A stretch of 64,000 bases of DNA from Pyramidobacter sp. YE332 (GTDB lineage Bacteria > Synergistota > Synergistia > Synergistales > Dethiosulfovibrionaceae), in contig NZ_CP133038.1 in assembly GCF_033060595.1 (NCBI RefSeq), positions 2,480,001-2,544,000 on the forward strand, given 5' to 3'. Numbering within the stretch: position 1 is the stretch's first letter; each line of letters opens with the position of its first letter. A program made the translations under genes and the position numbers. Shown here piece after piece: positions 1-64,000 of this stretch. A model generated the notes under the pieces. The model did no database searches. It had not been told where the DNA came from and saw nothing but the letters and a program-made list of their open reading frames with translations.

Positions 1-4
1 GTAC

Positions 5-46
5 GATGTGGAGCAGAGGGTCCGGGGGGACCCTCTGCTCCACATC
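5..46 (+). other. Intercistronic hairpin upstream of dctQ
   Basis: A perfect 19-bp inverted repeat (5-23 with 28-46) has a GGGG loop. No T-run follows it, so it is not a classic intrinsic terminator. It lies just before a TRAP small-permease gene, where the binding-protein gene dctP normally sits immediately upstream. A stable hairpin there usually protects the 3' end of the abundant dctP message or limits read-through into the permease genes. That role is inferred; dctP itself would be off the left edge. Confidence 0.75.
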
Positions 47-78
47 TGGAGAGAATCTTTTGAGAGAGGGAGATCCCT

Positions 79-573
79 GTGGCTAAGAAGATCGCAAAAA
101 TCATCGACTGGATTCTCGCCCTGAACGGCTGCCTCATGATCGCAACGGCCACGCTCCAGATCGTTTCACGCATGATGGGGCGTCCTGTCGCGTGGACGGT
201 GGAACTGCTGACGTTTTTGGGTTTGTTCTCCATCATTCCCGGCGTCGCCTCGCATTTCCTCAAGAACACCGAGACCCGGGTCGGCATTATCGTGGACTAT
301 CTCCCCCGTACGCTGCGGCGTCTTACTGAATTTGCCATCAACGCCGCCTGCGTCGTTTTCGGCTTTATCCTGCTGTACGCCACCTACGACTACACCGGCC
401 TTGTCGGCATGGGCACGCCCGAACAGTACCTTCCCTTCCCGCCCGAGACCAACTTGCTGCCCGTCTATCTGCTGAGTTTTGCCGTCATTTGGAACGGCCT
501 GTACAACCTGCACCGCATCGCCGTCGGTAAAATTGAAAAATCCGGTCCTGCGCCCGAAGGAGGAGAGCGGTAA
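79..573 (+). CDS. dctQ: TRAP transporter small permease (DctQ)
   Basis: Small integral membrane subunit of a tripartite ATP-independent periplasmic (TRAP) transporter, which pairs with DctM in the inner membrane. The 164 residues show four hydrophobic segments (about 12-30, 40-60, 85-105 and 127-147), the usual DctQ topology and length. The start is GTG, preceded by a purine-rich GAGAGAGGGAGA. The TAA stop is directly followed by the ATG of the large permease, so the two are translationally coupled. The binding protein that would define the substrate is outside the window; C4-dicarboxylates, sialic acid and other organic acids are all possible. Confidence 0.9.
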   Translation: MAKKIAKIIDWILALNGCLMIATATLQIVSRMMGRPVAWTVELLTFLGLFSIIPGVASHFLKNTETRVGIIVDYLPRTLRRLTEFAINAACVVFGFILLYATYDYTGLVGMGTPEQYLPFPPETNLLPVYLLSFAVIWNGLYNLHRIAVGKIEKSGPAPEGGER

Positions 574-1854
574 ATGGTATCCGTCGGTCTTATTTCAACG
601 CTGATCATGATGCTGTTCCTCAAAGCGCCGGTCATTGTCGCCATGGGTACGTCGGTCGCCGTGGGCTGTTGGCTGGGAGACTTGCCGCTGTATCTGATCG
701 CGCAGGGCATCATCGACGGTTCCATGTCCTGGAGCCTTCTGTCCATTTTCTTCTTCATGATGGCCGGCAACATCATGGGCGTCTGCGGCGTCGCCGATCA
801 GATCTTCAGCTTCGCCAATGCCTGCGTGGGGCACTGGCCCGGCGGACTGGCGCACGTCAACTGTCTGTGTTCCATGGTCTTCGCCGGCATTTCCGGCGCG
901 GCCGCCGCTGACTGCGCCGCGCTCGGGCCGATCGAGATCAAGTCCATGACCGACAAGGGATATGACTTGAGATACAGCACCGGCATCACGCTGGCGTCAT
1001 CCATGGTCGGGCCGATCATCCCGCCCAGCGTGTTCTTTATCATGTTCGGCGTCGTTACCAACACGTCCATCGCCAAACTGTTCATCGCCGGCATTGTTCC
1101 CGGCGTCGTCATCAGCCTGGCGCTGATGCTTGTCTGCGCGCGCATCTCCATCAGACGGCCCGACATTTTTCCGCGCGGCAGTTACACCCCTATGAAGGAA
1201 CGTTGGCGCATCTTCAAAAAATCGGTATGGTCGCTGCTGGCTCCCGTTATTATCGTCATCGGCATGACCTCCGGTTCCGTCAGCCCCACCGAAGCCGGCG
1301 TCGTGGCCGTACTTTACTCGCTGCTGCTGGGCGTCATTTACCGCACGCTGAAGTGGAACGCGCTGTGGAACGCCGTCAGAGATTCGATGATCATGGCCGC
1401 CTCGAGCCTGATCCTGTTCGGTTTCGCCTCCACCATGTCCTACATTCTCACCATGGAGATGCTGCCCACAAAACTAGCGACGCTGATCCTCAGCCTGACG
1501 CAGAACAAGTACCTCGTGCTTTTTCTGATCGATCTGCTGCTTCTGGTTCTGGGCTGTTTCATGTCCGCTTCCAGCGCCATGATCCTGCTCACGCCCATCC
1601 TTCTGCCCTTGATGGAAAAACTCGGCGTCAGCACGATCCAGCTGGGAGTGTTGATGTGTTTCGCCCTCACTATCGGCATCGCCACTCCGCCCGTCGGCAT
1701 GGGACTGTATATCCTTGCAGACATCACGCACCAGAAGATCGAAGAGGTTTTCGAAGGCTTCATGCCCTTCTTCCCCGCGCTGGTCGTCATGCTCATCGTG
1801 CTGACGCTGGTGCCGCAGATTTCCACCTGGTTGCCCAATCTGCTGATGCCCTAG
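574..1854 (+). CDS. dctM: TRAP transporter large permease (DctM)
   Basis: The ion-coupled transport subunit of the TRAP system, in the inner membrane. The 426 residues match the family's usual 425-430 length, with about 12 hydrophobic segments. It carries the family-typical small-residue stretches around FAGISGAAAADCAALGPIE (about residues 108-126) and a proline-rich IIPPSVFFI segment. It begins immediately after dctQ with no intergenic bases. No obvious intrinsic terminator follows; the next 130 bp are AT-rich spacer leading into an IS remnant. Substrate cannot be deduced from the permeases alone. Confidence 0.93.
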   Translation: MVSVGLISTLIMMLFLKAPVIVAMGTSVAVGCWLGDLPLYLIAQGIIDGSMSWSLLSIFFFMMAGNIMGVCGVADQIFSFANACVGHWPGGLAHVNCLCSMVFAGISGAAAADCAALGPIEIKSMTDKGYDLRYSTGITLASSMVGPIIPPSVFFIMFGVVTNTSIAKLFIAGIVPGVVISLALMLVCARISIRRPDIFPRGSYTPMKERWRIFKKSVWSLLAPVIIVIGMTSGSVSPTEAGVVAVLYSLLLGVIYRTLKWNALWNAVRDSMIMAASSLILFGFASTMSYILTMEMLPTKLATLILSLTQNKYLVLFLIDLLLLVLGCFMSASSAMILLTPILLPLMEKLGVSTIQLGVLMCFALTIGIATPPVGMGLYILADITHQKIEEVFEGFMPFFPALVVMLIVLTLVPQISTWLPNLLMP

Positions 1855-1999
1855 TATATATTGCTCAATCGAAATCCCGTCTTTTTCGTAAAATTCCCGC
1901 GTCCTCTCAGAGCATTCCTTATAAAAAGTTTGAATTTAAAGGCGCCGTGAATCTTCCTCGGGACGCTCTGCCCATTTAATATTTTAATCGAGAAACTGT

Positions 2000-2109
2000 A
2001 TCAGCTTTTGACATGACAATGTCATTCGCTCCCGTTTCATGAACGGTATTATCTCAGCGTGACACTTTCTTTGAACAGTTACGAGTGACATTATCACTGA
2101 ACAACGACA
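2000..2109 (-). mobile_element. Remnant of an IS1202/ISNCY-type insertion sequence (one end)
   Basis: About 110 bp closely match the right-hand end of the complete element at 59835-61374. They share the start-codon region of the transposase (residues MTLS on the minus strand), the leader bases around GTTTCATGAACGG, both internal GTGAC-type repeats and the terminal GAACAACGACA, which ends at 2109. The rest of the element is absent and the reading frame degenerates after about four codons. It is therefore a solo end left by deletion, or a MITE-like derivative. Confidence 0.8.
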
Positions 2110-2127
2110 CAGCAACGATATCACCCC

Positions 2128-2155
2128 TTGCGGAAAAACAAATCTGTGGTAGAAT
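2128..2155 (+). promoter_or_regulatory. Sigma-70-like promoter for the 48-residue ORF
   Basis: TTGCGG at 2128-2133 and TAGAAT at 2150-2155 are separated by 16 bp, and a TG lies upstream of the -10 box. It sits 19 bp beyond the outer edge of the IS remnant. The predicted transcript has a leader of about 125 nt, starting with a short hairpin (TAATGCT-ATG-AGCATTA, about 2163-2179). Confidence 0.5.
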
Positions 2156-2287
2156 ATTACGATAATGCTATGAGCATTAAAGAACCGCCCCCGGTCGAAA
2201 GCGTTCGGCTCACGGGAACGCAATGCTTCCGGGCGGCGCAGCAGTACCGTAACAGGTAACAGAAATATGGAGGTCAGCAACAGAAAC

Positions 2288-2434
2288 ATGTCGTACAATG
2301 AAAGACTGAGAAAAGCGTCAAAGTATTGCGAGCGCAACGGCAGTTACCGCGTGATCGTCGGCTGCGGCGAGAAGAAGCTTCTGCTCGTCCGCAATGCCAC
2401 CGGCTACGTCAGGACCGCCCTGCTCGGCGAGTGA
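2288..2434 (+). CDS. Small protein of unknown function (48 aa)
   Basis: A short ORF encoding 48 residues, beginning MSYNERLRKA and ending TALLGE. GGAGG at 2270-2274 lies 13 nt before this ATG. An in-frame ATG at 2267 would add seven residues but lacks a good ribosome site. The protein is basic with two cysteines (SKYC, VGCG) and no membrane segment; I do not recognise the family. Support for a real gene: its own promoter 130 bp upstream, codon use like the neighbours and a strong terminator 40 bp downstream. It could be a small nucleic-acid-binding protein, but nothing proves that. Confidence 0.55.
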   Translation: MSYNERLRKASKYCERNGSYRVIVGCGEKKLLLVRNATGYVRTALLGE

Positions 2435-2474
2435 CCTTTCCCCCGCGCGGGGAAAAGGCTCTGCGACCTTTCAG

Positions 2475-2507
2475 CGCCTCGATCCTTCGGGATCGGGGCG
2501 TTTTTTT
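2475..2507 (+). terminator. Rho-independent terminator
   Basis: An 11-bp stem (2475-2485 with 2490-2500, one G:T pair) is capped by a TTCG tetraloop and followed by seven T (2501-2507). It ends transcription of the small ORF before the MazG-like gene. Confidence 0.9.
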
Positions 2508-2578
2508 ATGGAGCGAAAGAGCGTCTTGCCAAAACGGCGTCTCTCGTATAAAAATAAAGCGTCACGGAGGTGAAAAAC

Positions 2579-2932
2579 ATGACGGACAACGACAGCCTGC
2601 GCGCCTTGAGCGACCGGCTGCGCAGTTTCTGCGAAGAACGCGACTGGGATCAGTTCCACAATCCCAAAGACCTGGCCATCGGCATCGCCACCGAGGCCGG
2701 CGAACTGCTGGAGATCTTCCGCTTCATGAGCGCGGAGCAGCAGGCAGAGCTGCTGGCCGGAGTCGAAACGCGCGGGCACATCGAGGACGAGCTGGCCGAC
2801 GTGTTCTTTTTCGTGCTGCGCTTCGCGCAGATGAACGGCATCGACCTCGGCCGCGCGCTGGAACGCAAAATGGCGAAAAACGCGCGCAAGTACCCGGCGG
2901 ACCAGTGCCGCGGCGACAACCGCAAACGGTGA
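2579..2932 (+). CDS. MazG-like nucleotide pyrophosphohydrolase
   Basis: Single-domain all-alpha NTP pyrophosphohydrolase of the MazG-like/RS21-C6 (dCTPase) group, which hydrolyses (d)NTPs to monophosphate and pyrophosphate for nucleotide-pool cleaning. The 117 residues carry the metal-binding acidic motifs: TEAGELLEIF (E39, E42) and EDELADV (E71, D74), followed by the basic KMAKNARKYP tail. The start is the ATG at 2579, 8 nt after GGAGG; a GTG nine bases upstream lies within the ribosome site. It stands alone between a terminator and a 310-bp spacer. Exact nucleotide preference cannot be told from the sequence. Confidence 0.85.
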   Translation: MTDNDSLRALSDRLRSFCEERDWDQFHNPKDLAIGIATEAGELLEIFRFMSAEQQAELLAGVETRGHIEDELADVFFFVLRFAQMNGIDLGRALERKMAKNARKYPADQCRGDNRKR

Positions 2933-3244
2933 AGAAGCCCCGAAGAGGCCTGAAAGTCGGAACCATCGGTTAAGCTGATGGCTTGCTTTGCCCTTATTAA
3001 GAGTCCACTACCGGCTCCCTTCAAGGGCACCGAAAAACCGACAACCGCACCACTTACTTCCACAGTCTGCCGAGCTGCCCCTAACGGGGCTGAGTCTTTG
3101 TCTTCTCCTTCCGGCTCTCCCGTAAATGAGGCAATCAGTTCTTTTGGCGTCAGAGGAACATTTCGAAAAAACGGCGTCAGTTGCGCGTCGCAGGCCTCTG
3201 CGCTGCGTCAGGAAAACATTTGAATGCACAAAAGGAGCATGTTC
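2933..3244. other. Intergenic region, no convincing gene
   Basis: A 312-bp spacer before the low-GC peptidase E gene. An open frame runs 2978-3223 on the plus strand (81 codons, low-complexity Ser/Pro/Ala-rich) but has no ribosome site or recognisable domain, and an antisense frame is equally open. Possibly part of the same imported segment as peptidase E. I see no clear promoter. Confidence 0.4.
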
Positions 3245-3862
3245 ATGAAGAAGCTGTTTTTAACTTCATATTTTGCCGGCACAGTTGAAGCCTTTAAGGA
3301 GTTCGAGAAGGACAACGTTGAGGGGAAAAAAGTGACTTTCATTCCGACAGCAGGTAATGTCGAAGAATATACGGGATACATAGAAGAAGCTCGAGAGCTC
3401 CTCGCAAAGATGGGATATGAAGTAGATTCTCTCGATATCTCCAGTCTGGACGAAAAAACGCTCACCAACAGAATTTTGGAAAGTCATTTCCTGTATGTCT
3501 CGGGCGGTAACACCTTCTATCTCTTGCAGGAGATAAAAAGGAAGAATCTTGTCGAAGTGATGCGTAGAATGATTGAGAACGGAATCCCCTACGTTGGGGA
3601 ATCAGCGGGAGCAATCATAACTGCCCCGAACATAGAATACAATCAGCTGATGGATGATAAAGAAAAGGGCAATGAACTGAAATCTTATGAGTCATTGGGG
3701 ATCGTTAATTTCTATGTGGTTCCCCACTACAAGGAATTCCCGTTCGAGGAATCGGCCGAACTGACACTTCGCACGTACAAAGAAAAATTGGCTCTGAAGC
3801 CTTTGAATAACAGCGAGGCAATTATTGTGATCGACAACAATTGCCGAGTTGTGGGGAAATAG
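3245..3862 (+). CDS. Peptidase E-like (family S51) serine peptidase
   Basis: Cytoplasmic serine peptidase of the dipeptidase E family, which in characterised members cleaves N-terminal aspartyl dipeptides. The 205 residues show the glutamine-amidotransferase-like fold signatures: VSGGNTF (about 86-91), the nucleophile elbow GESAGA with Ser120, and VVPHY with His161. The start ATG at 3245 is 7 nt after AGGAG; ATGs at 3224 and 3239 are in frame but overlap or precede the ribosome site. Base composition is clearly more AT-rich than the neighbours (codons such as ATA, GAA, AAA are common), which suggests recent acquisition. Length is normal for the family. Confidence 0.85.
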   Translation: MKKLFLTSYFAGTVEAFKEFEKDNVEGKKVTFIPTAGNVEEYTGYIEEARELLAKMGYEVDSLDISSLDEKTLTNRILESHFLYVSGGNTFYLLQEIKRKNLVEVMRRMIENGIPYVGESAGAIITAPNIEYNQLMDDKEKGNELKSYESLGIVNFYVVPHYKEFPFEESAELTLRTYKEKLALKPLNNSEAIIVIDNNCRVVGK

Positions 3863-3910
3863 CTCTCGGTTTCTTAACGATAAAATCCAAGCTTGCCGGA
3901 GGCAATCCAC

Positions 3911-4279
3911 ATGGAAATACGCGATTTCTGGAAGGCGACGCTGGGGCAGGACGCCGCCTCCATGCGGAGGTTCTTCGCGCCCGGCGCCTGCGTGTTCTGG
4001 CACAACACGAACGAAGCGTTCAGCGCCGAAGAGTTCATCGAGGTCAACTGCGAATATCCCGGCGCGTGGGACGGCGAAGTGGAACGGGTCGAACGGATCG
4101 GCGGGCTGATCGTCACGGCGCTCCGCGTCTTCGCCGCGGGAGGCGGCCCGTCCTTTCACGTCGTCTCTTTCTTCCGCGTGCAAGACGGCAAAATCGTCTC
4201 CATCGACGAGTACTGGGGCGACGACGGCGCGCCGCCGCAGTGGCGGCTGGACAAAAAAATCGGCAGAGCCATAAAATAA
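3911..4279 (+). CDS. NTF2/SnoaL-like domain protein
   Basis: A 122-residue protein resembling the nuclear-transport-factor-2-like (SnoaL-like) fold: an N-terminal helix with RDFWKATLGQDAASMRRFF, a central FxEVNCEYPG segment, and late beta strands ending in the typical VVSFFRVQDGKIVSIDEYW. Members range from small enzymes to ligand-binding proteins, so no reaction can be assigned. The ATG at 3911 lies 8 nt after GGAGG; upstream in-frame codons lack this support. GC content returns to the genome level here, unlike the peptidase E gene 48 bp upstream. Confidence 0.75.
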   Translation: MEIRDFWKATLGQDAASMRRFFAPGACVFWHNTNEAFSAEEFIEVNCEYPGAWDGEVERVERIGGLIVTALRVFAAGGGPSFHVVSFFRVQDGKIVSIDEYWGDDGAPPQWRLDKKIGRAIK

Positions 4280-4329
4280 TCCCCGTTCCGCCTTGAACTC
4301 GTGCGAGGTCCATGAGGATAAAATACGGC

Positions 4330-4375
4330 GCGGCCGCCGGTCGGAAAATTCTTCCGGCCGGCGGCCGCGTCTTTT
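4330..4375. terminator. Bidirectional terminator between convergent genes
   Basis: A 15-bp GC-rich stem (4330-4344 with 4354-4368, one G:T) is followed by GTCTTTT. It sits between the plus-strand NTF2-like gene and the minus-strand aminotransferase-like gene. Confidence 0.8.
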
Positions 4376-4381
4376 CTCGAA

Positions 4382-5410
4382 TCACGCTTTCGTTTTCGGC
4401 ATCAGGATCTCGCGCGCGGCCTTGATGAAACGGTCGGTCTCGATGGGGACGCGCAGGCCGAGCGTGAAGTGCCGTTCGTCGATACAGGGCAGAATGAGGA
4501 TGGAGCGCCGGCGCAGCTGAGCGGCCAGCTCGGGAGCGGTGATGTCGTCGCGTTCGAGGCGGCAGAGCACCCAGTTGGCGTCGCTGGGCAGCGGGCGCAG
4601 CCCGGAGATGCGGCGCAGGCGCCCGATCAGGCGCGGCATCAGGCGCGTGACCACGTCGACCGTGCTGGAACGGAAGGGCATGATGCGTTCGAGCGCGGGC
4701 GCCAGATAATGGGCGAGCGGGCTGAGCGCGGGCGCGAACTGGCGGGCGCGCAGGGCGGAGATCCAGCCTTCGCCGCCGACGGCGTAACTGAGCGGACAGA
4801 GCGAGAGCGCCAGAGAATCGGTGAAGGAGCGGATCAGGGCGGCGCGCGGTTCGCGGCGCACGCCCGACCACAGCGAGTTGGTGATGCTGCCGTAGGTGAA
4901 ATCGACGGCCCGTTCGTCGAGGATCAGCCAGCCGCCGCCGGCCAGCCAGCGGTCGAGTTCGGACAGCAGCTCGGCGGGCGGCATGAGGGCGGCGGACGGA
5001 AAGGAGGGATTGCCGAGGATGAGCAGGTCGCAGCCGTCCAGCGCTTCGGCCAGCGCGCCGCGGGGAATGCGGTAATTGTGCTTGAGCGGCAGCGCGAAAC
5101 TTTTCACGTCCAGGCCGCAGCGTTTCAGGACGCGCTCGTACGAACGCGGGCACGGCACGGGCAGCAGCGCGCGGCGCGCTCCGCCGGCGCTGGCGGCGAG
5201 CAGCGCGATCAGCTCCTCTTCGCGCTGCGAGACGGCGATCTGTCCGCTCTGCACGCCGTGGCGCAGCGCGATGGTCTGGCGCAGCGCGGTGAAGTCGGGG
5301 TCGACGGGCGCGTCGCACTGTTCGCGAATGGCGGCCGTCAGCGCCGTTTTGATGGCTTCCGGCGTGCCGAGCGGATTGGCCCGCACGCTGAAATCGAGAA
5401 TTTTGACCAC
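4382..5410 (-). CDS. Fold-type I aminotransferase homolog lacking the PLP lysine
   Basis: Similar to the histidinol-phosphate aminotransferase / CobD (threonine-phosphate decarboxylase) group of class I/II PLP enzymes. The 342 residues run from a short N-terminal arm (ILDFSVRANPLG) through a normal-length large domain. Key motifs are degenerate. The NPNNPTG-type motif is GNPSFPSA (about 133-140). The DEAY motif is LDERAVDF (D165). The position of the Schiff-base lysine, normally SFTKSLALPG, reads SFTDSLALSL, with Asp198 instead of Lys. A normal transaminase reaction is therefore not expected. The frame is uninterrupted and codon use is ordinary, so it looks like a maintained pseudoenzyme rather than junk. 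It is transcribed alone. Confidence 0.8.
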   Translation of the reverse strand: MVKILDFSVRANPLGTPEAIKTALTAAIREQCDAPVDPDFTALRQTIALRHGVQSGQIAVSQREEELIALLAASAGGARRALLPVPCPRSYERVLKRCGLDVKSFALPLKHNYRIPRGALAEALDGCDLLILGNPSFPSAALMPPAELLSELDRWLAGGGWLILDERAVDFTYGSITNSLWSGVRREPRAALIRSFTDSLALSLCPLSYAVGGEGWISALRARQFAPALSPLAHYLAPALERIMPFRSSTVDVVTRLMPRLIGRLRRISGLRPLPSDANWVLCRLERDDITAPELAAQLRRRSILILPCIDERHFTLGLRVPIETDRFIKAAREILMPKTKA

Positions 5411-5881
5411 GATGCCACCTCCTCTGCCGGCGAATTTCGTTCAGTATACCTCAAAACCCGGCGGATGAAAATCGACGCTGCGGAACAAAACGCAGGCGGG
5501 GCTCTTTCTCGCGGCAGCGATCATCGCCCGCTCAGGATCTTTCCTGCTGTCGAAAATCGTCTCGCGCCGCATAACGCGGCAAGGGAGCTCCACAAAGCGG
5601 GACGGGCGGATTGCGCGGCGGTCGAGACAGTCCCGAGCGACTGAACTCCCCCACAGCGCCCGGGAAATTACGTTAATACTTTCTATCAAGAATTAGTATA
5701 AGAAGCCGCTCCGGCCGTTTTTCCGAGGCGGTTTCCTGTGTTTCTCATCCCGTCGCCGATGGCGCCCCTGACGGTCGGAACGACAAAATATGTCAACAAA
5801 CAATAACCTATGGAAACTGATATTTTATTTCTGTGCTACAATGACGGAAAGAACGCCATCTTTACGAAATCGGGAGAACAC
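5411..5881. other. Intergenic region upstream of rmuC
   Basis: A 470-bp spacer between the divergent aminotransferase-like gene and rmuC. A minus-strand frame at 5441-5689 has no ribosome site or recognisable domain and was not called. A TACAAT at 5837-5842 with a TGTG just upstream is a possible -10 box for rmuC, 40 bp before its start, but no good -35 matches it. Confidence 0.4.
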
Positions 5882-7186
5882 ATGGAAAACTATCTGCCAT
5901 GGATCACGGCGGTCTGCTCGCTGGGAGCGGCGGTCGCCTGCGTCGTTTTCATCTTTGTCCAGAAGCGCGGCCGCATCGCCACGGAGGACCTGCTCATGGA
6001 ACTGCTCCAGCAGGAACTGTCCGACCAGAGCGAGGAGGCGCTGCGGCGAAATTCGGAAATGCGCCGCGAGCTGAACGAAACGCTGCGCGCCAGCTCGATG
6101 AGCCTCACCGAGTCGGTGCGCGTCATCGGCGACCTGCAGGCCGACCGCATCGAACGGCTGGAAAAACGCAGCGGCGACCTCAACGCCGCCGTGGACAAAC
6201 GCCTCGAATCGCTGCGGACCGACCTGCTCGGACTGCGTCGGGAAAACCAGTCACAGCTGGAAAAGATCCGCGCCGGCGTGGAAGAGCGCCTGCAGGAGAC
6301 CATCGACAAGCGTCTGGGCAGTTCCTTCGCGCTCGTGCAGCGGCAGCTCGAAGCCGTGCAGAAGGGGCTGGGCGAGATGCGCAGCCTGGCCGGCAGCGTC
6401 GGCGATCTCAAGCGCGTGCTCACCAACGTCAAGGTGCGCGGTTCCTGGGGCGAAGTGCAGCTGCGCGCCATCCTCGAACAGATCCTTTCGCCCGAGCAGT
6501 ACGCCGCCAACGTGGCGATCCGCCCCGATTCGCAGGAGCGCGTCGAGTACGCCGTGCGCCTGCCGGGCGACGGCGAGCAGGCGCGTCCCGTGTGGCTGCC
6601 GATCGACAGCAAGTTCCCGCTGGAAGATTATCACCGCCTCTGCGACGCCTCGCAGTGCGGCAACGAACAGGCCGCTGGCGCGGCGCGCGCAAGCCTGCTC
6701 AAAGTGCTCGAAAGCGAGGCGAAAGACGTCTGCGAAAAGTATATCGCGCCGCCGCACAGCACCGACTTCGCCCTGATCTTCCTGCCCGTCGAAGGATTGT
6801 ACGCCGAAGTGCTGCGCGACCCCGCCGCGGCCGAACGCCTGCAGCGCAAGTACCGCGTCGTCGTCGCCGGTCCCGCCACGCTGGCGGCCCTGCTCAGCAG
6901 CCTGCGCATGGGCTTCCGCACGCTGGCGATCCAGCGGCGCAGCGGCGAAGTGTGGGAACTCCTCGCCTCCGTGCGCGGCGAGTTCGGCAAGTTCGGCGAA
7001 GCCCTCGACAAAGCGAGGCGTCAGCTCAACGCCGCCGCCGCCTCCATCGAGGAGACCGGCCGCCGCAGCCGCGTCCTGCGCCGCCGCCTCGACGCCGTGG
7101 AACACCTCACTGACATGACCGCTTTTCAGCCCGGCGGCGAAGAAAATGTTGAAGCCTCCGAACCGGAAGATCGCGCCGATTCTTAA
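5882..7186 (+). CDS. rmuC: DNA recombination protein RmuC
   Basis: RmuC family protein, in E. coli linked to limiting recombination at inverted repeats; it has a nuclease-like core. The 434 residues begin with a membrane anchor (PWITAVCSLGAAVACVVFIF, about 5-24). A long coiled coil follows (about 40-165, heptad-rich with many Glu/Arg). The conserved RmuC domain contains GSWGEVQLRAILEQIL, LPIDSKFP and the FLPVEGLYAE stretch (about 170-390). The start is the ATG at 5882 after GGGAGAA; the frame is open from 5810 but those codons precede the ribosome site. It stands alone. Confidence 0.92.
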   Translation: MENYLPWITAVCSLGAAVACVVFIFVQKRGRIATEDLLMELLQQELSDQSEEALRRNSEMRRELNETLRASSMSLTESVRVIGDLQADRIERLEKRSGDLNAAVDKRLESLRTDLLGLRRENQSQLEKIRAGVEERLQETIDKRLGSSFALVQRQLEAVQKGLGEMRSLAGSVGDLKRVLTNVKVRGSWGEVQLRAILEQILSPEQYAANVAIRPDSQERVEYAVRLPGDGEQARPVWLPIDSKFPLEDYHRLCDASQCGNEQAAGAARASLLKVLESEAKDVCEKYIAPPHSTDFALIFLPVEGLYAEVLRDPAAAERLQRKYRVVVAGPATLAALLSSLRMGFRTLAIQRRSGEVWELLASVRGEFGKFGEALDKARRQLNAAAASIEETGRRSRVLRRRLDAVEHLTDMTAFQPGGEENVEASEPEDRADS

Positions 7187-7366
7187 GACCCCCTCCCGGA
7201 ACCCGGTCCTCTGTCCCGCCAACGGTAAGCGCTCCGGCTCGAATGGGAAGATCCCGTTATCTTGAAAGAGGCAGAGTTCCGAAAGACTGAAACCTCCCGA
7301 TAAAAAACTCTCTCCGGACGCCTCGGATGACATGCGGTGCTTCCTCCAATCCCTGCTGCGGTTATT

Positions 7367-7407
7367 TTGACACTTCGACATTCCATGATATACTGACTTA
7401 TATCATG
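7367..7407 (+). promoter_or_regulatory. Promoter overlapped by a palindromic operator
   Basis: TTGACA (7367-7372) and TATACT (7389-7394) have a 16-bp spacer. A perfect 9-bp inverted repeat (7384-7392 and 7399-7407, CATGATATA with a 6-bp gap) covers the -10 box. That geometry is typical of a dimeric repressor, for example a GntR-type protein, blocking RNA polymerase. No cognate regulator gene is adjacent. It would drive the permease and formamidase-family genes at 7471-9590. Confidence 0.75.
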
Positions 7408-7470
7408 ATATTATCTTTTATAAAAATACTGTCATAAAGATAGATTATGCTTTTCAAGGAGGAAATATGG

Positions 7471-8685
7471 ATGAGCACTCACGAACAGAGTTCCGCGTTG
7501 AAAGTTCACAAGCTGACGTTCTGGGAAGCGACGATGATCGTCGTCGGCGCGAATATCGGTTCCGGCATTCTCGGGCTGGCCTATTCGAGCCGTAAGGCCG
7601 GCTGGCCGGTTCTGTTGCTGTGGCTGATTGTCGCCGGCATTTTCACGACATTCTCGATGCTGTACGTCGCCGAGACGACATTGCGCACGGAAAAACCTCT
7701 GCAGCTCCCCGGACTGGCCGAGCGTTATGTCGGCAAACTGGGAGCCGCGCTCATCTTCATCTCCGTGGCAGCCAACTCGATCGGCTGCATGATTGCCTAC
7801 ATGACCGGCAGCGGCAATATTCTTGCCAAAATGTTCGACATTCCCAATCAAATGGGCAGTCTGCTGTTCGCCGTTCCTGCCGTCATCGTCGTCTGGCTGG
7901 GTCTGAAGGCTACCGGCGTCGCCGAAAAAATCATCAGCACCGGCATGATGGTCATGGTCGGCGTGATTATCGCGGCTTCGTTTCTCTCCGACAAGGCGAA
8001 TGTGAACAGCGCTCTTTACGCCAACTGGACGTACGCCGTGCCCGTGTTTAACGTCGCGATTTTCTGTTACATCGCTCAGTACGCCGTGCCCGAAATGGCC
8101 CGCGGCCTGCGCCATGATCCTCGGGAACTGCCCAAGGCTATCACCACGGGCATGTTTCTCACCGCCGTGCTGTTGGCTCTTGTGCCCCTGGCCGTCATCT
8201 CTCTGACCGGCCCCGAAAAAGTCACGCAGGTCGCCACGATCGCCTGGGGTGAAGCCCTTGGCCAGTGGGCTTTCTTCGTCGCCAACATCTTCGCCCTGTG
8301 CGCTATGATGACTTCTTACTGGGCCGTCGGCGGCAGCTTCCTGACGAACATCGTCGACATGTTCCATTTCAAGTCCGAGACCGATTTCATGACCCGGCTC
8401 GTTTCGGTGATCTGCGTCTGCGTGCCTCCATTTCTGCTGGCCTACAGCGGCATGGTCGGCTTCGTCGACGCAATTTATCTGGCCGGAACATTCGGCGGCG
8501 TGATCATGTCCATCCTGCCCGTGATGATGCTGAACAGCTCGCGCAAAAGCGGCGACGTCGAGCCACATTGGAAGTGCGGCTGGTACAGCGCCGGCTGGGT
8601 TCAGGGCCTGCTGATCGTCCTCTTCTGCGGTGCGGCCGTCTACGCGATTTTCGACCTCGCGGGCATCCTTCCGAGCGCGTGGTAA
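7471..8685 (+). CDS. Amino-acid permease (aromatic/hydroxy amino acid type)
   Basis: Inner-membrane secondary transporter of 404 residues with about 11 hydrophobic segments. The N-terminal motif TMIVVGANIGSGILGLAYSS resembles the first helix of the hydroxy/aromatic amino acid permease family (TyrP, Mtr, SdaC) within the APC superfamily. The ATG at 7471 is 7 nt after AAGGAGGA; an upstream in-frame ATG (7447) precedes the ribosome site. It is followed 14 bp later by a formamidase-family gene, so the imported compound may be an amino acid amide or a related substrate. The palindrome-controlled promoter at 7367 suggests substrate induction. Specificity is not proven. Confidence 0.8.
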   Translation: MSTHEQSSALKVHKLTFWEATMIVVGANIGSGILGLAYSSRKAGWPVLLLWLIVAGIFTTFSMLYVAETTLRTEKPLQLPGLAERYVGKLGAALIFISVAANSIGCMIAYMTGSGNILAKMFDIPNQMGSLLFAVPAVIVVWLGLKATGVAEKIISTGMMVMVGVIIAASFLSDKANVNSALYANWTYAVPVFNVAIFCYIAQYAVPEMARGLRHDPRELPKAITTGMFLTAVLLALVPLAVISLTGPEKVTQVATIAWGEALGQWAFFVANIFALCAMMTSYWAVGGSFLTNIVDMFHFKSETDFMTRLVSVICVCVPPFLLAYSGMVGFVDAIYLAGTFGGVIMSILPVMMLNSSRKSGDVEPHWKCGWYSAGWVQGLLIVLFCGAAVYAIFDLAGILPSAW

Positions 8686-8699
8686 AGCGGGTGTGCTGA

Positions 8700-9590
8700 A
8701 TGCAGTTTTTAGGAAAAGACAAAGTTATTTTCTCTTTTAACCAAGACAACAAGCCGGCGTATTTCGTCGACGACGGCGAAGTTTTCACCGTCGAAACCGA
8801 CGACTGCTACAGTGGTCAGATCAAAGATTCCAGCGTGCTGCGCCCCGACATCGACATTTCCATCATGGACTGTTCGGTCGGCCCGATTTACGTTAACGGC
8901 GCCGAGCCGGACGATGTGCTGTGCGTCGAGATCCTTGGCATTGATTTTGCGCCGCAGGGCGTCATGGTCACGTCGCCGGGACTGGGCGTGCTTGGCGGGA
9001 AGACGAAAAAAGCCAATACGAAAATCATTCCGATCGAGGACGGCTATGCCCATTTCAGCAAGGATATCATCCTGCCGCTGACGCCGATGGTGGGCGTGAT
9101 CGGCGTGGCGCCCCGCAGCGGCGACATTCATTGTGCCGTGCCCGGCGATCATGGTTCCAACATGGACACGAAAGTCATCACCGTCGGTTCCAAAGTCTAT
9201 CTGCCTGTCGCCGTCAAAGGGGCATTGCTGGCCGTCGGCGACTTGCACGCCTGCATGGGCGACGGAGAACTCAGCGGCACCGGCATCGAAACGGCCGGCA
9301 CGATCCTGATGAAAACGACCGTGGTCAAAGGAACGCGCCTCGAACGTCCTATGGTGGAGACGAAGGACAGCATGTACACGATCGCTTCCGCAAAGGAATT
9401 CAAAGACGGCGTGCGTGCCGCCGTCGAAGACATGGTCAATTATCTGATGAAAAAAACCGGACTGGAATTTCAGGATGCGTACCGCCTTCTCAGCGCCACC
9501 TGTGACATTCAGATCAGCCAGGTAGTCAACGATTTGCACACGTTCCGCGTGCGCGCCCCCAAGAAGCTCCTGAAGCTGGGCGGAATCTAG
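8700..9590 (+). CDS. Acetamidase/formamidase family protein
   Basis: FmdA/AmdA family amidohydrolase, releasing ammonia from formamide, acetamide or a related small amide in the cytoplasm. The 296 residues, at the short end of the family, include family-typical segments: VNGAEPDDVLCVEI, the VGVIGVAPRSGDIHC stretch, PGDHGSNMDTKVI and GDLHACMGDGELSGTGIE. The conserved Asp, His and Glu residues of the metal site lie in these. It starts 14 bp after the permease stop and shares its promoter. The pairing suggests import and deamidation of one substrate. Confidence 0.88.
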   Translation: MQFLGKDKVIFSFNQDNKPAYFVDDGEVFTVETDDCYSGQIKDSSVLRPDIDISIMDCSVGPIYVNGAEPDDVLCVEILGIDFAPQGVMVTSPGLGVLGGKTKKANTKIIPIEDGYAHFSKDIILPLTPMVGVIGVAPRSGDIHCAVPGDHGSNMDTKVITVGSKVYLPVAVKGALLAVGDLHACMGDGELSGTGIETAGTILMKTTVVKGTRLERPMVETKDSMYTIASAKEFKDGVRAAVEDMVNYLMKKTGLEFQDAYRLLSATCDIQISQVVNDLHTFRVRAPKKLLKLGGI

Positions 9591-9637
9591 TTTTTCCCTT
9601 GAACATAAAGGGACTAACAACGCAGACTTTCTAAGAC

Positions 9638-9695
9638 AACACAGCCCGCGGCGTCTTCGGAGAACATTCCAGAGCTGCCTGCGGGCTGTGTTTTT
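9638..9695 (+). terminator. Terminator after the formamidase-family gene
   Basis: A 12-bp perfect stem (9638-9649 with 9681-9692) has a long loop, and the second arm runs into a T-tract ending at 9695. It lies 48 bp after the stop of the formamidase-family gene. Confidence 0.8.
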
Positions 9696-9816
9696 CGTGA
9701 GATTCCGCCGCCGATTCCCAGCTTCGCCGCGCTTATGCTATTTCTTGATAAAAAGCGCTGACATAGTTTGCGGGGCCCTTGCCGCCGCGCGCCGGGGAGC
9801 AAACGGCGCAGCTGCA

Positions 9817-9859
9817 AAAAAACCTTTCGGACGGAACGTTCCCGCCCGAAAGGTTTTTT
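9817..9859. terminator. Bidirectional terminator of the LysR gene
   Basis: A perfect 14-bp stem (9817-9830 with 9846-9859) has six A at the start and six T at the end, so it works in both directions. It lies 33 bp past the stop of the minus-strand LysR gene. Confidence 0.88.
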
Positions 9860-9891
9860 CGCCTTCGACACGCGCTTTCAATCGGCGCGGA

Positions 9892-10803
9892 CTACATCGT
9901 ATGATACTGACACTTGCTGCGGGCGATGTCGAAGAGGTCGCGCATATAACTGGAAAGCCGCAGCTTTTTCCGATAACAGAAGTAGAAATGCCGCTCGAAG
10001 CCATGGCAGCGCAGCGGATAACATTTAGTCAGTGTTTCCACGCGCGTGTCCCCCTGGATGTAGCCGTAAGGGCAGACCATCACGGCGTTGAGCTGGGCGG
10101 TGACCAATTTGGCGGCTTCCATGTTGAACAGTTCGAGCAGCACGCGCGGCTCGAACTGGCACAGCTGAGCGAGGTGGTTCTGGATGGTGCGCACGCTGTG
10201 CCCCGAGGTGAGGTTGACGAAGTTTTCCTCTCGCGCTTCGCTCAGTTCGATTTCGGTCCCCTGGCCGATGCGGCGGGAAATGGCCGTCTGCTTGGAGGCC
10301 ATGAGGACGATCTGTTCGTTTTCCAGCAGGCGGTATTCCAAGTCGTTCTGCTTCGACGCGGTGGTGATGAAGGCCACGTCGCAGCCGCCCTTGCTGAGCA
10401 GCTCCTCGAGGCGGACGGAAGGCAGTTCTTTCAGTTCGACGGTGACGAGCGGATAGCGGGCGAGAAAGGCGGGCAGGATCTGCGGCAGCAGGGAGATGCT
10501 GCGCTGCGCCGAAATGCCGATGCGCAGCGTGGCGCGGTGATCGTTTTTCATTTCGGCGATCTCGCTGAGGAGATTCCGCTCGGCCGTCATGATCTCGCGC
10601 ATGCTTTCGACGTAGCGCTGGCCGGCGTAGGTGAGCGTCAACCGCTTGGCGTGGCGGTCGAAGATCAGCAGCCCCAGTTCGTCTTCCACGGCTTTGACGG
10701 TCTGCGACAGCGACGGCTGGGAAATGAGGAGTTTTTTCGCGGCCGCCGTGATGCTGCCCGCCTCGAGAATAGCCATGATGTAAGAAGCGTGTTTCAAATT
10801 CAA
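9892..10803 (-). CDS. LysR family regulator divergent from the citrate operon
   Basis: 303-residue LysR-type transcription factor. The N-terminal winged helix-turn-helix contains AGSITAAAKKLLISQPSLSQTVKAVED-type recognition residues (about 16-42); the periplasmic-binding-like effector domain spans about 90-300. The start is TTG at 10803, preceded by AAGGAGG with 8-nt spacing; no better ATG exists. It is divergent from tctCBA-citDEF across 160 bp containing AT-rich T-N11-A type sequence (around ATACTGTATAAATAT, 10820-10840), so it is the likely activator of citrate uptake and cleavage. The effector, presumably citrate, is inferred from context. Confidence 0.88.
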   Translation of the reverse strand: MNLKHASYIMAILEAGSITAAAKKLLISQPSLSQTVKAVEDELGLLIFDRHAKRLTLTYAGQRYVESMREIMTAERNLLSEIAEMKNDHRATLRIGISAQRSISLLPQILPAFLARYPLVTVELKELPSVRLEELLSKGGCDVAFITTASKQNDLEYRLLENEQIVLMASKQTAISRRIGQGTEIELSEAREENFVNLTSGHSVRTIQNHLAQLCQFEPRVLLELFNMEAAKLVTAQLNAVMVCPYGYIQGDTRVETLTKCYPLRCHGFERHFYFCYRKKLRLSSYMRDLFDIARSKCQYHTM

Positions 10804-10965
10804 TCGCGCCGCCTCCTTAAATGTATACTGTATAAATATCTTTGACCATAATTGTGACCTTATGGGCGCATAAAACTTTTAGTATTGGCATTTTCCCTAA
10901 AAAGTTGAATAATAAAATCAGCGTCATTAACTCAATCTCGTTTACGTTTAAAGGAGGAATTGCAA

Positions 10966-11958
10966 GTGAAAAAGTTCGTGTATGCTCTGTTGGCCGTATC
11001 CCTGCTCGGCGCCGCGGCCGTTTCCGCAGGGGCCGAAGAGTGGAAGTTCACCCGCAAGATCGACGTGGTCTGCCCCTGGGGCGTGGGCGGCGGCGCCGAC
11101 AGCACGATCCGCCCCATGGCCAAGTTGCTCAAGGACATTCTCGGCGTCGAGGTCGAGGTCGTCAACGTTTCCGGCGGCTCGGGCGTCAACGGCGTGGAGT
11201 ACACCTACAAGCAGCCCGCCGACGGCTACACCTTCATGCTGGGCACGCAGAGCCTGATCATGCAGGACCTGCAGGGGGCCACTTCGATGAACTTCCGCTC
11301 CGAGTTCATTCCCGTCGCCAAACTGGTCCACTCCATCAACATCATCGCCGGCTCCAAGAAAGCCATGGACCAGAAGGGCTATCACAGCTTTTCCGAGATG
11401 ATCAAGTACGCCAAGGAGCATCCGTTCGAGATCAACGTGGGCATGCTCACCGCCACGGGCGCCGACGGCGCTTCGCTGCGCCAGACGCTGGCCGGGCTCG
11501 ACGTGAACGAAGTGCCCTACTCCGGCGGTTCCGAGATGAACTCCGCGCTGGTGGGCGGTCACATCGACATGATGATCACCGGCACCGACGAGATCGCCGG
11601 GCTGATCCAGGCGGGCGACATCGTGCCGCTGTGCGCCATCTGCGAAAAGCGCATGAAGCTCTATCCCAACATGGAGAGCACGGGCGAGCTGGGCATCGAT
11701 TCCTTCATCGGCACCTGGCGCGGCATTTTCGCCAAGGCCGGCACGCCTCAGCCCGCGATCGACGCGCTGGTCGCCGCCATCGAGAAGGCCGTTCAAACCA
11801 AGGAATGGCAGGATTTCCTCGTAGCCGGCGCTTACGACGAGCGCCCCGGCTTCGCCGCGCCCAAGGAGTTCGCCGAGCTGTTCGAGAGCGAGTACAAGAC
11901 GTTCACCGAGTATCTGAAGTCCGAGGAAGTTTTGAAGAAGGATTACTACGCCAAGTAG
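10966..11958 (+). CDS. tctC: Tripartite tricarboxylate transporter substrate-binding protein (TctC)
   Basis: Periplasmic high-affinity receptor of a TTT (tripartite tricarboxylate transporter) system. The 330 residues start with a signal peptide (KKFVYALLAVSLLGAAAVSAG, cleavage near AGA-EEW). The family core includes VCPWGVGGGADSTIRPMA, VNVSGGSGVNGV and QPADGYTFMLG. The GTG at 10966 is 7 nt after AAGGAGGA; the TTG six bases earlier is too close to the ribosome site. It is the first gene of tctCBA-citDEF, and a terminator-like hairpin after it probably keeps receptor expression above that of the permeases. Citrate as ligand is inferred from the downstream citrate lyase genes. Confidence 0.92.
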   Translation: MKKFVYALLAVSLLGAAAVSAGAEEWKFTRKIDVVCPWGVGGGADSTIRPMAKLLKDILGVEVEVVNVSGGSGVNGVEYTYKQPADGYTFMLGTQSLIMQDLQGATSMNFRSEFIPVAKLVHSINIIAGSKKAMDQKGYHSFSEMIKYAKEHPFEINVGMLTATGADGASLRQTLAGLDVNEVPYSGGSEMNSALVGGHIDMMITGTDEIAGLIQAGDIVPLCAICEKRMKLYPNMESTGELGIDSFIGTWRGIFAKAGTPQPAIDALVAAIEKAVQTKEWQDFLVAGAYDERPGFAAPKEFAELFESEYKTFTEYLKSEEVLKKDYYAK

Positions 11959-11982
11959 TTCCTCCTGCGCGCCGCAACCACG

Positions 11983-12012
11983 AAAGGGGGGCTTTGCCGC
12001 TCCCCTTTTTTT
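11983..12012 (+). terminator. Attenuator/terminator between tctC and tctB
   Basis: A short stem (AAAGGGG at 11983-11989 with CCCCTTT at 12002-12008) runs into a T-tract interrupted by one C. It sits inside an operon, 25 bp after tctC, so it likely gives partial termination rather than ending the unit. Confidence 0.65.
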
Positions 12013-12076
12013 CTTTACTCTGTCAACGTTTATTGTAGCACAAGCTTCCTCAATCCCTGAAAGGTGGTGCGGATCA

Positions 12077-12622
12077 GTGTTCGAACTGATTCTCAACGTT
12101 CTGTTGTGGCTCGGCCTGGCCTACACGTACGCGTTCCACGTGCTGGAGGCGCCCGTTCCCGCCAAGGTCCTGCGCAATCCCTACGCCCTCAAGCCCGACG
12201 TGTGGCCCAACGTCATCATCGTTCTGCTTCTGATCTGCGTGGCGATCAACATCGCGCGCATCGTCATGAAAAACAGGGGCAAAGCGGAGTTTTCGCTGGG
12301 CGCCTTTTTCGCTTCCATCGGCGGATTTTTCGCCAGCCGTCTGTTCCTCGGCATCGTCATCGTCGTGGCGGCCTGCTTTGTGCTCGAACCGCTCGGCTTC
12401 ATGGGCACGTGTTTCCTGATGCTGTTCTTCTACGGCATGCTGCTGGGCGAACGGAAAGTCGCGCGCCTGTTCGTCTTCTCGATTCTGGTCACGCTGCTCC
12501 TCTACGTGGTCTTCAGCGTCCTGCTGTCGGTCAATCTGCCCCGCGGCACCATTCCTCAGGCGCGCAACTTCGCGCTCTGGCTGGAGTCGCTGGTGTCTCA
12601 GGCCCAATCTCTTATCTCGTGA
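12077..12622 (+). CDS. tctB: TTT transporter small permease (TctB)
   Basis: Small membrane subunit of the tricarboxylate transporter. The 181 residues contain four hydrophobic segments (about 2-20, 40-60, 85-120 as two adjacent helices, and 130-155), typical of TctB. The start is GTG at 12077 with a GGTGGTG upstream. It lies between tctC and tctA, 14 bp before the latter. The sequence is weakly conserved in this family, so the call rests on topology and position. Confidence 0.85.
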   Translation: MFELILNVLLWLGLAYTYAFHVLEAPVPAKVLRNPYALKPDVWPNVIIVLLLICVAINIARIVMKNRGKAEFSLGAFFASIGGFFASRLFLGIVIVVAACFVLEPLGFMGTCFLMLFFYGMLLGERKVARLFVFSILVTLLLYVVFSVLLSVNLPRGTIPQARNFALWLESLVSQAQSLIS

Positions 12623-12636
12623 GGCGGTGAATCGGA

Positions 12637-14148
12637 ATGTCGACTTTTGAATTGCTGCAAAGCGGCTTCAGCGTGCTGATGGAGCCGCAAGTGTTTTTCA
12701 TGGTGGTCATGGCCATCGTGATGGGGACGATCTTCGGCGCTCTGCCCGGCGTCAGCTCCACGATGGCCGTGGCGCTCGGGCTGCCGTTTACGTACAGCAT
12801 GGAGCCGGTGCCGGCCATCGTCTTCCTCGTGGCCGTTTACTGCTCGGCCATCACCGGCGGCTCGATCACGGCGATCCTGTTCAAGATTCCAGGCGTACCT
12901 TCCAGCGCGCCGACGACGTTCGACGGCTACCCGATGGCGCAGCGCGGCGAAGCCGGCAAGGCTCTGGGAGTGGCGCTCGGCGCTTCGGCGATCGGCGGCC
13001 TGGTCTCGGCGTTCTGCATGCTGCTGCTTTCGCCGCAGCTCACGCAGGCGGCGCTGTCGTTCGGCCCTTCCGACCTGTTCGCGATCACGTTCATGGGTCT
13101 GTCGATCCTCGCCTGTCTCGACTCGTCCAACATCCTGCGCACGATCATCTCCGGCCTGATCGGCCTGCTTCTGGCCTGCGTCGGCCAGGACAGGATGTAC
13201 GCCGTGCAGCGCATGACCTTCGGCTCCAAAGAACTGCTGGCCGGTCTGGAAATGATCCCCGTGCTGATCGGTATTTTCGCCGTCACCGAGGTGCTCAAGC
13301 AGACGCGCAAGAGCGACCGCCTCGACGCCAAGGAAGGCGTCGGCGGCGGTCACGTGGACACGAAGATGCCCACGCTGGCCGAGTGGCTGAGGATCAAGTG
13401 GCTCGTGCTTCGCTGCTCCATTATCGGCACGATCATCGGCATCCTTCCCGGCGCCGGCGCGACGATCGCCTCGTTCCTGTGCTACTCCACGGAAACGAAG
13501 CTCTCCAAGCATCCCGAGAAGTTCGGCACCGGCATCATCGACGGCATCGCCGCATCCGAATCGGCCAACAACGCCGCCACCGGCGGCGCTATGGTGCCTT
13601 TGCTCTCGCTCGGCATCCCCGGCGGCAACGCCGCGGCCGTGATGATGAGCGCGCTGGTGCTCAAGGGCGTGCAGCTCGGGCCGCTGCTGCTCACCAACCA
13701 GCCCCAGTACCTGAGCGCCACGTTCGCCTCCATGCTCGTCACCAACATCCTCATGGTCATCGTCGCCATGGGCATCGCCAAGGTCTTCGCGAAGATCCTC
13801 GCCATCCCCTACAGCTATCTCGGCCCGATCATCGTCATGCTGGCCATCATCGGTTCCTACGCCACCAACATGAGCATCGCCGACGTGAAGATCATGGCCG
13901 TCGCCGGCATCGTCGGGCTGATCTTCGCCGTCTGCCGCTTCAACAGCGCCGCCATGATCCTCGGCCTGGTGCTGGGCGAGATCTGCGAGAGCAACTTCAG
14001 CCGCGCCTATACGATCTCGCGCGCCGACCTGGTAAGCATGTTCTCGCGCCCCATCGCCGGCTCCCTGATGGTGCTCAGCGTCGCCCTCTTGGTCTACCCC
14101 ATCGTCGCCTCTTTCTTCGGAAAAAAGAAACCGTCGGCGAACGCCTGA
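12637..14148 (+). CDS. tctA: TTT transporter large permease (TctA)
   Basis: The large transport subunit: 503 residues (family usual about 500) with some 10-12 membrane segments. Family motifs: GTIFGALPGVSSTMAVALGLPFT (about 31-53), the central GTIIGILPGAGATIASFLCY (about 264-283) and AASESANNAATGGAMVPLLSLGIPG. The two related glycine/proline-rich motifs mark the internal duplication of the family. ATG at 12637 follows AGGCGG. It completes the transporter directly upstream of the citrate lyase genes. Confidence 0.95.
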   Translation: MSTFELLQSGFSVLMEPQVFFMVVMAIVMGTIFGALPGVSSTMAVALGLPFTYSMEPVPAIVFLVAVYCSAITGGSITAILFKIPGVPSSAPTTFDGYPMAQRGEAGKALGVALGASAIGGLVSAFCMLLLSPQLTQAALSFGPSDLFAITFMGLSILACLDSSNILRTIISGLIGLLLACVGQDRMYAVQRMTFGSKELLAGLEMIPVLIGIFAVTEVLKQTRKSDRLDAKEGVGGGHVDTKMPTLAEWLRIKWLVLRCSIIGTIIGILPGAGATIASFLCYSTETKLSKHPEKFGTGIIDGIAASESANNAATGGAMVPLLSLGIPGGNAAAVMMSALVLKGVQLGPLLLTNQPQYLSATFASMLVTNILMVIVAMGIAKVFAKILAIPYSYLGPIIVMLAIIGSYATNMSIADVKIMAVAGIVGLIFAVCRFNSAAMILGLVLGEICESNFSRAYTISRADLVSMFSRPIAGSLMVLSVALLVYPIVASFFGKKKPSANA

Positions 14149-14161
14149 TTTTGTCCGATCG

Positions 14162-14190
14162 AGCGCAGCGCTTTCCCGGCTGCGCTTTCT
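14162..14190 (+). terminator. Weak hairpin between tctA and citD
   Basis: An 8-bp stem (14162-14169 with 14179-14186) is followed by TTTCT. It is probably an attenuator or processing signal, since citD follows 40 bp later with a good ribosome site and no separate promoter was found. Confidence 0.45.
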
Positions 14191-14231
14191 CCTTGGAATT
14201 ATCGTAGAAATCCTGTCAGGAGGTCAAAGCC

Positions 14232-14537
14232 ATGGAACTGAAAACCACCGGCGTGGCCGGCACGCTCGAATCGAGCGACGTGATGGTTACGCTCGAGCCG
14301 GCGCCGTCGGGCATCAGCCTGAACCTTGAAAGCACCGTCATCAACCAGTACGGCCGCCAGATCAAAGAGACCGTGCTCGCCACGCTGGCGCGCCTCGGCG
14401 TGAAAAACGCCGCCGTCACCGTCAGCGACCACGGCGCGCTGGACTGCACCATCACGGCGCGCGTCGAGTGCGCCTATTACCGCGGCTGTCAGCGCGACGC
14501 CGACGGACCGTATCCCTGGGGAGGCGAGATCGCATGA
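14232..14537 (+). CDS. citD: Citrate lyase acyl carrier protein (gamma subunit, CitD)
   Basis: Acyl carrier subunit of citrate lyase, which bears the 2'-(5''-phosphoribosyl)-3'-dephospho-CoA prosthetic group. The 101 residues include AGTLESSDVMV with Ser14, the position modified in characterised CitD proteins. The later GVKNAAVTVSDHGALDCTI segment is also typical. AGGAGGT precedes the ATG. It overlaps citE by four bases (ATGA), which implies coupled translation in the fixed order citD-citE-citF. Confidence 0.95.
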   Translation: MELKTTGVAGTLESSDVMVTLEPAPSGISLNLESTVINQYGRQIKETVLATLARLGVKNAAVTVSDHGALDCTITARVECAYYRGCQRDADGPYPWGGEIA

Positions 14538-15445
14538 TCCCCCGCCCGAAACCGGAAAAGTTCCGCCTGCGCCGCACGATGATGTTCATGAACGCGCAGA
14601 AGCCCGGACTGATCAAGGACGCGTATATTTACGGAGCCGACTCGATCATGCTCGACCTCGAAGACGCGGTGGCCGAGAACCAGAAGGACGCGGCGCGCTT
14701 TTCGCTTTATCACGCGCTGAAAACCGTCGATTACGGCGACACGGAAGTGCTCGTGCGCATCAACGGCCTCGACACGCCGCACTGGCGCGAGGACGTGCGC
14801 GTCGCTGTGGCCGGAGGCGCCGACGGCATCCGCATCGCCAAGACCGAAAGCGCCGCCGACGTGCAAACCGTGGACGCCGCCGTGACCGAAGCCGAGCGCG
14901 AGTTCGGCGTCGAAGAGGGACGCACGCTGCTGATGGCCGCCATCGAAAGCCCCAAGGGCGTGCTCAACGCTTACGAGATCTGCACCGCTTCGCCCCGCCT
15001 GTTCGGCATCGCCCTTTCCGGCGGCGACTACCGCAAGTGCATGCAGGTCAAGCCGGTCCCTGGCGGTATCGAGATGCTCGCCGCCCGCGGCCAGATGCTG
15101 ATCGCCGCCCGCGCCGCCGGCGTGCAGTGCTTCGACACCGTCTTCACCGATCTCGACGACGAGGCGGGCTTCCGCGCCGAAATGCAGCAGAACAAGGACA
15201 TGGGCTTCGACGGCAAGTCGCTGATCAATCCCCGGCAGATCCGCATCGTCCACGAGATGCTGGCGCCGACGCCGCAGGAGATCGCCGCCGCCGAGACGCT
15301 CGTCAAAGCCTATCGCGAAAACGCCGCCAAAGGCGTCGGCGTGTTCACCATCAACGGCAAAATGATCGACATCGCCTTTGTGCCCGGCGCCGAGCGCGTC
15401 ATCGCGCTCGCCAAGGCCAGCGGCGTTTACGAGGGGGAACTGTAA
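14534..15445 (+). CDS. citE: Citrate lyase beta subunit (citryl-ACP lyase, CitE)
   Basis: Cleaves citryl-ACP to oxaloacetate and acetyl-ACP. The 303 residues form an HpcH/HpaI-type TIM barrel. The N-terminus RRTMMFMNAQKPGLIKDA is typical, as is the Mg-binding LDLEDAVAENQKD segment (about 37-49) and the LLMAAIESPKGVLN segment with the second acidic ligand. Start ATG at 14534 overlaps the citD stop. Length is standard for the family. Together with CitD and CitF it gives oxaloacetate and acetate from citrate in fermentation. Confidence 0.94.
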   Translation: MIPRPKPEKFRLRRTMMFMNAQKPGLIKDAYIYGADSIMLDLEDAVAENQKDAARFSLYHALKTVDYGDTEVLVRINGLDTPHWREDVRVAVAGGADGIRIAKTESAADVQTVDAAVTEAEREFGVEEGRTLLMAAIESPKGVLNAYEICTASPRLFGIALSGGDYRKCMQVKPVPGGIEMLAARGQMLIAARAAGVQCFDTVFTDLDDEAGFRAEMQQNKDMGFDGKSLINPRQIRIVHEMLAPTPQEIAAAETLVKAYRENAAKGVGVFTINGKMIDIAFVPGAERVIALAKASGVYEGEL

Positions 15446-15446
15446 A

Positions 15447-17003
15447 ATGCTGAACGCAGTCGGCCGGGAAATTCCCGAAGAACTGATCGCTCAGGGTTGG
15501 AAACCTTACGCGGGCGCTTACGCCCGCGACGGCCGGTACATAAAAAAACAGGGCCCGCGCACGCGCATCTGCGAAAAGCCGCGGGAAAGCAAAATCGTCG
15601 CCTCCATCCGCGAGGCCATCCTAGCGTGCGGGCTCAAGGACGGCATGACCGTCTCCTTCCATCACCACTTCCGCGACGGCGACTTTGTCGTCAACATGGT
15701 CATGAAGGAGATCGTCGCCCTCGGCCTCAAAGACATCACCATCGCCGCCTCCAGCCTGGGCTCGGCTCACGATCCCGTGGCCCGCTACATCGAAGACGGC
15801 GTCGTCACCGGCCTTCAGACCAGCGGCATCCGCGGGCGGATGGGCGAAGTGGTGTCCCGCGGCAAGCTGAAGACGCCCGCGATCCTGCGCAGCCACGGCG
15901 GCCGCGTGCGCGCCATCGAGGAGGGCGACGTGCACATCGACGTGGCCTTCATCGGTTCTCCCACGTCCGACGAGTACGGCAACTGCCGCGCCGTCGGCGG
16001 CAAGAGCGACTGCGGCGTGCTCTCCTACGCCGTCGTCGATTCGGAATACGCCGACAAGGTCGTCGTCATCACCGACACGCTCGTGCCCTACCCCAACTTT
16101 CCCGCTTCGATCCACGGCGTCAACGTGGACTACGTGGTAAAAGTCGACGAGATCGGCGATCCGAAAAAGATCGCCTCCGCCGCCGCGCGCATGACCCAAA
16201 ATCCCCGCGATCTGATGATGGCCGAGGCCACCGCCAAAGTCATGGCCGCCACGCCGTGGTTCAAAGACGGCTTCAGCTTCCAGACCGGCGCGGGCGGCCC
16301 CTCGCTGGCCGTGAACCGTTTCATCGAGCCGCTCATGCGCGAGCGCGGCATCAAAATGAGCTTCGCCATCGGCGGCATCGCCGGCCCCATCTGCGAGCTG
16401 CAGCGCAAGGGGCTCGTGGGCTGCGTCGTCGATACGCAGGATTTCGACACCGGCGCCATCGACGACATCCGCACCAATCCCCGCCATTACGAGATCAGCG
16501 CCGGCGAATACGCCAACCCCGCCAACAAAGGCGCCTTCGTCAACAAGCTCGACTTCGTCATCCTCGCCGCGCTGGAAGTTGACGTCGACTTCAACGTCAA
16601 CGTCATCACCGGCTCCGACGGCGTGCTGCGCGGCGCGCCCGGCGGCCATCCCGACACCGCCGCCGGCGCCAAATGCACCGTCATCGTCACGCCGCTGACC
16701 CGCGGCCGCATGGCCACCGTCTGCGAGCGCGTCGTCACCGTCACCACCCCCGGCGAGTGCGTCGACGTCGTCGTCACCGATTACGGCGTCGCCGTCAACC
16801 CCAGACGGCAGGACATCGTCGACTGCCTCGACCGCGCCGGCGTCAAGCACGTGAGTATCAAAGAGCTCCAAGAAAAAGCCTACGCGCTCGTCGGCCGCCC
16901 CGATCCGCTGCAATGGAACGACAAAGTCGTCGCCATCCTCGAAGCCCGCGACGGCACGATCCTCGACGTCGTGCGCGAGATCAAGCCGTACGAAAGATCG
17001 TAA
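15447..17003 (+). CDS. citF: Citrate lyase alpha subunit (citrate:acetyl-ACP transferase, CitF)
   Basis: Exchanges acetyl for citrate on CitD to form citryl-ACP. The 518 residues (family about 510) carry conserved stretches such as MTVSFHHHFRDGDFVVNMVM, FIGSPTSDEYGNCRAVGGKSDCG (about 171-193) and GAPGGHPDTAAGAK (about 394-407). The ATG at 15447 lies one base after the citE stop, with GAGGGGGAACT upstream. A strong terminator follows, so the operon ends here. The activation and prosthetic-group genes citC, citX and citG are not in the window and must lie elsewhere if the lyase is functional. Confidence 0.95.
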   Translation: MLNAVGREIPEELIAQGWKPYAGAYARDGRYIKKQGPRTRICEKPRESKIVASIREAILACGLKDGMTVSFHHHFRDGDFVVNMVMKEIVALGLKDITIAASSLGSAHDPVARYIEDGVVTGLQTSGIRGRMGEVVSRGKLKTPAILRSHGGRVRAIEEGDVHIDVAFIGSPTSDEYGNCRAVGGKSDCGVLSYAVVDSEYADKVVVITDTLVPYPNFPASIHGVNVDYVVKVDEIGDPKKIASAAARMTQNPRDLMMAEATAKVMAATPWFKDGFSFQTGAGGPSLAVNRFIEPLMRERGIKMSFAIGGIAGPICELQRKGLVGCVVDTQDFDTGAIDDIRTNPRHYEISAGEYANPANKGAFVNKLDFVILAALEVDVDFNVNVITGSDGVLRGAPGGHPDTAAGAKCTVIVTPLTRGRMATVCERVVTVTTPGECVDVVVTDYGVAVNPRRQDIVDCLDRAGVKHVSIKELQEKAYALVGRPDPLQWNDKVVAILEARDGTILDVVREIKPYERS

Positions 17004-17112
17004 CGCGCCGCGCTCCCCGCGAGGGATTGTTCCCGCTTTCGCAGCATAATCGGAGCGGCATTTCGCCAAGTTTGCGTACTTCACCCCCGAGCCCCGAAAA
17101 CTGGAACTCCCG

Positions 17113-17168
17113 AAAAAAAATCTGCCGCGTCCCTCGCGAAAGAGCGAAGGACGCGGCAGATTTTTTTT
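17113..17168. terminator. Strong terminator after citF
   Basis: A perfect 20-bp stem (17113-17132 with 17149-17168) has eight A at one end and eight T at the other. It ends the tct-cit operon and insulates the adhesin promoter. Confidence 0.93.
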
Positions 17169-17291
17169 CGCCGGGCGCCGCAAAACCTTTCTTCTTGCAT
17201 TCCTCCATGCCTTCGCGATACCTTTCGCGCGGGCGTCCATTTTTCATCGAGACGATGAATTTAAATAATCTTATATGAAATAATTATCTTA

Positions 17292-17338
17292 CCCCCCCCC
17301 CGAGCCGAAATTAACTTAATAATCAGGTTTATTATAAA
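17292..17338 (+). promoter_or_regulatory. C10 homopolymer tract and promoter of the adhesin gene
   Basis: Ten consecutive C (17292-17301) lie 9 bp upstream of a likely -35 box (TTAACT, 17311-17316); TATAAA (17333-17338) is 16 bp further. The adhesin ATG is 105 bp downstream with a very AT-rich leader. Homopolymers of this length in adhesin promoters (for example the poly-G of Moraxella UspA1) change length by slippage and vary expression. Here the tract lies just outside the core promoter, so it would act on an upstream binding site. That role is inferred. Confidence 0.6.
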
Positions 17339-17442
17339 GATAAACATGTTACCATGAATTTGTTTTGTTGTTTCTGCAAAATACGTTTTCACCCCACAAT
17401 TCCGTGGATATTTTTTGAAGTTCCGGAAGGAGGAAATTTTTG

Positions 17443-20400
17443 ATGGAAAAGGGAAACACGCATGGTCCGCACCGCTCCGCTCCCGAGGCGCACGGGACGA
17501 AAAGGAATTCGTCGGCCGTCCTGAAAGGCGGCGCGCTGGCGGCCGTGGCGCTCGGCCTGATGCTGCTGCGCCCCGTGCCGGGAGCAGCGGCGCCGGACGG
17601 CGTGACGACATTCGTCGAGCCGGGGAACCAGAACATCAGAATCGGCAACGATACGCAGCTTCGCAACAACGCGGCGACCAACGGCGCGGTCGTCATCGGC
17701 GACCACGCGCAGATCGACGATTACGTCATGCAGGAAGGCAGCATCGCTATCGGCAAGAACGCTTTCGTCGAGAACATGTACGGCAATCAGGAAAAATTCT
17801 TCAAATTCGGGCAGACAGATGAGAAGAAATGGGCGAGCAGCGTCGCCATCGGCCAGAACGCCTACGCCCGCTCCGGCAGCACGATGATCGGGGACCACAA
17901 ATACGTCGGGAAACTCGGCGACGTGGAAGTCGACGGCTCCGACGTGTTAAACGTCAAATCGAGAAACGTGAACATCAACGCCACCACCATCGGCGCGAAC
18001 AGTTACAATCAGGGAGCGTTTTCCTCCGTGCTCGGCACGTATTCCATCATTTCCGGAAAATATAATGGCAGTAATTGGTCTTCTTATGTTACACAAAATA
18101 TGGGGGCCAATATCGTCGGTTCCCTGAACAGCATCGAATCGAACAGCTCTTCTTCGGAAGTTTCAGGGATCGCCAACAGCGTCGTCGGTACGGCGAACCG
18201 CACGAACAACGCCAACGGCGCCTTGATCTTCGGCACCGGCAACGAAGTGGAAAATTCGATCGGCGCGATATCGGGCATCAGCATGTTTACCGGCGGCGGA
18301 AATTCGGCCAAAGAGTTTGCCGACACGCTGCGCGGCGCCGTCAAATCGTCCGAAGGCGGCGGGGCGGTGCTGGCCATCGGCGGCGGGAACAAGGCGAACT
18401 ACGCCATGACCTCGCAGCTGATCGGCGTCAATAACACGCTGACGGGGACAAACAGCGATGCCAGCCGCTACAACATGATCAATGGGTACAAGAATACCGG
18501 AGAAAAAGTAAAACACACGTATGTGCTGGGCGAGGAGAACAACGTCAAAGACAGCGAAGACGTACGGGTCATCGGCAAGAAGAATACCGTGACGAACAGC
18601 GACCGCCAGAACGTGTTCGGCGACAACAACAGCATCACGGAGCGGGATGCCGGCACCGTTTCCGGATATCAGGGCATCGTGCGCAACAGCACCTCGGATC
18701 TGGTCATCGGCATGGGCAACAAAATTTCCGGCAACGATACCTACATGAAGGGGACGGAAAGCCTCACCATCATCGGGAACAACAACGAAACGACCAATCC
18801 CAACTCGGGCATCGTAATCGGCGATTATCAAACATTTGGCACAATCAAGGAATCGGTAATCATCGGCTCCATGACACCGGAGGAAAAGGCGTCCGGCAAA
18901 AGGGAACAGGGCAGCGGCAGCGTTGTCGTGGGGTATAATGCGCAAAGCGCCCGGGGATTGAGCGTGGCGGTGGGACACAGCGCACTGGCTCTGGGGCACG
19001 AAGGAACTGTGACAGGACACAATTCTGTCATTGAAAGCAATGATGGCTTTTTTCCGAATATCTGGTCTTCCATTTATGGGGTAAATAATAAGATTACCTC
19101 GGACGGTGACACCTCAAATGGCGTGGCGGGCAGTATAATCGGCACCTGGAACAAACTGGATAATGCAGATAATTCCATGGTATTCGGTTCAGGAAATATC
19201 ATTTCTCACGCCACAGGAGACATGTCAAGCGGACTGGAGGGAACATTCGGGCAAGGCGCTATGACAGAATTGCTTTTCCGCAGCGGTTATCAGGAAGGGT
19301 ATTCGGATCAGGCTGCAAAAGCAATGGGTAATTTTGCGGCTACCGGCGGCGGCTCTGTCTTGGCTGTGGGTAACGGCAACACCTCTGATTATGCAAGGCG
19401 TTCTCAAATCATCGGAACGGGAAATATCCTGAACGGTACGACAAACGGCGTCAGCTCCAACAATACAGTGACGGGGTTCCAGAACACAGGAATCAACGTG
19501 AACCGCGTGTCCGTCGTAGGTACGGGAAACAGTGTGTCTGACGGAACGGCTGACGTGGTGATCGGCGATTACCATCAACTGTCCGGCGGAGCGAATAATG
19601 TCGTTCTTGGCTCCATGGCAACCAGGGAAGATGTAGTGAGCAAAACCTACACGCCCAGTTTGGGAAATTCTGCCGGTACGCCGGGAGGATATACAGGCAT
19701 ACCGATTCCATACAATGTGAAAGCTATTGTCCCGGATAAGACACATACCGCCAATGTTAGCAACGCCGTCATGCTCGGCTACAATACGGATGTGCAGAAA
19801 AACGGCGGCGTAGCCCTCGGCAGCGAGTCTGTTTCCTCCGTGGACGCCGGGGTATACGGTTATAACCCCGCCACAAAGAAAAACATCCAAAATGACGCGG
19901 AAATAGCAACTTTGTCAGGAAAAACAGAAAGACTGACACAGCTGAACGCAGCATTACCCGGTTTGGAATCCGATTACACCACGAAGAAAGCGGACTACGA
20001 AGGAAAAGTCAATGATTTCCTGGAGAAGAGCGCCGCATATACACAGGCTTATCAGACTTATCACAGCTACGAGCATTCCGGTAATCAATATGATTTGGCA
20101 CGCAAGAAAAAAATGGATGATGCCAAAGCGGCCATGGATACGGCTCAGGCAGCCATGAATTCCGCTAAAACCGGGTATACGGATGCGGAGACAAAGTACG
20201 ATACCGCTCGCGGCGAAAGGAATCTGATTGTCGGCACCTGGAAAGCCACCGCAGCCGCCGTTTCCGTAGGCGACGTTTCAAAAGGCGTCACTCGCCAGAT
20301 CACAGGCGTGGCGGCCGGCACGGAAGACACCGACGCCGTCAACGTGGCGCAGATGAAAGCTTTGAATACGGCCATAGCAAACGGCGCCGTCCGCTACTAT

Positions 20401-22515
20401 TCCGTGAAGAGCGACAAACAGGGAGCGGGGACGAACTATGCCAACGACGGAGCGACCGGGACGGACAGCATGGTCATCGGCATTTCCTCCTCGTCTTCCG
20501 GCAACAACAGCACCGTCCTCGGCAACAACAACACGCTGGCGGGCGTCAAGAATGGAAGGAACAACAGCATCGTCGTCGGCCAGAGCCTGACCGTGGACGG
20601 CGTGCATAACGCAGTCTTCGGTACGGATTACGAGAATTACGACAATAAAATAACCCATGTGGCCGGTGAACAGAATACGGTCCTTGGCGTGGGGAACCTT
20701 GTGGGCTACACGGCGGAACGGAACGGCACCACATGGACATATACCAAGACCGGCGGGGGAAGAGGTTCTGACCAGAACGTGGCCGTCGGTATGAAGAATA
20801 CGGCAAACGGCGGCAGCGTCGTCGTCGGTACCGACTCCGAAGCGGAAAATCTGGGCTCCTCTTTCGGCATTGCCAATAAAATCATCGGCTCAAATGACAA
20901 TCACGGCGGCGGACAGTGGGGCGTGGCGCTGGGGAATAAACTGACCGTATCCGGCGAAATGGCAGTGGCTGTCGGCAATGAAAGTACGGCGGAAGGGGGC
21001 TGGACCGTTGCCATCGGAGCGGAAAGCGCAACGAAAAAGACCATGGATGTCGCCATGGGTTGGCATGCAAACGCTTCCGGCGGCTGGTCGATGGCGCTGG
21101 GCGCAGACAGCGCGGCAAACGCGCAGACCGCTACCGCTGTCGGCGGCTATGGAGCGAAAGCTACAACGGACGCTGGCGTAGCGCTGGGCTCCTACAGCGT
21201 GGCGGATACGGCTGCGAACGTGCAAGGCTATGATCCTTCCACCGGAGCCGCGTCCACGGAGAGCGGCAGCGCGTGGCAATCCACCTTGGGCGCGCTTTCC
21301 ATCGGCGACAAGACGACAGGACGCACCCGCCAGATCACCAACGTCGCAGCCGGTTTTGAAGATACCGACGCCGTCAACGTCGCCCAACTTCGGGCGGCCG
21401 TCTCCGCCGCAGGCGGGGCCGCGACCTACAAATTCACCCTCAGCGACTCCACAACGTCTCCCGCGCACACGGTCACGCTCGGACAAAGCGCGACGCCGGA
21501 CATCAAGTTCGTCGGCGCCAACGGCGTCATTACCACCGTCGCGGGCGGCGTCGTCACGATCGGCCTCGATCCCGACGCGGGGCAGGGCGGCAAATGGAAC
21601 CTTCAGACCAATGGAGGACCGTCGATCGTCGTCGCCAAGAACAATACCGTCCAGTTCAAGAACGGCAGCAACATTGAAATTACCCGCGACGAAAGAGACG
21701 TGACCGTGCGCGTCGTCGACGCGCCCACCTTCGCCGGCAAAGTCACCGCCAAAGGCTTCGACGCGACCGGCAACAAGATCGTCAACGTCGCCAGGGGAGA
21801 CGTCACTCAGACCAGCGCCGACGCGGTCAACGGCTCGCAGCTCTGGGGCGTGTCGTCGAGCGTCTCCAATCACCTCGGCGGCGGCTCCTCTGTCAACCCT
21901 GACGGCTCCGTCTCCGCCCCCACCTACGTCATCCGCGGCGGCACGTACCATAACGTCGGCGACGCCCTCAGCGCCGTCGACACCCAGTTCACCAACATCT
22001 ACAACAACTTCGGCAGCGTCTACAACCAGATGGGCGAACTGAGAAGCGAAATCAAGAGCACCGGCGCGCTCGGCTCCGCGCTCGCCGGACTGAAACCGAT
22101 GCAGTACGACCCCGTCGAGCCCAGCCAGATCATGGCCGGCTTCGGAGCGTACAGAGGCGAGTACGCGCTGGCCCTCGGCTTCGCGCACTACCTGAAAGAA
22201 GACTTCATGGTCCACGCCGGAGTGTCCGTCACGCACCACGGCGAGTCGATGGCCAACGCCGGCCTGACGTGGAAGATCGGCCGCAAGGAAGACAAAGACC
22301 AGATCCCCGAACGCTACCGCTCCGGCCCGATCAGCAGCGTCTACGTGATGCAGAAGGAGAACGCCGAGCTGCAGGCCGAGGTGTCTTCGCTCAAGCACGA
22401 ACTCGTCGAGAGCAAAGCCAATCAGGCGCGAGAGATCGCCGCGGTCAAGGCGGAAATGGAGGCGCGCGTGGAGCGCCTCGAGCGCCTGCTGCGCGCTTCG
22501 GGCAAGATCAGATAA
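17443..22515 (+). CDS. YadA-like trimeric autotransporter adhesin
   Basis: Surface adhesin of the trimeric autotransporter (type Vc) class, 1690 residues. An extended signal peptide (positively charged region to about 25, hydrophobic core about 30-45, cleavage near GAAA-PDG) precedes a very long head of left-handed beta-roll repeats rich in VIG/NN motifs (about 55-810 and 975-1260). A coiled-coil segment (about 815-930) interrupts the head. Two near-identical neck motifs ([21 protein letters not shown]) lie at about 950 and 1295, then the stalk, then the four-strand membrane anchor (about 1546-1613). A 77-residue coiled-coil tail follows the anchor. The ATG is 8 nt after AAGGAGGA. The region 19000-21200 is AT-richer than the ends, suggesting domain exchange. 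Confidence 0.93.
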
Positions 22516-22604
22516 AAGCGGGGAACAAACTGCCGCGGACGAAGAAAAGCAAAAAAACGCGATACACGCCGCCGTTCCGCGGCGGAAAAACAAGCACCGC
22601 ACCG

Positions 22605-22649
22605 AAGAGCCGCGGCGAACGATCGATTCTCGTTCGCCGCGGCTCTTTT
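22605..22649 (+). terminator. Terminator after the adhesin gene
   Basis: A perfect 16-bp stem (22605-22620 with 22632-22647), GC-rich, ending in CTCTTTTC. It lies 90 bp after the adhesin stop. Confidence 0.85.
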
Positions 22650-22774
22650 CGTGAAAGGCGCTTCCGCGAAACGGGGCGGTCGTCCCGGGAGCGCCGTTTT
22701 TTTCCTTCACCATGGGGACGCGATAGAGCTTTCGCGTTATAATCATGGCAGTATTTCGCCAAGGAGGGAACTTT

Positions 22775-23809
22775 ATGGACATCACCCCGGAATTGAAGGA
22801 GCGGGCGCAGGCGCTGCACCGTGATTGCTTTGTGGCCGACGCGCACTACGACCTGCTCAACCTGCTCGCCGCCAAGCGCCTCGAGGGTGGCAGGACGGAC
22901 GTTTTCAGGACGGATTATCTGGAAAAGATCCGCGCCGGCGGCGTCGACCTGCTGATCTCGTCGATCTTCATCGACGACCGGCACGTGCCGGAAATGGCGC
23001 TGCGCCGCGCCCTCGACCAGATCGCCTGCATGCACGAGGAGCTGGCGCAGTGTCCCGATCTGGTCCTGTGCCGCGGCGTCGCGGAGATCCGCGCCGCCCG
23101 CGCGGCGGGGAAGATCGCCCTGCTCCTGTCGTTTGAAGGAGTGGAACCGCTGGGCAACGACCTCAATCTGCTGCGCGCCTTTTACGAGCTGGGCGTGCGC
23201 GGCATCGGCATCGTCTGGAGCCGCCGCAACTACGCCGCCGACGGCTGCTTCTTCCAGCCGCGGCGCGAAGGGCGCAAGGGCGGCCTGACGGATTTCGGCG
23301 CGCGGCTGGCCGACGAGGCGGAACGGTTGGGCATGTATCTGGACGTTTCGCACCTCAACGACGAGGGGTTCTGGGATCTCTGCGCGCTCACCAAACGTCC
23401 GTTCATCGCTTCCCACTCCAACTGCCGCGCGCTGACGCCGGTGGCGCGCAACCTGACCGACGAGCAGATCGCCGCGCTCGCGCAGCGCGGCGGCGTCATG
23501 GGCATGAACGCCTGCAGCGACTTCGTGCGGCTCGACGCGGGCAGCGCGGGGCGCGCGGATCCCGACGAGCTGGCGGCGCACGGCGCGCACGTCAAACAGA
23601 TCGCCGGCGCGGAACATCTGTGCTTCGGCTTCGATTTCTGCGACGAGTTCCGTATCGGCAACAGCCGCGAACCGAAGGACGCGGTGCCGTTCTACGACGA
23701 GAGCTGGCGGCTGACGGCCGGGCTTCTGGCCCGCGGCTTCAGCGAGGACGAAGTTCGCGGCGCGCTCGGCGAAAACCTGCTGAACTTTTTGGAGCGCACA
23801 ATCGGCTAA
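22775..23809 (+). CDS. Membrane-dipeptidase family (M19) metallopeptidase
   Basis: Zinc dipeptidase of family M19, hydrolysing dipeptides, often with D-residues at the C-terminal position. The 344 residues contain the full metal site of the amidohydrolase fold: DAHYD (His24, Asp26), SFEG (Glu121), DVSH (His193), ASHSN (His214) and GFDF (Asp287). No signal peptide is present, so it is cytoplasmic, as in other bacterial members. ATG at 22775 follows AAGGAGGG. It is followed 56 bp later by an S9 peptidase gene with its own ribosome site; the pair fits peptide catabolism. Confidence 0.92.
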   Translation: MDITPELKERAQALHRDCFVADAHYDLLNLLAAKRLEGGRTDVFRTDYLEKIRAGGVDLLISSIFIDDRHVPEMALRRALDQIACMHEELAQCPDLVLCRGVAEIRAARAAGKIALLLSFEGVEPLGNDLNLLRAFYELGVRGIGIVWSRRNYAADGCFFQPRREGRKGGLTDFGARLADEAERLGMYLDVSHLNDEGFWDLCALTKRPFIASHSNCRALTPVARNLTDEQIAALAQRGGVMGMNACSDFVRLDAGSAGRADPDELAAHGAHVKQIAGAEHLCFGFDFCDEFRIGNSREPKDAVPFYDESWRLTAGLLARGFSEDEVRGALGENLLNFLERTIG

Positions 23810-23865
23810 AACACAGCGGCGCGCGCCGTTTTTCAATTCCCATACTTATAAAGGAGAACGTTCAT

Positions 23866-25800
23866 ATGAGACCGGTACAACACGACGACCTGTTAAAGTT
23901 CAAGTTCCTCTCGCGTCCCGCGTTTTCGCCCGACGGCGGCAAGATCGCCTACGTGGTCAGCTCGGCGAACTTCGACAAGAACAATTACGACAGCGCCCTG
24001 TGGCTTTACGACCTCGCCGCGGACAGCGGGCGGCAGCTGACGTTCACGAACTCCGAGAAGTTCTTCGCCTGGAGCCGCGACGGGCGCGAGCTGATCTTCG
24101 CTTCCGGGCGCGGCGACGTGCCCAAGGACAGCACGCGCTTTTACGCGCTGCCGCTTGACGGCGGCGAGGCGCGCGAACTGTTCACGATCGACCGCCCGGC
24201 CAGCGCCATCGCCGACCTCGGCGGCGGCCGCTGGCTGGTGACGGCGACGTTCGAGCCCGTCTACGACAATCCCGAAGGCGCCGACTACTACGTGATCGAG
24301 CAGCTCCCTTTCACCGCCAACGGCAAGGGCTTCGTCTGCCAGCGCCGCACGGGGCTGGCCGTGTACGACGCCGCCAGCGGCGGCTTCACGCGCGTCACGC
24401 CCGAGCATATGGAAGTGGCGCGCTGCCATCTCAGCGATGACGGCCGCAAAGCCCTGCTCGTCGCCGTCGAGTATACGGACGTGAAGCCGACGACCAACCA
24501 CGTCTACGAGCTCGACCTGGGCACGGGCGAACTGTCCTGCCTCAGCGAAGGGCTGACGTTCGGCTTCAAGGACGCCGGCTGGTACAAGGACGGCGTGCTG
24601 GTCACGGGCAGCGACCAAAAAACTGTCGGCGTGAATCAGAACATCCAGTTCTTCTTCCTTAAGGGCAAAAAGCTCGACGCCGTCACGCCCGCTCTCGACA
24701 GCAGCCTGCGCAACGCCGTGGGCAGCGACTGCCGCTACAACACGGCTGATCAGGAGGGCGGCTTCGCCGTCGAGGGCGGGCGCGTGATCTACTGCGCCAC
24801 CGAGGGCTTCCGGAGCCGACTCTACGCGCTCGAAGCCGACGGCTCCATCTCCGCTCTCACCAACGGGACCGACACGGTGGACAACTGGGACTGGAAAGAC
24901 GGCGCGGCGGTCATGACGGGCTTCAAGAGCCTGCAGCTGCAGGAGCTCTATCTGCTCGAAAACGGCCGCGAGCGTCAGCTGACGCGCCACAACGAAGACG
25001 TTACGAAGGAGCTTCAGCTCTCCGCGCCCGAACACGTGAGCTACGAAAACGAGGGCTGGCAGCTCGACGGCTGGTACATGAAGCCCGTGGGCTATGAGGA
25101 AGGCAGGAAGTATCCGACGATCCTGCACATCCACGGCGGCCCCAAAAGCGCCTTCGGCGGCGTCTATTTCCACGAGATGCAGTGCTGGGCTTCTCGCGGC
25201 TACGCCGTGATCTACTGCAACCCGCGCGGCGGCGACGGACGGCCCGGCGGTTTCGACGACATCCGCGGCTTTTACGGCGTCAAGGATTACAGCGACATCA
25301 TGGCGTTCACGAAATGGTGCGTCGCCAACCTGCCCTTCGTCGACGAGAAGAACGTCGGCGTCACGGGCGGCTCCTACGGCGGCTACATGACCAACTGGAT
25401 CGTCACGCAGACGGACTTTTTCAAAGCGGCCGCGGCGCAGCGACCGATCAGCAACTGGGTGTCGAAATTCGGCAGCTGCGACATCGGCTACTACTACGTG
25501 GAAGACCAGCACGGCGGCCGCCCGTGGGACGCGCGCGAACAGGCCTGGCAGGAATCGCCGCTCAAGCACGTCGCCAACGTCAAGACGCCGCTGCTGCTGA
25601 TCCAGTCGCAGGAAGATTTCCGCTGCGAGCGCGACCAGTCGTTCCAGATGTTTACCGCGCTCAAGGTGCTGGGCGTGGAATGCCGCATGTGCCTGTTCAA
25701 CGGCGAGAATCACGAGCTGAGCCGCTCCGGCCGCCCCAAGAACCGCCTCGCCCGCCTGCGCGAGATCGCCGCGTGGTTCGACGGCCATCTGAAAGGCTAG
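23866..25800 (+). CDS. S9 family peptidase (acylaminoacyl-peptidase type)
   Basis: Prolyl-oligopeptidase-family serine peptidase, 644 residues. The N-terminal half (about 20-370) is a WD40-like beta-propeller with repeats such as RPAFSPDGGKIAYVV. The C-terminal half is an alpha/beta hydrolase. The catalytic triad is visible: GGSYGG with Ser503, SQEDFR with Asp584, and GENHELS with His616. The oxyanion-region HGGPKS is also present. No signal peptide, so it is probably a cytosolic oligopeptidase. ATG at 23866 follows AAGGAGA. With the upstream M19 enzyme and the downstream M20 peptidase it forms a peptide-degradation neighbourhood. Confidence 0.93.
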   Translation: MRPVQHDDLLKFKFLSRPAFSPDGGKIAYVVSSANFDKNNYDSALWLYDLAADSGRQLTFTNSEKFFAWSRDGRELIFASGRGDVPKDSTRFYALPLDGGEARELFTIDRPASAIADLGGGRWLVTATFEPVYDNPEGADYYVIEQLPFTANGKGFVCQRRTGLAVYDAASGGFTRVTPEHMEVARCHLSDDGRKALLVAVEYTDVKPTTNHVYELDLGTGELSCLSEGLTFGFKDAGWYKDGVLVTGSDQKTVGVNQNIQFFFLKGKKLDAVTPALDSSLRNAVGSDCRYNTADQEGGFAVEGGRVIYCATEGFRSRLYALEADGSISALTNGTDTVDNWDWKDGAAVMTGFKSLQLQELYLLENGRERQLTRHNEDVTKELQLSAPEHVSYENEGWQLDGWYMKPVGYEEGRKYPTILHIHGGPKSAFGGVYFHEMQCWASRGYAVIYCNPRGGDGRPGGFDDIRGFYGVKDYSDIMAFTKWCVANLPFVDEKNVGVTGGSYGGYMTNWIVTQTDFFKAAAAQRPISNWVSKFGSCDIGYYYVEDQHGGRPWDAREQAWQESPLKHVANVKTPLLLIQSQEDFRCERDQSFQMFTALKVLGVECRMCLFNGENHELSRSGRPKNRLARLREIAAWFDGHLKG

Positions 25801-25846
25801 GATCCCAAACGAAGAGAACGCGCCGCGTTTTTCGCCCCGCTTTTGA

Positions 25847-25862
25847 TGTTCCACGTGGAACA
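25847..25862. promoter_or_regulatory. parS-like site (perfect 16-bp palindrome)
   Basis: TGTTCCACGTGGAACA, a perfect palindrome that matches the conserved bacterial parS (ParB/Spo0J binding) consensus at the core and is the symmetric form seen in several phyla. It lies 46 bp after the S9 peptidase stop. An identical copy is at 54498. The remaining spacer to 26074 has a further stem (25918-25925 with 25952-25959) and otherwise nothing recognisable. Confidence 0.85.
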
Positions 25863-26074
25863 TTTTACACAAACAAAGTTGCCGCAAGCCTTGACAGCGC
25901 ACCTAAAAAAACGGAACGCTCCGCCCGCCGGAGTTCGCTTGGACCGGGACAGGCGGAGCCTTCGCGGTTCGGTCGGACGCGCCGCCGGCGCGCCGGATTT
26001 TGCCGCCGCGTTCTTTTACAATCGTCGCCAAAAGCGATCCGCCGATGTGACTGAGAAGGCAAGGAGGAATCGCC

Positions 26075-26968
26075 GTGAGATCTCGTTCCGTCATTTATCT
26101 GGCGCTGGCAGCCGGCGTGTTCATGTTGTCCGCGTCGGGCGTTTTCGCCAAGGTCGCCCGCGCGCCGGCGGGCGTCATCGCCTTCTACCGGCTCTTTTTC
26201 GCCACGCTGGCGCTGCTGCCGTGGCTGTTGAGCCACAAAAACGACCGGCGCGAGCTGCGCTCGCTCTCTCCGATTCAATATGCGGAAGGCGCGCTGGCCG
26301 GTTTTTTCCTCGCCGTTCATTACGTGATGTGGTTCGAGTCGCTGCGCTACACGTCGGTCGCCAGCTCCACCGTGCTGGCGGCGCTGCAGCCGCTGTTTTC
26401 GGTGATCTGGGGGCGGCTGTTCCTCGGCGAAAGGCTGGGCGCCCGCGCGCTGACCGGCGGCGCGATCGCCATCGTCGGCTCGGCGGTCGTGGGCTGGAGC
26501 GATTTCAGCGTCAGCAGCCAGTCGCTGTGGGGCGACCTGCTGGCGCTCGTTTCCGGCGGCGTCATCAGTCTGTACTTCTTCTGCGGGCAGATCCTGCGCC
26601 GCCGCATGGGGGCTGTGCCCTATTCGGTGCTCAGCTACGGCAGCAGTTCGGCCGTGCTGGCGCTTTACGCGCTCTTCATGGGGCATCCGTTCACCGGCTA
26701 CGCGCCCGGCACGTGGGGCGCGTTCCTCGGTCTGGCGCTGATTTCGACGATCGGCGGGCAGATGGTGTTCAACGTGCTGCTCAAGTGGATCACGGCCACC
26801 ACCGTCACCATGGGGATCCTCGGCGAACCGGTGGGCACCTGCTTCCTCGCCTGGCTGTTCCTCGGCGAAACGCTCTCGGCGCGGCAGGCCGCAGGCATCG
26901 CCGTCATCCTCGCCGGGCTGGCGCTGTTCTTCGCCGCGCAGAGACAATCGCAGGCGGAGCGCGCGTGA
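26075..26968 (+). CDS. EamA/DMT family transporter
   Basis: Drug/metabolite transporter superfamily member, 297 residues with ten hydrophobic segments in two EamA repeats (about 8-140 and 150-290). The first repeat ends with the typical LQPLFSVIWGRLFLGERLGARALTGG, the second with GILGEPVGTCFLAWLFLGETLSARQAAG. Members export or import amino acids, nucleosides or other metabolites; substrate unknown. The start is GTG at 26075 after AAGGAGGAATCGCC. It stands 69 bp before an M20 peptidase gene, possibly co-transcribed. Confidence 0.9.
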   Translation: MRSRSVIYLALAAGVFMLSASGVFAKVARAPAGVIAFYRLFFATLALLPWLLSHKNDRRELRSLSPIQYAEGALAGFFLAVHYVMWFESLRYTSVASSTVLAALQPLFSVIWGRLFLGERLGARALTGGAIAIVGSAVVGWSDFSVSSQSLWGDLLALVSGGVISLYFFCGQILRRRMGAVPYSVLSYGSSSAVLALYALFMGHPFTGYAPGTWGAFLGLALISTIGGQMVFNVLLKWITATTVTMGILGEPVGTCFLAWLFLGETLSARQAAGIAVILAGLALFFAAQRQSQAERA

Positions 26969-27036
26969 GCTCCGCCGCGGTCTTTCGGGCCGGCGGCGAA
27001 GAAAAAAACGAGGCGTTTGTGCAAGGAGGTTTCTTC

Positions 27037-28179
27037 ATGAGAGCTCTGGAAAAGAAAATTTACGATTATCTCGAAGCGCACAGGGAAGACATCGTCGCCG
27101 ACCTCGCCGCGCTCGCCCGCGCCGAATCGCCGACCGGGGACAAGGCGGCCGCCGACGCGTGCGCGCGGCTGCTTGCCTCGCTCTACAAAGACCGCCTCGG
27201 CGTCGCGACGCAGTTCGTGCCGCAGACGGAAGTGGGCGACCATCTCGTCACCGAGATCGGCTCGGGCGACCGCACGCTGCTGATCGTCGGCCACTACGAC
27301 ACGGTCCACCCTTTGGGAACGGTGCCGGTGCGCCGCGAAGGCGACGTCCTCTACGGCCCCGGGGTGGTCGACATGAAGGGCGGCGACATCTCCGTGATCT
27401 GGGCGCTAAAAGCGCTTCAGGAGCTGGGCGTGAAGCTGGACAAGAAAGTTCTGGTCGTCAACAACTCCGACGAGGAAACGGGATCGTTCCATTCCCGTCC
27501 GCTGCTGCTGGAAAAGGCGAAAGAGGCTTACGCCTGCATCGTCGCCGAGCCGGCCGTGGCGAAAACCGGCCTGATCAAGGTCAGCCGCAAGGGCGGCGGC
27601 CAGATCCTCATCAAATGCTGGGGCAAGGCGGCCCACTCCGGCAACGATCCGCGGGGCGGCGTCAACGCCAATATCGAGCTGGCGCATCAGATCCTCTTCG
27701 CCGAGAGCCGGTCGGATTACGGCCCCGGCGGCAGCACGTTCAGCGCCAACGTGATCCGCGGCGGAACCGCGGACAACGTGGTCTGCGATTACGCCGAAGC
27801 GGTCGTGGACTGGCGCATGTGCGTGCCCGAGGAAGTCGAACGCGGCCGCGCCGTTTTCGCCGGGCGCGGGGCCGTGCTGCCCGGCGCGCGCGTGGAGTTC
27901 GAGATCAGACTGTCTCACCCGCCGCTGGCCGAGTGCGAGGGCAACCGAAAGCTCTTCGCGCTGCTTCAACAGGTCGGCACCGACCTCGACATGGAACTCG
28001 AGGCGTCGCCCATGGTGGGCGGCTGCTCGGACGGCAACGACATTTCCGCCGCCGGCGTGCCCACCATCGACGGCATGGGCGTGGTCGGCGACTTCATGCA
28101 CAACCCGCAGGAGCAGGTCTATCTCGACCAGCTCGTGCCCCGCGTGGCCATGATGGCGTCGTTCATCAGCCGCGTATGA
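27037..28179 (+). CDS. M20 family peptidase (carboxypeptidase G2-like)
   Basis: Zinc-dependent exopeptidase similar to the glutamate carboxypeptidase/CPG2 branch of M20. The 380 residues show the two-metal site: VGHYDTVHP (first His and Asp), the bridging Asp in VVDMKGGDIS, and NSDEETGS (catalytic Glu-Glu). The dimerisation lid includes KAAHSGNDPRGGVNA. A conserved late His sits in GDFMHNPQE. ATG at 27037 follows AAGGAGGTTTCTTC, a strong ribosome site. Probable role: release of C-terminal residues from peptides or conjugated amino acids in the cytoplasm. Confidence 0.9.
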   Translation: MRALEKKIYDYLEAHREDIVADLAALARAESPTGDKAAADACARLLASLYKDRLGVATQFVPQTEVGDHLVTEIGSGDRTLLIVGHYDTVHPLGTVPVRREGDVLYGPGVVDMKGGDISVIWALKALQELGVKLDKKVLVVNNSDEETGSFHSRPLLLEKAKEAYACIVAEPAVAKTGLIKVSRKGGGQILIKCWGKAAHSGNDPRGGVNANIELAHQILFAESRSDYGPGGSTFSANVIRGGTADNVVCDYAEAVVDWRMCVPEEVERGRAVFAGRGAVLPGARVEFEIRLSHPPLAECEGNRKLFALLQQVGTDLDMELEASPMVGGCSDGNDISAAGVPTIDGMGVVGDFMHNPQEQVYLDQLVPRVAMMASFISRV

Positions 28180-28256
28180 CACGGCGTCTCCGGCGAACAG
28201 CCCGGAGACGCCAAGAAAGGACCGCGATCGAAATCACGGCAAAGAAAGGTAAAAAG

Positions 28257-28802
28257 ATGAAATATTTTCGTAAAACAACGCTGAGAAACGGAAGCCTCTG
28301 CGTTCTGCGCAGCGCGGCCGCCGAAGATGCCGCCGCGTTGCTGGAGCAGCGCCGGTGCGCCGCGGTGGAAACAGACTTCATGTTGCGCTACTCCGACGAG
28401 ATCGCCGTCGACGTCGAAGCGCAGCGGCGTTCTATCGAAGCGTCGGAGGTCAGTCCCACGGAATTGCTGCTGATAGCCGAAGTCGACGGCGTGCTGACTG
28501 CCAGCGCCGGTTTTGCTCCGCCCGTTCCCTGCGAAAAATGCCGTCATCGCGCCAGCGCGGGATTGTGCGTGCTTCGCGCCTCTTGGGGGTGGGGAATCGG
28601 CTCCCTGCTCATGGAATCACTGCTCGAGTGTGCCCGCGCGGCCCAGTTCGAACAACTGGAACTGGACGTAGTAACGGGTAACGAGCGAGCCGTCGCGATG
28701 TACCAGCGCTTCGGCTTCGTTACGTATGGCGTGCGCGAGAAAGCTTTCCGTTTGCGTGGCGGCGGGTACCAGTCTTTGTATCTGATGGCTCTCGAGCTTT
28801 AA
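28257..28802 (+). CDS. GNAT family N-acetyltransferase
   Basis: 181-residue acetyltransferase of the GNAT fold. The acetyl-CoA site is the RASWGWGIGSLLMESLLECA stretch (about 104-123), a slightly altered form of the usual Q/RxxGxG/A. The C-terminal LDVVTGNERAVAMYQRFGF is the classic GNAT motif B. A HRASAGLCVL strand precedes the CoA loop. The ATG at 28257 follows AAAGAAAGG. The acceptor substrate is not predictable; ribosomal-protein and small-amine acetylation are common in this group. Confidence 0.85.
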   Translation: MKYFRKTTLRNGSLCVLRSAAAEDAAALLEQRRCAAVETDFMLRYSDEIAVDVEAQRRSIEASEVSPTELLLIAEVDGVLTASAGFAPPVPCEKCRHRASAGLCVLRASWGWGIGSLLMESLLECARAAQFEQLELDVVTGNERAVAMYQRFGFVTYGVREKAFRLRGGGYQSLYLMALEL

Positions 28803-28815
28803 CGGAGGCGCTGGA

Positions 28816-29946
28816 ATGACACTCGAGAGCGAGATCTTCCAGCGGCGGCGGCCCGACTTTTCCCGCTTCGAGGCCGCCGGCCTGAAGAAAGACGGGCGGG
28901 AGTGGCGTTGTTCGCGCGTCTTCATGGACGGGCAGTTCCGCGCCGACATCCGCGTCGACGCCAAAGGCGAGGTGCGCGGGCGCGTCTACGACCTCGACAC
29001 CGGCGACGAATACCTGGCCGTGCACATCCCCAGCCAGTCGGGAGCTTTCGTGGCCTCGGTGCGGCAGGCCTACGCGGACGTTTTGCGCGAGCTGGCGCAG
29101 CAGTGTTTCACCGCGCACGATTTCGTCGCCGACCAGTCAAACCGAGTCGCCGCGCTGATCCGCGAGCGCTTTGGCGATCCGCCCGAGTTCCCGTGGCAGA
29201 GCGATTCGTCCGCCGTGTTCCGCGAGCCGCGCACGCGCAAATGGTACGGCGTGATCATGCGCATCGGCCGCGACAAGCTCGAACCCGGGAAAGACGGCGA
29301 AGTCGACGTGCTCAACGTCAAGGCCGACGCCGCGGACGTGCCCGCGCTCCTGAAAGAACGGGGCGTTTTCCGCTGCTACCACATGAACAAAAAATACTGG
29401 GTCACCGTCGCGCTCGACGATTCGCTCGGCGACGGGCGCGTCATGGAACTGATCGAGGCCAGCCACGCTTTCGCGGCCCGCGGTTCGGGCAAAAGTTCCG
29501 CCGCGCTCAGCGACGGGGCCTGGCTCGTGCCCGCCAACTACAGATATTACGACGTGGAAAAGGGCTTCGCCGAAAATCCCGTGCACACGTGGAAGCAGAC
29601 CGCCCGCGTGCGCCCGGGCGACCTCGTCTACCTGTACATCGGTTCTCCCGTGTCGGCCATCTACTGCAAGTGCCGCGCCCTCGAGACCGACATCCCTTAC
29701 GACTACGACGACGGTGCCGTGCGCATGAGCAGGGTCATGCGCCTGGCCATGCTGCGCCGCTACGGCCGCGAACTGCTGCCGATGGCGCTGATGAAAAAAT
29801 TCGGCGTCCGCGCCGTGCGCAGCGCCCGCCGCATGCCCGAAGCGCTGCGGCGCGAGATCGACCGCCTCGAAGCGGAGGATCCTGAAGCGCCGTCCGCCGC
29901 GGGGAAAAAGCCGAAACGGCCGCCGAAGACGCGCCGAGCCAAATGA
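28816..29946 (+). CDS. MmcQ/YjbR-type protein fused to an EVE-like domain
   Basis: 376 residues. The first two thirds (about 1-225) resemble the MmcQ/YjbR (DUF419-like) fold. This part includes WYGVIMRI and the terminal HMNKKYWVTVALDD followed by MELIEASHAFA, which are typical of the family. The last third (about 234-320) looks like an EVE/PUA-like domain: WLVPANYRYYDVEKGF, TWKQTARVRPGDLVYLYIG and AIYCKCRA. EVE domains bind modified nucleic-acid bases; YjbR proteins have a DNA-binding-like fold. A Lys/Arg-rich tail (about 355-376) adds basic charge. A nucleic-acid-related role is inferred. Start ATG follows AACGGAGGCGC. Confidence 0.7.
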   Translation: MTLESEIFQRRRPDFSRFEAAGLKKDGREWRCSRVFMDGQFRADIRVDAKGEVRGRVYDLDTGDEYLAVHIPSQSGAFVASVRQAYADVLRELAQQCFTAHDFVADQSNRVAALIRERFGDPPEFPWQSDSSAVFREPRTRKWYGVIMRIGRDKLEPGKDGEVDVLNVKADAADVPALLKERGVFRCYHMNKKYWVTVALDDSLGDGRVMELIEASHAFAARGSGKSSAALSDGAWLVPANYRYYDVEKGFAENPVHTWKQTARVRPGDLVYLYIGSPVSAIYCKCRALETDIPYDYDDGAVRMSRVMRLAMLRRYGRELLPMALMKKFGVRAVRSARRMPEALRREIDRLEAEDPEAPSAAGKKPKRPPKTRRAK

Positions 29947-29993
29947 AAATCGCCGGAAACGGCTCCTTGGGAGATCCGTTTCCGGCGATTTTC
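29945..29993. terminator. Bidirectional terminator
   Basis: A perfect 18-bp stem (29945-29962 with 29976-29993) starts with GAAAA and ends in TTTTC. It separates the convergent EVE-like fusion gene and the HAD gene, overlapping the last bases of the former. Confidence 0.88.
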
Positions 29994-29998
29994 GTCTT

Positions 29999-30640
29999 TT
30001 AAAGCAGTCCTTCGCCTTTGAGCAGCGGGACGAATCCGCGAAGATCGGCGACGATCCGCCAAGCTCCGGCCCGGTTCAGCGTCTCGGCGGAATTGCTGGC
30101 GAGCACGGCGACGCTGCGCATGCCGGCGCGACGGGCGGCCTCCACGTCGATGGGCGTGTCGCCCACGTAAAGGGCCTCTGCGGGGGCGCAGCCCAGCAAC
30201 TCGGCTCCCCTGAGCAGCACGTCGGGCGCGGGTTTGGGGCGCGCCACCGCGTCGGCGCCGACCACGCAGTCCATCAGGTGTTCGAGATGCTTGACGCGGA
30301 TGACGCGGAGCGGCGCGATGCGGTTGGAAGCGCAGCCCACTTTGACGCCCAATGCGCGCAGTTCCGCGACGCATTCGACGGCGCCCGCCGCGGGCGTCAT
30401 CATCGCCGCTTCGTAAGGCGCGCATTCTTCGACGTAATATTCGCCGTATTCGGGGCGCTCGTCGCCGAGCAGCACCCGCCAGAAATCGCGCGAATTGTAG
30501 CCGATCACCTCCAGCAGACGCTCGCGCGTGCAGCGGGGACGGCCGAAATGATCGGCGATCTTGTTGACGTTCGCCAGCAGCGCGCCGCTGGTGTCGATCA
30601 GGGTCATGTCGAAATCGAAGAGCACCGCTCTGATGGTCAT
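29999..30640 (-). CDS. HAD family hydrolase (phosphoglycolate phosphatase-like)
   Basis: Haloacid-dehalogenase-fold phosphatase of 213 residues. Motif I is FDFDMTLIDT (nucleophile and acid/base Asp), motif II includes CASNRIAPL, motif III lysine lies in ARPKPAPD, and motif IV is YVGDTPIDVEAARRAG. A helical cap (about 20-85) places it in subfamily I, with phosphoglycolate phosphatase and beta-phosphoglucomutase relatives. The start ATG at 30640 follows AAAGGAGTTTTTT; an upstream in-frame codon at 30676 precedes the ribosome site. Substrate not assignable. Confidence 0.88.
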   Translation of the reverse strand: MTIRAVLFDFDMTLIDTSGALLANVNKIADHFGRPRCTRERLLEVIGYNSRDFWRVLLGDERPEYGEYYVEECAPYEAAMMTPAAGAVECVAELRALGVKVGCASNRIAPLRVIRVKHLEHLMDCVVGADAVARPKPAPDVLLRGAELLGCAPAEALYVGDTPIDVEAARRAGMRSVAVLASNSAETLNRAGAWRIVADLRGFVPLLKGEGLL

Positions 30641-30967
30641 GAAAAAACTCCTTTGCCTGCCCGATGTTGAACTCATATCCTACCACATTCCCGGCGCAAA
30701 ACCAATCGCGCCGCTCGGTGTGCGGAACGAATCCCCTTGCAGCCGGCCATTCGGCCGACGATTTTCGGATCGGATGTTCTACGCGGAACATTTTCCGCGG
30801 CGGACGGGATCGAACGGCGCATGGTTTAAGCGGCGCCGAACGCCCCCCGGGAACGACTTTCAACAAGGTCTTTCAATTGCCTGCGAGCATCAGTGCCAAA
30901 AGCGGCGCGACAGGATATAATGAGACCGTTGCATTGTGTTTGCCTTGCGACAGGGGGAGCGATCTTC
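30641..30967. other. Divergent intergenic region with a degenerate parS-like site
   Basis: A 327-bp spacer between the HAD gene and a divergent hypothetical gene. TGTTCTACGCGGAACA at 30775-30790 matches 14 of 16 bases of the perfect palindromes at 25847 and 54498. TATAAT at 30916-30921 is a possible -10 box for the rightward gene, though no good -35 matches it. No further gene is evident. Confidence 0.5.
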
Positions 30968-31459
30968 ATGATCTACGATGTGACCAGAGACCTGGCGGCC
31001 GGAGAAGACCTGCCTTACGAAAACGACTGCGTGATGATCTTCCGCACGGGGCACGGCGGCGTGACCGTGAAATTCGATTCGGGCGTTTCGCGCGCCGAGG
31101 GCGCCCGCATCCTCGCCCGTCTCGCGGCGGCGCTGGCACGAGACGGCAAGGCTGAAAAGCGGGAAACTGCCGAAAACGTGCCGGAACAGCAGGATTTCAA
31201 TTTCGGCGTCGTCGATCCCGACAGCGTCACCGAAGATTTGGTGCGCTGGCGCGACGGCTACGCGGCCTACAAGCTCGAAGGCGGCGGCTGGTGGTGGGTG
31301 AAATGGCGCGGCGACACGGGCGAACGTTGGGGGCTCAGCGGCCCGATGATGGGCTCGGTCGACGTGCGCAAGGGACCGTTCGACAGCTTTGACGACACGC
31401 TGGCCAATCTGACGCTGTTCCGTTCCGAGGGCGCCGCGTCGGAGCCCCTGCAGGGCTGA
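30968..31459 (+). CDS. Hypothetical protein (163 aa)
   Basis: I do not recognise this family. The 163 residues are hydrophilic with no signal peptide or membrane segment. The C-terminal half is aromatic-rich (GGGWWWVKWRGDTGERWG) and ends in a PFDSFDDTLANLTLF stretch; the N-terminal half has a strand-rich CVMIFRTGHGGVTVKFDSG followed by an Ala/Arg helix. The ATG at 30968 lies 7 nt after GGGGGAG; other in-frame starts upstream have no ribosome site. It lies 9 bp before a TauE-like gene and is likely co-transcribed with it. Confidence 0.6.
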   Translation: MIYDVTRDLAAGEDLPYENDCVMIFRTGHGGVTVKFDSGVSRAEGARILARLAAALARDGKAEKRETAENVPEQQDFNFGVVDPDSVTEDLVRWRDGYAAYKLEGGGWWWVKWRGDTGERWGLSGPMMGSVDVRKGPFDSFDDTLANLTLFRSEGAASEPLQG

Positions 31460-31468
31460 GCAACCGCA

Positions 31469-32185
31469 ATGGATGGGGCGCATCTTCTCGCGGCAGCGGG
31501 CATCGTCTTTTTCGGCGGCGCCGTGCAGGGCGTGGCCGGATTCGGCATGGGCATGATCAGCGTGCCGGTACTGCTGCGCTTTCTGCCGCCGGCAGCGGTG
31601 ACGCCGCTGTCGCTGATCGCGGCGACGTTCATGAACTCTTTTTTCCTCTGGAACCTGCGGCGCAGCATCCGCCTGCAGCTGATCCTGCCGATCCTGGCGG
31701 GCGCGGCGCTGGGCGTGATGCCGGGAATCTGGGCGCTGAAAACGGTACCGGAAGGGCCGTTCAAGACGACGGCGGGGCTTTTCATCGCGCTGGCGGGCGC
31801 GTTGCTGTGGCTGGGCTGGAAATGTCCCGTGGAAAAACGGCCGCTGCAGCTGGGCGTCGGCTTTGCCTGCGGCGTGCTGAACGGCGCTCTGGCGGTCTCG
31901 GGGCCGCCGATCGCGATCTTCCTCACTGCCGGCAGCGTCAGGAAAGACGTGTTCCGCGCCTCGATCTCGGCGTTCTTCCTGATGTTGAATCTGTTCACGC
32001 TGATCGGGCTGGCGCAACAGCGGCTGCTCGCCCCCTCGCTGCTGGAAGAGGCGCTGCTGCTCGTGCCGGCCGTGCTGGCCGGCGCGTTGACCGGGCTGAA
32101 ACTGGCACAGCGCGTGTCGGAAAAGCTCTTTCGCGTTTTCGTGATGACGATGATCGTCGTCTCGGGCCTGTCGCTGCTGCTGTGA
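31469..32185 (+). CDS. TauE/SafE-family membrane transporter
   Basis: 238-residue inner-membrane protein with about eight hydrophobic segments in two half-repeats. The repeat signatures GGAVQGVAGFGMGMISVPVLL (about 16-36) and CGVLNGALAVSGPPIAIFL (about 133-151) are diagnostic of the sulfite-exporter TauE/SafE (DUF81) family. These permeases move small sulfur-containing or organic anions; the actual substrate is unknown. No strong ribosome site is visible, and the gene starts 9 bp after the upstream stop, so translation may be coupled. Confidence 0.88.
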   Translation: MDGAHLLAAAGIVFFGGAVQGVAGFGMGMISVPVLLRFLPPAAVTPLSLIAATFMNSFFLWNLRRSIRLQLILPILAGAALGVMPGIWALKTVPEGPFKTTAGLFIALAGALLWLGWKCPVEKRPLQLGVGFACGVLNGALAVSGPPIAIFLTAGSVRKDVFRASISAFFLMLNLFTLIGLAQQRLLAPSLLEEALLLVPAVLAGALTGLKLAQRVSEKLFRVFVMTMIVVSGLSLLL

Positions 32186-32217
32186 CGGCGCCAATTTTTC
32201 AAAAAGGAGCGTTCTTC

Positions 32218-33297
32218 ATGAACGATATACTGCACCAAACGTACGCGCTCGGACAGAGCGTCTGGTACGATTCCATCAGCCGCGGGGCGATCCGCGGCGG
32301 CGAGCTGAAGAAGCTGTTGGAAGCCGGCGTGCGCGGCGTCACCACCAATCCCGCCATCTTCCAGAAGGCGCTGGCCGGTTCCGCCGATTACGACGCCGAC
32401 GTCAAAGCGCTGATCGCCGCCGGCAAAAGCGACGCGGAGATCTACGACGCGCTGACGCTGAGCGAGGTGCGCGAAGCCTGCGCGCTCTTCCGCCCGCTGT
32501 GGGACGAATCGCGCGGCGGCGACGGCTTCGTCAGCCTCGAGGTCAACCCGCTCATCGCCGACGACCGCGACACCACGGTGTCCGAAGCGCTGCGCCTGTG
32601 GAAGGCTCTGGACCGCCCCAACGCCATGATCAAGATCCCTGCCACGCCCGCGGGCGCCGCCGCGTTGGAAGACGTGATCGCCGCGGGGGCGAACGTCAAC
32701 GCCACGCTGATCTTCTCGCTGGAACAGTACACAGCCGTCGCCGAAGCGTATATCCGCGCGCTGGAGCGCCGCGCCGCTCAAGGGCTGCCGCTGGGGCAAG
32801 CTTCGGTCGCCTCGGTCTTCGTCAGCCGCATCGACACGGCGCTCGATCCCGTGCTGGCGGAAAAAGCTCCGGAACTGGCCGGGCGCATCGCCGTGGCCAA
32901 CGCCCGCGCCGTTTACGCCAAGTTCGCGGAACTGTTCTCGTCGCCGCGCTGGCAGGCGCTGGCCGCCCAGGGCGCGCGCGTGCAGCGCCCGCTCTGGGCC
33001 AGCACGGGCGTGAAGAACAAAGTCTATTCGCCCACGCTCTACGCCGATTCCCTGATCGGCAGGGACACGGTGAACACGCTGCCGCCGGCGGCCCTCGAAG
33101 CGTTCATGAAGCAGGGGACGCCCGGTGCCACCGTGCGCACTCCCGGCTTTGCCGACGAGCTGGCGGCGCTGCCGGCGCTCGGCGTCGATCTGGCCGCCGT
33201 CACTGAAAAGCTGCTGGCCGACGGGCTGGCTTCGTTCGCTCAGTCCTTCCGCGACATGATGGGCATCATCGCCGCCAAGCGCGCGGCGCTGGCCTAA
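32218..33297 (+). CDS. tal: Transaldolase
   Basis: Non-oxidative pentose phosphate pathway enzyme transferring dihydroxyacetone between sugar phosphates. The 359 residues belong to the longer transaldolase subtype. The family signature GVTTNPAIF is at 40-48, EVNPLIADD at about 108, the Schiff-base Lys139 in MIKIPAT, and VNATLIFSLEQY and ASVFVSRIDTALD follow. RPLWASTGVKN carries a phosphate-binding segment. ATG at 32218 follows AAAAAGGAG. It lies 32 bp after the TauE-like gene and 30 bp before a secreted-protein gene. Confidence 0.95.
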   Translation: MNDILHQTYALGQSVWYDSISRGAIRGGELKKLLEAGVRGVTTNPAIFQKALAGSADYDADVKALIAAGKSDAEIYDALTLSEVREACALFRPLWDESRGGDGFVSLEVNPLIADDRDTTVSEALRLWKALDRPNAMIKIPATPAGAAALEDVIAAGANVNATLIFSLEQYTAVAEAYIRALERRAAQGLPLGQASVASVFVSRIDTALDPVLAEKAPELAGRIAVANARAVYAKFAELFSSPRWQALAAQGARVQRPLWASTGVKNKVYSPTLYADSLIGRDTVNTLPPAALEAFMKQGTPGATVRTPGFADELAALPALGVDLAAVTEKLLADGLASFAQSFRDMMGIIAAKRAALA

Positions 33298-33327
33298 GCC
33301 ACGACTTCCCCGAAAGGAGCCGCTCCT

Positions 33328-34110
33328 TTGAAATATCTGAAATCATGCCTCGTCCTGCTGTTTCTTCTCGGCGCTTCGGCCGCCTGGGGCGCGCCCGACC
33401 GCGGCCAGGAACTGTTCGGCGTGTTCCTGCGCAACCTGGCGCCGGAAAAAGCCTATTTCCAGCTCAGCTCGGCGCCGCGCGAAAACGGTTACATCCCCTG
33501 GGGCTATTTGGAATGCGTCAACGCCGACGTGCGCGGCATGCGCATCCGTTCGCTGAGAATGGACTGCTTCGACGCCCAGGTGACGCCGCCGGCGCAGTGG
33601 GCGGGCATGGAGCATCCGCGCGTGGATTCCATGCTGGCCTGCCACGCCGAGGCGACCTTCACCGAGGACGACGTTAACGACTTTCTGCGCCGCCACGTTT
33701 TCGGCCACGAAAAAGAGTGGCAGAACGTCCGGGTGAAGATGAGCGCCGGCCGCATCAACGCCACGGCCTATTACCGCGCCGACCTGCGCCTGATGCGCCT
33801 CAAGATCCGGCTCGACCTTTCCTGCCGCATCGTTCCCCGCGGCACGGCGCTGTGGCTCGACGACATCCGCCTCAAGGTCAACAATCAGGAAGTTTCGGCG
33901 GGGACGGTCGAGCGGGCGCTGCAAAAGATCCAGCCCTTCATCGACATGAAAAAGTACAATCTGCCGCTGTACCTGAGCAAGGTCGAGTTCCGCGACGGTC
34001 AATGCTCGGTGCACAGCCGCATCCTCCCCAAGCCGCTGCCCGGCGGCCTGCGGTGGGACTACGCCGCTTCGCAGCCCGAAAAGAACGCGGCGGAAAAGCG
34101 GGCTTCTTGA
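33328..34110 (+). CDS. Exported LmeA/DUF2993-like protein
   Basis: 260 residues with a clear signal peptide (KYLKSCLVLLFLLGASAAWG, cleavage near AWG-AP). The rest resembles the DUF2993/LmeA lipid-binding fold: paired strands with VRGMRIRSLRMDCFDAQV, a FTEDDVNDFLRRHVF helix, and terminal LYLSKVEFRDGQCSVHSR. Relatives are periplasmic proteins thought to bind phospholipids. The start is TTG at 33328 after AAAGGAGCCGC. A UPF0182 membrane protein gene follows after 52 bp, so both may act on the cell envelope. The family call is moderate. Confidence 0.65.
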   Translation: MKYLKSCLVLLFLLGASAAWGAPDRGQELFGVFLRNLAPEKAYFQLSSAPRENGYIPWGYLECVNADVRGMRIRSLRMDCFDAQVTPPAQWAGMEHPRVDSMLACHAEATFTEDDVNDFLRRHVFGHEKEWQNVRVKMSAGRINATAYYRADLRLMRLKIRLDLSCRIVPRGTALWLDDIRLKVNNQEVSAGTVERALQKIQPFIDMKKYNLPLYLSKVEFRDGQCSVHSRILPKPLPGGLRWDYAASQPEKNAAEKRAS

Positions 34111-34162
34111 AACGGCGCGGCCGCGCGCCGCTGAAAAACATAGAGCAGGGAGGTCTAAACCC

Positions 34163-37030
34163 ATGAACTGGAACAATCAGGACGGAAACGGCCCCTTCGG
34201 CGGTTTTCCTTTCGGCGGGTTCCCCTTCGGCAACGGAGGTTCGGAACGCCGCGAACAGCGCCCCTCTTTCCCCAAAGTATCGCTGCCCTTCAGCAGGCGC
34301 ACGCTGTTTTTGCTGGCGCTGCTGCTGGCCGTCGCCGTCGGGCTGCCGATGATCGCCTCGTTCCTCGCCGATTATTACTGGTACGAGGCCGAGCGCATCA
34401 CGTCGGTCTTCTGGACGCGGCTGCTGCCGCAGTGGGCGCTGCTGGGCGTCTTTTCGGCCGTCGCCTTCGTGATCGTCTATCCCAATCTGCGCGCAGCGCT
34501 GCGCATCGCCCGCGGCATCCCCGGCGCGAACGACGTGCTTTCGCTGATCCTGAACCACAAATGGAGCCGCTGGCTGCCGCTGGCCGTCGGGCTTTTCATG
34601 GCCGTCAGCGCCGGTTCCGACTCCATGGGGCAGTGGCAGATGATCCTTCAGTTCGCGCACGGCGGCGCCTTCGGCGTGAAAGACGCCATTTTCGGCAACG
34701 ACGTGGGATTCTACGTGTTCTCGCTGCCGTTCTGGAATTTTTTGCAGAACTGGCTCATGGATCTGCTGTTCAACGTGTTGGTCGTCTGCGGCGCGCTGTA
34801 CGCCTTCCGCCTTTTCAGCGGCGCGCGCCTCGGCAGCGTCGAGATCCCCCGCCCCGTGCGCGCCCATGCGCTGACGCTCGGCGCCGTGCTGACCGCGCTC
34901 TGGGGGCTGTCGTATGTGCTGCAGCGCTATCTGCTGCTCTATAACCCCAACGGCGTCGTTTTCGGCCCCGGCTATACCGACATCCACGCCACGCTGCTGG
35001 CGCTGTCGGCGCTGGCCGCGCTGGCTTTCGCCGCGGCGGGGCTGCTGCTGTTCGCGATCAGGAGCAACCGCAGCTGGAAATTCATCGGCATCGTCGTCGG
35101 CATCTTCGTCGTCTGCAACGTGGCGCTGCGCGGGCTCTATCCCGAGCTGGTGCAACGTTATATCGTGGTGCCCAACGAGTTCGAGAAGGAAAAGGAATAC
35201 ATCAGCAACAACATCGAGGCCACGCTCCACGCCTACGGCATGGACAAGATCGAGACCAGCGAGATCACGCCCGACGCGGGGCTGACCGTCGAAGACGCGG
35301 CGGCCGATCCGGAGACGCTGGAGAACATGCGCCTGTGGGACTACCGCGCGTTGCTGCGCAGCTACAAGCAGCTCCAGGAGATCCGCAGCTATTACGATTT
35401 CTCGGCCATCGACATCGACCGCTACACCATCGGCGGCAAGATGCGCCAGGTGATGCTGGCGCCGCGCGAACTGGACCTGAGCGGCATGCAGAACCGCACC
35501 TGGGTCAACCAGCATCTCGAGTTCACGCACGGCTACGGCATCGTCATGAACGGCGCGCGCGAAGTGGGACAGAACGGGCAGCCCAACCTCTGGATCAAGG
35601 ACCTGCCGCCGGTCAGCGCTGTGGATCTGCCCATCAGCCAGCCGCAGATCTATTTCGGCGAAAACCCGATGAGTTACGCCTTCGTCAAAACGTCGGTGAA
35701 AGAATTCGACTATCCCATGGGCGAATCCAACGCGCGCAGCACCTACGAGGGCGACGGCGGCGTGCCCATCGGCTCGCTGTGGCGGCGGCTCGTCTACACG
35801 CTGGCGTTCGGCGACTCGAAGATCCTCTTCTCCGACGTGTTCACGCCCGAGAGCCGCGTCATCTACGAGCGCAACGTCCGCGCCCGCCTCAACCGCGCCG
35901 CGCCGTTTCTGACCTACGATTCCGACCCCTACATCGCCGTGATCGGCGGCCGCATCGTCTGGATCGTCGACGCGTACACCACGTCGAGCCTCTATCCCTA
36001 CTCGGAGCCGGTCGGCCACCGTTACCGCCGCGGACGGCTCACCGGCGGCATCAACTACATCCGCAACAGCGTCAAGTGCACCGTCGACGCCTACGACGGC
36101 CACATGAAGTTTTACGTCATCGACGAACAGGATCCCATCATCGCCTGCTGGCGGCGCATCTTCCCCAGCCTCTTCACGCCCGGCGGCGAGATGAGTTCCG
36201 AGCTGCGCGCCCACCTGCGCTATCCGCGCGACCTCTTCTCCGTGCAGGCCAACATCTACCGCACCTACCACATGGCCGACCCGAACACCTTCTACAACAA
36301 GGAAGACGTGTGGAACACGCTGCAGGGCGAGGCAAACGAGGGCACGCTGTCGTCGTACTACGTGATGAACAAGCTGATCGGCGAGAGCAAGCCCGAGTTC
36401 CTGATGATGACTCCGTACACGCCCGTGGGGCGCGACAACATGATCTCCTGGATGGCCGGCCGCTGCGACGGCGCCAATTACGGCAAGCTCGTGCTCTACC
36501 GCTTCCCCAAGCAGACGTTGATCTACGGCCCCAACCAGATCAGCGCCCTCATCAACCAGACGCCGGAGATCAGCGCCCAGCTCTCGCTGTGGTCGCAGCG
36601 CGGCAGCGACGTGATCCTCGGCCATCTGCTTGTGGTGCCCGTCAACAACTCGCTGCTCTACGTGCGCCCGCTGTACCTCAAGGCCAGCCAGAGCGACCTG
36701 CCCGAGCTCAAGCGAGTCATCCTCTCCAGCGGCGGGCACGTCGTCTGGGACGAGACGTTCGAAGGCGCGCTGGAAAAACTGCTCAACTATCGGCCCGGCG
36801 AGCAGGACGCCTCACTCTCGCTCCCGTCCGGTCAGACTCCGCAATCGGGCTCCCAGCCCGCGCTCCCCGCTGCCGGAGACAGCGAAATCCAGGCCCTGGG
36901 GCGTCAGGCGAAAAACGCCTGGGACCGCTCCCAGCAGGCCCTGAAAAGCGCCGACTGGAACGCCTACGGTCAGGCTATGGGCGACCTGGAAAAAAGCCTG
37001 AACGCGATGTTCCCCCAAGGGATCCAGTAG
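34163..37030 (+). CDS. UPF0182 family membrane protein
   Basis: 955 residues, matching the usual 900-1000 of the UPF0182 (COG1615) family. The N-terminus is a Gly/Phe-rich soluble stretch (FGGFPFGGFPFGNGG), followed by seven hydrophobic segments between about 45 and 325. A large extracytoplasmic domain (about 330-870) follows, with conserved motifs such as WDYRALLRSYKQLQEIRSYY, TYEGDGGVPIGSLWRRL and YPRDLFSVQANIY. A Gln/Ser-rich tail ends the protein. Its function is unknown in all bacteria; it may be an envelope protein. AGGGAGGT precedes the ATG. Confidence 0.93.
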   Translation: MNWNNQDGNGPFGGFPFGGFPFGNGGSERREQRPSFPKVSLPFSRRTLFLLALLLAVAVGLPMIASFLADYYWYEAERITSVFWTRLLPQWALLGVFSAVAFVIVYPNLRAALRIARGIPGANDVLSLILNHKWSRWLPLAVGLFMAVSAGSDSMGQWQMILQFAHGGAFGVKDAIFGNDVGFYVFSLPFWNFLQNWLMDLLFNVLVVCGALYAFRLFSGARLGSVEIPRPVRAHALTLGAVLTALWGLSYVLQRYLLLYNPNGVVFGPGYTDIHATLLALSALAALAFAAAGLLLFAIRSNRSWKFIGIVVGIFVVCNVALRGLYPELVQRYIVVPNEFEKEKEYISNNIEATLHAYGMDKIETSEITPDAGLTVEDAAADPETLENMRLWDYRALLRSYKQLQEIRSYYDFSAIDIDRYTIGGKMRQVMLAPRELDLSGMQNRTWVNQHLEFTHGYGIVMNGAREVGQNGQPNLWIKDLPPVSAVDLPISQPQIYFGENPMSYAFVKTSVKEFDYPMGESNARSTYEGDGGVPIGSLWRRLVYTLAFGDSKILFSDVFTPESRVIYERNVRARLNRAAPFLTYDSDPYIAVIGGRIVWIVDAYTTSSLYPYSEPVGHRYRRGRLTGGINYIRNSVKCTVDAYDGHMKFYVIDEQDPIIACWRRIFPSLFTPGGEMSSELRAHLRYPRDLFSVQANIYRTYHMADPNTFYNKEDVWNTLQGEANEGTLSSYYVMNKLIGESKPEFLMMTPYTPVGRDNMISWMAGRCDGANYGKLVLYRFPKQTLIYGPNQISALINQTPEISAQLSLWSQRGSDVILGHLLVVPVNNSLLYVRPLYLKASQSDLPELKRVILSSGGHVVWDETFEGALEKLLNYRPGEQDASLSLPSGQTPQSGSQPALPAAGDSEIQALGRQAKNAWDRSQQALKSADWNAYGQAMGDLEKSLNAMFPQGIQ

Positions 37031-37079
37031 CGCTGTATTGTAGATAAAACGCAAAGCCTCGGCCCGTTCCGGTTCGCAC

Positions 37080-37143
37080 TGATATGCTCCCCCCATGAGG
37101 GGCAGTGGGATAAATCACTGTCAATTATGGAGGGAGCATATCA
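37080..37143. repeat. 64-bp element with 12-bp terminal inverted repeats (IS3-like ends)
   Basis: TGATATGCTCCC (37080-37091) is repeated inverted at 37132-37143. A GGGGCAGTGGGATAAATCACTGTCAA segment lies between. The right half resembles the 3' end of IS3-family elements, and both ends are present with no gene between, so it looks like an internal deletion of an IS or a MITE. It starts 50 bp after the UPF0182 gene and marks the left edge of the IS-rich patch. Confidence 0.5.
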
Positions 37144-37273
37144 ATAATTGTATATTATGGCTATTCTTATAATATTGTTGTTGTAAATATCGTTTTATTA
37201 GAAACTATAAGACTCAGCTTATTCTCTTCTCGTGTTACATTTGGCTCGTACATCTAAAGTTATTTCTGTAACC

Positions 37274-37490
37274 TGAAGTGCGCATAAACTGCCTGCCATG
37301 TGCCATCGCTTTCAGGAAACTCTCTCCACTGCGCCCCGTTTCCAGCGATTCATATCATCACCCTGCCGTGGATCGTGTTTTGCTTGGACGTCCGTGTTGA
37401 CCTGTTTGGGGCTGGTAACAAGATATCTTTGATCCAATCCCATTCGTTGTCGGTCAGTTCATATCCTCTTATTCCCCTCCTGTAGATAAG
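37274..37490 (-). mobile_element. Degenerate IS5-family transposase remnant
   Basis: About 215 bp align with the first part of the adjacent IS5-family transposase in the same orientation. Shared stretches include AAACTGCCTGCCATNTGCC, CTTCGGACGTCC-type and CGTTGACCTG segments, and the start-codon region GGTCAGTTCATATC. It encodes recognisable parts of the N-terminal region (WAVYAHF-like, TSxEWDWIK-like) but with indels. It is an older, decayed copy next to the intact one at 37540. Confidence 0.7.
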
Positions 37491-37539
37491 TTTAAATACT
37501 TCTAGATCTTTAAATAATACAGCATTTTAACAAGATCTA

Positions 37540-38418
37540 GGGCTTGTTTAAAAAACATTTCAGCTTGTATTATTTCAATAAAATAACACTGGCAGCGACA
37601 AGAACAAAAGCGAAAAACGAAGCGTCAAGTTTGTCATAGCGGGTGAAAATTCTACGGAACCATTTGATTTTCTGAAAGAAACATTCAACCAAGTGTCGTT
37701 CCTTGTAAACATGCTCATCTATAAACCACGGTTCGGGATTATCGCTCTTCGGCGGGATAGTGTAACTTCCCTCCCGAGAAGTAATGTACTCTCTGATGGC
37801 TTGCGAACCGTAAGCCTTATCGCCGATGACGTTGCTCCCTCTGATTTCCGCTTGCCCGAGCAAGGACACGGCATGGCGGGAATCGTGGTCATTGCCGGGA
37901 CTGAGCAGGAGCGCCAGCGGATTGCCTAAACCATCTACTATCGCATGAATTTTCGTATTCTTGCCGCCTCTGGACATGCCAATCGCTTGAGCCCCTTTTT
38001 CCCCCTTCCGGGGTTTTCCCTCTCCCGTTGGCACTTTGATGTACTTTGCAGGACGTGGAGTCGATAGAGAGATTTTCCATGTCGGCATCAGCGCTTAGGG
38101 CGGCAAAGATCGCCTCGAATATTCCCCGCTGTTTCCACAGCCTGAAACGTGCGTAAACTGCCTGCCATTTGCCGTAACGCTCCGGAAGATCTCTCCATGG
38201 CGCTCCACTTCTGGCAAGCCACAGAATCCCATTGATGATCCTGCGGTTATCGTATTTTGCCGGGCGTCCACGTTGACCTGATTTCGGGTGTTCGGGCGGC
38301 AGCATTCTCTTGATTCGATTCCACTCGCTGGAGGTCAGTTCATATCTTCTCTCTTCCATGAGAAAAGTTTAAGCGATTGGATCGATTTAGGCAACTTTGA
38401 CGTTTTTTAAACAAGCCC
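37540..38418 (-). mobile_element. IS5-family (IS427-type) insertion sequence
   Basis: An 879-bp element bounded by 17-bp perfect terminal inverted repeats (GGGCTTGTTTAAAAAAC at the left, its complement ending at 38418). The flanks show a TA duplication (37538-37539 and 38419-38420), typical of the IS427 group. It contains one transposase split over two frames. Its right end is only 25 bp before the start of the AfsR-like regulator, so it displaced whatever promoter was there. Confidence 0.9.
37570..38359 (-). CDS. IS5-family transposase, two overlapping frames
   Basis: DDE transposase encoded in two frames. The first (38359 down to 37889) carries the helix-turn-helix N-terminus (LTSSEWNRIKRMLPPEHP, GRPAKYDNRRIINGILWLARSGAPWRDLPERYG) and the first catalytic Asp in SIDST. 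The second (ending at 37570) carries QAIGMSRGGKNTKIHAIVDGLG, the second Asp in VIGDKAYGS and the Glu in HLVECFFQKIKWFRRI. The frames join around a GGGGGAAAAAGGGG run (about 37991-38004), requiring a +1 (or -2) shift. IS427-type elements often use such a shift, so the element may be active. Confidence 0.85.
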
Positions 38419-38443
38419 TAGTATGAGAAAGGAGGAATTTGCC

Positions 38444-40374
38444 TTGTCAGATTATCAGGTAACGCTTCTGGGTACCCCCAGTGTTTATCGAAACGAAGAG
38501 CTGGTTTGTTTCCCCTACCGGAAAGCAGAGGGGATCTTCTACTATCTCTGCGTAGAGAAAAACGCCAGCCGCGACGAATTGGTTTCTTTTTTCTGGGGAT
38601 CCTGCGGCGAGGACTCCGGCCGGAAAAATCTGCGTCAGGCTCTGTTCCAGATCCGCCGCTGTCTGGGGGGAATGTTATTATTCTTCAAGGACGGAATGGG
38701 CTGAAGCTGAACCAACGGTGCGGCGTCCGGACGGACTGGGACGCGCCGGATCCGGAATTTGCTCTGTGTCAGGAGCGATTTCTGGACTTCTTCTATCTGA
38801 AAGGCTGTCCGGAATTTGAGGCTTGGGTAGAACGCAAACGGGATCTGCAAATTTCCCGTAGTCTGTCCTACATCGGAAATCAACTGAAGAACCCCGCCGT
38901 TTGCGAGGACGTTGCCCGGCTGCAGGAGCTGATCGGTATCTGGCAGTTCTGGAAGCCATGGGACGAGGAAATGGTTCTCACCGGCATGAAGCGTTTTGCT
39001 CAGGCAGAAAAATACGATCTGGGACTTCAGCTGTATCAGGAGTTTGTCAAGTGTCTTCGGGATGATCTGTCTGAATCCCCCTCCCACGCGGTGGAACTGC
39101 TGTACCGGACGCTGCTCCACCGGAAGAAAGTTTCCTTTCTCCGCAGACCTCGCGCCCATGATAATTTTTTTGGCCGTTTGGCAGAACTGCAGTATATCGA
39201 TGAACGGATCTTCTGGTTTTTGAACGAGGAATCCACCGTCTCCGTGGTTATTGAGGGGGAAGTCGGCGTAGGCAAAACTGCGCTGATGCGGCAGATTTTA
39301 GAGATGAACCACGGTTTCGACGTACTGCAACTGTCCTCCCATTGTTATAGCGTGGAGGAGGAAATTTCCCTGAGCGCTTGGAGGAACCTGTTTGTTCAGT
39401 TGGAAAGTCTGTGTATCGCCGGGACGCTCCAATTATCCGCGCGCAGTCTTCAGTTGTTGCCGCTTCTGCTCTCCGGACGAATCAGCGAAGAAGACGACAA
39501 CAGCGCCTGGACTTCCGCTGCACTGATCAACGGCGTATTGGGACTGTTCAAAGAACTGGTAAGTCAGCGAAAGGTCATTCTGTATTTTGACAGTCTCCAA
39601 TGGATGGATTCTGTCAGTCAACAGCTTCTGCAGCGAATTATGATTGAATTCGGCAACGATCAAGTACTTCTTATTGCCACCTGTCGCACTGACGAGCAGA
39701 AGAACATTCTCGGGCTGTTGCTGGCGCTGCGGGAGCGGAATATCATTACCTCTCTGCCTCTTTCCCCTTTTACGGAGGAAGAAACCGCTGCTGTCATCTG
39801 TGAAGCTCTACAGAACCCCGGCACATCCAATACCCCTGATACTCACGAACTGTTTCTTCGCTCAGAAGGAAATCCTCTGGTGCTGATGGAGACTCTGAGC
39901 GTCATCCGCCAGGAAGGGTGGAAAAAAGGATTGCCCCTGCCCCGGCTTGACATGCTGATCCAACTGCGGCTGAACCGTCTTGATGCCCAGCAGCGCCGGG
40001 TTCTGGATGCTCTGTCCATCCACTTTGAGCATGCAAATCTGGAAGACCTGGAACTTCTGACCGGCATTTCCTCTAAAGAGCAGATCGAATTGTTGGACCA
40101 GTTGCTGGCCGCCGGGTTCATCGTGGAGCAACCCTGGGGCAGCGGTATTGTTTATAAATTCAAGCACCAGTTTTACAAGGACTATGTTTACCAGAATCTC
40201 TCCATGGGAAAACGTCGGCTATGGCACGCTACTGTCGCAGAATTCTATGACAAGCAGAAAACCGGCGACCGTTGGTGGATCTTGCTTCCTTATGCCATTC
40301 GGCATTATGAATACGGCGGGAATCCGAAGCGGGCAGAGGCTCTGCAAAAACTCCAGAATGAGCGGAAATCATAA
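38444..40374 (+). pseudogene. AfsR/BTAD-type transcriptional regulator with ATPase domain, frameshifted
   Basis: A regulator of about 640 residues in two frames. The first 86 codons (TTG start at 38444, 7 nt after AAGGAGGA) encode the winged-helix part: VTLLGTPSVYRNEELVCFPYRKAEGIFYYL. The frame breaks in a run of six G (38665-38670); one more G would join LGG to NVIILQG and restore the rest. The second frame has the BTAD helices (about 80-220) and an AAA/NACHT-like ATPase with the P-loop GEVGVGKTALMRQIL and a LYFDSLQWMDS Walker B. It precedes an M20 amidohydrolase and an APC permease, which it presumably controlled. Sequencing error in the G-run is possible. Confidence 0.8.
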
Positions 40375-40419
40375 ATCCTCTGAATCCATCTGTGAATAAT
40401 TATTGTCTCTGAACAAACC

Positions 40420-40459
40420 GTCCACAGGCTTTTTCATTATAAGAGCCTGTGGACTTTTT
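40420..40459 (+). terminator. Terminator after the AfsR-like regulator
   Basis: A perfect 11-bp stem (40420-40430 with 40444-40454) is followed by TTTTT. It separates the regulator from the amidohydrolase-permease pair. Confidence 0.88.
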
Positions 40460-40528
40460 ATTACATTGTCAGAAAACAAACGTAGAAATTAACGTAATTT
40501 TAACGCTTCAACGCTACACTGAAAATGC

Positions 40529-40542
40529 GTTTGGCACCAAAC
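40529..40542 (+). promoter_or_regulatory. Short palindrome upstream of the M20-APC pair
   Basis: GTTTGG-CA-CCAAAC, a perfect 6-bp inverted repeat 37 bp before the M20 gene, in an otherwise AT-rich 120-bp leader. It may be an operator, conceivably for the neighbouring regulator. No confident -10/-35 pair was found. Confidence 0.35.
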
Positions 40543-40579
40543 AATATCCTTAAATTCTTGAAAAGGAGGAGGAACTAAA

Positions 40580-41803
40580 ATGACCCCTGAAGAAAAACGA
40601 ATGCTGGAAATCATTGATGAGAACAGGGACAAAATTCACAAGATTGCCAAAAAGATCTGGGAATTCAAGGAAGTCGGCTGGGAAGAATTCCAGTCATCCA
40701 CCCTGTTGATGAACGCGCTGGAAAAAGAGGGCTTTGAAGTTCAACGGGGCCTCACTGGAAAGCATCCAAAATTCAATCAGGACGTGGACATGCCTACCGC
40801 CTTCAAGGCCGTGTTCAAGGGGAAGGAAGAAGGCCCCGCCATCGGTCTGATGCTGGAGTACGACGCTCTGCCCAACGGGCACGCCTGCGGTCATAATCTG
40901 ATCGCCGCCGCCGGCTTCTCCGCCGCATTGGGCCTGAAAGAGGCATTCGCCCCCGTCGGATCTGTCATCGTCTACGGCACCCCCGCCGAGGAATTGGAGG
41001 GTTCCAAGCATTACATTCTGGAAGGCGGCTACATGGACGAGGTGGATCTAATGCTGGCCAACCACTATGGCGCCGACTGGTGCTCGGAAGTGACCGGCAA
41101 GGCCATCGTCTGGCCAACCCATGATAACTGGCTTACCTTCAAAGGCCGTACTGCCCATGCCTCCTCCGCTCCCCAAAAGGGCCGCAGTGCTTTGGATGCA
41201 GTGATTCTGACCACTGTGGGCTTGGAATTCCTGCGGGAACACATGTTGGAAACCAATCGCATCCACTATATCATCTCCAAGGGCGGCACGGCAGCCAACT
41301 CTGTTCCCGATCTGGCCACGCTGAATGTGGAACTGCGGAGCAACGACTCCGCCGAATTGAACTCCCTGATGCGACGGGTAGACAACATTATCAAGGGTGC
41401 CGAACTGATGACGGATACCACTGCCGTTTACAAGTGGGACGCCCCGTGGTACTGCGCCACTCCCGTTCCTTCTCTATACCATTACGCGGCGGAGTACGCT
41501 GCCGATTTGGGAATTGATTCCTCGCGCTTTACGTTCGGTAATCTGCCCAAGGCTTCCTCTGACTTGGGGTGTGTGGCCTATAAGATCCCTACGGTGGAAA
41601 TTACCTTCCCCATTGTGCATGACGGTGAGCCTGTCCCCGTGGGACATGCGGACGAGACGGCTCTTCTGACCTGCAATGAGTATCCTATTGATCAGTGCAT
41701 GCTGGCCGGTAAACTGATGGCCCTGACGGGCCTGCGGGTGGCTGGCGACCCAAAGAAGCTGGCGCATCTGAAAGCCGAGTTCGCCCAAAACTACCGCGAG
41801 TGA
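40580..41803 (+). CDS. M20 family amidohydrolase (AbgB/aminoacylase-like)
   Basis: Zinc amidohydrolase of 407 residues close to the p-aminobenzoyl-glutamate hydrolase (AbgB) / N-acyl amino acid amidohydrolase branch of M20D. Metal-binding motifs: LEYDALPNGHACGHN (about 92-106), TPAEELEGSK (about 138-147) and a conserved GRTAHAS in the lid. ATG at 40580 follows AAAAGGAGGAGGAAC. Codon use is less GC-biased than the flanking core genes. The next gene is an APC permease, so substrate import and hydrolysis are probably linked, perhaps for N-acylated amino acids or dipeptides. Confidence 0.9.
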   Translation: MTPEEKRMLEIIDENRDKIHKIAKKIWEFKEVGWEEFQSSTLLMNALEKEGFEVQRGLTGKHPKFNQDVDMPTAFKAVFKGKEEGPAIGLMLEYDALPNGHACGHNLIAAAGFSAALGLKEAFAPVGSVIVYGTPAEELEGSKHYILEGGYMDEVDLMLANHYGADWCSEVTGKAIVWPTHDNWLTFKGRTAHASSAPQKGRSALDAVILTTVGLEFLREHMLETNRIHYIISKGGTAANSVPDLATLNVELRSNDSAELNSLMRRVDNIIKGAELMTDTTAVYKWDAPWYCATPVPSLYHYAAEYAADLGIDSSRFTFGNLPKASSDLGCVAYKIPTVEITFPIVHDGEPVPVGHADETALLTCNEYPIDQCMLAGKLMALTGLRVAGDPKKLAHLKAEFAQNYRE

Positions 41804-41887
41804 TCTCCTTTGAGTCAAGCGGTAATCCAGAGTTCTCCGTCTAAAGTAAATGCCAAAATGTCAAATTACGAAAGGAGAGAGTAACAT

Positions 41888-43240
41888 ATGTCAGATAATA
41901 TGAAAAATCTATCGTCCACAAAAGAACTGAAGCGTGTCCTTGGCTTCTGGGACCTGATGGCAGTCGGCATCGGTTCCATCATTGGTTCAGGTATCATGTC
42001 TCTGACCGGCTGGGGCATTGATGACACCGGCCGAAGCATCTGCATCGCTTTCGTCGTTGGCGGTCTCATCGCCATTTTGGCCCGCTCCCCTCAGATCTTT
42101 TTGAACTCGGTGGCTCGTTACAGAGGCGGCGACTATTCTATGGTCGGCACCTTCCTGGGGCCCCGCTGGACCGGTACCTACTCTATGATTGCCCTGCTGA
42201 CCAGTGTTACACTGTCCATGTACGCCCTTTCCTTCGCAGACTACGCCATGCCCTTCCTGCCTGCCCTCACCCGAAAAACTATTGCATTGGGCATACTGAC
42301 ACTGCTTTTTATCACCAACACTTTCGGCATCAATGCATTTGCTAAAGTCCAGAATCTGGCCGTGATATTTCTGGTCATTTCCCTGACCATCTTCACGGCT
42401 GTCGGGCTCACTAAGCTGGACGGCAACTACTTCGACCCCGCCAGCTTTATGACCCGCGGATTTATGGGGCTGTGGCAGGCTTCTGTCCTCATGAGCTACA
42501 CCTGTGACGGCGCCCAGTTTGTCACTCAGATGAGCGGCGAAGCCAGGAATCCCACTCGCGACATTCCCCGGGTCATGCTGTTCTCCACTCTGGGTGTTTC
42601 CGTGTTCTACGGTTTGATTGGCATTGTGGCCGCCGGAGTGCTGCCTATCAATCAGGTTGCCGGTCAACCTCTGAGCGTCGTGGCTTCTGCGATTCTGTCC
42701 AAGCCCCTATACTACTTGTTCTGCATCGGCGGCGGTTGGATGGCCCTGCTGACCACCCTGAACAGTTCCATCGCTACCTGTACCAAGCCCCTGATGCAGG
42801 CCTGCAACGACGGCTGGTATCCCCGCTCTCTGGCCCGTTTGCATCCCAAGTACCGAACTCCCTTGATTTTGCTGGCTTTCTATTATGTGGTTGGCTTTGT
42901 GCCCATCGCTTTCAATATTAATATCGGCATCATCAGCAATATCACTATTACCGTAGGTGCCATCACCAAATCCATGATCGTGCTGTGCCTATGGAGAATG
43001 CCCAAGGTGCTGCCGGAAGTCTGGAAAAAGTCCGACTTCCATATCAGCGACGGTGCATTGAAAACGCTATGCATCGTAGATCTTCTGGTCATTGTTGTCT
43101 CCGGCGTCACTTCGTCCTTTAAGCTGCCCTTGTCTCTGTTGTTAGGCAACCTGGGCGTGGTCGCCTTCGCCTTTCTCTTCGGCAGTCTCCGCTACAAGAG
43201 CGGCAAGGTCAAAGTGGAGAACAGCTATGAGTTATCCTGA
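41888..43240 (+). CDS. APC family amino-acid permease
   Basis: 450-residue amino acid-polyamine-organocation transporter with 12 hydrophobic segments. The first helix carries the hallmark GIGSIIGSGIMSLTGWG (about 25-41), and the family-typical LGILTLLFITNTFGINAFAKVQN and TCTKPLMQACNDGWYP segments follow. It starts 84 bp after the amidohydrolase and is preceded by AAAGGAGAGAG. It probably supplies that enzyme's substrate or exchanges its product. Substrate is not assignable. Confidence 0.9.
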   Translation: MSDNMKNLSSTKELKRVLGFWDLMAVGIGSIIGSGIMSLTGWGIDDTGRSICIAFVVGGLIAILARSPQIFLNSVARYRGGDYSMVGTFLGPRWTGTYSMIALLTSVTLSMYALSFADYAMPFLPALTRKTIALGILTLLFITNTFGINAFAKVQNLAVIFLVISLTIFTAVGLTKLDGNYFDPASFMTRGFMGLWQASVLMSYTCDGAQFVTQMSGEARNPTRDIPRVMLFSTLGVSVFYGLIGIVAAGVLPINQVAGQPLSVVASAILSKPLYYLFCIGGGWMALLTTLNSSIATCTKPLMQACNDGWYPRSLARLHPKYRTPLILLAFYYVVGFVPIAFNINIGIISNITITVGAITKSMIVLCLWRMPKVLPEVWKKSDFHISDGALKTLCIVDLLVIVVSGVTSSFKLPLSLLLGNLGVVAFAFLFGSLRYKSGKVKVENSYELS

Positions 43241-43299
43241 CGCATTCTGATTCCGCGCTGCATTTCATACTCCGCAGGCTGCCAGTTGCATTCCGTTCG

Positions 43300-43610
43300 C
43301 AAATTTCATGCGGTTTAGGTACGTGATTTAAGCGTTCCGAAGAAGTTTCCCATCGATGAATTATCGTAGGAACTGTTTCTATTGGGCATTGACGGCTGAA
43401 AGTGGCATTCTTGATCCAAGTTCTAATATTGTACCGCGACTCCTGGTCACTGTGGAGTGCGAGTCTATCAGTGACCTTTTCGTTTTTTAAGCTTCGCAGA
43501 TCGTATCGGTCACAGGAGAAGCCGTCATGTTCGTGCTGATTCTGTACCCCCTACTATCTTGCCGCAGAGGTCAATGACGGTGCATATATTCATCCCCTTT
43601 TACCAGATAT
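43300..43610 (-). mobile_element. Degenerate IS3-family OrfB transposase remnant
   Basis: On the minus strand, fragments in several frames spell the C-terminal half of an IS3-type integrase: a VIDLCGKIVGG-like strand, LALHSDQESRYN (the second-Asp motif HSDxGSxY), and DNSSMGNFFGTLKSRT (the DNAxMESFFGTLK motif, with the catalytic Glu replaced by Gly). Stops and frameshifts interrupt it, so it is inactive. It marks the right flank of the imported regulator-amidohydrolase-permease segment. Confidence 0.7.
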
Positions 43611-43640
43611 TCTGCATTTGAATATTTTCTTGTTAATACG

Positions 43641-43687
43641 AAAGACCTTCTGCCGTAGATTTCATTCTACTGCAGGAGGTCTTTTTG
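43641..43687 (+). terminator. Long hairpin with T-run
   Basis: A 19-bp stem with two mismatches (43641-43659 with 43666-43684), TTTCAT loop, then TTT. It probably acts as a terminator, although it is 400 bp past the permease stop. Confidence 0.65.
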
Positions 43688-43764
43688 TTCTTAGGTATAC
43701 AATCCAAGTGCAACGGGAAATAAAAGAAACATTGAACCTCGAGTGAGGACGAAGTATTCACAAG

Positions 43765-43796
43765 GACAGTGCTGCCGATGGACAGTGCTGCCGATG
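43765..43796. repeat. 16-bp tandem direct repeat
   Basis: GACAGTGCTGCCGATG occurs twice in immediate succession (43765-43780 and 43781-43796). It lies 34 bp beyond the stop of the minus-strand YjiH-family gene and near the IS3 remnant. No function is apparent. Confidence 0.85.
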
Positions 43797-43830
43797 GGTT
43801 GCTTTTCCGTAAAGCGAGATGCGGCTCGGA

Positions 43831-45294
43831 TCAGAACATCAGGTGCATGAACGCCGCCGTGATGGGGATGGCGATGAAGGTGCGCTCAAAGAAGCAGATT
43901 ACGAGATCGCTCAGCTTGAGAGGCAGTTTGGAAGCCAGCATGACCATGATGGTCTCCGAGAAGAAGATGATCTGGCAGATGGAAACCGTGGTGACCATAT
44001 AGCGCGCCTTGATGGAAAGCTCGCCTGCCTTGTCGGCGATGAGCATGACGGGCAGGAACATCTCGGCGATGCCTACGGGCAGCGAAGGCGCAATGGCTTC
44101 GGCGTCGGGAACGGCACAGAGTTTGAGAACGGGAACGAAGATCTTGCCGATCCACTGAAACACCGGCGTGTAGGTGGCGACGATCAGCCCGAGGATGCCC
44201 ACGCCGGCCAGAAGCGTCAGGACTTTGGGATACACCGTCATGGCGTCGAGGACGCTGTCCCTTATTTCCGGCAGAAGTTTTCCGGCCGTATAGGCTTTTT
44301 TCTCGGCGCGCTCGAAGCCTTTGGCGATCAGGTTGCCCGTGCCGCGCTGGGCCAGGATCTCCTCCTCGGTCTGGGCGCACCCATCGGCGTAAACGCTGCG
44401 TTTGTTCCGCAACGGCGGCAGGCGGCAGATGACGGCGCTGATCATCAACGTGATGACCAGTGAGCAGAAATAGACGCGCAGGAAGTAGTCGCCCAGCCCG
44501 GCAGTTTTAATGACCATGTAGGCGAACCCCACGCTCACGGCGGAAAAGCCGGTGGCGATCAGGTCGGCTTCTTTCTCGGTGTACATGCCTTTGCGGTACT
44601 GCCGGTTGGTGATGAGCACGCCCACCGACGAGGAACTGACGAAGGAAGCGATACAGTTCACCGCGGCGTATCCGGGAACCTTGAACACGGGGCGCATCAA
44701 CGGCTCCATGAGCGTTCCCACCATGTCCACCAGACCGTAGTTCAGCAGGAACGGCAGAAACACGCAGCTCACCGGAATGATCCACGCCACGCCGACGACG
44801 ATGGCGGGCACGGCGGTGCCGCCGGTGGCGGAGCCGACGATGAACTCCGGCCCCGCGAAGCCGGGGATCGTGGCGTCCATCGTGTAGATCAGCGTAAACA
44901 CGCCGCCCATCAGGTAAAACACGGGATAGATGAAGGATTCGCTGCCGTAATACCTGCGCAGCCTCGAGCCTTCGGGCGCGAAGAACTTGCCGTAAACGCT
45001 GAGGATACCATTGAGCGCGATGATGATCGTGATGCCCCAGAGCCCCGCGCTGCCCAGCGCGCTGATGAAGTAGTTGTAGATATGGCCGAAGGGCACGTCG
45101 CTCTTGCCGTTGACGGTGATGTTGACGAAGAAGACGAAAATGGCGACCGCCGAAAAAAGAACGGCTTTCAGCGCGCCGACCGCTTTGCTCCGCAAGGAAA
45201 GTTCCAGCCGGTCCACCAGCAAGATGTCGTTGAGGTTCAGCGACGCGCGTTCTTCCGCGGAGAGTTTGTCGTAGAGGATCTTGTCAGAGTTCAT
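43831..45294 (-). CDS. YjiH family membrane protein (nucleoside-recognition/GATE domain)
   Basis: 487-residue inner-membrane protein with about 10-11 hydrophobic segments and two regions typical of the nucleoside-recognition GATE domain (about 140-250 and 385-470). These contain SSSSVGVLITNRQYRKGMYTEKEA and the late FSETIMVMLAS. A charged loop (about 310-345) separates the halves. Family function is uncertain; in several genomes it neighbours agmatinase or arginase genes, as here, where agmatinase lies 18 bp upstream. Transport of a guanidino compound, polyamine or related solute is a context-based guess. ATG follows a GGAGG. Confidence 0.8.
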   Translation of the reverse strand: MNSDKILYDKLSAEERASLNLNDILLVDRLELSLRSKAVGALKAVLFSAVAIFVFFVNITVNGKSDVPFGHIYNYFISALGSAGLWGITIIIALNGILSVYGKFFAPEGSRLRRYYGSESFIYPVFYLMGGVFTLIYTMDATIPGFAGPEFIVGSATGGTAVPAIVVGVAWIIPVSCVFLPFLLNYGLVDMVGTLMEPLMRPVFKVPGYAAVNCIASFVSSSSVGVLITNRQYRKGMYTEKEADLIATGFSAVSVGFAYMVIKTAGLGDYFLRVYFCSLVITLMISAVICRLPPLRNKRSVYADGCAQTEEEILAQRGTGNLIAKGFERAEKKAYTAGKLLPEIRDSVLDAMTVYPKVLTLLAGVGILGLIVATYTPVFQWIGKIFVPVLKLCAVPDAEAIAPSLPVGIAEMFLPVMLIADKAGELSIKARYMVTTVSICQIIFFSETIMVMLASKLPLKLSDLVICFFERTFIAIPITAAFMHLMF

Positions 45295-45312
45295 GGATTC
45301 CTCCCTCCCGAC

Positions 45313-46266
45313 TTATTTGCCTTCCTTCCGATTTTTCTGAAGAGCGAGGATGGAGAGGAACTCGAAGACGATGTTGGCCGCCAGGTAGGCCGTGATCTCG
45401 CCGTGATCGTAGGCGGGAAGCACTTCGACGATGTCGAATCCCGCGAAGTTGACCGTCGTCAGCGCCCGCATCAGCGTCAGGGCTTCCAGCGACGTGAATC
45501 CGCCCACTTCCGGCGTGCCCGTCCCCGGCGCGTAAGCGGGATCGACGAAGTCGATGTCGAAAGTGAGGAACGCGGGCTTGTCACCGACGCGCTCCTTGAT
45601 GGCGTCGATCAGCGCATCCAGCCCCATCTCGCGGATCTTGTGGGCGGGGATCAGTTTCATGCCGAGATCGGCGGCCATCTTATGCTCGTTGGGATCGTAA
45701 AGCGAGCCGCGCATGCCGACCTGGATGCAGCGCGAAGGCTCGATGAGCCCCTCTTCGAGAGCACGGCGGAACGGCGTGCCGTGGTTGTATTTCTCGCCGA
45801 AAACTTCGTCGCAAAGGTCCGAATGCGAATCGAAATGGATCAATCCTACGGGGCCGTATTTCTTTGCGACGGCGCGAAGCTCGGCCAGAGTGATGGAGTG
45901 ATCGCCCCCGAGCACGATCGGCAGGGCCCCGTCGTTCAGGATCCCGGCGACGCCCGCCTCGATCGCCGCGTAGGAAGGATGGATGTAACCGGGCACGATG
46001 GGAAAATCCCCCAGATCGCCGCCGGTCAGGGAATCCATGATGTTCACCTGCTGTATCACATTATTGGGCTTCATCATGCAGGAGATGTTGCGGATCGCCG
46101 AAGGCCCGAAACGGGAGCCCGATCGGAAGGAGCTGGCGGTGTCGAAAGGAGCGCCGGCGACGGCGAAGTCGAGTCCCTTGGCGTTCTGGACGCGGGCCAT
46201 GCGCATAAAAGTTCCCATGTTGCAGAAACGAGGCGAAGAGAGCGCGCTTGCAGGCTGATTGGACAT
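45313..46266 (-). CDS. speB: Agmatinase / ureohydrolase family protein
   Basis: Binuclear Mn2+ enzyme converting agmatine to putrescine and urea, or a close guanidino relative. The 317 residues contain the full metal set: GGDHS, FDSHSD (with the following LCDE) and TFDIDFVDP. The substrate-loop SxHxG-like YNHGTPFRR follows. Family length is normal. The start ATG at 46266 follows AGGGGGA. It is the first gene of an operon with a YjiH-like membrane protein and faces a divergent LysR gene across 359 bp. Other ureohydrolases (guanidinobutyrase, formimidoylglutamase) cannot be excluded. Confidence 0.88.
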   Translation of the reverse strand: MSNQPASALSSPRFCNMGTFMRMARVQNAKGLDFAVAGAPFDTASSFRSGSRFGPSAIRNISCMMKPNNVIQQVNIMDSLTGGDLGDFPIVPGYIHPSYAAIEAGVAGILNDGALPIVLGGDHSITLAELRAVAKKYGPVGLIHFDSHSDLCDEVFGEKYNHGTPFRRALEEGLIEPSRCIQVGMRGSLYDPNEHKMAADLGMKLIPAHKIREMGLDALIDAIKERVGDKPAFLTFDIDFVDPAYAPGTGTPEVGGFTSLEALTLMRALTTVNFAGFDIVEVLPAYDHGEITAYLAANIVFEFLSILALQKNRKEGK

Positions 46267-46625
46267 AAAATATTCCCCCTATGATTTTTGGATGGGTTTC
46301 ACTGACGCTCAGAGTACCGGTCTCTCTGTGTCTTCACGATATCATGGGTCTTCGTTTTTGTACTTATACCGAAAAAATAATGACCTATATCGCTCACCAG
46401 TCTTAAAATTATTTATAAAAAAGTCATTTATAGATTTACGTCATATTATCGAAAAAAGATGTGCCTCAATAGACAAAGTGCCGGACGATCTATCCTGAAA
46501 ACGTTATAATTTATCAGCTAATTCATATGTCCCTTTCTTCTTATTAAAATGATAAACTGCTTTTATGAGAGAAATCGTATTCACCGGCGGTATGTTGCGG
46601 CTCAAACGCAAAAGGAGGTGACAGA
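46267..46625. other. Divergent control region between the agmatinase operon and LysR gene
   Basis: 359 bp, clearly AT-rich. TATAAT at 46505-46510 is a candidate -10 box on the plus strand, 115 bp before the LysR start, but no good -35 matches. The LysR product likely binds here to control the leftward operon. No gene is evident. Confidence 0.5.
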
Positions 46626-47537
46626 ATGAACCTGAAGCAACTGGAATACGTGATCGAAATCAGCAAGTGCGGTTCCATCAACAAGGCCGCCCAAAACCTT
46701 TACGTGGCACAGCCGTCGCTAAGCACCTCTATCAAGCAGCTGGAACAGGAACTGAAATTCAACGTATTTCGGCGCAAGAACTCTGGCATAGAGCTTACAT
46801 CCGAAGGCAAAATGCTGCTGCTGTCGGCCAAACTCATCATCTCTGAGGCAGAGCGCATCCGACGCATTCCCCTTCTTTTCGACAGCCAGAAGAACTTCTC
46901 CATCTGCGGCACGTGGTCGTCGCTGCTCATGTGCAGCTTCATGCAGTTCCGCAACGAATTCCCCGAAGCCTCTCTGCAGGACAACATCAAAGAGACCAGC
47001 ATCCGCCAGGCCATTCGCGACGTGATGGACCAGACCTACCGCCTCTCCATCGTTTCCTGCCTCGACAGCCGCCGCAGCCTCTATCACTTGGAAATGCAGA
47101 AGTATCATATCAAGATGACGCCTTTGGCCGTCAATGTACCTCCCGTAGCCGTCGTTTCCATGAACCATTACCTGAGCCGTTTCCGTGCCGTCACCACCGC
47201 TCAGCTCAAAACCTGCCCTATCGTCGCTTACGACACCTTCAACAGCGATGACTGGCTTGGCGCTTTCGGACTCGACAGCAGCTGCGAGATACTCAACATC
47301 TTCGACCGCGGCGCCCTGCAGGACGCCATCCGCCATAACTACATCGCCATCCTGCCCATGGATCCCGATCTAGAACAGAGCATCCCCAACATCGTCATGC
47401 GCCGCATCTCCAACGGCCCCATGTCCAGCATTTACATGCTGCACCAGATTTCCTATCCGTTGAACCCGCGCGAGAAAAAATTCATCGCCCGCTTTCAGGC
47501 CCGCTTGGACTCCATCTACGGCAGCCGGGCGCGATAG
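46626..47537 (+). CDS. LysR family regulator divergent from agmatinase operon
   Basis: 303-residue LysR-type regulator. The N-terminal helix-turn-helix includes CGSINKAAQNLYVAQPSLSTSIKQLEQEL (helices about 15-45); the effector-binding domain spans about 88-300. ATG at 46626 follows a near-perfect AAAGGAGGTGA. Divergent orientation relative to agmatinase and the YjiH-like gene suggests it controls them. Its effector, possibly a polyamine or guanidino compound, is unknown. A hairpin lies downstream. Confidence 0.88.
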   Translation: MNLKQLEYVIEISKCGSINKAAQNLYVAQPSLSTSIKQLEQELKFNVFRRKNSGIELTSEGKMLLLSAKLIISEAERIRRIPLLFDSQKNFSICGTWSSLLMCSFMQFRNEFPEASLQDNIKETSIRQAIRDVMDQTYRLSIVSCLDSRRSLYHLEMQKYHIKMTPLAVNVPPVAVVSMNHYLSRFRAVTTAQLKTCPIVAYDTFNSDDWLGAFGLDSSCEILNIFDRGALQDAIRHNYIAILPMDPDLEQSIPNIVMRRISNGPMSSIYMLHQISYPLNPREKKFIARFQARLDSIYGSRAR

Positions 47538-47561
47538 GAACCTTCCCGACGGAGAAAAGCG

Positions 47562-47599
47562 CCGCCCCTCTTGGTTTCGTGCGAAATCGAGAGGGGCGG
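47562..47599 (+). terminator. Hairpin after the LysR gene
   Basis: An 18-bp stem (47562-47579 with 47582-47599) has two mismatches and a minimal loop, followed by ATCGTTT. The weak T-run makes efficiency uncertain. Confidence 0.55.
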
Positions 47600-47751
47600 A
47601 TCGTTTACTCTTACCAATAAGCGTTTGAATTGCCTGCGGTAACTTCGTCCGCGCAGATTGTTCCGCATAGGATGAGCTATGTGAAAAGACGCGGCGTTGA
47701 GGAGTGTTTTTCGGCCGTAAGGGATACGGGGCCCGGAGTGCGGAAAAAAGG

Positions 47752-47780
47752 TTGACATGAGTGTATAGTGGCTATATACT
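47752..47780 (+). promoter_or_regulatory. marR promoter with overlapping MarR operator
   Basis: TTGACA (47752-47757) and TATACT (47775-47780) with a 17-bp spacer form a near-consensus promoter. The imperfect palindrome AGTGTATAG-TGG-CTATATACT (47760-47780) covers the spacer and -10 box and shares the TATAG-N3-CTATA core and the trailing TTTCGCC with the perfect palindrome at 48313. This implies autorepression by the MarR protein. Confidence 0.82.
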
Positions 47781-47786
47781 TTCGCC

Positions 47787-48251
47787 ATGATGGACATGAA
47801 ATTTAAAAACAAGTCAAGACTCAGTTATGTTTTTCTGCGGATTGTGAGCAAAACCATGGATATCGACAAGAAAGCCCGATATTTCGGGACCGACCAGCCT
47901 CTCTACGAAGCCGAGATCCACATGCTGAAGGCGGTCAAGGAAAACGAGGGGATCCATGTCACGGGGCTGGCCGATATGCTGGGCGTCACCAAGGGCGCTG
48001 TTTCTCAGACTCTGATGAAGTTGCAACGCAAGGGGATGATCGTCAAGGAAACGGATCCCGCCAATCTGTCGCGGCTGACTCTCAAATTGACGCAGAAAGG
48101 AAAGACGGCTTACCTGAGCCACGAAGAGCTCCATCGGAAATACGAGAAAGTGTTCAGCGATATCCTTGCGGATTATCCGGAGGCGAACAAAGCTTTTTTG
48201 CGGAGCTTTTTCAGTATGCTCGAGGAAAAGCTTGACAAGTTTATGGAATGA
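47787..48251 (+). CDS. MarR family repressor of the RND efflux operon
   Basis: 154-residue winged-helix regulator. The helix-turn-helix lies at GLADMLGVTKGAVSQTLMKLQRKGMI (about 61-86), with the wing residues LSRLTLKLTQKGK after it; N- and C-terminal helices form the dimer interface. The ATG at 47787 is seven bases after the -10 box of its own promoter and no ribosome site precedes it, so the mRNA is probably leaderless. A start at 47790 or 47796 would have the same problem. It lies directly upstream of a tripartite efflux operon that carries the same operator. Confidence 0.88.
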   Translation: MMDMKFKNKSRLSYVFLRIVSKTMDIDKKARYFGTDQPLYEAEIHMLKAVKENEGIHVTGLADMLGVTKGAVSQTLMKLQRKGMIVKETDPANLSRLTLKLTQKGKTAYLSHEELHRKYEKVFSDILADYPEANKAFLRSFFSMLEEKLDKFME

Positions 48252-48312
48252 AGAAGCGGAAGTTTCCGCTTTCCGAAAAACTTTTTGAAAAGCAGAGAGC
48301 GATTGTTTTTAG

Positions 48313-48341
48313 CGAAAGAGTATAGTAGCTATACTCTTTCG
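48313..48341. promoter_or_regulatory. MarR operator in front of the RND operon
   Basis: A perfect 13-bp inverted repeat (48313-48325 with 48329-48341) with a TAG spacer: arms CGAAAGAGTATAG. It repeats the core of the site at the marR promoter. TATACT inside the right arm may be the -10 box of the efflux operon, though no well-spaced -35 was found. The first efflux gene starts 102 bp downstream. Confidence 0.8.
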
Positions 48342-48442
48342 CCCCATTACAGAGATTTTTTCGGCAGGTAAAGCTTTGTCCCGTCCCGCAATCGAAGATG
48401 CCCGCGAAACGCCGAAAGGCTCTGAAGGAAGGAGTAGTTCAG

Positions 48443-49615
48443 ATGAACTGTACAAGGAGATCATATCTGTGCGCGGCGCGGTCCTCTTGTTTGCAGGGGC
48501 GGAGGGTGACGCGGCTTTCCCTTTTCGCCGTCCTGTTCGTCCATATTGTTTCGGCGAACCTGCCCGCGGCGAAAGCGGCTCCGCCTCCGAACCGCCCCGT
48601 CCCCGTGGAGCTCTTCGTGGCGAAGGAAAAGGATATGGCGCTGGCCCGAGAGTATATCGGGCACGTGGAAGCCGTTCAGGCCGTCGAGCTTCGTCCGCAG
48701 GTGTCGGCCGTCATTGAAAAGGTCGAATTCCCGGAGGGGGCCGAAGTGAAAGAGGGACAGCTGCTCTTCACTCTGGATCGACGTTCTTTCTCCGCGGCGG
48801 CGGAACTGCGCAGGGCGGAACTCGCTCAGGCCCAGGCCGACAGGGACAGAGCGCGGCGCCTCCTCAAACGCATGGAGGCCGCCGATAAACGTTCGGTCAC
48901 GGCGTCGGCCCTTGACGACGCTCGTTGCGCCGTGCTCGACGCCCGGGCCAAAGTACGGAGGGCGACGGCGGCTCTGAGGATGGCCGAGATCGACCTGGAA
49001 CGAACGAAAATCTGTTCGCCGATCGACGGCCGCATCGGGGCGGCGCTGGTCACCCGCGGCAATTACGTGACTTCGGCGACCCCGCTCGCACGGGTGGTGC
49101 AGACCGATCCCATACGCGTCTCATTCGCTCTGTCCGACCGCGAGTATCTCGCCGGCCGGGCGTTTTTCGCCGGCGGCACGAAGGGCGCCGGTACATTCTC
49201 AGTTCGCGCCGTCCTACCTGGCGGAGTGGAACTTCCCGGCCAAGGGCGTCCGGATTTTATCGATAACCGCATGAATCCCGGGACAGGAGCCATCCTCGCG
49301 CGTTGCCGCTTCGACAATCCGGACGGATTGTTGGTACCGGGAGGGCTGGTGACGCTCCGGGTACTCCGTTCTGCGGGGCCGGTCCTGACTGTGCCGCAGG
49401 AAACGGTCGTTTCCGACCGGCAGGGCGATTTCGTCTGGTTCGTCGACGACGGCGGGATCGTCTCTCGCCGTTCCGTCGTCGTCGGTCAGACTGTGGACGG
49501 GCTTGCCGAGATCGTCGAAGGCCTGGCCCCCGGCGACCGCATCGTGCGCCGGGGGATGCAGCGCGTGCGGCACGGCAGCGCCGTAACGGCAATAGCGCCG
49601 CCTGAGGAACGGTGA
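48443..49615 (+). CDS. RND efflux periplasmic adaptor (membrane fusion protein)
   Basis: Periplasmic adaptor of a tripartite resistance-nodulation-division pump, linking the inner-membrane pump and the outer-membrane channel. The 390 residues have an N-terminal hydrophobic stretch (about 30-50), a barrel-sandwich part ([29 protein letters not shown]), a helical hairpin (about 105-165), the second lipoyl half ([20 protein letters not shown]) and a beta-barrel domain with [20 protein letters not shown] at 48443 is 8 nt after AAGGAAGGAG; further upstream the frame is open but lacks a site. MarR-controlled. Confidence 0.92.
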
Positions 49616-49622
49616 CGACGTC

Positions 49623-52600
49623 ATGATCTCGAAGTTCTTCATCGATCGTCCGCGTTTCGCTGTCGTTCTTTCTCTTCTCATGTCCGTCGTCGGAGCGCTG
49701 GCGCTCTTTCTGCTTCCCGTCGCCCAGTACCCCGAGATCGCGCCGCCGACGATACGCGTCTCGACCGTTTATCCCGGCGCGTCGGCTCGGGTCGTGTCCG
49801 ACACGGTAGGAGCGCCGCTGGAAAAAGCCGTCAACGGCGTCGAAGGTATGATGTATCTGTCGTCGTCGGCTTCGGATTCCGGGGCGTACGTCATGAGCGT
49901 GACTTTCGAGCTCGGCACCGATCCGGATATGGCGCTGGTCCGGGTGCAGAATCGAATGCAGCTCGCCTTGCCTCAGTTGCCCGTCGAAGTGGTCGCCCGC
50001 GGACTCTCGGCGTTGCCGGTATTCATGTCGCCCATCGCTCAGCTGAGTTTAGTCTCTCCCGGGGGGACTCACGACCTGCTGGCGCTGAACGATTACATGA
50101 AAAACAACGTCAAAGACGCCATCGATCGCGTCGACGGCGTGGGAGACTCGTTCCTCATCGGTTCGGGGCGAAGTCTCAGAGTCTGGCTGAATCCGGAACG
50201 CATCGCCAACCTGGGACTTTCCGTCGACGACGTGGTAGCGGCGATACGGAGCCAGAACCGGCAGGCGGCTATCGGAGCCGTGGGGATGGCTCCGGGCAAC
50301 GAAGGGACTCCGATAGCTTATTCCCTCGAAACGAAAGGACGTCTGAACGACGCGGAGGATTTTAGAAACGTGATCGTGCGTACGGATTCCGACGGCAGTC
50401 GCGTCACTCTCGGTCAGATCGCCCGCATCGAGATTGGAGCCGAGAGTTACGGCTTCGAAGGGTTTGTCAACGGGGCTCCCTCGTCCAGCTTGAAGATCAG
50501 CCAGTCGCCGGGTTCCAACGCCTTGGAGGTCATGGCGGCGATCAGGACTCAGATAGCCCGTCTGGAACGGGATTTCCCGAACGACATGGAAATGGCGATC
50601 GTCTACGATGCGACGGCTTTCGTCAGAGCGTCTTTCGTGGAGATCCTCGCGACGCTGGGGCTCACCTGTCTGCTGGTTGTCGTCGTATGTTACCTGTTCC
50701 TGCAGAGCTGGAGAACGACTCTGGTGCCCGTGGCGGCCATCCCCGTATCCTTGCTGTTCGCGCTCGCCGGGCTGTCCGCCCTCGGGTACAGTCTCAATAT
50801 CCTGACGCTGTTCGGGTTCATCCTGGTGATCGGCACGGTGGTGGACGACGCCATTCTCGTGGTGGAGCGGGTGCAGTTCGTCATGGAACGGGACGGCGCC
50901 GATGCCCGCTCGGCAACGGTCCGCGCCATGAAGGATATCACGACGCCTATGGTCGCCACAACGATGGTGTTCCTGGCTATCTTCGTCCCCGTGGCTTTCA
51001 TGAAGGGGATGACCGGCATCATCTACCGGCAGTTCGCGGTCACCATCGCCCTCGCCGTTTTGTCTTCGCTGGTCGTCGCGCTGACGCTCAGCCCCGTGAT
51101 GTGCGCATCCCTGCTTTCCGCCGCCGCACCGACGGCGAAAGGCCCGCTCGCATGGTTCAACCGTCTGCTGGAACGAACCCGTTCAAGCTATGTGAGGGGA
51201 TCGGTATGGATCGCCCGCCGTTCCGCCGTAACGCTGCTGCTGTTCCTTCTGATCGGCTGCGCGGGATGGTTCATGCGGAGGAAGATCCCCACGTCGTTTC
51301 TGCCCGACGAGGATCAGGGCTGCGCTTTTCTCGTCGCTCAGCTGCCCGAAGGGGCTACCAGGAGCCGGACGGTCCCTTTGATCGAAAGGCTGTGCCGTAG
51401 GGTGGAAGACGTGCCGGGGATCGAGTGGGTCCTGGGTTTCCCGGGCAACAATTTCATCGGCGGATTCGGAGCGGACGAGAGCGTGGGCTCTGTCTGGGCG
51501 ACTCTCGAGGACTGGTCGGAACGCTACGCGCGCGAGGGGCAGGATCTGAACTCCGTCATGGCGAAACTGCGCGGCATCGCCGCTTCGGTTGCGGAAGCGC
51601 GGGTGATGGTGTTCACGTTGCCGCCCATCCTCGGCGTCAGTCTGAGCGGAGGACTTGACTTCCGTCTCCAGTCGCGCCGGGGATTCGATCCCGCCGAACT
51701 GTATCAGGTGCTCCTGGATTTTCAGGGACGTCTCGCCCGGTGTCCGGAAGTGCTGTTCAGTTACAGTCCTTACACCGCCAGCGTGCCTCATATGCGTCTC
51801 AACGTCGACCGCGCCAAAGCGGAAGACCTGAACGTACCGATCTCGTCGGTTTTTTCGACGCTCCAGTGCTATTTCGGCACTTACTACGTGAACGACGTCA
51901 ACCTTGGGAACCAGACCAACAAGGTCCTTCTGGGAGCGGACGCGCCGTTTCGGCAGAACGTCGACGGGATGGCGCGGATCCATGTCCGCGGCAGGACCGG
52001 ACGGCAGGTGCCCCTGAGCGCTTTGGCGGCGACGGAAAAAAGCTTGGGGCCGAGCGAAGTGGATCGCTACAACCTCTATCCCGCAGCCGCCGTTACCGTA
52101 AGACTCAAACCCGGCGTCAGCACCGGGCGGGGGATGGCTCTCCTTGAAGAACTGGCAAAAGAACTGCCCGAAGGCTATGGCTACGAATGGTCCGGCATGA
52201 GCTTTCAGGAAAAGCGCACCGGCGAATCCGGCGAACTGAGCCGCGTGCTGTTGCTGGCGCTGCTCTTCAGCTATCTTTTCCTGGTGGCTCAATACGAGAG
52301 TTGGACGCTGCCCCTGTCGGTGCTCCTGTCGCTGGTAACGGCTTTCGGCGGCGCTCTGGCTGGCGTGTGGATCATGAAGCTGTCGCTGAGCGTCTATGCC
52401 CAGCTGGGGATCCTTCTGCTCGTGGGACTGGCCTCGAAGAACGCCATCCTCATCGTCGAATTCGCCAAAGCGCTGCGGGAACGAAACGGACTGTCGATCC
52501 TCGACGCGGCCTCGCAGGCCGCCCATGAACGATATCGCGCCGTGCTGATGACGGGTCTGACCTGTGTCTTCGGCATCCTGCCCATGCTTTTTGCCGCAGG

Positions 52601-52763
52601 CGCGTCGTCGGCCAGCCGAAGGGCCGTCGGCAGCGTCATGGTGTTCGGGATGGCGATCGCTACGGTATTGGGCGTTTTCCTGATCCCCGGGCTGTTTGTC
52701 CTGTTCGAAAGACGTGCAAAAAGCGGCGGCGCTCCCGCCGTCACGCCGAAGAAGACGAGGTGA
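49623..52763 (+). CDS. RND efflux pump inner-membrane transporter (HAE1 family)
   Basis: Proton-driven drug efflux pump, 1046 residues with 12 membrane segments and two large periplasmic loops, the AcrB architecture. The N-terminal [20 protein letters not shown] is typical. The proton relay is intact: [11 protein letters not shown] in TM4 (the Asp-Asp pair) and the Lys in [15 protein letters not shown] of TM10. It starts 8 bp after the adaptor stop, in a usual adaptor-pump-channel operon. Likely substrates are lipophilic antimicrobials or bile salts, but this cannot be read from the sequence. Confidence 0.95.
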
Positions 52764-52773
52764 GACCGACGCG

Positions 52774-54258
52774 ATGAACGGGAAAAAATTTGCGCTTGCC
52801 GCGCTGGCGACAGCGGCGCTGACGGCACTGGTTTGTCCGCAGGGACGCGCCGCGCGGAGGACGGAAAAGGCAAATGAAGGCGACTGGCTGCGTCTGGCGG
52901 AACGATATCCTTTGACGGCTTCTTCGGCAAACGGAGAACGGCTCTCCGCATCGGTTCTGGCCAGATGGTGGGACGCGCTGGACGATGAGCTTCTGCCGGA
53001 ACTGATCGTTCGCGCCCTGAAACATAATAAAGATATGGACGCCGCGCTGGCGCGGGTATACGAAGCGCGGGCAGCGCTGGGCATTGCCGAGGCCAGTCTC
53101 TCGCCGACCGTCAGCTTGGGCGGGAAAACCCACAGAAGCCGGATTTCCGACAACACGGGAGGAACGGGAGAACGCAGCGGACACCGTTTGGGGTTCGACG
53201 CTTCATGGGAGATCGATCTGTTCGGCCGGCTGCGCCGGGGCGCTTCGGCGCGACGCGCCGACCTGGAAGCCGAGGTCGCCGGACTGCAGAACGTCTGGGT
53301 CTCGATCGCCGCCGAGGTGGCGCTGAACTATGCCGATTACCGTTCGCTCCAAGCCAGGATCGACATAATGGAACGGAATGTCCTGCGTCAGGAGGACATG
53401 CTTCGTCTCGTCGCCTCGCGCCGCGCAGCCGGCCTGAGCGACGGACTGGCGGAACAGCAGGCGCGGTACGGCCTGGAGTCGACCCGCGCCGGTATTCCGC
53501 CGCTGAGGTCTGCTCTGGAAGCGAAGAGCAACGCCCTCTCCATTTTGATCGGAGAGATCCCCGGTTCTCTGAACGACGCGCTGGCTTCCCCTGCTCCGGT
53601 CCCCCGACCGAAGGCCGCTCTTGTGACGGGAATCCCCGCCGAGACGCTGCGCCAACGCCCGGATATCCGCATAGCCGAACGTCGTCTGGCTGCGCAGGCG
53701 GCGCGGAAAAAAAAGGCCGCTGCCGAGCTTGCCCCTCAACTGCGCCTGTCGGGTTCCGTCGGTTTCGAATCACTGAATTCAGGAAACCTTTTCTCGCCCG
53801 GATCGCAGGGATTTTCGATCGGCCCCCTGATCTTCAGTTGGCCGCTCTTCAACGCGGGAGCCCTGCGCCGCAACGTTCGGGCCCAGGGTGCGCGTGAAAA
53901 GGCGCTGCTGGCCGCCTATGAAAAGACCGTGCTGAAGGCTGCCGCCGAAGTGCGCGACGCCCTTGCGGCCTACGGGCAGGAAAATTTGCGCCGGCAGTCC
54001 CTGGAAGCCGGGCGTTCAGCAGCCCGGCGCGCGCTTGAACTTGCCGAAGACCGCTATCGTCAAGGGCTGTCCGATTTCAGCGAAGTGCTGGGAGCACAGG
54101 GCGCGCTCCTGTCTCTGGAGGACGGACTGGCGGCAAACGCCGGCAACATGACCGGCGCTCTGATCAGACTTTACAAGGCCCTCGGAGGAGGCTGGGCGCC
54201 TTTGTCCCCGGAGGGAAGACTTCAGCCGATCTCCGACGCCGTCAAGCACGGACGGTAG
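52774..54258 (+). CDS. RND efflux outer-membrane channel (TolC/OprM-like)
   Basis: Outer-membrane factor of the same pump, 494 residues. A signal peptide (KKFALAALATAALTALV) is followed by CPQG; the residue before Cys is Val, so the lipobox is not canonical and lipidation is doubtful. Two OEP repeats contain the family motifs: WWDALDDELLPELIVRALKHN, an LGFDASWEIDLFGRLRRG segment, AETLRQRPDIRIAERRLAA, and ALELAEDRYRQGLSDFSEVLGAQ. It begins 10 bp after the pump gene, with GAGGTGAGA upstream. It completes the MarR-controlled operon. Confidence 0.92.
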   Translation: MNGKKFALAALATAALTALVCPQGRAARRTEKANEGDWLRLAERYPLTASSANGERLSASVLARWWDALDDELLPELIVRALKHNKDMDAALARVYEARAALGIAEASLSPTVSLGGKTHRSRISDNTGGTGERSGHRLGFDASWEIDLFGRLRRGASARRADLEAEVAGLQNVWVSIAAEVALNYADYRSLQARIDIMERNVLRQEDMLRLVASRRAAGLSDGLAEQQARYGLESTRAGIPPLRSALEAKSNALSILIGEIPGSLNDALASPAPVPRPKAALVTGIPAETLRQRPDIRIAERRLAAQAARKKKAAAELAPQLRLSGSVGFESLNSGNLFSPGSQGFSIGPLIFSWPLFNAGALRRNVRAQGAREKALLAAYEKTVLKAAAEVRDALAAYGQENLRRQSLEAGRSAARRALELAEDRYRQGLSDFSEVLGAQGALLSLEDGLAANAGNMTGALIRLYKALGGGWAPLSPEGRLQPISDAVKHGR

Positions 54259-54395
54259 CCTTTTCGCACTTGCAAAGCGCAAACTTCATTTCGCGCGTTT
54301 CCCATGCGATATTTTGGGACCGCGGCAGGTATCTGACTGTAACCCCAGTCCATGCCGAAAACGTGCTCCCTTGCCGACGAAAGCCGTCAAACGAC

Positions 54396-54439
54396 GTTCC
54401 GCCCGTTCCGGTTTCGCGCGAAACTGGAACGGGCGGAAC
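54396..54439 (+). terminator. Terminator after the RND operon
   Basis: A long stem (54396-54416 with 54419-54439) with one or two mismatches, followed by GATTATTTATTTTA. It lies 138 bp past the channel gene. Confidence 0.75.
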
Positions 54440-54497
54440 GATTATTTATTTTAGTGCATGTAAATTAACTCATTATAATGACTGCGTTTGCGAGAAA

Positions 54498-54513
54498 TGT
54501 TCCACGTGGAACA
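54498..54513. promoter_or_regulatory. parS-like site (perfect palindrome)
   Basis: TGTTCCACGTGGAACA, identical to the site at 25847; symmetry extends to 24 bp here (54494-54517). It sits between convergent operons, a place where a ParB site would not disturb genes. Two perfect copies 28.7 kb apart are far beyond chance for a 16-mer. Confidence 0.88.
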
Positions 54514-54566
54514 TTTCGTATAGGTGTTTGGAATAGCATCTGCTGACACTACTCCAGCTTCGTCGC

Positions 54567-55241
54567 CTACACAAGCTCGCGCAGGAACCGCGCGGCGATG
54601 GAACGGGCGAGGACCACGGGCTTGCCGGTGATTCGGCGAACCTGTTCCTTCATCGCCAGCGTGTAGCCCATGCAGTCCATGACGAGAGCGTCGGCGCCCC
54701 AACGGGCGAGTTCTTCCGCCGCGGCGGGGATCGTTTCTTCGGGACGGACGTAGGGCGATGCGCCAATGGAACGATTTTGCTCGGTGATCTGCGACCAGCG
54801 GCGCGACGACTGTTCCAGCTGATCCGGCGACGGCATGAAGACGCCGAGTTTCGCGCCGGCCGGCACGACGGCCTGAACCATGTTGAACAGGATTTTCTGC
54901 GGCCTCAGCAGCAGCCCGCCGGTTGGAAAGTCGGGGAACTCGCCCGTGCAGAGCAGCAGGACGGCGGGGATCCCCGCGGCGAGGTGGGCGGCGATCTTCT
55001 GACGCACCAGAGGTGTCACTGCACGTTCGCAGATTTTCACAGACGTGCCGTCGGCCATTCTCGTGACCAGCACATAATCGCCCGGGCGCGGCGCCATGGC
55101 GGCAATCTGTTCGGAACTCAGGCCGTCCAGCGCTCCCGCTTCGATCAGTTCCACTTCCGCCCCGAGGATCTTCATAAGGTCAGGCGTGACGTCTGTTCTT
55201 GGCGCCTGCCCAATGGTGACGGTCCCTACGCGCAAAGTCAT
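54567..55241 (-). CDS. AroM family protein
   Basis: 224-residue protein of the AroM family, whose biochemical role is not established. The sequence has the N-terminal GTVTIGQAPRTDVTPDL signature and two conserved cysteine motifs: LLLCTGEFPDFP (about 96-107) and ALVMDCMGYTLAMKE (about 184-198). These spacings resemble the paired catalytic cysteines of the Asp/Glu/hydantoin racemase superfamily. It is the last gene of the OPT-racemase-DUF917-DUF1177-AroM operon, with a 12-bp gap after DUF1177. It may be an isomerase of the same pathway (inference). Confidence 0.85.
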   Translation of the reverse strand: MTLRVGTVTIGQAPRTDVTPDLMKILGAEVELIEAGALDGLSSEQIAAMAPRPGDYVLVTRMADGTSVKICERAVTPLVRQKIAAHLAAGIPAVLLLCTGEFPDFPTGGLLLRPQKILFNMVQAVVPAGAKLGVFMPSPDQLEQSSRRWSQITEQNRSIGASPYVRPEETIPAAAEELARWGADALVMDCMGYTLAMKEQVRRITGKPVVLARSIAARFLRELV

Positions 55242-55252
55242 GGCCGGGCCTC

Positions 55253-56215
55253 TTACGCCTGAGGATCCGCCGGCGGCAGATCGCCCATGCTTTGAAGTTT
55301 GTTCATGGCCCCGTAACGTTTGAGGGTCAGATCGAATTCTTCCTCGCTGTAAAACTTGCACTTGCCCTCGCCGAACGCTTTCGCCGTTTCGATGGCGAAG
55401 CGCACGGCCGCCTCGATGTCTATCGGTTGCGAGCTTCCCGTAGCACAGCCGGGGACCGTCGTCTGCGACGTCAGCGCCACGCCGACGACCGGCGCTTTGG
55501 TGGCCGTGCAGGGCTGGAGGATGCTGTTCAGGTGATAGAGCCCGTTGCCGTAGGGCGTGATGTCGGTCATGCTGAGGGGAAAAACCTTGGGCAGCTCCCC
55601 CGTGACGGAGCTCATGATCTCGAGCAAATCTTCGCTGACGCGCAGGATCCAGCCCTCCTTGGCCGTCGGCGAGATGGCAAAGCCGCGGGCGTTGACGATC
55701 CGGTTGCCGCGCGTCGTGTCGATGGACAGGACGGCGTCCAGCTCCTCGCCCATTTCTTCGCGGTTGGCGATGGTCATGTTGATGGGAGAACCCATGAACG
55801 GCACGGGATCGTGAGGGCGTGTAGGAGAATTGGGGCAGATGTGAGTGGAGACGAACACGTCGCCTTTGAGCGCGTCGCCCTTTTTCGCCATGTCGCCCAG
55901 TTTCATGGCGACGGCCACGGCCGACACGGCGCCGTCGCCGTCGGAAACGAGCCCGATCCGTTCGGGGCGCGCGCCGATGCCGCCGAGACGGCCGACGATA
56001 CCGATGGTGGGGGCTGTGCCGCCGTTATGTTTGCCTTCGGAGCCGTAGAACCACGTTTTGACGAAATCAGTGCTGCCTTTGGGGCCGTGAACAGTTTTGA
56101 CGGAGATCTGTTCTTCCGGCACGCCGGCGGCCATCAGCGCTTGTTTGACGCTCTCGCCGCTTACGGACGGCGAGTCGAGCAGTTCAAGCGCGTTTATCGT
56201 ATAAAAAAGAGACAT
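55253..56215 (-). CDS. DUF1177 family protein
   Basis: 320 residues matching the DUF1177 family by its conserved stretches: LELLDSPSVSGESV near the start, GRLGGIGARPERIGLVSDGDGAV (about 76-98), VFVSTHICPNSPTRPHDPVPFM (about 120-141) and TSQTTVPGCATGSSQPIDIEAAV (about 249-271). A His/Asp/Glu-rich core suggests a metallopeptidase-like fold, but no activity is known to me. AAGGAGGT precedes the ATG. It is flanked by AroM and DUF917, a combination also seen in other anaerobes with hydantoin racemase and OPT genes. Confidence 0.85.
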   Translation of the reverse strand: MSLFYTINALELLDSPSVSGESVKQALMAAGVPEEQISVKTVHGPKGSTDFVKTWFYGSEGKHNGGTAPTIGIVGRLGGIGARPERIGLVSDGDGAVSAVAVAMKLGDMAKKGDALKGDVFVSTHICPNSPTRPHDPVPFMGSPINMTIANREEMGEELDAVLSIDTTRGNRIVNARGFAISPTAKEGWILRVSEDLLEIMSSVTGELPKVFPLSMTDITPYGNGLYHLNSILQPCTATKAPVVGVALTSQTTVPGCATGSSQPIDIEAAVRFAIETAKAFGEGKCKFYSEEEFDLTLKRYGAMNKLQSMGDLPPADPQA

Positions 56216-56282
56216 GATTGGTACCTCCTTGATTTTCTACGTCTATTTTTTCTCTTCGGTCATTGCGAACGCGGCGGCTGCG

Positions 56283-57362
56283 CTACTTCAGCGTGACGTA
56301 GGGCAGCACGTCCCTGCCGACGACCTTCTCGATAGGTTCCAAAAGTTCCCGGCAGAACATGCCTGCGCCAAGAGGGATCCTGTCCGCAGGGACCAGCGTC
56401 ACGAAAACGCGCCGCCCCTTTGCGAGCTCCGCCGTGGTGACGGGAAGTCCGGTTTCTGCGTCCGTGGTCATGATCAGATCGGGGAAGGTCCCCAGCCGTT
56501 CGCCGCCGCGGTCCAGCGTCATGAATTCGTTCCAGAACGCGAGTTCGCACCCGCCTGCGGAAACGACGCCATGGTCGAACCCGCCTTCGGTAATCAGGTC
56601 GATAGCGTCCACCGTGCCCGCCGTAACGACGCGGCCGCCGAGAAAGCCGACCGCCGCCTGGACAACAGCTTCGGCTCCGCGGGAACGGGCTTCAAGCATT
56701 TTCGTCCCAGTTTCGATGGCCAGCATCACGGCTCCCGGCGCGGCATGTTCTTTCAAATAATGGGCTTTGACCGGATTACGGGCCACCGCAACCAGTCCTC
56801 CGGCCTGAACGGCGCACTGCCGCACAAGCGCCGCTACGGCCTCCATGGGGCCGCTGAAAGCCGCTTCGAGGTAGCGCCCCGTCTCGGGATTTCCTCCCGC
56901 CGCCGTCTGCTTCGAAACGTAACGATTGTCGCGGTGCAGCGCCATGGATCCCATGACGCCGGTGGGATGCGCGCGTCCGTTGCACGGCGCGTCGATCAGG
57001 GGCAGTCCGCTCATGGCGGCCGGCAGCCAGCCGTTGAACGTCGAGCCGCCGCCATTTTCGTTGGTGATCAGTCCGGCCGGAGGCGACACGTCCAGTTTTG
57101 CCATCAATTCAATGACACGCATGGCCGCTTCGGGCTTGGCCATCGCTTCTTTCGAGGCCGGCGCCCCCACCGCCGAACAGGTGACGACGACCGCTTCGGG
57201 ATCGATCTCGTCCAGCGAGACCAGTTCCAACGGACCGGCGGAAAGAGCCGCTTCGCCGAGCGCGCGCCCCTTGGCCATCGAACCGCCGCCGCCACCGCCG
57301 AGAAAACAGCCGCCCAGCAGCGCGGCTTCCACGTGTTCCTGAGTCAGTTTCAGCCGAGACAT
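56283..57362 (-). CDS. DUF917 / S-methyl-thiohydantoin desulfurase-like protein
   Basis: 359 residues of the DUF917 family, related to hydantoinase-type HyuA proteins and now named after an S-methyl thiohydantoin desulfurase. The glycine-rich LLGGCFLGGGGGGSMAKG (about 15-32) and VTCSAVGAPASKEAM (about 60-74) are diagnostic; ITNENGGGSTFNGW and APCNGRAHPTGVMGSM follow. AAGGAGGT precedes the ATG. It lies 13 bp after a hydantoin/Asp-Glu racemase gene. Together these suggest processing of a cyclic amide such as a hydantoin; the real substrate is unknown. Confidence 0.87.
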   Translation of the reverse strand: MSRLKLTQEHVEAALLGGCFLGGGGGGSMAKGRALGEAALSAGPLELVSLDEIDPEAVVVTCSAVGAPASKEAMAKPEAAMRVIELMAKLDVSPPAGLITNENGGGSTFNGWLPAAMSGLPLIDAPCNGRAHPTGVMGSMALHRDNRYVSKQTAAGGNPETGRYLEAAFSGPMEAVAALVRQCAVQAGGLVAVARNPVKAHYLKEHAAPGAVMLAIETGTKMLEARSRGAEAVVQAAVGFLGGRVVTAGTVDAIDLITEGGFDHGVVSAGGCELAFWNEFMTLDRGGERLGTFPDLIMTTDAETGLPVTTAELAKGRRVFVTLVPADRIPLGAGMFCRELLEPIEKVVGRDVLPYVTLK

Positions 57363-57375
57363 GCAAAGACCTCCT

Positions 57376-58026
57376 TCAACACAAGGCCGTCCACAGGCAG
57401 GCAGCCGCGCAGCGCAACGGATCCAGCACCGGCAAGCCGACGCGGCGGCGCAGCTCCGGAGCGGCGTTGATCGTCGCCAACCCCGTGCAGGCCAGAAGGA
57501 GCAGCTTGGCGCCCTTGCTTTTCAGCGCACAGCCGGCTTCCGCGAGCGCGTCCATCGCGTCGGGGCGGAACAGATCCAGCGTCGTATGGATCTGCGGCGG
57601 GCGCAGAGAACCGACGATACGGCCGCCTAAAATTTTTGCGATCTCTTCCGGCACGTTGTCCGTGATCCCCAGCACTCCCACGGGAACCCCGTAGGCGCTG
57701 GCCACGTGCGCCATCGCCGTGCCGGCGCCGATGACCGGGACGTTGAGCTCCCGTTGAAGGATGCCGACGCCGGGATCGCCGGCGCAGCTGATATAGACGG
57801 CGTCGACGTTTTCGTCCGCGAAAGCGCGCCCCAGCGCCAGCACCTTGGGCAACGCCTTCGCATGACTTGCCTCGTCATGGATCCCTTCGTCCTGATCGGC
57901 GATGCACCGCGATTCGACGGACAGACCGGGAAAACACGATTCGATCATGCGTCCGTGAAGCTGGAGCAACTCCTGATCCGGCGTCGTCAGGACGCGGATC
58001 AGACCGATTTTTTTCTTCTCCGACAT
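57376..58026 (-). CDS. Asp/Glu/hydantoin racemase family protein
   Basis: 216-residue cofactor-independent racemase with the two catalytic cysteines in ISCAGDPG (about 79-86) and LLLACTGLATI (about 176-186). The strand GVPVGVLGITDN between them is typical. The start ATG at 58026 is favoured over the in-frame ATG at 58047, because the GAAAGGGTG ribosome site lies between them. It is the second gene of the operon, after the OPT transporter and before DUF917. Likely role: interconversion of stereoisomers of a hydantoin or acidic amino acid before the downstream enzymes. Confidence 0.87.
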   Translation of the reverse strand: MSEKKKIGLIRVLTTPDQELLQLHGRMIESCFPGLSVESRCIADQDEGIHDEASHAKALPKVLALGRAFADENVDAVYISCAGDPGVGILQRELNVPVIGAGTAMAHVASAYGVPVGVLGITDNVPEEIAKILGGRIVGSLRPPQIHTTLDLFRPDAMDALAEAGCALKSKGAKLLLLACTGLATINAAPELRRRVGLPVLDPLRCAAACLWTALC

Positions 58027-58105
58027 CGAATTTTCACACCCTTTCACGGCAGCGCCGTTTTTATGGAAGCACGGCGCTGCCGGTCACGTCGAAGATACAA
58101 TGCGC

Positions 58106-59737
58106 TTACCACCAACCGAAGGAACGCCCGATGGCGTTGAAGAAACCGAAAAGCCCGTCGCCGGCCACGAAACCCGCGCCGTAGAGCTGCATCGCCTCTT
58201 CGTGGTTTTTGATGAAGAGCGCCCGCAGGATCAGGGCGACCACCAGGCCGACGCCGTAAATGGGGTTGCGGATCAGCAGTCCCGTGGCGCAGAGAATGCC
58301 CAGCGCCTTTTTCGAACCGCCGGCGACCTGCAGAAGCGCGCCGGGGACGGCCCAGCACAGCATTTCAAGAAGGATCGCATAATCGGAACCCGCCTGGACC
58401 GTGGCCGCGAAAACCCGGCTGACGGGTGGAAGCAGATTGAGATTGAAATGCATCTTCATCAAAAGTCCGACCACCACAGCAGCGATCAGGCCGCCGAAGA
58501 GTTCGGAAAACATCTGCTGGCGACGTCCGTCCAGTTCGTACTCGCGATTCTTCCCGCTTCCTCTGATGACCCAGCCCGTCTTCAGATCGTATCCCATGTC
58601 GGCAAAACATGGGCCCGTGCTGGAAACGAAGCCTGCCAGCACCGCCAGCGCCGCCGGCGGAAAGTTCATGAACAGGCCGAGGCTGACGAAAATCACGGTC
58701 ACGGCAAAACCGGGGAACCAGCCCGAGAACATGGCGCACAGCCCGACCAGGATTGCGGCGGAGATCGACGAAAACGTGCACCAGACACCCCAGAGAATGA
58801 GCTTGGGTGTCTCCATGGAAGTCATGAACCCGGTAATGGCCGCCAAAATGACAGCCGCCACGGCGAAATATCCAATATGGGCGGCGATGGCTTTCTTAGC
58901 CGCCGCGTGAGTCACCGTGGGCGCGCTTTCGGACGAGAACTCGCGGACGGATTTTTTGAAGATCATGACGAGCGCCTGGATCAGCGAGATCAGCCCGGCG
59001 CCGATCATAAAACCGTGCGGGATGTACGTTTTTCCGAGATCTGCCGGGAGATTCGTCAGTCCAAGAGAACTGAGCCAAGGGACAAGGCTCGGATAATAGC
59101 CGCGGATCAAAAGCCCCGCGGCCAGAGCCGACATGGCCCATGGGTTGGCGATAAACGCGATGCCCACGCCGGCCATGGGAAGACCGCCGGAAAGAAAAGG
59201 CTTGATCCGGCATCCGGCGCCTGCCGCGCCTAAAACGATGCCGCTCAAAAGCGTACGTCCTTTTTTACCGCCTTCGTCTCCAGCGATCAGCGCTTCCGCG
59301 GTGGCGATCCCCGGCGCCCACGATTCCCGGGCGGGGAACATCTCGGAATCGAACAGCGAATAAACGAGATGCATGCCGATCAGCGTCGCCATACCGGATC
59401 CGATAAGCATCGGCACGATCAGGGAAGGATCGCCGAAAACGTAGAGGATCCCCACGGCAAGCAGGCAGCAATTGGCCGCGCCGAATCCGGCGGCCGAAGC
59501 CATCGTCTGCACCAGATTCTGTCGGTCCAGGCTGCGGAATCGGCTCAGACTGGCGAAGGGGATTCTGGCAAGCGCCATGGCGAACAGCGCGCCGATGACG
59601 GATGTGTTCGGCGTCGTTCCGATGCGGGAGATGATCTGCATACAGATGACCGCCGAAAAGACGGAAACCAGCGCGCTGATGACAAACGTTTGCCCTTCGA
59701 AAGCCTTGACGTGCGGAACTTTTTTCTCTTCTGACAT
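58106..59737 (-). CDS. OPT family oligopeptide transporter
   Basis: 543-residue inner-membrane transporter with about 14 hydrophobic segments; bacterial OPT members import oligopeptides or metal-chelate compounds. Family features include the N-terminal FEGQTFVISALVSVFSAVICM, the SGMATLIGMHLVYSLF region, SWAPGIATAEALIAGDEGGKKG and the NPWAMSALAAGLLIRGYYPSL segment. AGGAGGTCAGTCAC precedes the ATG. It is the first gene of the racemase-DUF917-DUF1177-AroM operon and presumably imports its substrate. An IS1202-type element begins 98 bp upstream. Confidence 0.9.
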   Translation of the reverse strand: MSEEKKVPHVKAFEGQTFVISALVSVFSAVICMQIISRIGTTPNTSVIGALFAMALARIPFASLSRFRSLDRQNLVQTMASAAGFGAANCCLLAVGILYVFGDPSLIVPMLIGSGMATLIGMHLVYSLFDSEMFPARESWAPGIATAEALIAGDEGGKKGRTLLSGIVLGAAGAGCRIKPFLSGGLPMAGVGIAFIANPWAMSALAAGLLIRGYYPSLVPWLSSLGLTNLPADLGKTYIPHGFMIGAGLISLIQALVMIFKKSVREFSSESAPTVTHAAAKKAIAAHIGYFAVAAVILAAITGFMTSMETPKLILWGVWCTFSSISAAILVGLCAMFSGWFPGFAVTVIFVSLGLFMNFPPAALAVLAGFVSSTGPCFADMGYDLKTGWVIRGSGKNREYELDGRRQQMFSELFGGLIAAVVVGLLMKMHFNLNLLPPVSRVFAATVQAGSDYAILLEMLCWAVPGALLQVAGGSKKALGILCATGLLIRNPIYGVGLVVALILRALFIKNHEEAMQLYGAGFVAGDGLFGFFNAIGRSFGWW

Positions 59738-59818
59738 GTGACTGACCTCCTGACCTTCGTCGAAAATGGTAAGACCTTCTCAAAAGAAATGCCTGTACAT
59801 AACCCTCCCGTCGATAAA

Positions 59819-59834
59819 GTTTTTAGAGATCTTA
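59819..59834. repeat. Left copy of the 16-bp target duplication
   Basis: GTTTTTAGAGATCTTA, repeated exactly at 61375-61390 on the other side of the IS. A 16-bp duplication is typical of the ISTde1-like group of IS1202-type elements. Confidence 0.9.
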
Positions 59835-61374
59835 TGTCAATAGCCAATAAAAAAGTCACCATAACTGCTCATTAAAAAAGTCACCCCCTCACACTCTCAT
59901 CACAGCAAGACACCTCGAAAGAACTCCCCATCGTGCCGCCATAACAACGTCTACGCGAACGTACATTTATCCCGACATGTGCTATGATATCCCTGCCTTT
60001 TGACGACGCCACGCCGCCATGGGTGGTCCGGAGCGGGCTTGTGCGCTTTCACAAGCCCGCTTTTCCGTTTCTTTGCCGATGCCTCATCGGAGTCGACTCG
60101 TTTTTGACTTTCAACCTCCTTCATCTCGATCCGTCTGCCCTTGGAAACACCCCAGATCCGCCCGGTCGACGTTTCACGCACCTCAACCGTCGTTTGGGCC
60201 ATCCCGAGGCAATCGTCCGCCGCCGGAACGTACCGACGACCTCCGTAGGAGATCATGCCGCCGTGATCCGTCCTGCGAGATTCGCGACGCGCAAAGAGAA
60301 AATCCAAATCGACTTTTCCTTCCGGCTTCACATAAACGTCCTCTCCCTCAGCCGGCGTGACGGCAAACTTCCGATTGTGCCTGGCGATGAGCTTGGGCAA
60401 AACCTCGTTGGCCGCCGTGATATCCGAGACGCCAAGCAGCCTCAGCTCCCCGGCAGCCTGTCCTGCATCGTGTTCCAAAGACGTTCGACACGCCCCTTCG
60501 CCTCCGGCGTCAAGGCAAAGATCTGCCCGATCCCAAGATCCTTCAGCCCCCGTCCGAAACAACTTAACGGCTCCTCCTTCCCCGCCTCATTCCCTTCATT
60601 TTCTTCATTCCCTTCGATCCGATCCTCATCATCCTGCGCCCGTGCCTTTGGAGAGCGGAAAATCGTATGCCGGTCGCTGTAAATCGCCATCGGCAGCCCA
60701 TACCCCTCGATCCCCATCCCCAGCGCGGCGACATAGCCCGCCATACATTCGTTCTCAGTGAAACAGGCGCCAGTCACGATCCCCGTCGCATCGTCAATAT
60801 AAGCGTGCAGCGTCGCGCGCCCGTTCCCCCTGCCAAACCATTCAAACGACGTGGCGTCAGTCTGCCACAACATCCCCGCGGCCACCTTCCGCGGTCGGGA
60901 ACGGTGAAGCTTCGGCCGCCGCCGCGCACTCTTCTTGCTCCTGATCCCCTCGTCCTTCAGAATGCGGACGACACTCGAACGGCTGATCCCGATCCCCTCC
61001 CGTTCGTTCAGGCATTCCGCAAAGTGAGAGAAGTTGAAATCGTAATAGACCTCCTCATACGCCTTCAGCACCGACTCCCGAACCTCATCTCCGATCCTGC
61101 GCCGAGACGTTCTGCCGCGGTTGCCATGAACAAGCCCTGCCGCCCCTTGAGCGGCGAACCTCTTCTTGATCCTGATGATTTGCCGTTGACAGAGCCCCAG
61201 CTTTTCCGCCGCCTCCCTGTTCGTCATGCGTCCCTCGACAAGCGCTCCGATAATCCTGATACGATCCAGTTCCTTTTGTGACAATGTCATTCGCTCCTGT
61301 TTCATGAACGGTATTATCTCAGAGTGACATTTTCTTGGAACAGTTATGGGTGACTTTATCACTGAACAACGACA
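59835..61374 (-). mobile_element. IS1202/ISNCY-type insertion sequence, complete
   Basis: A 1540-bp element bounded by 16-bp direct repeats. Its termini begin TGTC and share an imperfect inverted repeat of about 33 bp (common core AAAGTCACC and ATAACTG). A second AAAGTCACC-like copy lies about 25 bp inside each end, giving paired transposase-binding sites. It carries one transposase gene, frameshifted. The left terminus reads TTGACA outward, toward the OPT operon. Its insertion is recent, judging from the exact target duplication. Confidence 0.9.
59951..61290 (-). pseudogene. IS1202/ISNCY-type transposase with a -1 frameshift
   Basis: DDE transposase of about 445 residues when joined. The first frame (61290 to 60442, starting MTLSQKELDRIR) has two helix-turn-helix units (GRMTNREAAEKLGLCQRQIIRIKK; REGIGISRSSVVRILKDEGI) and the DDE core: LWQTDATSFEW, AIYSDRHTIFRS and GRVERLWNTMQDRL. 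It stops at LPGS. A -1 shift in GGGG at about 60449 continues as ELRLLGVSDITAANEVL to 59951, with a basic tail. This could be a mutation, a sequencing artefact or programmed frameshifting. Confidence 0.82.
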
Positions 61375-61390
61375 GTTTTTAGAGATCTTA
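61375..61390. repeat. Right copy of the 16-bp target duplication
   Basis: Identical to 59819-59834; see the IS element. The adjoining 61391-61480 is very AT-rich and probably once held the upstream part of the OPT-operon promoter. Confidence 0.9.
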
Positions 61391-61471
61391 TTGAATTTTA
61401 TCATGCTAAATAATATAATAAATATATTTTTGCATAAAAATACAGTATCAAATTATGCAGGCGCACAATTC

Positions 61472-61527
61472 TAAAAATAAAGCCCCCTGAAGGAGCGTCC
61501 TTTCAAAACGCGTTCCTTCAGGGAGCT
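61472..61527 (-). terminator. Terminator of the PucR-type gene
   Basis: A 17-bp stem with two mismatches (61481-61497 with 61511-61527). Read on the minus strand it is followed by TTTATTTTTAG. It begins just past the stop of the PucR-type gene. Confidence 0.8.
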
Positions 61528-61528
61528 T

Positions 61529-62644
61529 TTACGATTCTCCGCCGGCGTCGTTTTTCGCGTACAGAAAAAACAGCGCCAGACGGAACGGCGTTGAGCCGTA
61601 TCGGTTCAGGGGGAGAAGTTCCATGATCCGCTTGTGGCGGTAAAGCAGGGTGTTGCGATGGATGTGCAGCCGTTGAGCGGCTTTTTCGGAGGAACCGTCG
61701 CAGGCGAACCAGACGCGAAGGGTCTGCGCGAGACTGGAATGCTTTTTCACGTCTTCGTCGAGGAGGGGACGCAGACAGCGCGAGGCGGCCTCCTGAAGCT
61801 CGGCCGGCGGCCGGTTCTTTTTGAGGAGATCCAGAAGTTCCAGCTCCGAGTAGACGAAGACGCCTTCGTCGAAGCCGAGCTGTGCGCCGAGCTGCAGGGC
61901 CGCTCTCGCTTCCGCGAAGCTCTGGACGATATTTTTCAGCGGCGCGGGGCCGGAGATGCCCAGGCTTTGGCGTTCCATCTGCTGCGGCAGGCAGCATTTC
62001 AGAAATTCGACGAAGTGATCCGCCCGCTCGCCGGGCAGCTGAGCGACGAGCATGCGCAGGGAGCTGTTGGCGCTGTACTGGAAAGCGCGCGGCGGCGGCA
62101 GGGAAGGCCGCTGCGGCGGCAGATTCTCCCATTGCAGGCTCCATACGCTCCGGGAGCTTTCCCAGCCCTGCCGTTTCAGCGACTCGAGCAGGCCGACGGG
62201 ATCCTGCTCCAGCTGAAAAAGGCTGAGAGGCTCGCCGGCGTCGTCGCGACAGCTCCGTTCAGTACGGAATATCTCGCGCATGACCGTGCGCGAGACAACG
62301 GCATAAGCCAGTCCTTTGGGCAGGATGACCAGGGGAAAGTCCAGCTCGTCGGCGAGGCTGAACGCCTGCGGCGGGATCGCGCTGATGAAACGTCCCAGCT
62401 TGACGCCCAGCCCGGCGGCTCTGCCTGCGCTCAAGACGCGGATGATGCGGCAGATCTGCTCGGGATTGTTGCGGAAGGCGTAACCGGTCGTGAAGGAGAA
62501 CGTGTCGGGGCGGCACCAGCCGGAAGGGTCGGGGATCTCGATGAAATCGATGAAGCGGACGCGGTTTCCCGTCCCTTTTTTGCCCGCAGCGATTTCATGG
62601 CCGGCGAAAACGGGCAGCTCGAGCATGTCGGCAACGGTAAACAT
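61529..62644 (-). CDS. PucR-type transcriptional regulator
   Basis: 371 residues. The N-terminal purine-catabolism-regulator-like domain starts FTVADMLELPVFAGHEIAAG and includes VRFIDFIEIPDPSGW; the C-terminal PucR helix-turn-helix is SSEKAAQRLHIHRNTLLYRHKRIMELL (about 320-346). The ATG at 62644 follows AGGATGG; another ATG three codons upstream abuts the preceding stop. It lies directly after a 284-residue unknown gene, with which it is co-transcribed, and is separated from the OPT operon only by the IS. It may control that operon (inference). Confidence 0.85.
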   Translation of the reverse strand: MFTVADMLELPVFAGHEIAAGKKGTGNRVRFIDFIEIPDPSGWCRPDTFSFTTGYAFRNNPEQICRIIRVLSAGRAAGLGVKLGRFISAIPPQAFSLADELDFPLVILPKGLAYAVVSRTVMREIFRTERSCRDDAGEPLSLFQLEQDPVGLLESLKRQGWESSRSVWSLQWENLPPQRPSLPPPRAFQYSANSSLRMLVAQLPGERADHFVEFLKCCLPQQMERQSLGISGPAPLKNIVQSFAEARAALQLGAQLGFDEGVFVYSELELLDLLKKNRPPAELQEAASRCLRPLLDEDVKKHSSLAQTLRVWFACDGSSEKAAQRLHIHRNTLLYRHKRIMELLPLNRYGSTPFRLALFFLYAKNDAGGES

Positions 62645-62654
62645 GACGGCCATC

Positions 62655-63509
62655 CTAGACCGGAAGTTCTCTGCGGCGGCTTCGGTACCAGCAGCCGCGG
62701 TGCTCCGCGCCGGTCGGGCCGCAAGCGGTGTCAAGACAGCTTTTCAGCGACTTTGCGTCGCCCGCGCTTTTTTGAAAAACCGTGCCGGACAACGCCAGAA
62801 TTTCGTTGAAGAACGCCTCGCCCTGAGGGCGTTCGTCAAAGCTCGCCAGCAGCGTGCAGCCGCCTTCCGCGCCCTGGATGCCGCCCCGCGCGACAATCTG
62901 CACTTCCGCGGCGCCGAGGATCTTGCAGGCTTCCGCTTCGTTGATTACGCGGCCGGGGATGGGAATCAGACCTGCCGCCATGCCCATGGACAGATCGGGG
63001 GCGAGACGCGACGCGGCGGCCACGGCGTCGTCCAGCGAACAGGGCGCGTATTTTTCGAGTCCGGCCGCAACGATCATCTCCACGCCTTCGGCGGGAAGGC
63101 TCGTAAAAAAGTGCAGCGCTCCGCCGAAAGGGCTTCCGGCCAGCATCGCCGCGCGTCCGTGACGATCCACGAGGTTGGCGCCGATCACGCAGGCGTCGCC
63201 CGGCGAAAATCTCAATTTTCCGGAGGACCAAAGCTCGGCGTCCAGCGGCGCAGGAACGCCCCGATGCAGCAGAAGGCTGTGAGGGGCCGCGCAGTTTCCG
63301 GCGCAGGAACCGGCGCCGCGGCGGTCGATGCGCCCGCAGATCTTCAGCGGAACGCCGCAGACCGCTTCGGAAATCAGCGAAACGGTCGTGCCGCCCTTAA
63401 GGAGCAGCCGCCCCTCCGCCAGCGCCCTCCGAACGGCGGGCAGCGTCGATATCGCTTTGGCGATCAAACGCTTGCCCGCTTCGACAGTCAATGAAATCTG
63501 CACTTTCAC
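62655..63509 (-). CDS. Conserved-looking protein of unknown function (284 aa)
   Basis: I do not recognise this family. The start is GTG at 63509 after GGAGGGGATCAC. The N-terminal 40 residues form a helix (VEAGKRLIAKAISTLPAVRRALAEG) followed by LLLKGGTTVSLISE, which resembles a glycine-loop ligand site. The middle has CVIGANLVDRHGRAAMLAGSPFGG and AAGLIPIPGRVINEAEACKILGA. The tail is rich in Cys (SCLDTACGPTGAEHRGCWY). No signal peptide or membrane segments. It is the first gene of a two-gene unit with the PucR-type regulator, so it is probably a metabolic enzyme or sensor linked to the same pathway. Confidence 0.65.
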   Translation of the reverse strand: MKVQISLTVEAGKRLIAKAISTLPAVRRALAEGRLLLKGGTTVSLISEAVCGVPLKICGRIDRRGAGSCAGNCAAPHSLLLHRGVPAPLDAELWSSGKLRFSPGDACVIGANLVDRHGRAAMLAGSPFGGALHFFTSLPAEGVEMIVAAGLEKYAPCSLDDAVAAASRLAPDLSMGMAAGLIPIPGRVINEAEACKILGAAEVQIVARGGIQGAEGGCTLLASFDERPQGEAFFNEILALSGTVFQKSAGDAKSLKSCLDTACGPTGAEHRGCWYRSRRRELPV

Positions 63510-63860
63510 GTGATCCCCTCCGTTCTCGAAAACTGGATTTTTTCCTGAAAACGAGCGACGGTCAGTCCGAATCACACCAGCCGCCGTCTCAAGCGCCCCT
63601 TTTCGACCGTTCCGCCGGAGGAAGATGCGCTTTCCCACGCGGGGCCGGTAGCTGTCGCCGCCGCTCAGCTCGACGGCGTTGGGACCCGCGGCGACCATCC
63701 CCAGTCCATGCCCCTTTGAGAGCTGCGCCATTCTGTGTGGCATTTTTCATTATATATTGTTCTTTCACTGTTTAAAATGGCCCAATCGCAAAATCTACAA
63801 GACTCAGGCTTATGGTCACAGGAAGAACGGTTGATAAAAGACAGAGCTTTAAATTGCCCT
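63510..63860. other. Intergenic region before the tRNA gene
   Basis: About 350 bp without a convincing gene. On the minus strand, TATAAT (complement of 63749-63754) is a good -10 box for the 284-residue gene, with a weak TTTTAA 17 bp upstream; this would give a leader of about 230 nt. Short open frames here lack ribosome sites. Confidence 0.45.
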
Positions 63861-63889
63861 TTGACAAAGGAATCCAAGTCTGGTATATT
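63861..63889 (+). promoter_or_regulatory. Promoter of tRNA-Asp
   Basis: TTGACA (63861-63866) and TATATT (63884-63889) with a 17-bp spacer, 19 bp before the tRNA. A near-consensus promoter, as usual for stable RNA genes. Confidence 0.88.
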
Positions 63890-63908
63890 ACGTGTCGCGT
63901 TCGTGGAT

Positions 63909-63985
63909 GGGGTTGTAGCTCAGTCGGTTAGAGCGTCGGCCTGTCACGCCGAAGGTCGAGAGTTCGAGTCTCTTCAGCCCCGCCA
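63909..63985 (+). tRNA. tRNA-Asp (anticodon GTC)
   Basis: 77 nt forming a complete cloverleaf: a 7-bp acceptor stem (GGGGTTG with CAGCCCC), D-arm with AGCTCAGTCGGTTAGAGC, an anticodon arm CGGCCT-GTC-ACGCCG with the anticodon at 63943-63945, the T-arm with GTTCGAGTC, and an encoded CCA end (63983-63985). No terminator is visible before the window ends, so other RNA genes may follow. Confidence 0.97.
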
Positions 63986-64000
63986 TTTTCCACGCGGAAG

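Follow-up and report, generated by a model that had tools for sequence, protein, structure and literature searches.

The C10 homopolymer upstream of a giant adhesin gene in Pyramidobacter sp. YE332 is probably a contingency locus, at which slipped-strand mispairing would set how strongly the trimeric autotransporter adhesin (TAA) gene behind it is transcribed. About nine tracts of this kind, the C10 tract among them, are found at the adhesin genes of this genome, in three placements: in a predicted promoter spacer, upstream of a candidate -35 box, and behind the ATG. Phase variation, which an earlier note on this DNA had raised as a possibility, appears probable because tract length differs between close genomes and because, across the genome, long C/G runs are found preferentially at adhesin genes. 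Most known examples of simple-repeat phase variation come from proteobacterial pathogens and Helicobacter pylori. In a literature search we found no report of phase variation in Pyramidobacter and no earlier such report for Synergistota; for trimeric autotransporters in Synergistetes, it yielded only a Veillonella paper. By analogy, the tract would work like known contingency loci, for which the phylum Synergistota would be new according to this search.

In the window, i.e., the whole 64-kb stretch of DNA analysed, the tract occupies positions 17292-17301, with C on the coding strand of the adhesin, and precedes the adhesin ATG by 141 bp. The earlier note had described a run of ten C there and had noticed no comparable homopolymer elsewhere in the window, and both statements hold: C/G runs elsewhere do not exceed 6 (C6), and the longest A/T run is 8. 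Markov simulation gives an expectation of 0.08 C/G runs of 10 or more per 64 kb at order 1 and 0.017 at order 3, and at order 4 no such run appeared in 60 simulations. The locus thus pairs a homopolymer longer than expected by chance with a surface-protein gene, as contingency loci do.

The adhesin gene (17443-22515, plus strand) encodes 1690 residues from the ATG at 17443, or 1691 from a TTG at 17440, and is preceded by the ribosome-binding site AGGAGG (17428-17433, plus strand). A domain search identified YadA_stalk (PF05662, 2.1e-28) and YadA_anchor (PF03895, 8.4e-11), so that the protein has the stalk repeats and C-terminal YadA anchor of a YadA-type TAA and is the giant adhesin that the earlier note had taken it to be. 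Its upstream neighbor is citF (15378-17003, plus strand), which encodes the citrate lyase alpha subunit. The gap between the two genes contains a strong predicted terminator hairpin (17118-17163; reported on the minus strand), whose 20-bp stem is flanked by a run of A at one end and of T at the other. On the 3′ side of the adhesin is an inverted repeat, terminator-like by eye, followed by a peptidase M19 gene. Because hairpins flank the adhesin on both sides, it appears to form its own transcription unit, and with a terminator after citF it would have to be served by a separate promoter located at roughly 17170-17425. In a search for known RNA elements around the tract, the sole hits, sub-threshold ones to unrelated families, fell on the terminator hairpin, and the predicted fold of the leader was no more stable than those of shuffled sequences. 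Phage origin was also considered and set aside after a search of a phage collection gave no match.

We compared YE332 (G000) with the conspecific Pyramidobacter sp. C12-8 (G041) and with two genomes of other Pyramidobacter species (G003 and G001). The tract is C10 in YE332, C8 in C12-8 and TC10 in the sister species G003, lengths that are derived from assemblies and possibly off by one; the interval between TTATCTTA and GAGCCG is consequently 10, 8 and 11, respectively. From the end of the tract to just before the ribosome-binding site (17302-17424, plus strand, 123 bp), the alignment of the three genomes contains no substitutions, in contrast to citF, in which 36 (C12-8) and 41 (G003) of 1626 positions differ. 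The AT-rich stretch on the other side of the tract (17231-17291) carries one substitution in each of the two relatives. The earlier note had named constant tract length as the observation that would speak against phase variation; instead, the length varies between close strains while the flanks are stable, which is the pattern of a contingency locus. To provide a control, we compared G/C runs with matched flanks at the loci examined: those of 5-7 were equal in length in YE332 and C12-8 in 36 of 37 cases, and of the six of at least 8, three had changed length. Of the five long-run ortholog pairs at adhesin promoters, two show no length difference between the strains. In the more distant congener G001, citF is present and the adhesin and its promoter are absent at this locus.

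Where the tract lies with respect to the transcription start is harder to establish. The earlier note had placed it 9 bp upstream of a likely -35 box. The hexamer TTAACT (17311-17316, plus strand) does lie at this distance, 9 bp, from the tract end and can be paired with TATAAA (17333-17338, plus strand) at a spacer of 16, but the pair is weak: in such AT-rich DNA, 27% of shuffles reach its score of 9.3. An alternative candidate, TTTTCA-17-AATAAT (17241-17269, plus strand), has the best score on the plus strand, 10.7. Since neither candidate promoter outscores shuffles, the placement of the tract with respect to the start site is uncertain.

If the alternative promoter were the one that drives the adhesin, the tract would be transcribed as part of the 5′ untranslated leader, where its length would alter mRNA stability or translation. 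We consider this arrangement unlikely, despite the higher score of TTTTCA-17-AATAAT and a precedent in Moraxella catarrhalis, in which the TAA gene uspA1 is preceded by a tract of 8-12 Gs whose length goes with large changes in mRNA level (PMC7302503). The uspA1 tract resembles ours in being a poly-G/C tract upstream of a TAA gene, but it belongs to an unrelated phylum, and the window tract is placed only against candidate promoters. The score of the upstream pair, moreover, is no better than that of shuffles, and the substitution-free segment begins 3′ of the tract, which fits a core promoter at that position equally well.

In the contingency-locus reading that we favor, the tract separates the AT-rich stretch (17231-17291, plus strand), which ends in AATAATTATCTTA and may be an UP-like or regulator-binding region, from the candidate core promoter TTAACT-16-TATAAA. 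Replication slippage within clones would add or remove Cs, and each C gained or lost would displace the UP-like region by ~3.4 Å, and rotate it by ~34 degrees, with respect to RNA polymerase. Adhesin output would consequently be graded rather than strictly on or off, by analogy with sabA and nadA. In H. pylori sabA, a T tract beside the -35 box shifts UP-like DNA relative to the core promoter and produces graded output (PMC4081817). The window locus shares with sabA a homopolymer just 5′ of a (here candidate) -35 box, an adhesin gene downstream, AT-rich UP-like DNA beyond the tract, and a length that varies between strains. It differs in that the repeated base is C rather than T, the adhesin belongs to another family, and the effect on polymerase binding, measured in sabA, is an inference for the window tract, whose promoter is a candidate. 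In Neisseria meningitidis nadA, a TAAA tract acts together with the NadR repressor, with involvement of IHF (PMC2791445). There, too, a repeat lies 5′ of the core promoter of a TAA gene (a candidate promoter in our case), and the spacing of the flanking sites matters, but the nadA repeat is a tetranucleotide that works with a repressor and IHF, whereas the window tract is a homopolymer of single Cs. The geometry of these systems, with a tract abutting the core promoter and AT-rich DNA beyond it, thus fits the window locus, around a candidate promoter that scores no higher than shuffles.

Genome-wide, the distribution of long runs is strongly skewed toward adhesins. In the 2.8-Mb genome, seven C/G runs reach a length of at least 9 and twelve a length of at least 8. 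For five of the seven, a YadA-family gene begins no more than 300 bp downstream. With 17 YadA-anchor loci in the genome, the binomial probability of five of seven runs near such loci is 4e-13, a value that ignores paralogy, paralogous promoters being non-independent. Nine of the twelve runs of 8 or more are at TAA genes, and the remaining three are at a casA-like gene (by eye), the 3′ end of a tRNA-Leu gene and the region of a penicillin-binding-protein-like frame (by eye). The C9 run within the casA/cse1-like gene (G000:C1:48138; L001 1501-1509) has equal length in both conspecific genomes. The run at the 3′ end of tRNA-Leu (anticodon AAG) is C10 in YE332 (G000:C1:1344766-1344775; L013 1501-1510), 10 in G001 and 9 in G003, and no run of 8 or more was seen there in C12-8.

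The tract could also be a hypermutable homopolymer that has no effect on expression. A long run away from adhesins varies as well (G000:C1:1870341, G8/G9), and scattered C9 runs occur in other genomes of the family. However, long runs cluster strongly at adhesin genes, where they take three placements, and the window has no other C/G run longer than 6, which makes such neutrality distinctly unlikely.

Seven TAA genes share an upstream element of a different build, in which ATCTTTACRC is followed by a G8-G13 tract and this by TATGAT-like hexamers. Paired with TTTACR, these hexamers would form promoters with predicted spacers of 13-18 in the two genomes. In a test of seven promoters, the best pair spanning the tract beat 89-100% of shuffles, a result of sequence prediction only. 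The predicted promoter score is maximal at a spacer of 17, so length changes near the observed values should raise or lower promoter strength. A tract between -35-like and -10-like hexamers is the arrangement found in Neisseria porA, opc and fetA, in which tracts lie in promoter spacers (described in PMC2791445), and the seven sister loci are predicted to resemble these genes. ATCTTTACRC followed by at least seven Gs occurs seven times in YE332, five times in the conspecific genome and once in a congener. The remaining 148 genomes in the sample of the order lack it, and a reversed control pattern had no match. A YadA-family gene follows every copy whose downstream gene was read. Ortholog lengths in the two conspecific genomes are 8/9, 13/9, 9/9 and 10/10, the 13/9 pair also differing in its flank.

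The window tract departs from these seven better-supported tracts in having C on the coding strand and in lacking ATCTTTACRC. A promoter spacer enclosing it, as predicted for the sister genes and possibly on the minus strand, is very improbable, even though its plus-strand flank TTATCTTAC is similar to the shared TTATCTTTAC and TTAATT-17-TAAGAT can be drawn on the minus strand at C10. For tract lengths from 6 to 17, plus-strand pairs placed across the tract score at most 5.8. With no good -35/-10 pair over the tract, a porA-type spacer switch is unsupported at the window locus; unlike porA, opc and fetA, the tract lies in no recognizable spacer. The minus-strand promoter is weak, and its transcript would head away from the adhesin and into the terminator (17163-17118). 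Finally, an error of assembly or sequencing is hardly credible as the source of the length difference: homopolymers are error-prone and the lengths were taken from assemblies, but the difference amounts to two bases, the C12-8 contigs seen name several-hundred-fold coverage, and the shorter runs agree at 36/37.

The third placement is found at another giant adhesin of YE332, in which a G8 tract lies behind the ATG (G000:C1:1686829-1686836, within L151, G000:C1:1679000-1689000). The YE332 frame closes after 17 codons, and the ortholog in C12-8 is open for 2222 codons. Taken together, we think it fairly likely that Pyramidobacter has a genome-wide phase-variable TAA repertoire, in which seven genes would be controlled by the shared, apparently genus-specific G-tract-spacer promoter element, one by the window C tract upstream of the candidate -35 box, and at least one by a tract behind the ATG. 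Since other adhesin genes carry related tracts, either within a predicted promoter spacer or immediately after the ATG, the repertoire would reassort at random, each cell displaying its own combination of adhesins. A Synergistota commensal or opportunist appears to apply the same principle to most of its giant adhesins through three tract placements. If so, adhesin display in the genus would be heterogeneous within clones, and genomes or transcriptomes from single colonies would misstate it. The two conspecific genomes supply concrete pairs of tract lengths.

Several further observations concern adhesin genes and long runs elsewhere. Two of the adhesin genes with G-tract promoters are split by insertion sequences, in which transposase-like frames were recognized by eye (L160, about 4142-5048; L157, about 2109-3320), and L161 (reverse strand) contains a near-identical adhesin with a frame break at the site of the L160 insertion. 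Three YadA-anchor frames (G000:C1:7617, 2732892 and 2758680; L143-L145) have equal scores, and two of them share a 750-aa frame, which suggests recent duplications. In G003, a G9 run (contig C33; L204 912-920) in the context ACATATCT-G9-TATGACTT lies about 160 bp 5′ of a 648-aa open frame that has a signal-peptide-like start and no Pfam match. In C12-8, a G11 run (G041:C113:15601; L174 about 2602) lies at the end of an acetyltransferase-like gene adjacent to a glycosyltransferase-like gene, suggesting a possible phase-variable surface polysaccharide.

Follow-up and report, generated by a model that had tools for sequence, protein, structure and literature searches.

What does an operon do that joins an OPT family importer to a racemase and to proteins of the DUF917, DUF1177 and AroM families? 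The window, a 64,000-nucleotide stretch of the Pyramidobacter sp. YE332 genome, carries these as five neighbouring minus-strand genes at positions 54567–59737; their place and strand had been given by a sequence-only reading, and all five are present, each family being recovered by Pfam match. The AroM family protein (54567–55241, 224 aa) scores 260.3 bits with PF07302 against a cut-off of 23.8, and the DUF1177 protein (55253–56215, 320 aa) scores 431.9 bits with PF06675 against a cut-off of 25. The DUF917 or S-Me-THD-like protein (56283–57362, 359 aa) matches PF06032 and PF20906, its S-Me-THD N and C domains scoring 77 and 87 bits in Pfam against a cut-off of 27; PF06032, the N domain, is the former DUF917. 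These are followed by the Asp/Glu/hydantoin racemase family protein (57376–58026, 216 aa; PF01177, 77.6 bits against 31) and the OPT family transporter (58106–59737, 543 aa; PF03169, 57 bits against 25.8 over residues 18–536). The intergenic gaps, counted from AroM upwards, are 11, 67, 13 and 79 bp, the first of which had been read as 12 bp. Ribosome sites had been called good; those of DUF1177, DUF917 and OPT are strong, but by eye AroM and the racemase seem to have weak ones. The unit is also larger than the five genes first claimed, as a PucR gene and a gene of a family termed C11 lie upstream and an M29-like gene recurs in other genomes. We favor, with about an even chance of being right, the view that the operon is a conserved uptake-and-salvage unit for a ring-containing peptide derivative of the hydantoin/imidazolone or cyclic-dipeptide type.

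The gene set is conserved around DUF1177

We examined the neighbourhoods of DUF1177 genes using greedy ORF calls grouped into label-propagation clusters, keeping 94 of 96 loci (L061 and L106 were dropped for lack of a scored DUF1177 gene). The named loci are the best 80 of at least 591 DUF1177 matches, and conservation was thus measured near the query only. Cluster identity was taken from one representative each for the M29-like, NCS1, CN_hydrolase, HyuA, two M20 and two of three PucR clusters and from three proteins for the oxidase cluster, while names for the third PucR cluster, for IclR and for the Dpp genes come from reading the sequence.

Within 5 kb and on the same strand, the 94 loci carry AroM in 71, DUF917 in 49, an M29-like gene in 44, and the racemase and OPT in 43 each, with all five operon genes together in 28; these counts are slightly inflated by redundancy, since L027 and L033 are seemingly the same contig and one genome supplied both L023 and L031. 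Many contigs in the set are short. Where at least 5 kb was available on each side (58 loci), AroM is found in 47, DUF917 in 36, OPT in 34, the M29-like gene in 33 and the racemase in 32, and five of the 58 carry none of OPT, racemase, DUF917 and AroM. A comparison of a near shell (0–4.5 kb) with a far shell (4.5–9 kb) at 51 loci, on either strand, gave 42 versus 0 for AroM, 31 versus 2 for DUF917, 30 versus 1 for OPT, 29 versus 3 for the racemase and 31 versus 1 for the M29-like gene, a contrast that rules out chance gene order. Of 101 genomes (that of the window and 100 relatives), 15 carry DUF1177, 15 carry AroM and 13 carry both, and in all 13 the pair lies within 0.9 kb on one contig. DUF1177 and AroM occur in such settings from Synergistota and Bacillota to Bathyarchaeota and Thermococcus. 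The gene set is therefore conserved as a unit beyond chance in bacteria and some archaea, and the neighbourhood check that had been named beforehand, for conserved association of DUF1177 with DUF917 and AroM, came out in its favor.

AroM resembles the two-cysteine racemases

The window AroM scores 220.1 bits with NF007788 against a cut-off of 198. When the AroM set was compared with the racemase set by hhalign, the probability was 96.7% and the families aligned Cys to Cys. Both cysteines are invariant among the members with a residue at these positions (70/70 and 71/71 in the AroM set) and among the aligned members of the racemase set (47/47 and 48/48), and both are present in the window racemase. 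Two conserved cysteines are the mark of a two-base racemase. The suggestion that AroM carries two Cys motifs spaced like those of the racemase is thus upheld, and AroM is, as judged from these alignments, a relative of the two-cysteine racemases. A PDB sequence search with AroM gave no credible match. The nearest solved chain to the window racemase is 2eq5 (E = 2e-55), itself named a hypothetical hydantoin racemase, while similarity to the allantoin racemase 5lfd is weak (1e-6); the window protein keeps both cysteines, as do the hydantoin and allantoin racemases (2eq5, 5lfd and 3qvj). We also considered an arylmalonate decarboxylase for this gene and rejected it, as NF052327 gave 24.2 bits against an equivalog cut-off of 225 and the two cysteines are kept.

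DUF1177 has a predicted hydrolase fold with its own conserved residues

The AlphaFold2 model of DUF1177 (pLDDT 75, pTM 0.82) contains low-confidence loops, residues 79–91, 135–141 and 253–260 among them. Foldseek gave a best E of 1e-7, with TM scores of 0.43–0.51 by query length among the 50 matches listed, and structural comparison with transferrin receptor 1, an M28B-type fold, gave Z = 16.0 and an rmsd of 3.9 over 254 aligned residues. The matches listed are mostly M17 in Foldseek and M28B/M20 in VIA-align, and other families are possible too. The MH-type (M20/M28/M42) fold is thus recovered in the predicted model, and DUF1177 is predicted to adopt the M20/M28/M17-type hydrolase fold of DapE, Aeromonas aminopeptidase and 5-nitroanthranilate aminohydrolase. 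A PDB sequence search with DUF1177 gave no credible match, and profile comparison with M42, M20 and M29 sets gave probabilities of 1% or less.

MH-type metallohydrolases have five metal ligands, His-Asp-Glu-Asp-His. By contrast, the conserved DUF1177 residues, R76, D92, D94, H125, C127, H135, D166 and H228, do not read as the ligand set of the M20/M28/M17 enzymes: by position D92 and D166 could plausibly correspond to ligands, no counterpart is evident for the rest, and the M42/M20 profile alignment failed.

Importers and partners in variant loci

OPT and Dpp belong to importer types, PucR to a class of catabolic regulators. A peptide-type importer, as had been claimed, is usual in these loci: DppB is present in 9 of the 51 loci without OPT and in 0 of the 43 with it (p = 0.003), while an NCS1-type permease accompanies CN_hydrolase (6/8 versus 2/86, p = 9e-7; these Fisher p-values ignore shared ancestry). 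HyuA is present in some variant loci. The M29-like neighbour, seen in other genomes only, has no match in the Pyramidobacter sp. YE332 genome; it resembles the NicX/M29 family, the closest solved relative by sequence of its representative from L080 being the 2,5-dihydroxypyridine 5,6-dioxygenase 7cn3 (E = 1.8e-7).

These partners bear on whether the substrate is instead a linear peptide. The operon might salvage linear peptides that contain D-amino, D-Asp or isoAsp residues, such as could be released from cell walls or aged proteins, with OPT as importer, the two racemases correcting stereochemistry, and DUF1177 and the M29-like enzyme acting as peptidases. Consistent with this, OPT or Dpp is found in 52 of the 94 loci and the M29-like gene in 35 of these 52 versus 9 of the other 42, M20 genes lie near DUF1177 in some loci, and the DUF1177 model resembles aminopeptidases. 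However, linear peptides leave unexplained DUF917, which in OPT loci is near the thiohydantoin desulfurases, and likewise the NCS1-type permease with CN_hydrolase, HyuA and the cyclodipeptide oxidase of variant loci, and we regard this explanation as unlikely.

The window DUF917 is near the thiohydantoin desulfurases

The window DUF917 gave 275.6 bits with the thiohydantoin desulfurase model NF058529 and 267.6 bits with the S-methyl thiohydantoin desulfurase model NF058532, below the equivalog cut-offs of 440 and 450, respectively. The match is near full-length (residues 5–355 of 359), but the gene partners of these desulfurases are unlike those of the window DUF917. By sequence, then, the window protein lies near, yet outside, the thiohydantoin desulfurases, and the proposed tie of DUF917 to hydantoin chemistry holds to that extent. 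Within the family, 36 DUF917 proteins near OPT, the window protein included and none beside HyuA, score at least 238 bits with the window DUF917, versus 57–98 bits for the six beside HyuA.

Scores of this kind raise the possibility that the operon forms one branch in the breakdown of ergothioneine or other thiohydantoins, in which DUF917 strips sulfur and the rest processes the hydantoin. Six DUF917 proteins from OPT loci indeed reach 244–313 bits with the two desulfurase models, against 46–115 bits for four others, three of them next to HyuA and one next to CN_hydrolase, but the window DUF917 and all 10 others scanned miss the cut-offs by at least 127 bits, and no ergothionase- or urocanase-like cluster was found among the recurrent neighbour clusters identified. 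We therefore set aside an orthodox thiohydantoin desulfurase as the main reading, the equivalog cut-offs having been missed, and consider the whole branch distinctly improbable.

Cyclodipeptide oxidases and published clusters

A link of the operon to cyclic dipeptides exists: two Blautia operons, L058 and L109, end with a cyclodipeptide oxidase. The oxidase small subunit, DUF6092 (PF19585), is found in 5 of 59 genomes, placed in the operon in two, and is absent from the Pyramidobacter sp. YE332 genome and 53 others of the 59. Although the two Blautia oxidases would suit a biosynthetic cluster that makes or tailors modified cyclic dipeptides, OPT then serving for export or self-uptake, this is very improbable given the absence of the small subunit from most genomes, that of Pyramidobacter sp. 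YE332 among them, and the importer and catabolic classes of OPT, Dpp and PucR.

A 2024 study (PMC11055893) reports enrichment of hydantoin racemase (PF01177), DUF917 (PF06032), AroM (PF07302) and OPT in cyclodipeptide-oxidase clusters, calls AroM experimentally uncharacterised, and suggests roles in purine metabolism or the biosynthesis of peptide-based metabolites, the latter in keeping with the biosynthetic reading. As described there, oxidase clusters without cyclodipeptide synthase have peptidases nearby, and oxidases occur in Blautia, Clostridium and Thermococcus. Those clusters center on the oxidase, whose small subunit the Pyramidobacter genome lacks, while our survey is anchored on DUF1177. 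The pathway had been called undescribed. This does not stand for the grouping of racemase, DUF917, AroM and OPT, which is published (PMC11055893); in the literature searched, DUF1177, the M29-like enzyme and C11 were not found as members of it. In that literature, DUF1177 appears in one unrelated paper, DUF917, PMC11055893 aside, in lists of strains, mutations and transcripts without function, and the operon families jointly in PMC11055893 and otherwise in one caprolactam paper.

A proposed route for a ring-containing peptide derivative

For the favored uptake-and-salvage unit, we infer the substrate, each reaction and the sequence of steps from gene content, conservation and homologies and from the predicted folds. 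OPT would import the compound; in other loci this role would fall to Dpp or a cytosine-type permease. Two related two-cysteine proteins, AroM and the PF01177 racemase, may determine the stereochemistry of the acidic ring carbon or carbons. DUF917 is proposed to act hydrolytically at ring carbon C2, because the names of the closest characterised proteins related to it refer to such action on thiohydantoins. DUF1177, with its predicted hydrolase fold and own conserved residues, could then open the ring or cut the freed amide or carbamoyl bond, and the M29-like enzyme, where present, would finish the product. Such an import-and-breakdown unit would offer a testable role for each of DUF1177, AroM, the M29-like enzyme and C11, and it points to a peptide-derived ring compound common to very different microbes. 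More boldly, and unlikely in our view, the operon may represent an unassigned, widespread bacterial and archaeal pathway for damaged-peptide heterocycles (e.g. glycation hydroimidazolones or hydantoin-capped peptides), in which DUF917 displaces the C2 substituent, the ring carbon is tuned by the pair of related racemases, DUF1177 combines a known hydrolase fold with a novel active site and C11 represents a new family of enzymes.

Regulator, C11 and an insertion sequence upstream

The PucR-type transcriptional regulator (61529–62653, minus strand; PF07905 at 104 bits, and PF13556), whose start is placed at the ATG at 62653 (the listed ORF starts at 62734), probably controls the operon, and 32 of the 94 DUF1177 loci have PucR-labelled clusters on the same strand no more than 5 kb away. 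C11 (62655–63509, minus strand, 284 aa; GTG start after ggagggg) occurs in 15 of the 94 neighbourhoods. The window protein has no match in Pfam at E up to 10 or in NCBIfam at E up to 1, and a PDB sequence search gave no credible match. Its predicted model (pLDDT 74.9) gave a best Foldseek E of 1.7e-4 with RpiA, yet with a TM score of 0.27 and an rmsd of 16.5, aspartate aminotransferases also being among the matches; by structure comparison the best Z was 9.9 (eIF2B), with Z = 7.6–9.9 among the 50 matches listed, nearly all of them eIF2B, RpiA or related isomerases. The modelled fold is thus possibly of the NagB/RpiA/IF2B type.

In the Pyramidobacter sp. YE332 genome the regulator side is parted from OPT by an insertion sequence (59836–61373, minus strand) with a transposase match to NF033594. 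The transposase ORF (60442–61404, its listed start just outside the element) scores 294 bits with this ISNCY family model over profile positions 2–251 of 368, and a second ORF inside the element (59951–60562) overlaps it out of frame. An 18-bp duplication flanks the element at 59818–59835 and 61374–61391, and the insertion is absent from the congeners L025 and L026.

A widely conserved operon around DUF1177

The five minus-strand genes that the sequence-only reading had set out as an operon were borne out, with all five scoring over their Pfam cut-offs. In transcription order they encode an OPT importer (58106–59737), a two-cysteine racemase (PF01177; 57376–58026), a DUF917 protein (56283–57362), a DUF1177 protein (55253–56215) and AroM (54567–55241), separated by 79, 13, 67 and 11 bp. 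The window's genome holds a single match to DUF1177 and a single match to AroM. A plus-strand gene pair at 49623–54258, which by reading of its translations encodes an RND-type efflux pump and then a TolC-type outer-membrane factor, converges on the operon.

The operon is real and widely conserved. A DUF1177 alignment run against a genome collection recovered at least 591 relatives among at least 599 stretches; the best 80 of these, 15 regions from related genomes and the window gave 96 loci, 94 of which have a scored DUF1177 gene and form the basis of the neighbour counts (within 5 kb, same strand). The seven closest named loci among the matches listed are from Synergistaceae or Synergistales. 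AroM was present in 71 of the 94 loci, DUF917 in 49, an M29-like gene in 44, the racemase and OPT in 43 each, a PucR regulator in 32 and C11, an unnamed family, in 15. Other neighbours were DppB (9), an NCS1-type permease and CN_hydrolase (8 each), two M20 clusters (8 and 3), HyuA (3) and cyclodipeptide oxidase (2). The complete five-gene set occurs in 28 loci, which take in Synergistota, Bacillota (Anaerococcus, Paenibacillus, Blautia, Virgibacillus) and one archaeon (Thermococcus, L073). Fifty-one loci extend at least 9 kb to either side and served as an internal control; counts in the inner 4.5 kb versus those between 4.5 and 9 kb, irrespective of strand, were 42 versus 0 for AroM, 31 versus 2 for DUF917, 30 versus 1 for OPT, 29 versus 3 for the racemase, 31 versus 1 for the M29-like gene, 23 versus 5 for PucR and 8 versus 1 for C11. 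Among 101 genomes (the window's own and 100 relatives), DUF1177 and AroM are each found in 15; the 13 with both carry them within 0.9 kb in every case, while two have DUF1177 without AroM and two the reverse.

An insertion sequence divides the extended unit

The conserved unit exceeds five genes, as PucR (61529 to about 62653) and C11 (284 residues; 62655–63509), both upstream of OPT, are also part of it. The two are separated from OPT by an insertion sequence at 59836–61373, which has an ISNCY-type transposase match and is flanked by an 18-bp target duplication. The same site is free of the insertion in the congeners L025 and L026, and L025 shows the uninterrupted order C11, PucR, OPT, racemase, DUF917, DUF1177, AroM. 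The region upstream of OPT has therefore been altered in this strain, probably recently. The transposase match stops early and is followed by an overlapping ORF in a different frame, so the transposase gene is probably frameshifted.

C11 had no Pfam match at E up to 10 and no NCBIfam match at E up to 1. Its structural model (pLDDT 74.9) resembles RpiA/eIF2B-type proteins only moderately (Foldseek E 1.7e-4, TM 0.27; best alignment Z 9.9, rmsd 3.8, 148 residues aligned), and C11 is possibly RpiA/IF2B-like.

Partner exchange and DUF917 subgroups

Several partners vary with the importer. DppB is found in none of 43 loci with OPT versus 9 of 51 without it, as if one peptide-type importer substitutes for the other. 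CN_hydrolase accompanies the NCS1-type permease (6 of 8 loci versus 2 of 86 others), the M29-like gene accompanies OPT or Dpp (35 of 52 versus 9 of 42 others) and DUF917 accompanies OPT (37 of 43 versus 12 of 51). The closest PDB chain to one M29-like representative is NicX (7cn3, E 1.8e-7); the window's genome has no match to the M29 family.

DUF917 itself falls into types when full-length sequences are scored against that of the window. The 36 that neighbour OPT but not HyuA (the window's included) all score at least 238 bits and the six beside HyuA 57–98 bits; of ten beside neither, eight score 251–319 bits and two 49. One locus, L105, carries one DUF917 of each type. The thiohydantoin and S-methyl thiohydantoin desulfurase models (NF058529 and NF058532) give 244–313 bits for six OPT-locus proteins, the Thermococcus one included, and 46–115 bits for three HyuA-side proteins and one CN_hydrolase-side protein (L048); none of these ten reaches the cut-offs of 440 and 450 bits.

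An Alicyclobacillus locus (L066:3880–9938) has an NCS1-type permease, one DUF917, HyuA, three more DUF917 ORFs and then DUF1177; two of the later three are short and overlapping and may stem from gene breakage or a misassembly. In three Bathyarchaeota loci (L051, L062, L087), DUF1177 is followed by genes that read as UspA-like and M24-like and its run lacks the four operon partners, a possible second DUF1177 context.

Two related proteins of isomerase type and a predicted peptidase-type fold

The proposal that the operon holds two related isomerases proved right in family terms: AroM and the racemase align with an hhalign probability of 96.7% (E 3.7e-10), and both cysteines are aligned and invariant in the two families. 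The nearest solved structure to the racemase is 2eq5 (E 2e-55).

A DUF1177 model built from seven sequences (pLDDT 75, pTM 0.82) placed M17, DapE and M28 peptidases on top in Foldseek (E 1e-7 to 1e-6 and TM 0.43–0.51 by query length among the matches listed). VIA-align to M28B-type and M20-type structures gave Z of 15.1–16.0 and rmsd of 3.5–4.4 over 225–265 residues; no sequence-profile link to M42, M20 or M29 was detected. In 92 DUF1177 sequences, mostly close to the query, nine residues are invariant (R76, R83, D92, D94, C127, H135, D166, D218, H228), and H125 is conserved in 90. In our reading, based on their positions, D92 and D166 may correspond to the bridging and the second aspartate of such a fold; the rest of its usual metal-ligand set is not evident among the conserved residues.

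A link to cyclic dipeptides and a proposed pathway

The cyclodipeptide oxidase small subunit (DUF6092, PF19585) was sought in 59 DUF1177-carrying genomes and found in five, the window's genome not among them. At two Blautia loci it immediately follows the racemase, fused to a nitroreductase domain in L058 and as a separate gene after a nitroreductase gene in L109. In the other three genomes none was seen beside the operon, and in two of these it lies on a contig too short to be the operon's. According to PMC11055893, PF01177, DUF917, AroM and OPT genes are enriched in synthase-less oxidase clusters; the association is thus already published in part, and the operon is partly anticipated there. 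In a search that lacked most subscription journals, this was the sole publication joining two or more of the five operon families or the oxidase, and DUF1177 turned up in a single, unrelated paper.

We propose that a peptide-derived ring compound would be imported, the configuration of its ring carbon adjusted by the PF01177 racemase and AroM, ring C2 attacked hydrolytically by DUF917, and the product opened or trimmed by DUF1177, with an M29-like or CN_hydrolase-type enzyme making the last cleavage in other genomes. The operon would place two or three uncharacterised enzyme families in one pathway. Salvage of linear D-peptides is less favoured, mainly because the DUF917 subgroup, the NCS1/CN_hydrolase variants and the cyclodipeptide oxidase speak for breakdown of a ring compound. 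Carriers of the operon range from gut bacteria to Thermococcus, and many such organisms live on peptides, which suggests that the ring compound is a common product of peptide ageing, for example a hydantoin, hydroimidazolone or cyclic dipeptide.
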